Of a DNA stretch of 30,237 bases, positions 1 to 30,237 are shown piece by piece (the first letter of the stretch is position 1; each line of letters begins with the position of its first letter). Under the pieces are notes generated by a model. The model had not been told where the DNA came from and made no database searches. It saw only the letters and a program-made list of their open reading frames with translations. Both the position numbers and the translations under genes were made by a program. This stretch comes from a virus: positions 1 through 30,237 of the IMG/VR virus record IMGVR_UViG_3300000117_000148. One strand, 5' to 3'.

Positions 1-433
1 CGCCGCCGATAGAAGCTGGGAAAGTAATCTCGAAATCGCCGCTGCTAATCCGAAACTGATCGCCGACATTTACGGTTGTGCCAGACGAAAACGATCCGTG
101 CATCAACATGTTGGCGCTTGTGCCTGCGCCGTCGAAAATACCCCAATACTGTATGCTTCCCCAGTTGCTGTTTGTGACGGTCGGGAAGTCTATTGAGGCA
201 TTGTTGCGGATGTCAAAGTCAGACGTGTAGAGATCAACCACATTGTCCAACCTTTGCCGCGCGTAGGCATTGCTTGAAGATGGCTCTTTGGCTGACGCCG
301 TAGTTGTATTATCGCTATCAACAAACGCAGTTGTGCTGACGCCTAGATACAACGCGCTGGGCGTGGAAAATGATGCCTGACCAAACGCGTGGTCAAGCAA
401 CTTTTTTTCCATATGGTCAGTCAGGACGGCCAT
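1..433 (-). CDS. Tail protein, paralogue A (continues across the window edge)
   Basis: Minus-strand gene starting at ATG 433, preceded by an AGGAG ribosome site about 8 bases upstream. It runs off the left edge open. If the window is circular it continues through 30237 to a TGA at 30215-30217, giving 151 residues. The product shares a pattern with the next upstream gene: an MA-L-D start, an AYARQ motif, a WGIFD segment, an MLMHG segment, a V-GD turn and a beta-rich C-terminus. Small phage virion proteins with this GIFDA/HG pattern are usually annotated as tail or tail-fibre proteins. Position between the adaptor gene and the gp10-like gene fits a tail or head-tail part. The exact role is not known to me. 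Confidence 0.7.
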   Translation of the reverse strand, partial: MAVLTDHMEKKLLDHAFGQASFSTPSALYLGVSTTAFVDSDNTTTASAKEPSSSNAYARQRLDNVVDLYTSDFDIRNNASIDFPTVTNSNWGSIQYWGIFDGAGTSANMLMHGSFSSGTTVNVGDQFRISSGDFEITFPASIGG

Positions 434-448
434 CTAGCGGCTCCTAGA

Positions 449-841
449 TCAAGCGATAGTCAGATCAATTGCACCGATAGCAAATTGGAGGCTGTCGCCA
501 TCCGCTACTGTTTTACCTGATCCAGTCATAGCGCCGTGCCAAAGCAAATTGCCGCTTGTGGCCGCGTCGAAAATACCGATATGCGTGACGGTTCCGAAAT
601 CTCCACCCGATGCGGTAAAGGTTTCTTCTGTGCTGTTGGATGTAGTTCCGCCAGTTCCGCTAGCTGTGGCCCATGTGACCGCTTGTCTGGCGTAGCCGTT
701 GCCGCTGACTTCAGTGCCTCCACCCGCGTCGTTCGGCGCTGATGTAAATAAAGCCAAGTGAGTGGTCGAGGGGGCTGAACCAGTGTTTTTCATCAGCCAG
801 TTAAGTATTAAGTTTTCTGCGTAGTCGCTAAGTGCTGCCAT
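449..841 (-). CDS. Tail protein, paralogue B
   Basis: A 130-residue protein starting at ATG 841 with an AAAGGA ribosome site about 9 bases upstream. It carries GYARQ in the middle, then THIGIFDA, then LLWHG and a V-GD turn before a hydrophobic beta end. The same features occur in the same order in the gene directly downstream (start 433), so the two are likely tandem paralogues. Members of this small-protein type are found in phage tail modules. It lies after the adaptor gene in the late operon. Virion structural protein is a fair call; tail fibre is only a guess from annotation habit. Confidence 0.65.
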   Translation of the reverse strand: MAALSDYAENLILNWLMKNTGSAPSTTHLALFTSAPNDAGGGTEVSGNGYARQAVTWATASGTGGTTSNSTEETFTASGGDFGTVTHIGIFDAATSGNLLWHGAMTGSGKTVADGDSLQFAIGAIDLTIA

Positions 842-856
842 TGTTCTGTTCCTTTG

Positions 857-1477
857 TTAAACTGCGTAGTCTGAGCGCATTGCTAGAGAGCCACCAAACT
901 TCGCATCGTCGGTGTCCCGTTTCATCTCGCCAATCGTGCGAGAAAATACCTGATCGAATTGTGCAGCGCGTGCGTCATCCATCAGGAATACCGAAGCAGC
1001 AGCCAACGCGCCGAAAAGGTAAGCGTCTGGATGCCGGGATAGTATGGTGTTGGTCGTGTTGGTTGAGCTAAGCGCGTCTATGTCGTCGCTATAGATCATC
1101 TCAATCGTCAACACGCTGTCAGGGATAGGGCGCAAGCCAATAGCTGTGCCGACCACCGTGTAATACGATGGCGTGCCTGTGCCGTTGCTTGGTGTTAGGT
1201 TGTAGTAATCATATTGCGTTGCGTAGTCTAAAAGCTTCACCGGGTTAGAGTTGACCTTGATGCCTTGGATTTTGCGCAAATCAGTCGGCAAGTCGATAAA
1301 CTCAGCACCAGCAACGGTTTCCGCTGTGGCACGCTTTATCTGTGAGCGAGTGTCAAGTTCACGACCCATGCGTGCCTCTGCAAGCGCTATGAAGTCGGGT
1401 ATTTGAGCCGTCAGGTCATCACGCGCCAGAAAGTTGGCCACCGATGTCTGAAGCTCAGCATAAGTCGTGATTGCCAT
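857..1477 (-). CDS. Head-tail adaptor, SU10 type
   Basis: A 206-residue protein beginning MAITTYAELQ, followed by a segment IPDFIALAEARMGRELD at about residues 26-42. This opening (TYAELQ, then FI-LAE-R--R-L) is typical of phage adaptor proteins that sit under the portal in phiSU10-like podoviruses. The middle is beta-rich and the C-terminal third holds two likely helices. The ATG overlaps the stop of the upstream 106-residue gene by one base (TAATG), so the two are translationally coupled. Expected role: ring joining portal to tail. The family call is from pattern memory. Confidence 0.65.
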   Translation of the reverse strand: MAITTYAELQTSVANFLARDDLTAQIPDFIALAEARMGRELDTRSQIKRATAETVAGAEFIDLPTDLRKIQGIKVNSNPVKLLDYATQYDYYNLTPSNGTGTPSYYTVVGTAIGLRPIPDSVLTIEMIYSDDIDALSSTNTTNTILSRHPDAYLFGALAAASVFLMDDARAAQFDQVFSRTIGEMKRDTDDAKFGGSLAMRSDYAV

Positions 1478-1797
1478 TACACTGTACCGCCAGAAGTTCT
1501 AAAGAAACGATTGTCGTAGTCGTTCAGCCATTTGCGCCAAGCTTTCGGGTTCTGCTTGGGCTGGCCAAGTTTATCGACCATTGCGTAGTAAAGCGGGGCT
1601 GGTATCTCAGCGACCTTTTGCTTGTGCTTCTGAGTATTGCCGATAAGCGAACCGGGTCGCCATTCGTTTGCCTCACGCTTTGCTGCGTCGATGATTGGAT
1701 CAAGGTTTATCTCTGTGCTGACATAGTTGCCGTCAACGTCAGAGTGAAAGAATGTCTTTTTGCCCTTCTCAGGGTCAGCGCTGATAAGCTTTTTCAT
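1477..1797 (-). CDS. Conserved small late phage protein
   Basis: A 106-residue, soluble, basic protein between the major capsid gene and the adaptor gene. Start ATG 1797 has a GGAGA site six bases upstream and lies just after the terminator hairpin at 1812-1836. It contains a segment DPIIDAAKREANEWRPG at about residues 33-49 and a lysine/tryptophan-rich C-terminal part (PKAWRKWLNDYDNRFF). Similar small genes of unknown function occur at this position in related podoviruses. It could be a minor head part or head-completion protein; no catalytic motif is visible. Confidence 0.55.
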   Translation of the reverse strand: MKKLISADPEKGKKTFFHSDVDGNYVSTEINLDPIIDAAKREANEWRPGSLIGNTQKHKQKVAEIPAPLYYAMVDKLGQPKQNPKAWRKWLNDYDNRFFRTSGGTV

Positions 1798-1811
1798 TAC
1801 GTTCTCCGCAT

Positions 1812-1836
1812 AAAAAAAGGGCGACCGAAGCCGCCC
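1812..1836 (-). terminator. Strong intrinsic terminator after the capsid gene
   Basis: Read on the minus strand, GGGCGGC pairs with GTCGCCC (one G-T pair) around a TTCG tetraloop and is followed by seven T. It lies 26 bases after the capsid stop codon and just before the ribosome site of the next late gene. A UUCG-capped hairpin with a U tract is a textbook rho-independent terminator. Since late genes continue in the same direction, it probably works as a partial terminator that favours capsid mRNA over tail mRNA, or stabilises the capsid transcript 3' end. Confidence 0.85.
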
Positions 1837-1861
1837 CTTTGGGTCTTGTGAGTAGTTTTGC

Positions 1862-2806
1862 TTATGAGCCGTTCAGGCCGATAACCGCTGCGTGCGCTTT
1901 TGGCGCTTTCACGATCAACGTCCATTCGGACACGATTGCAAACTTGGTGGCGTCGCCAGTAGAGGCAACGTCAGACACGCTGAACATCCGACCCGGCAGT
2001 GAGCCGATGCAGACGTAATCGGTGTCGATCAGATACATTTCTGAGTTTGGACACTGACGGTCTACGGTTACAGAAAGCTCACCAAAATCGCTGAGATACA
2101 GCGAAACAGAACCGATGATCGCTGCCTCTTTTGGCGCAGTCATGTGCAACTGGTTGGTTGCGACTGAGCCAGAAGACAGACCAGAAAAGTTCTGCTTGTT
2201 GGTCGGTGACATCAGCAACATGTTTGGTGAACCGCCGTCACTGTATGCAGCAAGCATAGCAGCGTCGATTTTCGCCAAAGTAAGCGCAGCCGCAGTACCA
2301 GTAAGGTCAGCAGCGTCAGAGCCGTCACCAGTTGCAAATGCCATATCAGACGGCTTGTCGCCGTTTGTGATCCAATTGATTAACTTGGCAGCTTTGCGTG
2401 GGTCAGAGCCAGAACGCGCTTCGTTCTTGTAAAGCGCCTTGTTGATGTCCCGGCGTTGCTCAATGCCTTTCAGCACCTTGACCATTGCCGTTTCTTTGTC
2501 ACGACCAGCTTTGTCTACAACGTCCAGCGTATTTGAAACGCTAGCAGCTTGTACGCTGATCTGATGGTAGTTCCCAAGACGGGTTGTCGCCGTAGGATTA
2601 ACATAAGAATAGTCAGCGCCTTCGTTGACATAGTTTGTGTCAACAGCCGCAGCCAGTTCTTGCACTTGGAACTCATGGAAAATACCTTTGGTAGTCTCCT
2701 TTTGAGCGTTGCTTACGAGTGGTGTTTCATCAGGGTCAATCCGATAAATCACATCACTCAGGTCTTCGCGCTCGCCTATGGCTGAAGCGCTGGTATAAGT
2801 AGCCAT
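1862..2806 (-). CDS. Major capsid protein, SU10 family
   Basis: A 314-residue protein with a perfect AGGAGG ribosome site 5 bases before ATG 2806. The N-terminal part has DVIYRIDPDETPLVSNA (about residues 18-34), the hallmark opening of the SU10-type (DUF5309) HK97-fold capsid proteins, followed by a loop and spine-helix region (VVDKAGRDKETAMVKVLKGI) and a long alpha/beta C-terminal domain with LYLSDFGELSVTVDRQCP. It follows the scaffold-like gene and precedes a strong terminator, as expected for the most abundant virion protein. Alternative calls are unlikely. Confidence 0.85.
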   Translation of the reverse strand: MATYTSASAIGEREDLSDVIYRIDPDETPLVSNAQKETTKGIFHEFQVQELAAAVDTNYVNEGADYSYVNPTATTRLGNYHQISVQAASVSNTLDVVDKAGRDKETAMVKVLKGIEQRRDINKALYKNEARSGSDPRKAAKLINWITNGDKPSDMAFATGDGSDAADLTGTAAALTLAKIDAAMLAAYSDGGSPNMLLMSPTNKQNFSGLSSGSVATNQLHMTAPKEAAIIGSVSLYLSDFGELSVTVDRQCPNSEMYLIDTDYVCIGSLPGRMFSVSDVASTGDATKFAIVSEWTLIVKAPKAHAAVIGLNGS

Positions 2807-2822
2807 AATGGCCTCCTAAAAG

Positions 2823-3770
2823 TTAGCGGGTTAAGAGAAATTCCACAGCGGCATTGCGGCTGCCAGACTTCCTCAGATTGTCAAAAGCCTTACGCTTTCT
2901 CTCTGTTGCAGAGTTACCCACAGGCTTAGGTTGCCCACTCTTGACCATCTTTGGCGCTTTCCTGACCTTCTTCTTCGCAATCGGTTTTTGCTCTTGCAAA
3001 GCGTCAAACTTCAGTGCCTTGCGAACCATGTCCACAAGACGGCTATCCATCGCCAAAGTGTTGATAGTCTTGGTGGTGAACCCCTTAGAACTGACGTAAT
3101 CCACGATTTGCTGCTTTTCGCGGGAAGCAACTTCTTGGTCACGCCACTCAGGGATCATCTCTAAAAGCTTTTTCTGCTCAACTTGGATGCGCTCTTGGTC
3201 TAAACGAGCCTGTTCCGCGTCCACCGCTTGAAGCTTCTGCAAACGCTGGTTTTCCAGAATTTGCTGCTTGTTGTACTCAAACGGGTCGTTTTCGTTAAGC
3301 TCAAGCCAATACTTGTCGTCCTTCTCAGGACTGGCTTGCTGCAAAAAGTCTTTCATTGCCTGTAGTGTGTCAGTGTATTCGACACGGGTTTGCTCAAAAG
3401 ACGCTTGATCCGTTTCCAACGCTTTACGCGCCTCTGCGGCCTCTTGTAGTCTTTTGTCTGCGGTGCGGGTCTTCTGGTAAGACGCAACCAACTCATCCAG
3501 AGTGGCTTCGCCTTCATCACCATCAACCTTCACACTATAAACCTCGACTTCTTCAGTCTCAGGTTCTTCCTCTACTTCTTCAGCTTCAGTCTCAGCTTGG
3601 TCATCGACGGCTTCAACTTCCTCTGCTTCCGCTTCGGTCGCCTCTACTTCAGTTTCGGCATCTGGCTCTTGAACTTCATCGCTTGCCTGTTCAGGGGCGT
3701 TATCAATGTTCAAAAGCATATTTACAGCATCATGCTGCGAAAGACTGGATTCGCTAGGAGTACCAGACAT
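2823..3770 (-). CDS. Capsid scaffold-like protein
   Basis: Start chosen at ATG 3770 (315 residues), because GGAG lies just upstream; a TTG start four codons earlier would contain that site. The first third is extremely acidic, with long Glu/Asp/Ala/Val runs (about residues 25-75). The middle third is a predicted coiled coil (KTRTADKRLQEAAEARKALE, later QQILENQRLQKLQAV), and the end is basic (KPIAKKKVRKAPKMVKSG). An acidic, coiled, basic-tailed protein immediately upstream of the capsid gene is the usual form of a phage scaffold: it binds coat protein through its basic tail during procapsid assembly. Sequence identity to a named family was not recognised. Confidence 0.65.
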   Translation of the reverse strand: MSGTPSESSLSQHDAVNMLLNIDNAPEQASDEVQEPDAETEVEATEAEAEEVEAVDDQAETEAEEVEEEPETEEVEVYSVKVDGDEGEATLDELVASYQKTRTADKRLQEAAEARKALETDQASFEQTRVEYTDTLQAMKDFLQQASPEKDDKYWLELNENDPFEYNKQQILENQRLQKLQAVDAEQARLDQERIQVEQKKLLEMIPEWRDQEVASREKQQIVDYVSSKGFTTKTINTLAMDSRLVDMVRKALKFDALQEQKPIAKKKVRKAPKMVKSGQPKPVGNSATERKRKAFDNLRKSGSRNAAVEFLLTR

Positions 3771-3792
3771 AAAAATCTCCAAATTTTAAGGG

Positions 3793-4050
3793 TTATTTGT
3801 GCAAGCCGTCCAACTGCTGTGAGGCCATTTTTCCAGTCTGCACGGCACTCTCGAAGTGACCGCGAAACGACTGCAAAGCCTTCAGCAAATAATACGCTTG
3901 CTCCCGTTCATCGGTGTCTGACGCAGAGCTTTGCTCCCACGCACTGACATACGACTCGCGGATTTCGTCAAAAGCCTGTTCTACGATAGGGTCACGCAAA
4001 ATGGCCGCAGCACGCTGGCCACGGTCACGCTCGGCTTCAAAATCTGTCAT
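3793..4050 (-). CDS. Small conserved protein after portal
   Basis: An 85-residue, all-helical, charged protein. Its start overlaps the portal stop by four bases (ATGA at 4047-4050). Helices span about residues 3-20, 22-42 and 48-70, and the end reads TGKMASQQLDGL, a pattern I associate with small genes next to P22/SU10-type portals. Function unknown; it could be a minor head protein or a folding helper. It sits between portal and scaffold, so a role in procapsid formation is plausible. Confidence 0.55.
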   Translation of the reverse strand: MTDFEAERDRGQRAAAILRDPIVEQAFDEIRESYVSAWEQSSASDTDEREQAYYLLKALQSFRGHFESAVQTGKMASQQLDGLHK

Positions 4051-6050
4051 GCTCTAGGTAAATTGTCCGATACTGAACCGCCAAAGGCGAGCTTTTGCTG
4101 GCGAAGCTGCAACTCGCTCTCTAGCTCAAAGCGGCGCAACTCAAGCTCGGCTTGCATCTTCTCACGCTCTAGCTCTAGCTCAGCTTGCATCTTCTGCTTC
4201 TTCAACTCTAGCTCAGCTTGGAATTGCGCCATCTCAGCTTGTGCTGAACCGTCAACTTGCTGCTGCTGATCCTGTTGCGCCAAAGCCTGATCTATCTGTT
4301 CGCCAGATGAGAAAAACTGCTCGGTGTCCTTAAAGCCAGCCATCTCGGCGACCTTCTTGAGCGTGTTAATGTACTGCGATGGCTTCACAACAGGGTTAGA
4401 CAACCCAAGCTGCTGCATGATTTGCTCCTGCTTGCCAAGGATTTGCCCCAGCATGGAAAGCTTTTCTTCTTCGCGGCCACTGCCCAGCCCAACGTCTACG
4501 GACAGGTCAAACTCATTGTCCCACGCACGCGGGTCAATGGCGACAAACTCATTGCGAATACGCACAACGCGCTCACTGTCCTGATGCTTCTGCAAAAGGC
4601 ACAGCACGTTGTTCGCCAACTGGCGGCAACCTGTCTCAGCAAACACTCTGGCAATCATTTCGATTTTAAGCTGAGCGCCTTGGATAGTTGCATTAACAGC
4701 CGATGCGGTAGTGCTTTGAAGCGTGCTGGGGTCAAGCCCCATCGAAGCTTTAGAAAAACCCGTACGCTGATCACGAACCTGATCCACATACTCCAACATG
4801 TTAAACGCAGCGTTGCCAATCTGTGGTACGGCCAAAGGCTGCACCATGCCCGGCGCACGCATGCGGACAATGCCCCCAGGGCGCGACGAAAGTAGATCAT
4901 CTAAATTTACCTGTCCTTCCACAGCGCCAACGCGGCTGTTGTTCGTGAGATACAAATTGTCTAGCAATTGCCGCATCACAGTGGACTTGATGATCTGCAA
5001 ATCCTTCACCATTTCGGCAACAGAACGTCCAACCATGCGGTGCGGCATTAAGATCGGCGAAAGTATGGCAAATGGCACATGGTCAAACGGCTCGTTCTCA
5101 AGCACTTCATCGCCATCACCAAGCGAAACAACACGCCGAAGCTCAGGTATATTGTCGCCGTCAAAGTCTACCTTGATGTAAGCCTCAGTGACCAACACCT
5201 CGCGCATCGACGGGTCTTGCGTCTCATGGCCATCGCCAGCCTCAATGCCGCTAAAGCGCACCTGACGCTCAGCTTCATCGTCTAACTCGCTATCACCAGC
5301 ATGGCGTATAACTGTGTCGTAGTCATACCCAAGCTCTACCAATTCGCCGACGCGCATCTGCGTTCTATGTGCAATAAATGAGCAATCTTCAATCGACGTT
5401 GCGCGACGGCTAAATATGAGTTCTTCGGGGGGTATATTGTCCAGCTTTACAGAGCCAGACTTGATGCGGCGCTTCACCTCGACGGCATAACGCATATCCA
5501 TAGGCACATCGACGCCATCATCGCCAACCATGCCAAGCTCGGTAACTTCCTGCGAAACAAGCTCAACGGCGGGGTCAGACAGCAAGATGGTAAGCTCATC
5601 TTCGGTCAAACCCTCGTAAGTCTCAGTCTCAACGCGCTCGCTTTCCTGCCAGTAAGACTTCACAGCACCCTGCGCAAAAAGCAAAGCATCCTTAAACCAG
5701 TCGTGGATCACACGAAAGCCGGGGTTGCTGCGGTAAATCTCAAAGTTCACCAAGTCAGTCGCTTGCGCCGCAGCTTGCACATCCTCTGGCATACGCGGCT
5801 CAAAGCGGCAAAACTCATCGGTAGACGCAAACATCTTCATCAAGCTCGGCATGATGTATTCGATGGTGTCAGACACTTCGGTAGCGACAACCTGACTGCG
5901 GTTTTCCACCTCGTTGCCAAAAGGTTCGCCAAGGTAATACCGCAAAGTCTCAACACGCTCTGCCGAAAACTCGCTTTCGTGGTAATTCACAGCGCTCTGT
6001 ATTTCGTTCTGCAAAATGCTGCGAAAGCGCAGTTCATCCATGTCAGCCAT
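4047..6050 (-). CDS. Portal protein, P22/SU10 type
   Basis: A 667-residue protein in the size range of P22-like portals (about 650-725). It opens with helical segments (ILQNEIQSAVNYHESEFSAERVETLRYYLGEP), then SQVVATEVSDTIEYIMPSL, a motif characteristic of these portals, a clip/stem region with TEAYIKVDFDGD and a segment VPFAILSPILMPHRMVGRS before the helical crown. The last 110 residues are a Gln/Glu-rich coiled coil of repeats (QAELELKKQKM, QAELELEREKM, QAELELRRFEL) that may form the barrel on top of the portal ring. Role: DNA channel at one capsid vertex and binding site for terminase. No good ribosome site is seen; the start overlaps the upstream stop by 8 bases. Confidence 0.85.
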   Translation of the reverse strand: MADMDELRFRSILQNEIQSAVNYHESEFSAERVETLRYYLGEPFGNEVENRSQVVATEVSDTIEYIMPSLMKMFASTDEFCRFEPRMPEDVQAAAQATDLVNFEIYRSNPGFRVIHDWFKDALLFAQGAVKSYWQESERVETETYEGLTEDELTILLSDPAVELVSQEVTELGMVGDDGVDVPMDMRYAVEVKRRIKSGSVKLDNIPPEELIFSRRATSIEDCSFIAHRTQMRVGELVELGYDYDTVIRHAGDSELDDEAERQVRFSGIEAGDGHETQDPSMREVLVTEAYIKVDFDGDNIPELRRVVSLGDGDEVLENEPFDHVPFAILSPILMPHRMVGRSVAEMVKDLQIIKSTVMRQLLDNLYLTNNSRVGAVEGQVNLDDLLSSRPGGIVRMRAPGMVQPLAVPQIGNAAFNMLEYVDQVRDQRTGFSKASMGLDPSTLQSTTASAVNATIQGAQLKIEMIARVFAETGCRQLANNVLCLLQKHQDSERVVRIRNEFVAIDPRAWDNEFDLSVDVGLGSGREEEKLSMLGQILGKQEQIMQQLGLSNPVVKPSQYINTLKKVAEMAGFKDTEQFFSSGEQIDQALAQQDQQQQVDGSAQAEMAQFQAELELKKQKMQAELELEREKMQAELELRRFELESELQLRQQKLAFGGSVSDNLPRA

Positions 6051-6324
6051 TAGAGCTATACCGACCTGTCCACGATCTTATACCGTTACGGCGGGGCTTT
6101 TTCCCGCTAGACCAACCGCCAGTGTCTTCCCAAAATCCAGTGCTTCGCGCACTTGCGCCTACACGGGCTGGGCGATCCGCAGCGCCATAGGTGGTTTGAA
6201 TCTTGCTAGCGGGTTTAGCTAAGTTTGGCGTTTTAGGGCTGCTAGGGATGGACTTAGCGCCTCGCGTGGATGCAGACTTTTTGCGCAACCTGCGAAGATT
6301 AGCGGCGTTCTTCAATCTGGGCAT
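6043..6324 (-). CDS. Small basic protein between TerL and portal
   Basis: A 93-residue, very basic protein with an AGGAG ribosome site correctly placed before ATG 6324. The first 30 residues are rich in Lys/Arg (MPRLKNAANLRRLRKKSAS), and the end is Gly/Trp/Arg-rich (FWEDTGGWSSGKKPRRNG). It overlaps the portal start by 8 bases. No domain recognised. High charge and low complexity suggest a nucleic-acid-binding or virion-packaged peptide. Position and ribosome site support it as a real gene, but the function is unknown. Confidence 0.55.
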   Translation of the reverse strand: MPRLKNAANLRRLRKKSASTRGAKSIPSSPKTPNLAKPASKIQTTYGAADRPARVGASARSTGFWEDTGGWSSGKKPRRNGIRSWTGRYSSNG

Positions 6325-6335
6325 AGGGGTCTCCT

Positions 6336-6488
6336 TTAGCTATCTGAGCTATACTTTCCTGTTTTCATGCTGGACTTCATGGCGCGGTAGCTGGGCTTGC
6401 CAGCTTGAGGTTTGCGCTTCTTAACCTTCGCCACAGGTTCGACTTTGCGACCGGGGTTAGGGTTTTTGTAAACTCGCATATACATCAT
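6336..6488 (-). CDS. 50-residue basic protein after TerL
   Basis: Small gene with start ATG 6488 one base after the TerL stop (TGA at 6490-6492), ending in TAA at 6336-6338. The product begins MMYMRVYKNP, then has a Lys/Arg-rich centre (VKKRKPQAGK) and a Ser/Lys-rich end. It lies exactly between the TerL stop and the AGGAG of the next gene, so the three are tightly packed. A second in-frame ATG directly follows the first and a third lies two codons on, so the start is uncertain by up to three codons. Function unknown; basic composition resembles the next gene. Confidence 0.5.
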   Translation of the reverse strand: MMYMRVYKNPNPGRKVEPVAKVKKRKPQAGKPSYRAMKSSMKTGKYSSDS

Positions 6489-6489
6489 T

Positions 6490-7893
6490 TCAGGTAATCC
6501 AGTTGCTATTGCCGTAGTCTAAGTCAGCGCGATACCCGTAGGCACTTGCACCACCAGCCGCACGCACGGCTTGCCCGGCAAAAGTTAAAACAAACGCATC
6601 GGCCAAGTCAGGCGAACGCAAGCCGCGCTTCTTCATCTCATCCTTACCTTCAGCCTTGAACTTGCCAGACGAAAGTATCTTAAAGCGTAAAGACGTAAGC
6701 TCATGCAGTAGTTCATCTTGGTCTGGCATCTGGCAATCACGCGCCTCAAACCATTCACGGCACTTAAACCAAAGCTCGTCCCGCAAACGCTGATAGCGCG
6801 TGCCCAAAGCTGGACTTTCGGCAACATTGACGCCTCGCGCTGGCAAACCAAGCTCCAACAAACGGTCAACCGCACCAGCGCCAACACCAATGCTGTCACA
6901 GCAAATCTCGCTAGGGCGATCCATAAAAGGCGTGGCCTCATATTCGGCAAGAATAAGACCGACAGTCTCCATCAGGTCTTTGCCCTGCCAACTCTTGATC
7001 GGCTCAAGTAAAACATTGCCCTGCCGCTTAGCTAAAGCTGTGCGGTCGCTGCCAAATCGCGCCAAGTCTAAGCCCCAGATCGGCGCAATCGTCATAGGGT
7101 CAACGTCACGCCCGACCGCAGCATCAACCAAGTGCTTGCTGATAAGGCTGTCATCATTTTGCTTGGCAAATTCGCCAAGGACACGCACGCCAAAAATTGA
7201 ACTATCTTCGCCATACTGGTGCTTCATGTCTTCGATGAAGTCCTCGCTAACATAGTCAGCGTCTTTGCAACTCACGGTCATCTTGTGCCAGCGATGGGCG
7301 TTCTTGTGGAAAGCCTCGTAGAAATACCCGTTGCTGCGCGTGGGGTTGCCCACCATGAGTATCTTAGAGCCAGCCGTGGATAACGCACCCTGCGCAACCT
7401 CGAAGACAATATCGTCAACGCCAGAACATTCATCGATGACAAACAAAAGCCTCTCGTGGTGGAATCCTTGCAAACTTTCTGGGCGATCACGGCTTGAAAC
7501 TCTAGCGTGCGCCGAGCTATCCACGCCTTTAACAACAATCTTCTCAGAGGTTATCTCAAGCTGGCTCTGCAAGCCTTTCGGCATCTTGCGTGCCCACTTT
7601 TGTATCTCAGCCCATAAAACTTGGCTTAACTGATTGGCGCTGTTCGCCGTGCAAACTATGCGGCAAGGGCGCGTAATCAAGTACCACAATATAACCCAGC
7701 TAAGCAGCGCAGACTTGCCAACGCCGTGGCCAGACTTGCACGCAACTCGTGGGCCATCTCGCACGGCTTCAAGCGCCTCTTTCTGCCAAGCTTGTGGCTC
7801 AGCGCCAAGCACAGACTTAACGAACAGCACAGGGTCGCCGTGAAGCTGCAACAAGGTGTCGGCTAGGGTCGGCGATTGTTTGGGTTTGGGCAT
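6490..7893 (-). CDS. terL: Terminase large subunit
   Basis: DNA-packaging motor: ATPase plus nuclease that pumps phage DNA into the procapsid through the portal. Using ATG 7893 the protein has 467 residues. Walker A-like GHGVGKS lies at 55-61, Walker B LLFVIDE ends with D154 and E155. The C-terminal RNase H-like nuclease shows D276 in GLDLARFGSD, D333 in CCDSIGVGAG and D429/D432 in SPDLADAF. The frame is open upstream to a GTG at 8010, but that adds a Pro/Ser-rich stretch encoded by an odd G-rich region and a terminator hairpin, so the shorter start is preferred. No clear ribosome site exists for either start. Confidence 0.9.
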   Translation of the reverse strand: MPKPKQSPTLADTLLQLHGDPVLFVKSVLGAEPQAWQKEALEAVRDGPRVACKSGHGVGKSALLSWVILWYLITRPCRIVCTANSANQLSQVLWAEIQKWARKMPKGLQSQLEITSEKIVVKGVDSSAHARVSSRDRPESLQGFHHERLLFVIDECSGVDDIVFEVAQGALSTAGSKILMVGNPTRSNGYFYEAFHKNAHRWHKMTVSCKDADYVSEDFIEDMKHQYGEDSSIFGVRVLGEFAKQNDDSLISKHLVDAAVGRDVDPMTIAPIWGLDLARFGSDRTALAKRQGNVLLEPIKSWQGKDLMETVGLILAEYEATPFMDRPSEICCDSIGVGAGAVDRLLELGLPARGVNVAESPALGTRYQRLRDELWFKCREWFEARDCQMPDQDELLHELTSLRFKILSSGKFKAEGKDEMKKRGLRSPDLADAFVLTFAGQAVRAAGGASAYGYRADLDYGNSNWIT

Positions 7894-8202
7894 ATGGATG
7901 TTTTGCAAAAAGAAAGACCCCACGGGGGGGTCTAGTTGGGGAGAGGAGTAAGTAAATGAAAGATGAGCCAGCGGAGAGGGGGGTGGGAGTGGGAGAAACC
8001 CAAGGGACACTAGCTCATCTTAAAAGGAATATATTCGTATGCGGGGAGCATGTCAATAGGTAGGGATAGGTAAGGGGGGGGTAAGGGGGAGATGTGGGTA
8101 TATATACATATATAGCCGCCCCGCCAGATCGCGTGACGGGGGGGGTCTGGCCGATTTTTGCAAAAAATTCCGCTTGGATCGGCTCATGCCCGGCTGATTG
8201 CG
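7894..8202. other. G-rich intergenic region with inverted repeats
   Basis: Just over 300 bases without a convincing gene between TerL and the TerS candidate. The plus strand carries many G runs (7924-7930, 7938-7941, 7978-7983, 7985-7987, 7991-7993, 8074-8081, 8085-8089, 8138-8145). It holds a 9-bp inverted repeat (7960-7968 with 8013-8021), a 6-bp inverted repeat GCCAGA/TCTGGC (8123-8128 with 8146-8151), and an AT island TATATATACATATATA around 8099-8114. Its place beside the terminase genes makes it a candidate packaging start (pac or cos), but no direct evidence is visible. Confidence 0.45.
7905..7933 (-). terminator. Intrinsic terminator just upstream of terL
   Basis: On the minus strand, AGACCCC pairs perfectly with GGGGTCT around a five-base loop, followed by TTCTTTTT. 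It ends 12 bases before the preferred TerL start and lies downstream of the TerS candidate. As a rho-independent signal it would stop transcripts before the late structural genes, so an antiterminator or a promoter inside the next bases would be needed for full late expression. It may act as an attenuator. Confidence 0.6.
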
Positions 8203-8601
8203 CTATTTTTTGGAAGCTTTTCCCGTAAGATCAGCGCTTTGCTCTGGGTTTTCTGGTGTAATATCAATGATTTGCGCATCATCGGATGCCTCTTGCAAAG
8301 GGGCATGCCTAAGAATTGCGTTCTGTTCGGCGATCCGCGCGGCAACATCGCCAAGCGCTTGTGCAAATTCGCTGGCATCTCCTGTCAGGTTTACATCTTT
8401 CGGCAACATAAAGCTAAGCTTATTCAACGTAGTAGCAGGATCGCGCTCTATTTGGTCGGCCAAAAGCCTATCAAGTGGCCTGTCTTTTTTGTCCAAAAGA
8501 TGCAGCGCACTATAAAGCTCTTTTCTGAGCCGTTGAACGACCTGTTGACCAGCACCGCGCGGCATTGGCGCGGTTTCTGTTTTCTTTGTAATGTTAGCCA
8601 T
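8203..8601 (-). CDS. Candidate terminase small subunit
   Basis: A 132-residue protein, the first gene of the late operon and directly upstream of TerL, the usual place of TerS. It starts with a basic helix (QQVVQRLRKELYSAL), then RPLDRLLADQIERDPATTLNKLSFMLPKDVNL at about residues 41-72, then a helix (ASEFAQALGDVAARIAEQ) and an acidic disordered tail. The LADQIERDP--TLNKLS--LP pattern is one I have seen in marine podovirus genes beside terminases. TerS would bind phage DNA and load TerL. The call rests on position and size; no helix-turn-helix is obvious. The ribosome site is weak. Confidence 0.45.
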   Translation of the reverse strand: MANITKKTETAPMPRGAGQQVVQRLRKELYSALHLLDKKDRPLDRLLADQIERDPATTLNKLSFMLPKDVNLTGDASEFAQALGDVAARIAEQNAILRHAPLQEASDDAQIIDITPENPEQSADLTGKASKK

Positions 8602-8698
8602 TTGAAATCTTTGCGCTTTATTCCTGACATTACAAAAGTATTCTTGAAAGGAAAATAAATCAACATTTTTGCGAAAATTTCTGTCTTTACTCCTAAAA

Positions 8699-8759
8699 TA
8701 GTTGTTGCATTATTCATTTATGAAGCGGTAGAATAGTAATATAATTAAGACAACAACTA
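8699..8759. promoter_or_regulatory. Operator pair flanking the ardA-block promoter
   Basis: A perfect 9-bp inverted repeat, TAGTTGTTG at 8699-8707 and CAACAACTA at 8751-8759, brackets the promoter elements. The same TAGTTGTT/AACAACTA pair flanks the early promoter in the immunity region (17439-17504), with nearly the same spacing. This suggests binding of CI and/or Cro at both places. Confidence 0.6.
8705..8745 (+). promoter_or_regulatory. Promoter for the plus-strand ardA block
   Basis: TTGCAT at 8705-8710 and TAGAAT at 8729-8734 are separated by 18 bases. A perfect TATAAT also lies at 8740-8745 with a poor -35. Either would start transcription just before the strong AAGGAGTGAGAG ribosome site at 8761-8772. 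The -35 element overlaps the left operator arm. No other plus-strand gene lies upstream to read through, so a promoter is needed here. Confidence 0.6.
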
Positions 8760-8774
8760 AAAAGGAGTGAGAGA

Positions 8775-8981
8775 ATGACATACGCCAGCAAGTTCCAAAA
8801 TGAACCGCTTTTTTGGGTATATTTCAGAGGTACAACAAGCGGCGCTTATATAAGAGCGGCCAATCACAATAGCGCAAAATGGATTTTTGCAAGAGGGCAA
8901 GGCTTAAGCTCAATTACTTGGATAGTTTCCACAAAAGATCACACGCAAGCCGATCAAGTTATTAACCGCACCCACGCTTGA
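8775..8981 (+). CDS. Small protein, first gene of the ardA block
   Basis: A 68-residue protein with an excellent ribosome site (AAGGAGTGAGAG) before ATG 8775. The sequence is aromatic-rich in its first half (FWVYFRG, then AKWIFARG) with no membrane segment or known motif. Its stop codon TGA is the first three bases of a 55-bp element that recurs after the next gene. By position it is probably an early gene made with ArdA, so a host-takeover or anti-defence role is a reasonable guess, but only by association. Confidence 0.6.
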   Translation: MTYASKFQNEPLFWVYFRGTTSGAYIRAANHNSAKWIFARGQGLSSITWIVSTKDHTQADQVINRTHA

Positions 8982-9033
8982 CGCATCGCTTGGCAGCGCT
9001 TCCCGGCGCTGCATTGCCATGCGCCATGCATGA
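8979..9033 (+). repeat. 55-bp intergenic repeat, copy 1
   Basis: Starts exactly at the stop codon of the gene before it and matches copy 2 (9277-9331) at 53 of 55 bases. It contains a 7-bp hairpin, GCAGCGC (8993-8999) and GCGCTGC (9006-9012), with a six-base loop, but no T tract, so it is not a normal terminator. A shared ACAGGAGTGAGA ribosome site follows after a short variable AT-rich stretch. Confidence 0.9.
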
Positions 9034-9057
9034 ACAAACAAAAACAGGAGTGAGACA

Positions 9058-9279
9058 ATGCAGAATAACCGTAAGCTAAAAGGACAACTGGCCGCGCCTA
9101 AAGAATTATTTGGCGATTTTTCCCGCTATGCCATTGCGCCAGTTCATACGCGCTTTGATGCGGTTCAATGGTTCGTCTGGGACGCTGAGCATCCCGATTG
9201 CACAGAAAATCAGCGCACAGTTGTTATTCGCCAAGAAGACACAAAAGCGCAAGCAATGGCTGGCCTGATCGGCTCCTGA
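9058..9279 (+). CDS. Small protein, second gene of the ardA block
   Basis: A 73-residue protein with ACAGGAGTGAGA before ATG 9058. The middle reads TRFDAVQWFVWDAEHPD and the end has QEDTKAQAMAGL. It shows no membrane segment or recognised domain. It is flanked on both sides by the 55-bp repeat, making a cassette of the form repeat-gene-repeat, and the gene after it is ardA. An anti-defence or other early role is possible by association only. Confidence 0.6.
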   Translation: MQNNRKLKGQLAAPKELFGDFSRYAIAPVHTRFDAVQWFVWDAEHPDCTENQRTVVIRQEDTKAQAMAGLIGS

Positions 9280-9331
9280 CGCATCGCTTGGCAGCGCTTC
9301 ACGGCGCTGCATTGCCATGCGCCAAGCATGA
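9277..9331 (+). repeat. 55-bp intergenic repeat, copy 2
   Basis: Second copy of the element at 8979-9033, with two base differences. Again the first three bases are the stop codon of the previous gene, and a shared ribosome site follows before ardA. The 7-bp hairpin arms are fully kept; one of the changes lies in the loop. Confidence 0.9.
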
Positions 9332-9353
9332 TTGAAAAACAGGAGTGAGAGAG

Positions 9354-9872
9354 ATGAAAATTTATGCAGCTTGTTTAGCATCATATAACAACGGCATTTT
9401 GTATGGCCAGTGGATCGACGTTGCAGGTGCAATGGTTGACGAAATCCGCGACAGCATCAAGCTAATGCTGGAAAAATCACCTATTCCCGGTGCTGAAGAA
9501 TACGCCATTCACGACTACGACAACATGCCAAACCTAGGCGAATATTGCGGCTTAGAATATATCAGCATTTACTCGCAGCTTGTAGAAAGAGCTAAAGAAG
9601 ACGGATACAAGCCCGAAGAAGTGCGCGCGGTTGTAGATCATTTTTGCGGCAGTGTTGACGATGCAGAGGCAGCGCTAGAAAACGCTTACGGCGTCTGGGA
9701 TCGTTTCCAAGATTACGCTGACGACCGGGCCAGTGAAATCCTAGCTTGTGAAAGCCAAGACGGCTTTGCGGCCCGTTATTTTGACTATGAAGCTTACGCA
9801 CGCGATCTACTAGCAAATGAATTTATGGCAATCGACGTGCCGCGCGGCGTTCTAGTGATTGCGAACTGGTAG
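9354..9872 (+). CDS. ardA: ArdA antirestriction protein
   Basis: A 172-residue acidic protein starting at ATG 9354 behind AGGAGTGAGAGAG; a GTG three codons upstream lies inside that site and is rejected. It opens with IYAACLASYNNGILYGQWID, the ArdA signature, followed by IRDSIKLMLEKSP, EEYAIHDYDNMP, a GEYCGLE turn, DDAEAALENAYGVWDRFQDYADD and FDYEAYARDLLANEFMAID. Length and order match the family (about 165-185 residues). ArdA mimics bent B-form DNA and blocks type I restriction-modification enzymes. It would protect incoming phage DNA. It is the third gene of the plus-strand block, after the second 55-bp repeat. Confidence 0.92.
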   Translation: MKIYAACLASYNNGILYGQWIDVAGAMVDEIRDSIKLMLEKSPIPGAEEYAIHDYDNMPNLGEYCGLEYISIYSQLVERAKEDGYKPEEVRAVVDHFCGSVDDAEAALENAYGVWDRFQDYADDRASEILACESQDGFAARYFDYEAYARDLLANEFMAIDVPRGVLVIANW

Positions 9873-9873
9873 C

Positions 9874-9987
9874 ATGACCCGCCGCGACCTTATCACCATA
9901 GCCAAGCAAACACGTGCAGCCGATTGGCTGGGCGGCTTGGCTCTACTTGTCGGGCTTTGTGCCGGGCTAATTTTAACGGGAGTTTGA
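9874..9987 (+). CDS. 37-residue single-pass membrane peptide
   Basis: Starts at ATG 9874, one base after the ardA stop, and ends at TGA 9985-9987. A basic N-terminus (MTRRDLITIAKQTRAADW) is followed by one hydrophobic stretch of 18 residues (about 19-36, LGGLALLVGLCAGLILTG), so an inner-membrane peptide with the N-terminus inside is likely. There is no good ribosome site; coupling to ardA translation would be needed. Function unknown. Confidence 0.45.
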   Translation: MTRRDLITIAKQTRAADWLGGLALLVGLCAGLILTGV

Positions 9988-9990
9988 GAG

Positions 9991-10167
9991 ATGCAAACCA
10001 TTGACCTGACGCCAAACTGGCAAACAACCGCGACCATCCTTGGCCTTTGCTTAAGAGATGGCGAAACCGAAGCCGCCAAGCAAGAAGCTTTTGCTGAGCT
10101 TGTCAGAATGGGCGAGCTTTTGGATCAACTGATTGAGGAAAGGGAAGCAGATGGCCGCAGCTCCTAA
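9991..10167 (+). CDS. Small conserved phage protein (IDLTP type)
   Basis: A 58-residue protein with GGGAG before ATG 9991. It begins MQTIDLTPNWQTTATIL and has a helical middle (AAKQEAFAELVRMGELLDQL). Short proteins with the opening IDLTP-W followed by a long helix are common in temperate phages of proteobacteria, without a known role. The overlap with the next gene (its ATG at 10151) is in another frame. Confidence 0.6.
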   Translation: MQTIDLTPNWQTTATILGLCLRDGETEAAKQEAFAELVRMGELLDQLIEEREADGRSS

Positions 10168-10390
10168 ATGGAAATTTTACCTAGAGGGTCAATATCTCGC
10201 CGCGTGCAAAAATATTGATGACGCCTTGGCGCTTTGCGACAAGCACGGCGAAGGTAGCCAGATAAAGCTGGCGCATGGCGCGACTGTGTGGACAGAGGGC
10301 AAGGAAAAGTTTGGCGGCATAGAATATGATCTAGCGATTGACCTAATTTATGAACGCCTAAACGCGCAGCGCATTGAGGGGCAGAAATGA
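10151..10390 (+). CDS. Small hypothetical protein
   Basis: A 79-residue protein. ATG 10151 is preferred: the purine stretch GAGGAAAGGGAAG just upstream can serve as a ribosome site, while a TTG six codons earlier would consume it. The product opens KWKFYLEGQYLAACKNIDDALALCDKHG, then has a beta-like part, and ends in a charged helix. No family recognised. Its TGA overlaps the next ATG by four bases. Confidence 0.5.
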   Translation: MAAAPKWKFYLEGQYLAACKNIDDALALCDKHGEGSQIKLAHGATVWTEGKEKFGGIEYDLAIDLIYERLNAQRIEGQK

Positions 10391-10536
10391 CCCCCCTAGC
10401 CCAACTTCAAGCCCAATCTGAGCAAGTCTATCTGGCGGCTCGCATGGGCTTAATCACCGAAGAACAAAAGCGACACCGCCTAGCGATACTTGCGAATGGC
10501 ATTTTCGCGGCGGTTACGCATCAAGCTAAGCCCTAG
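10387..10536 (+). CDS. 49-residue hypothetical protein, end of the plus block
   Basis: ATG at 10387 in an ATGA overlap with the previous gene, stop TAG at 10534-10536. Helical (LAQLQAQSEQVYLAARMGLITEEQKRHRLAILANGIFAAV), no motif. Its stop lies in the palindrome CTAG (10533-10536), which also supplies the stop codon of the convergent minus-strand gene, so two operons end on the same four bases. Confidence 0.5.
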   Translation: MTPLAQLQAQSEQVYLAARMGLITEEQKRHRLAILANGIFAAVTHQAKP

Positions 10537-11045
10537 CCCCTAGCCATCCCGAAGTGATCCCCAAGCGCATCCAAGGCCAGCCTAAGCGCGACGATGCCGC
10601 CCTTCGGGTCATGCCCTTCCTTTTCGCCCCAATCCCGCGCCGTCATGCCCTCTATGGCCACCCATTGCGCCACGCTTGACAGGTCGCGCCCTATGTCGCG
10701 CAGTGCGGCCATGTAGCTAGAAAAAGCTTCACCCACAGTTTCGCCGCCCTTGCCCCCATCAACGCGCACGGCCTCGTAGTCTATCGTTCGCTGCGATCTG
10801 CCAGCCATGAACCACAACCGATATAGCTCTAGCCCGGCCTCATATTGCCGCCGACTGATTTGCTCGCGCTGAAAATATCTGTCCAGCATAGTTTGATTAA
10901 CAATCCGCACGCGCTTAGCGCTGCCTAGCTGCTTACTGGTGCGCTCATACATCACGCCGTCATTCCCGGCCTTACCTAGCCGTTCTGGCGTCCCGTAGTC
11001 TGACAAATCGCTTAACTGGTTAAGCCGTTTTTTAGGCCGTTTCAT
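10533..11045 (-). CDS. DUF6456-like protein, possible late regulator
   Basis: A 170-residue protein, last of the early operon. The N-terminus is basic (MKRPKKRLNQL). Residues about 53-80 read LDRYFQREQISRRQYEAGLELYRLWFMAG, and the C-terminal half has AALRDIGRDLSSVAQWVAIEGMTARDWGE followed by ALRLALDALGDHFG, a helix-turn-helix-like layout typical of DUF6456 proteins of alphaproteobacteria and their phages. In temperate phages the last early gene is often the late activator or antiterminator; that role is inferred from position only. Start at ATG 11045. Confidence 0.55.
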   Translation of the reverse strand: MKRPKKRLNQLSDLSDYGTPERLGKAGNDGVMYERTSKQLGSAKRVRIVNQTMLDRYFQREQISRRQYEAGLELYRLWFMAGRSQRTIDYEAVRVDGGKGGETVGEAFSSYMAALRDIGRDLSSVAQWVAIEGMTARDWGEKEGHDPKGGIVALRLALDALGDHFGMARG

Positions 11046-11088
11046 GGGGCTTTCCTCGCTGCCTAGTATGTCCCCACCCGATCACCCC

Positions 11089-11358
11089 TTAACCCCCCTC
11101 ATGGGAGCCTATAGCGCCTGCTATGGCCATGTATCCGATAGCATCCACCAAGCTATCTTCCTTCCATCCGCGATCCAGCCGCGCAAGCTTCAGTTCAACC
11201 AAAATTCGCGCCGCCTGATACGCTGTGATTTCCTGCCCGATCACCAAGCTGATCCGCTGTGCAATGCGTTCGTGAAGCTGCCGAAAGTCTCCATATTGCC
11301 CGCCGCGCTCTGCAAGTATTTCCTGCGAAACGCCAAGGTAATGATCCACCGCTTTCAT
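11089..11358 (-). CDS. DUF6378-like small phage protein
   Basis: An 89-residue helical protein with RGGQYGDFRQLHERIAQRI (about residues 18-36), then QEITAYQAARILVELKLARLDRG and EDSLVDAIGYMAIAG. The YGDF, Q-A--L---K-AR and DS--D-IGY pattern matches a small phage family (DUF6378), distantly like MazG-type folds. A nucleotide-related role is possible but unproven. Its start overlaps the stop of the next upstream gene by four bases. Confidence 0.65.
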   Translation of the reverse strand: MKAVDHYLGVSQEILAERGGQYGDFRQLHERIAQRISLVIGQEITAYQAARILVELKLARLDRGWKEDSLVDAIGYMAIAGAIGSHEGG

Positions 11359-11699
11359 TGCACCACCTCATACAGCCAAGTCTTGTTTCGCTTAAGGGTG
11401 CGCGGCGTCTGGCTCGACTTTCTGATGCGCCCGGTCAGGCTTAGCGCGTGCAGATTGTTCGCCACCTTGTGAATCGACATGTCGAGCTTGATCGCTAAGT
11501 CTTCGGCGGTTGCCGCGCCTGTCATTCGCAAGGCGGTCATCACGGCAACGCCTGACATTGTCATTCGGCGGTCTTTGGTTTCCTGATCGCATGGCAGCGT
11601 TGGCCGTCTGCCCAGCCTGACTTGCTCGCGTTCATATTCCAGCATCCCCGCCGCCGTTACGTCTTCGCCAGCCGCTTGCCATCTTGCCCAACTAATCAT
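11355..11699 (-). CDS. Winged-helix DNA-binding protein
   Basis: A 114-residue protein. Residues about 48-95 (SGVAVMTALRMTGAATAEDLAIKLDMSIHKVANNLHALSLTGRIRK) form a clear winged helix-turn-helix: a helix, a turn with TAEDLA, the recognition helix IHKVANNLHAL and a basic wing. The N-terminal 40 residues are charged. It overlaps both neighbours by four bases, so it is co-expressed with them. Probably a small transcription regulator or replication accessory factor. Confidence 0.55.
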   Translation of the reverse strand: MISWARWQAAGEDVTAAGMLEYEREQVRLGRRPTLPCDQETKDRRMTMSGVAVMTALRMTGAATAEDLAIKLDMSIHKVANNLHALSLTGRIRKSSQTPRTLKRNKTWLYEVVQ

Positions 11700-12058
11700 T
11701 TTGCATTTTCCTTTTGCAGTTCAAATTTACGTTCGATGATTCGCTCGCGCTGGCGTTCGCTCCACCGAAGCAGTTGCGGCGCGTTCAAAATTTTTCTCCG
11801 ATTGGCAAGCCCAGACAATTCCTCGTAATCCGTGATATCGGCAAGTGCAGAAGCAAATTGTTTTTCTGTTAATTCTGCGTAATCAAGAAACCGCTCTGGA
11901 CAGTCACTCGCCAAAGACATGACATCCACATTCTTAGGAATGTGGATGATGTCTTTCTGGCTTGCTGAAAGTGACCCCTGATGTCTTTGGCATGTCTTTG
12001 GCATGTCTTTGGCTTTACCTAAGTCATTGTTTTTATTGTATTTGCCGTGGACACTCAT
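11696..12058 (-). CDS. Protein encoded beside the iteron array
   Basis: A 120-residue basic protein starting at ATG 12058. The first 35 residues (AKDMPKTCQRHQG and so on) are encoded by the 11-bp repeats themselves, so their sequence is partly a by-product of DNA function. The rest is charged and helical, with ERFLDYAELTEKQFASALADITDY and a basic end (LRWSERQRERIIERKFELQKENAK). No family recognised. A replication gene that contains its own origin repeats is known from lambda O; this gene could be an origin-binding factor by analogy only. Confidence 0.45.
   Translation of the reverse strand: MSVHGKYNKNNDLGKAKDMPKTCQRHQGSLSASQKDIIHIPKNVDVMSLASDCPERFLDYAELTEKQFASALADITDYEELSGLANRRKILNAPQLLRWSERQRERIIERKFELQKENAK
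11911..11960. repeat. Large dyad inside the gene at 11696-12058
   Basis: An 11-bp perfect stem, CATCCACATTC (11923-11933) and GAATGTGGATG (11938-11948), closes a TTAG loop. Just outside lie oppositely oriented iteron copies: CCAAAGACATG at 11911-11921 and ATGTCTTT at 11949-11956. The whole structure could extrude as a cruciform or bind a dimeric protein. Confidence 0.75.
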
Positions 12059-12133
12059 GTCTTCACCATGTCTTTGCCATGTCTTTCATCCGTGGACATC
12101 CCGAAGACATCATGTCTTTGGCGTGTCTTTGAC
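11981..12133 (+). repeat. Iteron-like array, unit ATGTCTTTGGC
   Basis: Eight direct copies or near copies of ATGTCTTTGGC start at 11981, 11992, 12003, 12057, 12068, 12079, 12112 and 12123. Within each cluster the step is exactly 11 bases, and the gap from 12079 to 12112 is 33 bases (three units), with an inverted copy at 12101-12111 in it. Phasing at one helical turn puts all units on the same DNA face. The array spans the gene start at 12058 and the gap up to the primase-helicase stop. A replication origin or a cooperative operator are the likely explanations. Confidence 0.8.
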
Positions 12134-12148
12134 CTATTTTCGCCGACC

Positions 12149-13918
12149 TCACACATGCCTGATAATTCCCCCCGAATAGCTGATGATATTCTGGTCGATC
12201 AGGCGCTTAATATCGCGGTCAGCTTGGCGCTGGCTTTTGTCTAATTCGAGCGCTACGGCTTCCCTCAAGTCTTTCCTTTGAACCTCGCCGAAGTCGTCCA
12301 TTCGCTTGATCTGATCCAAGACTACGCCCTTGACGTACTCAGGGTCTTTCTTGTCCAGTGGTTTGTCTTCGGTGTATTCCAGCACCAGCGAGTTAGTCTC
12401 CTCGCCAGACGGGGTGACAAGCGGCACGCTCACCTTTAGGAACGTCATTGGCTCTGGTTCTTCTGCGTCTTTCATTTTGGTCGGCGTGAGGATGATCTTA
12501 GTGTCCCCCCAGCCTTCCACTCTGTATTCGCAATCCATTCTGCCGCGCAGTCTGGTGCTGCCTCTTGCCCTTTCGGTATGCTGATGCCCAACGTGCTGCA
12601 CGATCATCACTGTGGCGTTAAATTCTTCGCGCAGCTTGTCGCACACATTGAGGTACAGCGAGATGTCTTCGCCTGACGAATCATCCCCCATAATCGTCCT
12701 GTCCAGCGTGTCCAAAACGATCAGCTTGGGCTGACCTATTTCCTTCGCCATTTCGCGCAATTCATCAAGCAGGGGTTCACCCTTATCTTCATCATTCAGC
12801 AGAATGGTTGAATTGCTTTTGAAGAACGGCACGCCATCCAGATCGACATCTTTTGCCGTCTTCCAAGCTGCCACACGCCTTGCATATCCTGCATGCCCTT
12901 CGCCAGCCACGAAGATGACCGGGCCGCTTGCCACGGCTCTACCGTGATAGTCTTGCCCTGTGGCCACACACAGCGCTATATCAAGCGTAACAAACGTCTT
13001 GCCGCTTCCAGACTTGCCGAACAGCATGCTCAGCGCGTCTTCTTCGATCATACCGTCAACCAACCATTTCGGCGTTGTCATTTGCAACTGGTCAACTCTG
13101 GTAAACAACCCCGCCTCACGCTTAGCGCCTTGCAGGGCATGCTTAACTGCGTTTGCCCCTAGCGTAACGAACACGTCATTCCAATCGGCGTCCTTTTGCG
13201 CTGGCGCGGCCCATCTTTGACCGCTTGCCTTTGCTGCCTTTATGCCGGGTTCGTCGTTATCGGCGGCGACCACAAGTTCGACCTCTGGAAAGGCTTCGCT
13301 GAGCGCCTCGCAAACCTTTGGCAAGTTCCCAGCATCCAGCGCGAACACTGCATTGCCTTGCATGGCCATCGCGCAGCTTGCAGCCGTGGCCCAACCCTCT
13401 GCGACAAACACCTTGCCCGACCCCAGCTTGCCGCACACGCCAAACGCGCCATCCTTTGCTAAGCCCTTGCTAAACCGCTTCTGCCCATCCGGGCTTATCC
13501 GTTGCTCACCGACCCGTTCACGCTGTGCGTTAAACAACGGTATAACTACTGTATCGCCGTCCAGCTTAGCCCCAAGCAAGGCAACACCTTTGCGCTCATG
13601 GTAAAGCTTTGGCGCGTCACCAAAGTCATCTTGATTGTTAGGCACTTCTTTTTGCAGTATCGGCACAACGTTGTCGGCTGGCCGCAGCACAGGCCACACG
13701 CCATCGTGCCGCATTTCGTCGGCCATTTCGCCGATAGTGCAGCCTTGGCGGCAGTGCGCTTTGACCAGCCCTTGATATTCTTTTATCCAGAACCGATCTG
13801 TGCCGCCGCAGCTTGGGCAAGAGCCATGCCACTCGCCCTTACTGCTTTGCTTTAGATTATACTTGGTGATGATCTTATCTGACCATTCTGACCACCAAGT
13901 TTGCTCGAAGTCAGGCAT
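12149..13918 (-). CDS. Fused primase-helicase
   Basis: A 589-residue replication protein with three parts. Residues 30-60 form a zinc finger (C34, C37, C56, C60) typical of phage primases. Residues about 165-250 are a TOPRIM domain with E174 in FVAEGWATA, D220 and D222 in AADNDEPG, and a DWND element at 245-248. Residues about 280-500 are a RepA-type hexameric helicase with Walker A GKSGSGKT (301-308), VAGEGH and Walker B LIVLDTLDRT (D403). The end is a small winged-helix-like region. It would make primers and unwind the template. It sits next to SSB and the iteron array. Confidence 0.88.
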   Translation of the reverse strand: MPDFEQTWWSEWSDKIITKYNLKQSSKGEWHGSCPSCGGTDRFWIKEYQGLVKAHCRQGCTIGEMADEMRHDGVWPVLRPADNVVPILQKEVPNNQDDFGDAPKLYHERKGVALLGAKLDGDTVVIPLFNAQRERVGEQRISPDGQKRFSKGLAKDGAFGVCGKLGSGKVFVAEGWATAASCAMAMQGNAVFALDAGNLPKVCEALSEAFPEVELVVAADNDEPGIKAAKASGQRWAAPAQKDADWNDVFVTLGANAVKHALQGAKREAGLFTRVDQLQMTTPKWLVDGMIEEDALSMLFGKSGSGKTFVTLDIALCVATGQDYHGRAVASGPVIFVAGEGHAGYARRVAAWKTAKDVDLDGVPFFKSNSTILLNDEDKGEPLLDELREMAKEIGQPKLIVLDTLDRTIMGDDSSGEDISLYLNVCDKLREEFNATVMIVQHVGHQHTERARGSTRLRGRMDCEYRVEGWGDTKIILTPTKMKDAEEPEPMTFLKVSVPLVTPSGEETNSLVLEYTEDKPLDKKDPEYVKGVVLDQIKRMDDFGEVQRKDLREAVALELDKSQRQADRDIKRLIDQNIISYSGGIIRHV

Positions 13919-13930
13919 CTTGCCCCCACC

Positions 13931-14509
13931 CTAAAACGGTATCTCGTCATTGAAATCGTCGCTCGCCTTGCTTTCGGTTGACGGCAGACCAAACGGGTCT
14001 TCGCTGTCGCCGAATGGGTCAGCTTCCTCGCGTTCCTTAAGCTCTATCCATTTCACCTTTTCGGGGCGCAGCGTAACGCCTGACTTGCCGCCAAACTTCC
14101 ACGGCCTGATGCCGACCATGACGTGTATCTTGCTGCCAGTCGTAAGCTGAAAATCGTCGGCGCAAAGTTGACCATCTTTGTCAAACTGCTTTGGCTTGCT
14201 TTTGGCCTCGCCGTAAGTCTTTTTGTTCATCTTTATTATCCAGCAACCGCTTTCGTCTTGCTTGAACAAATCGCCTAGCCCGGTTGGCTTCCAAGCTGGC
14301 CAATCTTTGTCGGACTTGCCGTTAAACGCTTCGGTCATCTTCTTGGCGAGTTCCTTAGCTTGCGCTTCGGTCACGATCACGTTTAGCTCATACTTGCCGT
14401 CTGGGTCAGTCGCTTCGGTCGGCATGCTTCGGTTTTGCGCTGCGTCAAACTTGTAAGCCCGATCTAGGCGTGGCCATAAGGCCTCTACGTTCATCAAATT
14501 GTGGTTCAT
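13931..14509 (-). CDS. Single-stranded DNA-binding protein (gp2.5-like)
   Basis: Start set at ATG 14509 (192 residues), where AAGGAG is well placed; an earlier start would overlap the nuclease stop. The body has an OB-fold-like layout: KYELNVIVTEAQAKELA, GSGWI-type beta strands, GSKIHVMVGIRPWKFGGKSGVTLRPEKVKWIEL. The last 35 residues are acidic and end in DDFNDEIPF, closely like the bacterial SSB tip DDDIPF that recruits partner proteins. It would coat single strands during replication and recombination. It lies between the RecE-like nuclease and the primase-helicase. Confidence 0.75.
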   Translation of the reverse strand: MNHNLMNVEALWPRLDRAYKFDAAQNRSMPTEATDPDGKYELNVIVTEAQAKELAKKMTEAFNGKSDKDWPAWKPTGLGDLFKQDESGCWIIKMNKKTYGEAKSKPKQFDKDGQLCADDFQLTTGSKIHVMVGIRPWKFGGKSGVTLRPEKVKWIELKEREEADPFGDSEDPFGLPSTESKASDDFNDEIPF

Positions 14510-14522
14510 TTTCTTTCTCCTT

Positions 14523-15308
14523 TTATGCCCAAGGGGGCAGTTCATCGACGACGAATACTGGCGGCCAACCAGTGTCGTAGCTTTGGGTTTCTTCGGCCTG
14601 TTTAATTTCCTGCAAGACGCGCTCGACGATTTCCAAATCGTGCTGCATCAGGTTTTCGCCGACCTCTACAATCGACGTTGCATACGGCGGCTCTTTCTCA
14701 ACATTGGCGAACAAGAAGCGCTCAGCTTTTAGCCCGGCAAGTTGTAATGTTCTGACGTACCAAGCCGCTTGTAAGCTGTACCCTAGCTGCGCCATCTGCC
14801 GCGTAAACTGGTACGGCTCTGCGCTCTGCGTGGTCTTGATGTCTACGATTAAGCCCTTGCTTTCTATGTACAGATCAGGGCGCGCCTTCATGCGCAGCTT
14901 GGTGTCGGGATGCTGAGCAAAGACAGACGCCTCACAGATGCGCTCTTTGTGTGACAACAGCTTGTGGATATGCGGATTGCCGTGCAGAGCGTTCACCATC
15001 AGCTCAACTTTTGCGAAGTCGCCACTGGTCAGCGCCACGGTTTCCAGCAGTTCAGCTTCCGCTTTGGCGTCAGCCCATGCGTGACCTCGGCGCGATTCCG
15101 GCCCTTCGACTGGTAAAACACCTTCCAGCGCCCAGCCATGCACGGCTGTGCCTATGTCGAAGGCGATGCTATTGCGAAACGGTCTGTCAGCCGTTGCGTG
15201 CGCTGGGGTAGACTTGTGCCAAGCCTTTGCGAAGCTACTGCTATAGCCTTCGCTAGCGTGATAGTCGGCGTTGCTTATGTCGTCATGTATTCCGAAGGGG
15301 TAGGTCAT
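14523..15308 (-). CDS. RecE-like PD-(D/E)XK exonuclease
   Basis: A 261-residue protein of the DUF3799/exonuclease VIII group. It has YHASEGYSSS and an FDIGTAVHGWALEG segment with H57, E126 in ICEASVF, D145 in KARPDLY, and D156-K158 in GLIVDIKTT, the metal-binding nuclease core. A conserved later segment reads LGYSLQAAWYVR. Such enzymes degrade one strand from DNA ends to start recombination with an annealing protein. No separate annealase (RecT or Beta) is recognised, but SSB is next to it. Confidence 0.85.
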   Translation of the reverse strand: MTYPFGIHDDISNADYHASEGYSSSFAKAWHKSTPAHATADRPFRNSIAFDIGTAVHGWALEGVLPVEGPESRRGHAWADAKAEAELLETVALTSGDFAKVELMVNALHGNPHIHKLLSHKERICEASVFAQHPDTKLRMKARPDLYIESKGLIVDIKTTQSAEPYQFTRQMAQLGYSLQAAWYVRTLQLAGLKAERFLFANVEKEPPYATSIVEVGENLMQHDLEIVERVLQEIKQAEETQSYDTGWPPVFVVDELPPWA

Positions 15309-15544
15309 GTGCTTTGCTCCAATCCTTCGTCTATTTTTTTGCGCATCTTTTCGGCAGCGGCGCGGATTTTCAGCAAGCTTTTCTCAGCAATACCGTGGTA
15401 GCTGAGCAATTCGTCATCGGACGCAAAGTCTAAGTCAGCAAGTGTTCTTACGCCGTATAAAAACAGGCTTTTCTTCACGCGCTGCGGTACGTCTAAGTAT
15501 TCGACTATGCTATTGCTGAGATATGTTTTCAGTGGTGCGCTCAT
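15305..15544 (-). CDS. RNA polymerase alpha-CTD-like small protein
   Basis: Start set at ATG 15544 (79 residues), which sits in an ATGA overlap with the upstream gene; a start ten codons earlier is possible. Residues about 23-65 (RVKKSLFLYGVRTLADLDFASDDELLSYHGIAEKSLLKI) follow the helix-hairpin-helix pattern of the RNA polymerase alpha C-terminal domain. In the alpha subunit this region binds UP-element DNA and activators. A free copy in a phage may bind DNA or compete in transcription, but this is untested. It overlaps the nuclease start by four bases. Confidence 0.55.
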   Translation of the reverse strand: MSAPLKTYLSNSIVEYLDVPQRVKKSLFLYGVRTLADLDFASDDELLSYHGIAEKSLLKIRAAAEKMRKKIDEGLEQST

Positions 15545-15696
15545 GGCTTTACCGCCCTGTCCAGCGCATCGCACAGCGCCATGATTTCCTCGGCACGTTG
15601 CTGAAGCATCTGGTCTTTCGGATCGCGCTTGGCGTCCATGCGCAAAATGTCTGCCTTACGTCTGATCGACGTGATGTACTTATCCGCTTCACTCAT
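15541..15696 (-). CDS. 51-residue helical protein
   Basis: Short gene with AAGGAG 7 bases before ATG 15696 and TGA at 15541-15543 overlapping the next ATG (ATGA). The product is one long charged helix (ITSIRRKADILRMDAKRDPKDQMLQQRAEEIMALCDAL), likely a coiled coil. No family recognised. Both boundaries couple to neighbours, which supports it as real. Confidence 0.55.
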   Translation of the reverse strand: MSEADKYITSIRRKADILRMDAKRDPKDQMLQQRAEEIMALCDALDRAVKP

Positions 15697-15925
15697 TACT
15701 AAACTCCTTCGGCCTTACTTTTGGTCTGATTGACTTGCTTGCTATTTCGCTGACCACGCATTGCGTCATCGTGCCGGGAAAGCTTGCGTCCAGCGTTTCG
15801 TGAAATGTGTCCATCGCTGCGCAGCATGCGGCTTGGCTTGGGAACAGCACCTTGCTTTGCAGGGGTTCACCATTCGCCGAATAGGTCAGCACCATGACCG
15901 TGAACCACTCAATCACCAGCGTCAT
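15689..15925 (-). CDS. Small hypothetical early protein
   Basis: A protein of about 75-78 residues. The frame is open much further upstream, but that part overlaps the zinc-binding gene almost fully and is disfavoured. ATG 15925 has AAGAGG directly touching it, too close; GTG 15916 has that site at a better distance and may be the true start. The product has beta-like strands (IEWFTVMVLTYSANGEPL, then KVLFPSQAACCAAMDTFHETLD) and resembles small phage proteins of unknown role. It overlaps the next gene by 8 bases. Confidence 0.45.
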   Translation of the reverse strand: MTLVIEWFTVMVLTYSANGEPLQSKVLFPSQAACCAAMDTFHETLDASFPGTMTQCVVSEIASKSIRPKVRPKEFSNE

Positions 15926-16067
15926 CCTCTTGGATATACCCACGCCCATCACAGTCTTCGCACTGCACGTCCTCACCGCATGGCTCAAGGCCACGCCCGA
16001 AGCTGCGCCATGTGATGTCCTCGACAACGCCGTAGCCTTCACAGGTTTTGCAGGGGTGGTTGGTCAT
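15909..16067 (-). CDS. DnaJ-type zinc-finger miniprotein
   Basis: A 52-residue protein, start ATG 16067 in an ATGA overlap with the methyltransferase stop, end TGA 15909-15911. It carries two CxxCxGxG motifs, CKTCEGYG (6-13) and CEDCDGRG (36-43), the zinc-binding unit of DnaJ and related chaperones, so all four cysteines can hold one zinc ion. Stand-alone zinc-knuckle proteins are common in phage early operons. A role in nucleic-acid or protein binding is likely, but no target is known. Confidence 0.65.
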   Translation of the reverse strand: MTNHPCKTCEGYGVVEDITWRSFGRGLEPCGEDVQCEDCDGRGYIQEDDAGD

Positions 16068-16780
16068 AAGAGAGACTCCTGCGTTGGCTTGGGGTCGCTC
16101 TGAACAAATAAGTCAGGCTGGCGCGTGGCTTCTTCGACACGCTTGCAAGCTATCTCAAAGTAATCGGGGTCTAACTCTATGCCTGTGCCTTGGCGTCCTA
16201 GCTTCTGACATGCGACAAGCGTTGTGCCACTGCCCATGAATGGGTCTAGGATTGTTTGGTTTTCTAGTGTCGCCCTAGTGACGAGCCAGTTCATCACCTC
16301 TATTGGCTTTGGGCAAGGGTGGCCGCAAGCTTCTGCTGCCTTAGTCTGCGTTAAGTGCTTTGGCTGGATAGTCAGCCCAACTCTTGGGTCTTTGCCATAG
16401 AACAAAACTGGTTGGCTTGTAACTCTACCCCATTTACTCAAACCCGTGGCCGCAGGTTGAAATATTATCCCTAAATCATCGGGTTCTGGGTACAGAAAGA
16501 GGTTATTGCTACCCGTAGTTATAGCCCCAACACTTGCTTTTTGCATTGCGGCCTCAACCGCTGGGGCGCAAGTTTCTTCGATGTACTGCCGTGTGTCGGG
16601 GAAGGCCGCACTGTACTTTGTTTTCTTTGAGGCTTTGCCTAACGTGCCAGAACCCCCTGCAACCCCATACGGCGGGTCAGTAACCACAGCGTCAAAAGTG
16701 CCAAGCAGGGGCATAACCTCTAAGCAGTCACCTAATATTAGGCGCTGGCCACCTATGCGCTCCTCTTTCACGATAGCCAT
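16064..16780 (-). CDS. DNA methyltransferase, DPPY type
   Basis: A 238-residue N6-adenine or N4-cytosine DNA methyltransferase of the beta class: catalytic DPPYG at 35-39 comes before the AdoMet-binding DPFMGSGTT at 179-187, and the C-terminus has GIELDPDYFEIACKRV. DPPY rather than SPPY favours adenine methylation. No restriction gene is nearby, so it is an orphan enzyme: it may hide phage DNA from host restriction, or control gene expression. Together with ArdA it gives the phage two anti-restriction routes. Its start shares one base with the upstream gene's end. Confidence 0.88.
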   Translation of the reverse strand: MAIVKEERIGGQRLILGDCLEVMPLLGTFDAVVTDPPYGVAGGSGTLGKASKKTKYSAAFPDTRQYIEETCAPAVEAAMQKASVGAITTGSNNLFLYPEPDDLGIIFQPAATGLSKWGRVTSQPVLFYGKDPRVGLTIQPKHLTQTKAAEACGHPCPKPIEVMNWLVTRATLENQTILDPFMGSGTTLVACQKLGRQGTGIELDPDYFEIACKRVEEATRQPDLFVQSDPKPTQESLL

Positions 16781-17208
16781 CAGCCAGCCCTCGCTGCGAG
16801 TATTTCACGCGCCAAGTAAGCAAAGCCGTCTGTGTCAGTGGTAAGCAAAACGTCATCGTCGTGGTCGAGCGTGCCGCCAAGCGCGAAGCTGACCGTGTTG
16901 GCCTTCATCACCACGCGCCACTCATAGCGGTCATACTTATAGAACAGCACAGGGATCAGCCCATGCGCGGCTGAAGCCTTTTCGACTTGCTGCCACCAAG
17001 CCGGGCGATGCGTGACCGACAAGCCGCTGTACGATTTGACTTCACAGCAAAACGGCCAGTCAGCGCCATCGTCGGCGAGTATCAGATCACCACGATCAGC
17101 TTGGCGGTATTGTTCGACATCGCGTTTAAGCTTAATGCCAAGCAATTCTTCGATCAGCTTTATGACCGCGTATTCGCCGCGCGTGCCTTTATCGCGTGAA
17201 TTAACCAT
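16780..17208 (-). CDS. PD-(D/E)XK nuclease (Holliday-junction resolvase-like)
   Basis: A 142-residue nuclease-fold protein: NSRDKGTRGEYAVIKLIEELLG gives E12, D41 lies in RGDLIL, and E56-V-K58 in CCEVKSY completes the PD-(D/E)XK site. The small size and a GxRGE opening are like archaeal-type Hjc and PDDEXK_15 proteins. It may resolve branched DNA before packaging or act as a repair nuclease. It is the second gene of the early operon, overlapping the Cro-like gene by 8 bases. Confidence 0.7.
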   Translation of the reverse strand: MVNSRDKGTRGEYAVIKLIEELLGIKLKRDVEQYRQADRGDLILADDGADWPFCCEVKSYSGLSVTHRPAWWQQVEKASAAHGLIPVLFYKYDRYEWRVVMKANTVSFALGGTLDHDDDVLLTTDTDGFAYLAREILAARAG

Positions 17209-17422
17209 CGACTAAGACCGTAGATATGCTGTCAGACAGTTTAGCCCATTCGTGAACCTTAACTTCTTTACCCGTCAGCTTTTCAATTTGAATGGCTGTG
17301 ATAACTGAAGGAGAGGTTTCCCCGACTAAATAGCGGTGCAGCGTGGGTTGAGACACGCCTATCCGCTTCGCAAAAGCTGTCTGACTGACATCCTTTACGA
17401 TCAAATACTCATAGAGTTGCAT
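17201..17422 (-). CDS. Cro-like helix-turn-helix regulator
   Basis: A 73-residue protein. Residues 13-38 (SQTAFAKRIGVSQPTLHRYLVGETSP) form a classic helix-turn-helix with the turn GVS and the recognition helix QPTLHRYL. It is the first gene of the leftward early operon and is divergent from the CI-like repressor, the typical place of Cro. It would bind the TAGTTGTT-type operators between 17434 and 17505. The ribosome site is weak (AGGCAAG). Confidence 0.75.
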   Translation of the reverse strand: MQLYEYLIVKDVSQTAFAKRIGVSQPTLHRYLVGETSPSVITAIQIEKLTGKEVKVHEWAKLSDSISTVLVDG

Positions 17423-17433
17423 TGATCTTGCCT

Positions 17434-17505
17434 GTTTTTAGTTGTTCGCCCTTCATATTCGAATAAAATAGTTACGTCAAGATTAAAATAACTAAAAACA
17501 ACTAA
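17434..17505. promoter_or_regulatory. Immunity-region operators
   Basis: TAGTTGTT at 17439-17446 faces AACAACTA at 17497-17504. A second inverted pair, TAGTTA (17469-17474) and TAACTA (17489-17494), lies between them. The longer string AACTAAAAAC (17490-17499) recurs inverted at 17434-17443 with a GTTTTTAGTT match. These symmetric sites bracket the early leftward promoter and are the likely binding sites of CI and Cro. Confidence 0.65.
17452..17480 (-). promoter_or_regulatory. Early leftward promoter
   Basis: On the minus strand, TTGACG (17475-17480) and TATGAA (17452-17457) are separated by 17 bases, a near-consensus sigma70 promoter. It lies 30 bases upstream of the Cro-like start and is flanked by operator arms, so repressor binding would shut off the replication operon. 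Confidence 0.75.
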
Positions 17506-17530
17506 GCGAATACTGCCAGTTATAATTTAG

Positions 17531-17559
17531 TTGACTTATTCATTTTTGAAGGGTAGGAA
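17531..17559 (+). promoter_or_regulatory. Candidate rightward promoter for the repressor transcript
   Basis: TTGACT (17531-17536), 17 bases, TAGGAA (17554-17559) on the plus strand. The -35 box overlaps TTTAGTTG (17526-17533), an operator-like half site. A TATAAT also occurs at 17521-17526 without a good -35. If used, the transcript has a leader of about 450 bases before the repressor gene. Confidence 0.45.
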
Positions 17560-17579
17560 GGGGTAAATGGGAGAGAGAC

Positions 17580-18056
17580 ATGCCAGATAGCAGCAAGGTA
17601 ATGGGTAAATGGGGCAGAGCTTACTTGCCGACTTGGCTGATAGCTTTGCGCTACTCAAGCTTAACATCATGGAAGATAATCGTGTCAAACATGATCCCCG
17701 TGACGCATCATGGAAAATCTCGCCTAAAGAAAAAACAATCGGAAAACAAACGCTCTTGGAAATCTTCTGTTGGCGGCTGCTTTCGTTGCGCAAGCGAATG
17801 GGAAGACCCGCCCCAAGGCCCACCCGCTGATTACCCCAGCACAGAACAGTTGGGCGGCGCTTATAGCTTTTCTTGGATCATTGTTAAAAGGCTAGACAAG
17901 CAGATCAAGAATGATAGACCGCCCGTTGATAGAATTATACAGAATCCAGACTGCGGCTACAGTTACTATACAAAGGCTGAGCCAGATTGCGGATTTTCGG
18001 GAGACAAGGGTAAACCACAATGCACACACGCATTAAACCAAGAAGACAAAAATTAG
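17580..18056 (+). CDS. Doubtful reading frame between the operators and the repressor
   Basis: This 440-base gap has an open plus-strand frame of 158 codons starting at ATG 17580 with GGGAG nearby, and overlapping the repressor start by 37 bases. The predicted product has a Cys-rich end and no recognisable motif; a competing 73-codon frame (17609-17830, ISPKEKTIGKQTLLEIF) is no better. Either could be a small lysogeny gene, or the region could be an untranslated leader. Low confidence. Confidence 0.25.
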   Translation: MPDSSKVMGKWGRAYLPTWLIALRYSSLTSWKIIVSNMIPVTHHGKSRLKKKQSENKRSWKSSVGGCFRCASEWEDPPQGPPADYPSTEQLGGAYSFSWIIVKRLDKQIKNDRPPVDRIIQNPDCGYSYYTKAEPDCGFSGDKGKPQCTHALNQEDKN

Positions 18057-18676
18057 GATTAACTCAGGAAGAAGCAGCAAGGGAAGCTCGGATAAGCCAG
18101 AGCCAGTATAGCAAAATTGAAAGAGGCGAAGTTACGCGCCCGTCCTACAAAAAGCTCATACGAATAGCAGAAGCTTTAGGGTGTACGGTCGAAGACATTA
18201 CCGATGACGTTGAGCCAGAAGTCAAAACTGCTTTTCAAGCTTTTGTAAGTCCAAGCGCGGTGTTCATTCCGCTTTACTCAGAAAAGCAACCGATGAACAA
18301 AGAATTTAACCACGGGGATGGCTTTATCATCAGGCCAAACGCTGCCACCCAGCAGCAAATCAGGAAGCCCAGCTTCTTGGAATACAGTCAGACGGCGTAT
18401 GCCATCACGACTTACAGCGAAACCATGTCGCCGCGCTATAAGCCCGGTGATGTGCTATTCGTCGATCCCAAGCTGATACCACAGCCCGGCGACGATGTAG
18501 TGCTATTGTTTCAGATAGAAGACCGCTTGGTAGGCATGGTGCGAGAGTGCGCCGCGCCTGACCCAAACGGAACGATCACAGTACTTGACCTCAAGTCAGG
18601 CAAAAAGATCAACTTTATGACAAGCGACTTGTACGCGGTGCATGTCATTGTCGGTTCACAAAGGCATAGGGGCTAA
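18020..18676 (+). CDS. CI-like repressor, S24 fold with altered catalytic residues
   Basis: A 218-residue repressor. Residues 4-60 form an XRE helix-turn-helix (LGLTQEEAAREARISQSQYSKIERGE). The C-terminal half is LexA/CI-like S24: TYSETMSPRYKPGDVLFVDP, then PQPGDDVVLLFQ and LVGMVRECA. In active members these read SM-P and V-K-R; here the nucleophile position is T135 and the lysine position R175. So dimerisation is likely kept but self-cleavage is doubtful. It should keep the early and ardA-block promoters silent in lysogens. It is transcribed opposite to Cro. The ribosome site is weak (AAGG about 10 bases upstream). Confidence 0.85.
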   Translation: MHTRIKPRRQKLGLTQEEAAREARISQSQYSKIERGEVTRPSYKKLIRIAEALGCTVEDITDDVEPEVKTAFQAFVSPSAVFIPLYSEKQPMNKEFNHGDGFIIRPNAATQQQIRKPSFLEYSQTAYAITTYSETMSPRYKPGDVLFVDPKLIPQPGDDVVLLFQIEDRLVGMVRECAAPDPNGTITVLDLKSGKKINFMTSDLYAVHVIVGSQRHRG

Positions 18677-18686
18677 ACAGCCCCTA
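18667..18686. terminator. Shared hairpin between repressor and integrase ends
   Basis: TAGGGGC (18667-18673) and GCCCCTA (18680-18686) form a perfect 7-bp stem with the loop TAAACA. Both stop codons lie in it (repressor TAA at 18674-18676, integrase TAG read from 18684-18686). No T tract follows on either strand, so it may be a weak two-way terminator or a barrier between convergent transcripts. Confidence 0.5.
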
Positions 18687-19808
18687 ACCAACCTCAACCA
18701 CATGGTCATCTGTCAGCACATCGGCTTGCTCTACCTCGCGGTAGTGCTTGTCGGTGACTTCGCTGCCGATCACATGCCCAGCCAAGCGCTGCACATGGTC
18801 TTTCATCACGTTGCGGTTCAGCAAGTGGTTGATGTAAAACCGCCGCAATCCATGCCAACCAAAGCTCTGCACGCCAGCCTTTTCTTGCGCCGGGTATAGC
18901 ACCAGCTTGAGCGCGTCTGCGCTTGTGTAAAGCCGCCCGTTGCTATTGGTGAACAGAAAGTCATCCTCTCGGCAAAACCCGCGCCCCAGCCGTAGCTCAG
19001 CCAGATCAGCCTTAAGCCGATCACTGAGCCGCACAGAGCGTGCGCTTTGGTCGGTCTTGGTGGGCAGCACTTCCTTATCAACGGCTGAGCTTTTCACGCT
19101 CACCAGCCCACGCTTAACATCGCCCCACGTTAGGGCCAGCACTTCGCCAGCCCTGATGCCGCACTCAGCGGCGAGCCTCACCATCACACGATGCTCAAGA
19201 TCGTCGCACGCCAAGATCGTCTTATGCACATCTTCCATGCTAGGCGTGTGCTTGGGTAAGCCTTCCTGACGGCTAAGCTTGTCGATGTCCTCACGCTGCG
19301 GCGGGGGCGAGTCTATGTGTCCCTCAAGGTAGAGCCACTTTAACATGCGGAATATCAACTGGATGACAGGCTTCACCGTTTGGGTACGCATCCTGCCCTT
19401 CAGCTTGTGTTGCAGTCTGTTGATGTCCCTAGCGTTAATCTCGTTAGCATTTAGCTCGCCAATGCGCGGCAAGATGTGCTGCTCTAGCTGCGCCTTAAGC
19501 TGGCTGCATCGCTTGGGTCTGATTTTGGTTTCGCCGTTGTCCAGCCCCAAGCGGAAGTTTCGCACTTGGCGGTCTAGCTCGGCAATGTAAAGCGGTGCTT
19601 TATCGCTTAGGCTCATGCCGCGCTTAGCTGGTGTAGCTTCGCCGCGCTGGATGGCTTTGAGCCTTTCCTTGGCGAAGTCGATGGGGGCTGCGCCTTTCGG
19701 CACAACCCTTTGCACTTCTTTTTTCGTCACGGGGTCAACGTACCTCACCCGCAGCACTCCCTTGTTCTCCGATAGGCTCACACCGCCAGACTTCCAAATA
19801 GTTGGCAT
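18684..19808 (-). CDS. int: Tyrosine integrase
   Basis: Start set at ATG 19808 (374 residues), because AAAGGAGAGGAAG directly precedes it; a start 20 codons earlier would use up that site. The catalytic set is complete: R219 in ECGIRAGE, K251 in LPTKTDQSARS, H319 and R322 in WHGLRR, H345 in LAGH, and the nucleophile Y356 in DKHYREV. The N-terminal part has an arm-type DNA-binding region and a SAM-like core-binding domain. It would join attP at 20485-20529 to the host tRNA-Arg gene. It ends 7 bases from the convergent repressor. Confidence 0.92.
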   Translation of the reverse strand: MPTIWKSGGVSLSENKGVLRVRYVDPVTKKEVQRVVPKGAAPIDFAKERLKAIQRGEATPAKRGMSLSDKAPLYIAELDRQVRNFRLGLDNGETKIRPKRCSQLKAQLEQHILPRIGELNANEINARDINRLQHKLKGRMRTQTVKPVIQLIFRMLKWLYLEGHIDSPPPQREDIDKLSRQEGLPKHTPSMEDVHKTILACDDLEHRVMVRLAAECGIRAGEVLALTWGDVKRGLVSVKSSAVDKEVLPTKTDQSARSVRLSDRLKADLAELRLGRGFCREDDFLFTNSNGRLYTSADALKLVLYPAQEKAGVQSFGWHGLRRFYINHLLNRNVMKDHVQRLAGHVIGSEVTDKHYREVEQADVLTDDHVVEVG

Positions 19809-20286
19809 CTTCCTCTCCTTTAGTTTCTTCTGAAGTTTCGCCGGGGGTGTAGAGGCAATTTGGGTCAACGCTTAGATATTCGGCCATTCTTATAACTCTT
19901 TCATAAGTTAAACCTTTTACCGCCCCTGTTTCATACTTAGAGAAAAGCGATTGCGCGATCCTCAAGTCCCTAGCCATAATTAATTGCGATACGCCTCTTG
20001 CCTCTCTTATGCTTCGAAGCTTCTTGCCGCAAAAGACCCTCTCAGCCTCCTTCCAAGAGTCACCGCGCCCCGCTGGCATTTTGTTGGCGACGAAAATGTT
20101 GGCATCGTATATCCCCTCTATTAACTCACTCTCAAAATTTCGCTTGGCCGCAAAAAACGCATCCTGCACTGCGTTGTAATGCTCATCGCCCATTAGAAAT
20201 TCGTAACGGCTCACCTCTTGGAACACGCGGCGAATTTCGGTTAGGTCTTCAAGGCTGCTCTGCCCTTTTTCTGTCAATTTAAGCAT
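19735..20286 (-). CDS. XRE-family regulator upstream of integrase
   Basis: A 183-residue protein with a helical N-terminal half (about residues 1-85, including FQEVSRYEFLMGDEHYNAVQDAFFAAKRNFESE) and an XRE helix-turn-helix at about 88-140 (LRSIREARGVSQLIMARDLRIAQSLFSKYETG). It overlaps the integrase start by 74 bases in another frame, which is long, but the stop is only reached at 19735. It may control integration or excision, in the place of an excisionase. The ribosome site is weak; a strong promoter lies upstream. Confidence 0.65.
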   Translation of the reverse strand: MLKLTEKGQSSLEDLTEIRRVFQEVSRYEFLMGDEHYNAVQDAFFAAKRNFESELIEGIYDANIFVANKMPAGRGDSWKEAERVFCGKKLRSIREARGVSQLIMARDLRIAQSLFSKYETGAVKGLTYERVIRMAEYLSVDPNCLYTPGETSEETKGEEDANYLEVWRCEPIGEQGSAAGEVR

Positions 20287-20311
20287 TGTATTAGTATTCC
20301 CGTTCTATTCA

Positions 20312-20341
20312 TTTATAGTTGTGAAGGAATGTTTTAGTCAA
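20312..20341 (-). promoter_or_regulatory. Integration-module promoter
   Basis: On the minus strand, TTGACT (20336-20341), 18 bases, TATAAA (20312-20317): a near-consensus promoter 26 bases upstream of the XRE gene. TAGTTGTG at 20316-20323 on the plus strand is one base off the operator half-site, so repressor control is possible. Confidence 0.65.
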
Positions 20342-20484
20342 GTTCTTACGGATTTCTTCCAAAAGAAAACCCTTATAAAACACCCAATTTAAGGAAACCC
20401 CACACCGCTTAAAGTCTCCCAACTCATTGTAATCAAATGTATTTTAAGAGGTGTCCCGTTTATTCTGCCCTAGTAAAACGTGTT

Positions 20485-20529
20485 CTCCTAAGGGGCAGGT
20501 TACAGGTTCGAATCCTGTCGGGATCGCCA
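20485..20529 (+). other. attP: attP: 3' part of tRNA-Arg(CCT)-like gene
   Basis: Anticodon loop CTCCTAA (20485-20491), then a variable region, T-arm ACAGG/CCTGT (20502-20506 with 20514-20518) around TTCGAAT, acceptor 3' strand CGGGATC (20519-20525), discriminator G and CCA (20527-20529). This is the kind of segment a tyrosine integrase shares with its host tRNA gene, restoring the gene on integration. Upstream bases do not make a good tRNA: no GG in the D loop, and a broken anticodon stem. The site sits next to int and inside continuous phage DNA. Confidence 0.85.
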
Positions 20530-20613
20530 AAAACACAATGAATACAACGTCTTGTAACATTGGCATTTCGAATATGTCAAGAATATTTTCGGAAGACTTT
20601 TGCGATCTTCCAT

Positions 20614-20991
20614 TTAGCCCTTCGATTCTGGAAGATTATACGCGGCCAGCACTTCGTTACCTGTCGTAATCATATTGTGCAGCGTGAATTTCTTTTTGTT
20701 AATGTTGATCCTGCTTTTGTCGCCAACAAAATTCGAAGGCTTTAGCAGCATCAGGTCATCCCCAAGCGCCACAAAGGCGTACACATCTGCGCCGCGCCGC
20801 GTGCCTGTGTAATACTCGTATCGGTTTCTGCCGCGCAAGTTCGCCGACTTGACTTGCACCCGGATGACCGTGCCGTTGTCGTTCCGACACCAAAGGTCAT
20901 CTTCAGTGGTTCTCACATGGTGAACCTCAAGGCCAAAATGCTTTTCCAAAAGAAACGCACAGAGGAACTCCCCTGCGCGGCCAGCGTCCAT
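20614..20991 (-). CDS. Small PD-(D/E)XK endonuclease
   Basis: A 125-residue nuclease-fold protein like the group I intron-associated PD-(D/E)XK endonucleases. GRAGEFLCAFLLEKHFG supplies E8, EDDLWCR supplies D32, and VIRVQVKSA supplies Q46 and K48; a Q in place of D/E in the final pair is normal for this subgroup. It is the last gene of the late operon, next to attP and after the endolysin block. A homing, repair or host-DNA role is possible. It shares one base with the upstream gene (TAATG). Confidence 0.7.
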   Translation of the reverse strand: MDAGRAGEFLCAFLLEKHFGLEVHHVRTTEDDLWCRNDNGTVIRVQVKSANLRGRNRYEYYTGTRRGADVYAFVALGDDLMLLKPSNFVGDKSRININKKKFTLHNMITTGNEVLAAYNLPESKG

Positions 20992-21191
20992 CAGTTTATC
21001 TCGTGCAGCCTAACCTCGCCGACCAATGCGCTCGTACACTCAATGCTCCACTCGTAGGCCATCACAAAGTCTCGCATTTCTTCTTGGGTTGCCCAGCGGT
21101 CAACAGGGATACCACGATGCGCTCTGTTTACAATCTTGTCGGCGACTGCAAGCACATCGGCTAGCTGTTCTTCTGTGTAAATTCTACGCAT
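20991..21191 (-). CDS. 66-residue hypothetical protein
   Basis: Helical soluble protein (EEQLADVLAVADKIVNRAHRGIP, then EEMRDFVMAYEWSIECTSALVG) between the endolysin and the small nuclease. No family recognised. Its stop shares one base with the nuclease start, and it begins 5 bases after the endolysin stop, so it belongs to the same transcript. Confidence 0.5.
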   Translation of the reverse strand: MRRIYTEEQLADVLAVADKIVNRAHRGIPVDRWATQEEMRDFVMAYEWSIECTSALVGEVRLHEIN

Positions 21192-21195
21192 AGCA

Positions 21196-21693
21196 CTACT
21201 TCAGCAACTCAAAATGTGGGGCGTCTATGAAGCGGGGGCGCTTCTGCGATTTGCGCAAGTTAATATAGTTGTCCATCGCTTCCTCGGCAGAGCTATCCCA
21301 ATCGGTAAGCGTCACGTTCCAAGCTGCGCCCCAGCGTATCGGGTGGCCTGTCTTTTTGCTGGCCTCTTTCATGGCGTCTGCAATGGCGAAGTAAAGCTGA
21401 AGCTCCCAGCGATCCCCGTTGCCGGGCAGATACGCCATAAGGTCAACAGCTAAGCCGTCTAGGTGCTTGGACTTCCTGGTCTGGCTTGCACCGCGTGCGA
21501 CAAGTTCTTCTTGCTCTTTCTTCGTGCGCAGCCCACAGATGACACTAAAGTCCTGCTTGGTAACCTTGATGGCTTCCTTCACGATTTCGACCATGCGCTT
21601 GTCAACGCCCTTGAGCTTGGCATTGCTGCCTTTGCCTAATTTGTACACTTTCTTTTCCTTCTTGAACGATACTTTATTAACTGCGAACGCCAT
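21196..21693 (-). CDS. Endolysin, M15 peptidase
   Basis: A 165-residue peptidoglycan peptidase of the VanY/L-alanyl-D-glutamate type, as in phage T5. ICGLRTKKEQEEL holds R56, SKHLDGLAVDLM holds zinc ligands H77 and D84, and FIDAPHFEL holds D157 and the third ligand H160. It cuts peptide crosslinks to release virions. There is no signal peptide, so a holin is needed. AAAGGAAAG precedes ATG 21693; the start overlaps the spanin-like gene end by 17 bases. Confidence 0.88.
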   Translation of the reverse strand: MAFAVNKVSFKKEKKVYKLGKGSNAKLKGVDKRMVEIVKEAIKVTKQDFSVICGLRTKKEQEELVARGASQTRKSKHLDGLAVDLMAYLPGNGDRWELQLYFAIADAMKEASKKTGHPIRWGAAWNVTLTDWDSSAEEAMDNYINLRKSQKRPRFIDAPHFELLK

Positions 21694-22048
21694 TTTTCTT
21701 TCCTTTGCCGATCAGCGTCATAAACATTTCACCGCACCAAATTCCGATTGCTGTAGGGGTCGGCAGAAGCCAGCCAAGGATCAGCAAGAGCATTACCCAG
21801 ATGGGGATGTTCTGATTGCTGATGTTCACCTTCTCGACTGACTCAGCCTCGACCTCTTTGATGATTTCCGTTTGGATAATGTCGCGCCCAGCGCTGGTTT
21901 CGTTTTGCTGACCAACTGCTTGCTGCGTGGCTTCTTTGGCGACCTGCGTGCCAATGGGCGTGACGTTGACGCCAGAGCCGCCGCCAGAAAGTAAGTTGAG
22001 GGGTGTGCAGCCAGCGAGAACCAAGCACAACAGCGCTATACGGATCAC
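21677..22048 (-). CDS. Candidate one-protein spanin (lipoprotein plus C-terminal membrane segment)
   Basis: A 123-residue protein. The N-terminus is a lipoprotein signal (IRIALLCLVLAGC, lipobox with acylated C14), followed by a periplasmic stretch (about 15-80, with a short helix EIIKEVEAESVEKV) and one hydrophobic segment (IPIWVMLLLILGWLLP, about 81-96), then a basic end. An outer-membrane anchor at one end and an inner-membrane segment at the other is the layout of one-protein spanins such as T1 gp11, which fuse the two membranes during lysis. Its place between holin and endolysin fits well. Confidence 0.6.
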   Translation of the reverse strand: MIRIALLCLVLAGCTPLNLLSGGGSGVNVTPIGTQVAKEATQQAVGQQNETSAGRDIIQTEIIKEVEAESVEKVNISNQNIPIWVMLLLILGWLLPTPTAIGIWCGEMFMTLIGKGKKNGVRS

Positions 22049-22239
22049 TTGGCCTCTTTGTTCATCCAGATCGCAAACGATGCGGAGAGCATCGCCGTAA
22101 CGATGCTAACGAAACCTGATTGCTGAATACTTGGGTCGGGCAGGGTCATAAACCACAGGCAAACCTTCCAAGTGAGAAAAATTTGACATAAGAAAGCCAA
22201 GCGCGGGAGTACGCGCCATTCGTCTAAAACAGTTGCCAT
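22045..22239 (-). CDS. Holin-like membrane protein
   Basis: A 64-residue protein opening VLDEWRVLPRLAFLCQIFLTWKVCLWFMTLPDP, with two hydrophobic segments (about 12-31 and 42-58) joined by LPDPSIQQSGF. Proteins with the DEWR start and the W-FM-LPDP--QQ-AFVS motif are common next to lysis genes in proteobacterial podoviruses and act as putative class II holins. It would make the membrane holes that let the endolysin out. Four-base overlap with the spanin-like gene. Confidence 0.65.
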   Translation of the reverse strand: MATVLDEWRVLPRLAFLCQIFLTWKVCLWFMTLPDPSIQQSGFVSIVTAMLSASFAIWMNKEAK

Positions 22240-22688
22240 TAGATTTTACCTTGTTGAGCCAAAAGTATGATTGCGGCAAAGCCCAAGGTCATCGCTAGGA
22301 TCGCCGTGATGCTGCCGTATATGATGAGGTTTTCGAGTTTCTTCTGCCGTGCTTTGGCCGCTTTCTCAGCCGCCGCTTTGCGCTGCTTGCGTGTCTCGGC
22401 ACGCATCTTGAGAAGCTCCTGCCAAGCTGAATAGCCGCGTGCATGTATGACAACGGCGCGAAGCTCGTTCTCCATATCCTCGGCTTTCTTCTTGGCGACA
22501 AAGCTGTCTAGGGCTTCCTCATTCGCCGAAAAGCTAGAGTTTTTCTTTTTGTTGTGGGCGTTCTTGCATTGGTCAATGCTGTCGAAAAGAGAGCCAATCT
22601 CTTTGCCAAGGCTAGCAATCTCTTTCCCTGCCGACACACCAGCCTTGATAGCTGAAAACGCAGCCATCCCTGCTGTAATCGGATCCAT
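22239..22688 (-). CDS. Coiled-coil protein with C-terminal membrane anchor
   Basis: A 149-residue protein. It begins MDPITAGMAAFSAIKAGVSAGKEIASLGKEIG, has a charged coiled coil (about 55-118, with KKKAEDMENELRAVVI and TRKQRKAAAEKAAKARQKK) and ends with one membrane segment (LIIYGSITAILAMTLGFAAIILLA, about 121-144). Genes with this MDP-TA opening are common in T7-like and other marine podoviruses near lysis or internal virion genes. The role is not known to me; a membrane-bound lysis accessory or spanin-like part is possible. Confidence 0.55.
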   Translation of the reverse strand: MDPITAGMAAFSAIKAGVSAGKEIASLGKEIGSLFDSIDQCKNAHNKKKNSSFSANEEALDSFVAKKKAEDMENELRAVVIHARGYSAWQELLKMRAETRKQRKAAAEKAAKARQKKLENLIIYGSITAILAMTLGFAAIILLAQQGKI

Positions 22689-22693
22689 GTGGC

Positions 22694-22927
22694 TTACCTC
22701 TCAAGCATCCTGTCAAGCTTGGCGTCAAGCGCGTCCAACCTTAAAATTAGGCGGTCTGTGTCAGTGTTGGCCTCGGTTTTGGTAAGGTATTCCTTAGCCA
22801 TTTCTTCGCGTGTCTTGTTGAGGAGAATGTTAATACGATGAACTTCCATGTGAGCATTTCGCAGCACATAGCCGATCAAAGCCACACCAGCGGTTAAGCC
22901 AGTTGACCAAAGCATGTCAGGGGTCAT
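22694..22927 (-). CDS. Small membrane protein with coiled coil
   Basis: A 77-residue protein with an N-terminal membrane segment (about 5-22, MLWSTGLTAGVALIGYVLRN) followed by a long coiled coil (INILLNKTREEMAKEYL, then DTDRLILRLDALDAKLDRMLE). Layout like Rz-type or holin-accessory proteins in phage lysis blocks. It lies between the tail-collar gene and the other lysis genes. Function inferred from position and topology only. Confidence 0.5.
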   Translation of the reverse strand: MTPDMLWSTGLTAGVALIGYVLRNAHMEVHRINILLNKTREEMAKEYLTKTEANTDTDRLILRLDALDAKLDRMLER

Positions 22928-22931
22928 GCTT

Positions 22932-23696
22932 TTACGTCTTCATTATGTAAGCCAGAGCCATGTAGGCGGGGCGATTGTCTACCGCAGTGCCAGAGCCAGT
23001 TGCGCCTGTTGTTCCAGAAACCGTATGCGCGTGTGCGCCAGCGCTAGCTATAGATATGCCTGTTGTCGCGCTATTGGTTGTCGCGTTTGAGCCAGTGCCG
23101 TCCCAACCGTCACCGCCGCCACCACTGTCGCCTTGGTTAATGGTGTGACTATGGCCGGGGTCTGTGACGCTGTGCGTATGCGCTCCCGCTGAACTTGTGG
23201 TTGCGCTGAAGCTGTGCGTGTGGCTTGGCAGGTTAGCACTTGCGATGGTCAGGCTGTTTGTGCCGCCTGTGCTTAGCTCATTGCTAGCGCCAGCGCCCAT
23301 GATGAACTTGTCTGTCAGGTTTGGCGTACTGTTTGAGCCATCGCAAAGAACCCAGCCAGTAGGGATCGCTGATGTCTGACCCGACCACATGACGATCACA
23401 CCCGCTGGCACAAGCGATGTCTGGCCGTCTAGCAGGTTTAGCTCAGCCGCCGAAGCTGTAACCGCTGTGCCGCCTAGCGTTAGGTTTGTCACCGATGCGT
23501 TTGTAATGGTTGCGCCTGTCATAACCGGGCTGGTCATGGGGTCTGTGCCGACTTCCATCTTCTTCAGCATAGCGGCCATTTCGCGTAACGAATTGTTGAT
23601 CCCGCTGGGTGCGCAATTCTCGGCGATGTCGATTGAGTTGATGTCTGTGTTGCTGGCGGCGGTCGCGCTGAACTCGCTTATCTTTGTGCGTGGCAT
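22932..23696 (-). CDS. Tail-collar domain protein with HxH tip motifs
   Basis: A 254-residue tail protein. Residues about 92-135 (SLVPAGVIVMWSGQTSAIP, then GWVLCDGSN, then PNLTDKFIMGAG) are a phage tail-collar domain. The C-terminal part has four HxH motifs (HTHS at about 160 and 172, HSHT at about 180, HAHT at about 223) in Gly/Ser/Thr-rich strands; in T4 gp37 such motifs bind iron at the fibre tip. A host-recognition or fibre-tip role is likely. It is the last virion gene before the lysis block and shares one base with the ejection-protein stop (TAATG). Confidence 0.75.
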   Translation of the reverse strand: MPRTKISEFSATAASNTDINSIDIAENCAPSGINNSLREMAAMLKKMEVGTDPMTSPVMTGATITNASVTNLTLGGTAVTASAAELNLLDGQTSLVPAGVIVMWSGQTSAIPTGWVLCDGSNSTPNLTDKFIMGAGASNELSTGGTNSLTIASANLPSHTHSFSATTSSAGAHTHSVTDPGHSHTINQGDSGGGGDGWDGTGSNATTNSATTGISIASAGAHAHTVSGTTGATGSGTAVDNRPAYMALAYIMKT

Positions 23697-25522
23697 TATT
23701 CAGTTTCCTTTTCTTTGGCTATATCCGCGCCAGCTAGCCGCAGTAGGGTTGCCGCTTCAGAGCTTAAAGCAGTGCCGTCCTGTGCAAGACGCTGTAATTT
23801 CGTTAGATCGCTTTTTGCCGCTGCGTTCACGGCTTTTAGGAAAGTCTCATTGGTGAGCGCTCTAGCCGACAGATAAACACCGCCCGATGCGATACCTGTT
23901 GTGATGGCGTCAGCGATAGTGCCAGCAGTAAGCGTAGCTGTTGTGATAATCGTGCCAGTGTTGGAAAAGTTTCGCTCACCGCCAGCGCCTTTAAAGCGAG
24001 CAACCGTTGTGGCTAGATCATCCAACTCACGCCGTACAGATTGCGGCACGTTACCGCTTGTCAGAACAGTCTTCGCCGGGTTGCTCATTTTGTTCCAGTT
24101 GGTCAGAAAGCTCGACGCTGAAAACGCTGTTGTGCCTTCCGCGCCAGCACGACCTGCTGATGTGTCACCCAGCTTTTTAAGGATGGTAGAGGAAACCGTA
24201 GACCATTCTTCTTTCGGCAAACTTTTCTTTAGCTGCGTTAGCGCCTTCACGCTACCTCTTGGGCTATTGTCCAGCGTCATGCCAACAATCTTGTTGTACG
24301 CGATCTCTGGCGACTTCGCATTTGCTACGTCCTTGATGACGTTATCAATACGCGCTTGCCCAGCACGGTAGAACTTGTTTGCCCTTTCAAACGCTTTCAC
24401 CGCGTCTGGCCCAGCCGCTTCTGCGGCAAGTCGCATGTCATCGGTGAGGGACGAATAAAGCCTCTTTAGCTCAGCTTCGGGCAAATCTGACATTGGCCCA
24501 TTCATTTTACCGATGCTTCTGCCTATATTCGACCGCAAATCCTTTAGCAGTTCATACGGCACAGTATTTAAGATTTGGAATGGCTTACCCTTTTCGTTTA
24601 ATAACTGAGTTTCCTTTTGCAGACTGTTCATCAAAGATTGGAACTTTGGTCTGTTAAGAAAGCTAGATATTTCCGGGTATTGGCTAGCATACTTAGTAAG
24701 CTCTTTTACTGTATTTAGGGCGTTTGGCGCTTGGACGTTTGTTTTAAACCCAATCTTATCGTCAACGGCGTTAAACAGCTTAGTGGACTTGTTCTGAAAG
24801 TTGCTGACAAAAGCATCAGCCCCGCGCTGCGCGGCCTCACCAGCCGCCACATTCGTCGTAGCATCGCCGACTTTAGCAGTAGACCTATCTAATACGTCAC
24901 TCATTTGGTCAGATGTGCGGTCTGCGGCTTGGGCAACGCGGCCAGTCGTAAACGGCACTTTCTCAAGCCCTGCCTCTAGCAAAGCACTGCCGCGACCTTG
25001 CATACCAAGGGTAGGCGTGACGCCGATCCGCGAAGCAGCTTGTGCCGCCGCTTGCTTGTCAGGCAATGCGCCAAGGCGTAGCTGACGGCTAAGTGCAGAC
25101 GGCACACCAGTAAGCTCTGGCACAGCTACCTCGCCAAGCATGAACACATCTCTAGCGGCTTTTCGCTCTTGCGTGCGATCCCCGCCAAGAATGTCGCCAA
25201 GAAGGCCAGCAGTGCCGCCATACGCTGCACCTAAAGCGTTCAATGGTAGCATTGCCGCGTCCATCGCACGCTGCCTCAGTGGGGCGTCAAAATCGCTACG
25301 GGCAAGAATGTCGCCTATATTTTTGCGGAAAGGTGCGGAAAACTCTGCCGCCGTATCACCAAACCTGTTTGGCGCTTTAGGGCTGTCCGTGGTGTCTTCG
25401 TCGGGGCTGGGAAGCATGTTTACCCTTGCGAAAGCGGCGTTTCTCGCTTTGCGCTCTAAGGCCATTTGGTTGGCTGCGGCTCTTGCTCGTTGCTCCAAGG
25501 TCAGTTTTTCAGTCACTTGCAA
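23696..25522 (-). CDS. Large internal virion (ejection) protein
   Basis: A 608-residue, helical, Ala-rich protein. It opens with a charged helix (LTLEQRARAAANQMALERKARNA), has a glycine-rich hydrophobic stretch (LPLNALGAAYGGTAGLLGDILGG, about 92-114), and a second hydrophobic region near the end (TIITTATLTAGTIADAITTGIASGGVYLS). Large proteins of this shape between tail and collar genes in podoviruses are packed in the head and injected to form a channel. No enzymatic domain is seen. It overlaps the upstream gene by 14 bases. Confidence 0.55.
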   Translation of the reverse strand: MQVTEKLTLEQRARAAANQMALERKARNAAFARVNMLPSPDEDTTDSPKAPNRFGDTAAEFSAPFRKNIGDILARSDFDAPLRQRAMDAAMLPLNALGAAYGGTAGLLGDILGGDRTQERKAARDVFMLGEVAVPELTGVPSALSRQLRLGALPDKQAAAQAASRIGVTPTLGMQGRGSALLEAGLEKVPFTTGRVAQAADRTSDQMSDVLDRSTAKVGDATTNVAAGEAAQRGADAFVSNFQNKSTKLFNAVDDKIGFKTNVQAPNALNTVKELTKYASQYPEISSFLNRPKFQSLMNSLQKETQLLNEKGKPFQILNTVPYELLKDLRSNIGRSIGKMNGPMSDLPEAELKRLYSSLTDDMRLAAEAAGPDAVKAFERANKFYRAGQARIDNVIKDVANAKSPEIAYNKIVGMTLDNSPRGSVKALTQLKKSLPKEEWSTVSSTILKKLGDTSAGRAGAEGTTAFSASSFLTNWNKMSNPAKTVLTSGNVPQSVRRELDDLATTVARFKGAGGERNFSNTGTIITTATLTAGTIADAITTGIASGGVYLSARALTNETFLKAVNAAAKSDLTKLQRLAQDGTALSSEAATLLRLAGADIAKEKETE

Positions 25523-26936
25523 TCATCCTTCTGCTAGCCATTTCATTAGCTATAGCTCCTGCTTCCTTTGACCCCGGCGGTGAATTTAGCAACGCATCAG
25601 CCAGCGCGTCATTAGATAAACTGCTGTAGTCCGTAGCACTATCGTCTGAACCGCCACTATCTTGAGATATGCCGTCCTGTTTATCTAAGCGCCCGATTAG
25701 CTCTCGCAGTGTGCCAGTGTTAATTTCCTCGCCGATCACTTCAGTAGTCAGGCCAGTTAAAGTGCCGTTTTCTTCAAAATACCTAACCTTTTGCTCTTTC
25801 TGCATCGCTGCGGCTTTCATCATCTCAAGCACTGCTTTCACGCGGCGTAGATTTTGCTTTTCGTCCAATAACGGGTTGTAAGCTCTGGCCAGTAAGTTCT
25901 CGCCTTCTTTCTGCGCAAATTGACCGCCAAGGATTTCTTTAAGGTTTCGGGCTATGACTTCTTGTACCGCTTCCCTAGCGTCTATGGCGTCAGGGTTTGT
26001 ATAGGCGAGTATAAAGTCAGGCATAATGCCCACATCATAGCCAGTTAGGTTCTTGCCCGACTCTAGCGCTGTAACGACTTCCTCTAGTTGCTCAGTCAAC
26101 TTGAAAGCGTCTGCTCGACCCGTTGTCGCCCATGTATTCGCAATATCTGCAAAGCCTTGGTCTTGTTTCTTTTGGCCAGCAGTCTGTTCACCCGCGTCCT
26201 TAAGTTGCAGGAAGTCAGTAAACGTACCTGTGTAACCACCAGCCACAGCGGTTTCATAGTTTTTCTGATCTGCTGTTTTGCTTTGGTTTTTCAGCGCGAG
26301 AAAGTCATTATATGTGCCATCGGGGTTGTCTGCCTTAAATAGCGCAAACTCTTGAGTTAGGGCAGAAGCAGATGTAGCTCCCGCGTTTACCGCTGCTTCG
26401 TTTTTAATAAAATCGTCATAAGTGCCGTCTGGATTGCTCTGTTTCCAAAGGTTAAACTTCTCCATAAATGTTGACGGCGCTCTGTTTTTCAAAGCCAACT
26501 CTGCCGCAGCCCTTGCCCTCGCCTCTGCGCGGTCTTCTGCCCCCCTTGCCGCCGCCAGCCGCCGCCCTTCAGCCCTAATCTGCGCACTTTCCTGCATGTA
26601 AGCCGACATAGCTTGTGCAACTGGCAAAGCACCGCTTTCAATCGCGCCAAGGTATTTCGCCGCCAGCTTATCGCCGCCCTCTGCCTTTTTGCGAAGCGCC
26701 TCGACTGTCCTGTTGCGCGTGCGGTTTTGCTTCCGCTGAGCGATCTGCGCTTGCATGCGCTGCGGCAGGCTTGCGTCAGGGTTAAGCCGCATGGAGTTAA
26801 GCCCCATCGCCAAGTTGGCGGCTGTGTTCTTGAAGCTATCCCGATTGTAGAAGCGCTGCCCTGTTTCGCCCTCTGCGCCTTGCTGCATCTTCTGCAAGCC
26901 AAACAGGTTAAGCAGTGGTGTGTTCTGTGTAGTCAT
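25509..26936 (-). CDS. Internal virion protein with GTY-DF repeats
   Basis: A 475-residue protein with a long Ala/Arg-rich helix (about 60-150) followed by three spaced copies of a short motif: GTYDDFIKNEA, GTYNDFLALKNQ and GTFTDFLQLKDAG (about 170-255). Similar repeats occur in ejection proteins of podoviruses. The end is acidic and Ser/Asp-rich. Its neighbours are two other putative ejection proteins, so it probably enters the cell with the DNA. Confidence 0.55.
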   Translation of the reverse strand: MTTQNTPLLNLFGLQKMQQGAEGETGQRFYNRDSFKNTAANLAMGLNSMRLNPDASLPQRMQAQIAQRKQNRTRNRTVEALRKKAEGGDKLAAKYLGAIESGALPVAQAMSAYMQESAQIRAEGRRLAAARGAEDRAEARARAAAELALKNRAPSTFMEKFNLWKQSNPDGTYDDFIKNEAAVNAGATSASALTQEFALFKADNPDGTYNDFLALKNQSKTADQKNYETAVAGGYTGTFTDFLQLKDAGEQTAGQKKQDQGFADIANTWATTGRADAFKLTEQLEEVVTALESGKNLTGYDVGIMPDFILAYTNPDAIDAREAVQEVIARNLKEILGGQFAQKEGENLLARAYNPLLDEKQNLRRVKAVLEMMKAAAMQKEQKVRYFEENGTLTGLTTEVIGEEINTGTLRELIGRLDKQDGISQDSGGSDDSATDYSSLSNDALADALLNSPPGSKEAGAIANEMASRRMIASD

Positions 26937-26947
26937 TTGCTTTTCTC

Positions 26948-27793
26948 CTAGCCGAAGTCTGTGCCGCTTGCCGCTGATGCCGCTAGCGCCAGATAATCAT
27001 ACAAGCCCGGCTTTTTGGTTTCGACATCGGTTGAGCTTGTTGGCGCGAGACTGCCCAGCCCAGCCGCCGAAAGCAGTGCGTTTAGCTGCGTCATGTCAGC
27101 CGCGTTTTGCTCAGCCACCAAGGCTTGATCGCCCTCAAGCATGGCTTGATTTGTAGCCTGTTCCAGACCACCAGCGCCTATCACGTTCTGCGCCAAGCCT
27201 TGCTCACCTTGCAGCAAGTTCATCAGAGAGTTAGCGCCAGTGTTGACCAACCCTGCGTTGCTTGCGTCTGCGCCTAGCAAGGCATTGGCCACCGAAAGCT
27301 CACGATCTGCGTCACGCTGCATTACTGGCGCTAGTATGCCGCCCAGCGCATCGGTCACACCTCGGCTTAAGCCAGAGCCAAACGCATCGTTATCGCCAAA
27401 GCGACCACTAAGGTTAAACTGGCTGGCTATGTTGTTGGTCGCATCTGTTGCCGCCGTGGTCAGCGCTTGGCGTAACTGCGGAGCAACTCTCGGGTTAAAC
27501 GCAGACAAAGGCTCTGTGTTGATGGCTGAACCGCTAAGCAAATCATTTATGCCGCTTCGCGCTGGGCTAAACGGGTTGCTGTCTAGCAAGCTGCTTAATG
27601 CGGCTATGCCTTGGTTTTGCGGCGCGGATAAGCCAGCAACGCGATCACCTGTGTAAACCTCTGGGTCAATGCCAGCGGCAAGCCCCATAGTTTGCGTAAT
27701 CGGGTTGTATTGCCCAAAGCCACCCTCAAGGTCTGCCATGACGTTTGGAGGTAAAGTCTGTGTTGACGTTGTTGTGTTTTTACCTTGGCCCAT
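26948..27793 (-). CDS. Internal virion protein, small ejection type
   Basis: Start set at ATG 27793 (281 residues), one base after the TAA of the upstream gene and with GGAG well placed inside that gene's end. It begins MGQGKNTTTSTQTLPPNV and is rich in Ala, Asn, Leu and Ser, with long amphipathic helices (LRQALTTAATDATNNIASQF, then MLEGDQALVAEQNAADMTQLNALLSAAG). The opening KxxT-T--T-P--- is common in small ejection proteins of marine podoviruses. Role as injected protein is inferred from position and make-up. Confidence 0.5.
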   Translation of the reverse strand: MGQGKNTTTSTQTLPPNVMADLEGGFGQYNPITQTMGLAAGIDPEVYTGDRVAGLSAPQNQGIAALSSLLDSNPFSPARSGINDLLSGSAINTEPLSAFNPRVAPQLRQALTTAATDATNNIASQFNLSGRFGDNDAFGSGLSRGVTDALGGILAPVMQRDADRELSVANALLGADASNAGLVNTGANSLMNLLQGEQGLAQNVIGAGGLEQATNQAMLEGDQALVAEQNAADMTQLNALLSAAGLGSLAPTSSTDVETKKPGLYDYLALAASAASGTDFG

Positions 27794-27794
27794 C

Positions 27795-28211
27795 TTAAAG
27801 CTCCATCTTGTAGGCCACATAAGCCTGTTTCGCGCCGTAGTTTCTCGCCCAACGTTCCCAAGCTCGGCGACCATAACCTTCGATCCATCTACATTCGTTC
27901 AAAGCGGCTTGCTTGCGAACCTCGCTCACAGCCAAACCAGCCCATTCTTTCATCCGCTTGCCGCCGACAAAATCGACCACCATAGCTTTCGCTTGCGGAT
28001 ACTCAGCAACCCTTGTCGTAAAGGCCGCTACAATCTGTTTTTCATTTTCGTCTACCGCCAGCCAAATAAGGTAGTCGCCAGAGGCAACACCTTCGTACAC
28101 GTCATCCATCGTGATGACTTCAGGGCTAAGCCGCACAGCCTTATCTAAATGCGGGACTATATGCTCCCACATCAGCACCGCCCTCTGCGGCGACACTGCT
28201 TGTATAATCAT
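27795..28211 (-). CDS. GNAT-like internal protein (T7 gp13 type)
   Basis: A 138-residue protein with an acetyltransferase-like fold pattern: VYEGVASGDYLIWLAVDENEKQIVAAFTTRVAEYP, then AMVVDFVGGKRMKEW, then helices and a final beta strand YVAYKMEL. T7 internal protein gp13 and its relatives share this GNAT-like layout. The acetyl-CoA loop (Q/R-x-x-G-x-G/A) is not clear, so catalysis is uncertain. It probably takes part in morphogenesis or is packed in the virion. Overlaps the upstream gene by four bases. Confidence 0.55.
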   Translation of the reverse strand: MIIQAVSPQRAVLMWEHIVPHLDKAVRLSPEVITMDDVYEGVASGDYLIWLAVDENEKQIVAAFTTRVAEYPQAKAMVVDFVGGKRMKEWAGLAVSEVRKQAALNECRWIEGYGRRAWERWARNYGAKQAYVAYKMEL

Positions 28212-28519
28212 CCAATCACAGCGTACACAAATGTGCGGTCTGTCGTGCCAGCCGAAGCATGCGTAAGCGTAAAGCTGTTTTTGCTTCTCGCCGAAACATG
28301 TACCGTTTCAGCCGCCGCGTTAGCCGTGGTCGGCATAAGTAAAATGCAGCTATCAGCGCCTACCTTATAGTCAGTGACCGTGCTTGTCGTAGAGCTTGCG
28401 GTTAGCGTCACGCTGCCCAAGTTGTTCTGCTTGCCGTCCATCACAAGATTGACCACTTGAGCAACTTGCCGTGGATTGCCGCCGTTTGTCGGCAGCTTGC
28501 CAAATGTGTTTTGCGTCAT
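28208..28519 (-). CDS. Small structural protein (GKLPTNGGNPRQ type)
   Basis: A 103-residue protein opening MTQNTFGKLPTNGGNPRQVAQVVNLVMDGKQNN, then a beta-rich body with TLTASSTTSTVTD and FTLTHASAGTTDRTFVYAVIG. This GKLPTNGGNPR-VA opening is a recurring pattern in phage virion genes of unknown role. It could be a tail or decoration part. Four-base overlaps with both neighbours. Confidence 0.55.
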   Translation of the reverse strand: MTQNTFGKLPTNGGNPRQVAQVVNLVMDGKQNNLGSVTLTASSTTSTVTDYKVGADSCILLMPTTANAAAETVHVSARSKNSFTLTHASAGTTDRTFVYAVIG

Positions 28520-29982
28520 CTTTGCCCTTGCACCGCTGTCTCAGCCGTAATGCCTAAAGCGTTCTGCCAGTTGCCCGTTATGTTGACGCGCACACGATGG
28601 TAGCGCCCATTGGTTCGCACCCGGCAGTTGTTGTTGTTGTCAATGCTTACCGCGCTCGTAAAACTTGGCGTTTCCACTTGGCGGCTGCGTGAGCCAACCT
28701 GTGAGGTAACAGTCAACGCCGAAGACGCGCCAACGGTTGTCACATACGGCGATATGCTTTTCACCAAGCTAAAACGTCCCTGCGATGGCTCAAACTCGGC
28801 AGTCTCAAGCACTGCGTCTAACGGCGTGCCGCTAAAGTTACACAGCTTCTTGTCCTTGCTTGCGCTAAGCTGGAAGCTACCACCTTTGTAAGCGCGGCTG
28901 TCGAGCGATGTGGTAAGCGAATCTATGCTTGAGCTAATGCTGTCTAAGCCTTCTAACGACTGCCCCAAAGTGAGGCTTACACCAATAAACTCATGGTCAA
29001 GCTTGCCAAGCGACCACTTCTGCAAAGCGTAGTTATAGATCAGCAAGCGGTTAGGCTCGGTCGCGTTACTGCTTGGGTAGCTCCAGATGACGATCTGCCG
29101 CAGTGGGTCTATCGCAGAGCTAATCCTGTCAGCGGAGTTAAACTCCAAGTCTGATGTGAAAAACTCGTCAACCTTACCAGCGCCAATCGGCACACTTTGC
29201 TGACCGTTAAAGAAGAAAAACCCGTCGTCGCCGATGTAGAATATCTGGTTTGGGCCAAGCGCTGCAATACTGCCGGGGTAGGGCGTACCTTTTTGCTCGA
29301 CTGTCTCAAAGCTAAACACTAAAGGCGAGCCAACGTATTGCATACGCACGATGGCCTTTTCGCAAAACACATGCCCGACTTCACCGCCAACAATGCCCAT
29401 CACATGCCCGGCGTTAGGGATGTCCTGCACGTCAGCTTGGTTTGTGCCAATCGTATAATCAACAGGATTGTTAAGCTGTGACCAACGCACGCGCTCTGGA
29501 TGTGTGCCGCCGCCGTAAACCATGTTGCCCGTCACGGCAAAGTTTTTCACCACGGCGATATACCTTGCGCTGGGCGCTGTCGAAATGTCGCTGAAGTTGC
29601 TGCTACTGCCCACCGTGAATTTCTGCAAGGGATGCCCGGTTGAGCCAGCCGCGATAACATAACCGCCAAAGTCAATAAACTGCCAACGCTCGTTAGACGC
29701 TAAGCTATACGCTCCGCTTGTTCGCTTTACATCGTCTAGGTTGTTGTTGGATGCGTTCTGCTTGTAAAGCTTGGTTTGGTCGCCAGCAAAGTTCTGCACT
29801 GTGCCGATGGATGTTTTCGTTGAGTGTATGCCCCTGATATAAGCCGTAGCTGCGCCAGAAAAGGCAGACAGTGAGTTTAGCGGTGCATAGCCTCTTGGCT
29901 CTGGCAGAACATTATCCGCGACAGTCGCACCTGGATTCTGCAAGTCAGGCTGGTCGGGAAGCCATTCGGCGAAAGGTGTCAT
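28516..29982 (-). CDS. Tail hub / DNA-stabilisation protein, P22 gp10-like
   Basis: A 488-residue beta-rich protein. It opens MTPFAEWLPDQPDLQNPGATVADNVLPEPRGYAPL, a start typical of P22 gp10-like tail accessory proteins, and continues with short blade-like strands (HVFCEKAIVRMQYVG, QIFYIGDDGFFFFNG, IWSYPSSNATEPNRLLIYNYALQKWS) that suggest a beta propeller. It would plug the portal tail to keep packaged DNA inside. Upstream lies a 79-residue gene with a four-base overlap. Confidence 0.65.
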   Translation of the reverse strand: MTPFAEWLPDQPDLQNPGATVADNVLPEPRGYAPLNSLSAFSGAATAYIRGIHSTKTSIGTVQNFAGDQTKLYKQNASNNNLDDVKRTSGAYSLASNERWQFIDFGGYVIAAGSTGHPLQKFTVGSSSNFSDISTAPSARYIAVVKNFAVTGNMVYGGGTHPERVRWSQLNNPVDYTIGTNQADVQDIPNAGHVMGIVGGEVGHVFCEKAIVRMQYVGSPLVFSFETVEQKGTPYPGSIAALGPNQIFYIGDDGFFFFNGQQSVPIGAGKVDEFFTSDLEFNSADRISSAIDPLRQIVIWSYPSSNATEPNRLLIYNYALQKWSLGKLDHEFIGVSLTLGQSLEGLDSISSSIDSLTTSLDSRAYKGGSFQLSASKDKKLCNFSGTPLDAVLETAEFEPSQGRFSLVKSISPYVTTVGASSALTVTSQVGSRSRQVETPSFTSAVSIDNNNNCRVRTNGRYHRVRVNITGNWQNALGITAETAVQGQR

Positions 29983-30218
29983 GCTGCTTCACTCCAAGTA
30001 ATGCTAGTGTCTGTCGTGTCTGTCCACACTGAGTTGCCCACGCCAGCGCTTTGCTCTGTCCATGTGGCAGACGCTGCTTGTTGTGTTTCCCAAGGTAGCC
30101 GCCCATTCGCCGCCAACACAGTCGTGCCTTGCAGCGCCGCCGTGACGAACATATTTGCTTTGCTTACGACCGCGATGCTGGTCGTCGCGCTTAGCGCTGA
30201 TGCGCCGCCAAGGATCAT
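29979..30218 (-). CDS. 79-residue small virion-module protein
   Basis: Starts at ATG 30218, in an ATGA overlap with the circularised tail protein, and overlaps the gp10-like gene by four bases. It has a hydrophobic first half (GGASALSATTSIAVVSKANMFVTAALQG) and a Trp-rich second half with three ATWTEQ, VWTDTT and TWSEA motifs. No family recognised. Small Trp-repeat proteins like this are found in phage tail modules. Function unknown. Confidence 0.5.
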   Translation of the reverse strand: MILGGASALSATTSIAVVSKANMFVTAALQGTTVLAANGRLPWETQQAASATWTEQSAGVGNSVWTDTTDTSITWSEAA

Positions 30219-30237
30219 CTTTGTAGACGCGCTAATG
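30215..30237 (-). CDS. 3' end of tail protein, paralogue A (circular continuation)
   Basis: Read as a circle, the last 23 bases complete the gene that begins at 433: the final codons give ALARLQR and a TGA at 30215-30217. That TGA overlaps the ATG at 30216-30218 of the next gene as ATGA, the junction used repeatedly in this operon. Total length 456 bases, exactly 152 codons. This is the main evidence that the two window ends are joined. Confidence 0.7.

Follow-up and report, generated by a model that had tools for sequence, protein, structure and literature searches.

Where does a temperate phage start its replication, and which of its proteins reads that site? The question is raised by a block of short repeats between a primase-helicase gene and a small open reading frame in the 30,237-base IMG/VR virus record IMGVR_UViG_3300000117_000148, the whole of which was analysed and is called the window here. 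The window carried genes for the large terminase, portal, major head protein and other virion proteins, together with an endolysin and an integrase, and Pfam/PHROG searches also identified exonuclease VIII, a CI-like repressor and a single-strand binding protein of the Gp2.5 kind. By its gene content, the window represents all or much of a temperate tailed phage. A DNA methyltransferase gene was located in the early region (16064-16780, - strand), and the replication genes were adjoined by small genes at 11089-11358 and 10533-11045 (both on the - strand) that matched DUF6378 and DUF6456. A blastn search of positions 11000-15000 against phage records returned no match, and an Rfam scan of the window found no RNA family.

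The initial annotation had described eight repeat units at 11-bp steps in three clusters, with a dyad beside them, as a candidate replication origin. The unit ATGTCTTTGGC was found in exact form on the + strand at 11981, 11992, 12003 and 12112 and on the - strand at 11910, and no exact copy occurred outside 11910-12133 in the 30-kb window. Degenerate units were located at 12068 (one mismatch), 12123 (two mismatches) and 12057, 12079 and 11949 (three mismatches each), and an inverted degenerate unit with two mismatches was located at 12100. When up to one mismatch was allowed, six matches were counted against 0.63 expected, and none of 100 shuffles that preserved the dinucleotides reached six. 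Eight ATGTCTTTGGC-like units fell into three clusters, as described, with a step of exactly 11 bp within each (Table 1; cluster I spans 12112-12133 when its inverted unit is set aside). The reported gap of exactly 33 bp was recovered between 12079 and 12112. The 11-bp phase did not extend through the whole array because the other gap, from 12003 to 12057, measured 54 bp, which is no multiple of 11. The array began 15 nt past the stop codon of the primase-helicase gene and overlapped the beginning of the 120-residue ORF. Two iteron sets, clusters I/II and cluster III, flanked the AT-rich stretch in the manner of a PICI origin. This stretch contained AATAAAAACAAT on the - strand, which was common to the relatives and recurred between their iteron sets; it was identical in the L257 group, and the variant AAAAACAATGG was present in L240 and L246. 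GC skew, which had been proposed as a check, had no inflection at the array and was uninformative.

Table 1. Features of the candidate origin and of the adjoining genes, in window coordinates.
Feature	Position	Strand	Remarks
120-residue ORF	11696..12058	-	array encodes the N-terminus; three-helix core at residues 57-119 (model)
Iteron-flanked hairpin	11910..11961		inverted unit at 11910; stem 11923-11933/11938-11948; unit at 11949
Iteron cluster III	11981..12013	+	three exact units in 11-bp steps
AT-rich stretch between the iteron sets	12014..12046		about 73% AT; candidate melting region, from sequence
Iteron cluster II	12057..12089	+	three degenerate units in 11-bp steps (12057, 12068, 12079)
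Iteron cluster I	12100..12133	+	exact unit at 12112; units with 2 mismatches each at 12123 and, inverted, at 12100
Primase-helicase, proposed initiator	12149..13918	-	589 residues; Toprim_3, AAA_25 and C-terminal winged helix (Pfam/PHROG)
Predicted recognition helix codons	12194..12232	-	residues 563-575 (QRQADRDIKRLID); model helix 113-125

Searches with the helicase and with the 120-residue protein gathered more than 200 related loci. Every close relative carried its own array of the 11-bp type at the same place, with the layout kept and the unit changed: CAGGACA in L004-L013, TTGGACA in L014-L018 and L125, GGGACAT in L103 and L105, GCGACAC in L127 and L255, and GCACC in L128 and L244. A DNA pattern search with the doubled unit matched two contigs only: L084, which is near-identical, and L083, which is unrelated and whose two unit copies were judged to be a chance occurrence. 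Representatives were defined as one locus per distinct helicase C-terminus, and 93 of the 134 carried a significantly repeated 7-mer in the first 300 bp after the helicase stop. Control stretches had such a repeat far less often, in 5 of 132 cases at +600 to +900 and in 4 of 132 within the helicase gene itself; about 30% of the representatives had no significant repeat downstream of the stop.

Some of these loci varied in other ways. In L249 (321-758, on the same contig as L093), AGGCAC units replaced AGGACA, and the recognition helix contained ANKLIK where ANR.IK is otherwise retained. Another repeat type, CGCGCCCCC, preceded the small-protein relative encoded in L256 (2930-2990). Some enterobacterial elements carried a GCGCCATTACTGG-like element between the iteron sets (L021 at stop+124, L034 at stop+119, L025, L221 and L231). 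This element was counted in 17 of 92 AAA_25 loci and in 0 of 91 control stretches, for which the pattern was slightly narrower, and was also found in EcCICFT073 (L274, 8997-9284), which has an unrelated D5 helicase. It is possibly a shared host-factor or priming site.

The window helicase matched AAA_25 with an E-value of 3.1e-36 (Pfam) and the profile of the RSF1010 RepA structure 1g8y with an E-value of 3.5e-4, as an RSF1010 RepA-like helicase would. D5_N and DUF5906 domains were not found in it; AAA_25 and Toprim_3 were present instead. At the C-terminus, a winged helix was predicted at about residues 519-589 (window 12149-12364). The AlphaFold model of residues 451-589, in which residue 1 corresponds to helicase residue 451, had a mean pLDDT of 82 and adopted this fold. 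VIA-align related the model to winged-helix domains with Z up to 10.2; two of the top three were in DNA complexes, and an MCM C-terminal domain was among the matches. Foldseek returned only matches with E > 0.01, so the evidence for this fold comes from VIA-align and the AlphaFold model.

Among the relatives, the array unit changed along with this C-terminal winged helix. In the enterobacterial relatives, one residue of the recognition helix, at the position aligned by eye to Q565 of the window, predicted one base of the iteron in 89 of 92 loci: H or K accompanied GTGG, N accompanied GTGA, and G, S or A accompanied GTGC. Loci with K had five Gs, and those with H had three or four in most cases. 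The three exceptions were L226, an AT-rich locus whose AAATGAG/CTCATTT sites were compatible with the rule, and L223 and L224, in which no clear array was found. A second group behaved similarly in 13 of 14 loci, with NKRQA accompanying TACG and NKSQA accompanying TATA or GGTAT. A tree computed from the remainder of the helicase, with the winged-helix domain removed, had 13 changes of residue class (for the H/K group, at least 8 with good branch support) and 14 changes of the base, which followed the residue. On the starred branches, the independent pairs, four per test, agreed in direction in 3.7 and in all 4 of the cases; by this strict test, four pairs are too few for formal significance. 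The adjacent helicase domain and array could travel as one module, which would explain their joint inheritance but does not explain the recurrence of the same residue-base pairing. No one-to-one mapping was found in the clade of the window, where the helix SQRQADRD occurred with AAAGACA units in the window and with TTGGACA units in L125. No helix residue could be matched to the AAAGACA unit, which stands in place of GGACA, because the near-identical helix of L125 accompanied another unit; other residues, possibly in the wing, may decide the unit in this clade. The literature text searched, mainly that of non-subscription papers and without their figures, contained no residue-base rule or hairpin for AAA_25 helicases, which is weak evidence of novelty.

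These results bear on the identity of the reader. The initial annotation had favored an origin of the lambda O type with the 120-residue protein as the binder. As in lambda, where the origin is within gene O, the iterons are located inside a replication-region coding sequence, here at the 5' end of the small ORF. The frame through the array was open and partly conserved in many relatives (for example, LRTxLGQ), and an origin embedded in coding sequence, with a new unit, appears to be real. The assignment of the binder was not supported. The small protein had no Pfam or PHROG match and no recognised DNA-binding domain, the PDB search with its family gave no match, and the fold search with its low-confidence model gave no meaningful one. 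Residues 1-56, encoded by the array, were predicted to be disordered, whereas the core of the family (ANRR..LNA..L) was nearly invariant across loci with AAAGACA, GGACA, GCACC, GCGACAC and CGCGCCCCC units, and the gene began after the array in L014-L018 and L256. For these reasons the small gene looks like a passenger or accessory factor and not like the iteron reader. Furthermore, the containing gene does not resemble an initiator gene, no O/P pair was recognised nearby, and the hairpin and the upstream helicase-initiator have no lambda counterpart. Initiation by the 120-residue protein is thus very improbable. The upstream primase-helicase is likely to be the initiator and the reader of the array, since the units co-vary with its winged helix and the core of the small protein stays constant.

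The array could instead be a cluster of operators, either bound by a repressor or serving to autoregulate the replication operon. Repeats near the start of a gene may have a regulatory function, and replication initiators often autoregulate too. Exact units were confined to 11910-12133, however, and were absent near the CI-like repressor gene (18020-18676) and the other HTH genes, the units co-vary with the winged helix of the helicase itself, and the array occupies the site 3' of the helicase gene at which satellites carry iterons of function-tested origins (PMC6092414). We therefore regard the operator function as a poor candidate with little chance of being correct. It is also conceivable that the helicase binds the array as an accessory cis site (an enhancer, incompatibility or partition-like site) and that replication starts elsewhere. 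Phage P4 provides a precedent, with separate ori and crr sites for one binding protein. Against this, no second cluster of units was found in the 30-kb window, and two iteron sets around an AT-rich stretch are the tested layout of PICI origins; an accessory role is accordingly unlikely.

The dyad beside the array was confirmed as an 11-bp perfect stem between facing units, with a 4-nt loop of TTAG on the + strand and CTAA on the - strand. The facing units extended it to about 52 nt, and its DNA fold reached -19.8 kcal/mol compared with -5.2 kcal/mol for shuffles (z = -8.15). Among the relatives, the best palindrome within 220 nt was taken as the hairpin of each locus, a choice that favours pairing, and constant distance was not a selection criterion. 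The hairpin centre was located 112-130 nt upstream of the ANRR codons, mostly at 124.5-125.5 nt, in 27 of the 29 loci with a palindrome picked; L016 and L256 were the outliers, and L014 and L018 had no perfect stem of at least 6. The stem sequences differed between groups of relatives. The 20 distinct arm pairs comprised 160 positions, of which 153 were Watson-Crick pairs, one was G-T and six were unpaired. When arms were swapped between loci in 2000 shuffles, the mean was 61 pairs and the maximum 84. Between the window and L003, one matched compensatory change was found, at 11926/11945.

Selection on the hairpin is likely from this pattern, and the near absence of G-T pairs points to a constraint at the DNA rather than the RNA level. 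Correction of one arm from the other by template switching could also keep the palindrome perfect. Because the place and the short pyrimidine-rich loop persist while the stem drifts by matched changes, the hairpin might be an origin element read by its structure, such as a single-strand priming or helicase-loading site, and together with the residue-base rule this would make the phages and satellites of this family a natural set of switchable, mutually exclusive origins; we offer this reading tentatively, as one that may well be wrong. Hairpins with a TTTA loop, often closed by C-G, were also observed behind distant AAA_25 helicases (L127, L130, L134, L137, L148, L161, L176 and L207), and in L207 an inverted iteron formed the outer stem.

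The conserved architecture, the position and the co-variation with the DNA-binding domain of the helicase support the proposal that the array is the phage replication origin, to which we assign a probability of about 0.8. The combined model, with the array as origin, the upstream primase-helicase as initiator and the hairpin as an origin element, is also probable. In this model, the AAA_25 helicase would use its C-terminal winged helix to bind the 11-bp iterons on both sides of the AT-rich stretch, helicase rings would assemble there, and the stretch would melt. The helicase with its fused Toprim primase would then start the forks, and the hairpin facing the small gene would serve as a structural origin element, at which priming or loading might take place when the DNA is single-stranded.

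Several known replicons share parts of this arrangement. The helicase domain resembles that of RSF1010 RepA, and the layout recalls the RSF1010 oriV, with its iterons, AT-rich stretch and ssi hairpins. The iteron binder of RSF1010 is a separate protein and its primase is of another type, whereas Toprim, helicase and winged helix form one polypeptide in the window. The closest layout to compare is that of the SaPI and PICI rep-ori regions (SaPIbov1, EcCICFT073), in which the origin is directly 3' of the initiator-helicase gene, as is the array of the window, and two iteron sets flank an AT-rich region. Two such sets directly 3' of the rep gene were reported for E. coli PICIs, and the rep-ori of EcCICFT073 drives plasmid maintenance (PMC6092414). 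In the CFT073 record, the rep gene encoded a D5-type helicase (D5_N and DUF5906) and was followed by GGTAGA repeats. SaPI Rep uses its C-terminal domain to recognise the origin, which immediately follows the rep gene (PMC7581432); a C-terminal domain is the proposed origin reader in the window, where it is predicted from sequence and model. The helicases of SaPIs and PICIs are related to D5 or DUF927, unlike the AAA_25 domain fused to Toprim in the window. The window is also a phage with its own terminase, portal, major head and other virion proteins, endolysin and integrase rather than a satellite lacking a full virion gene set, and its candidate origin, which extends into the following ORF, has a covarying hairpin at its end. 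SCCmec Cch2, with AAGTG iterons, shares the combination of a helicase C-terminal domain and a downstream iteron region; the isolated C-terminal domain of Cch2 binds that region (PMC7581432). Cch2 differs in its D5-type helicase, separate primase-polymerase and three iterons, and in belonging to an element without virion genes.

If the model is true, the origin and the initiator of a large group of environmental temperate phages and prophages would be readable from sequence, behind the AAA_25 helicase gene. The recurrent matching of residue and base would be a natural experiment on how replicons change their origin specificity and so end mutual competition, and the hairpin would be an unexplained part of the origin that is conserved in structure.
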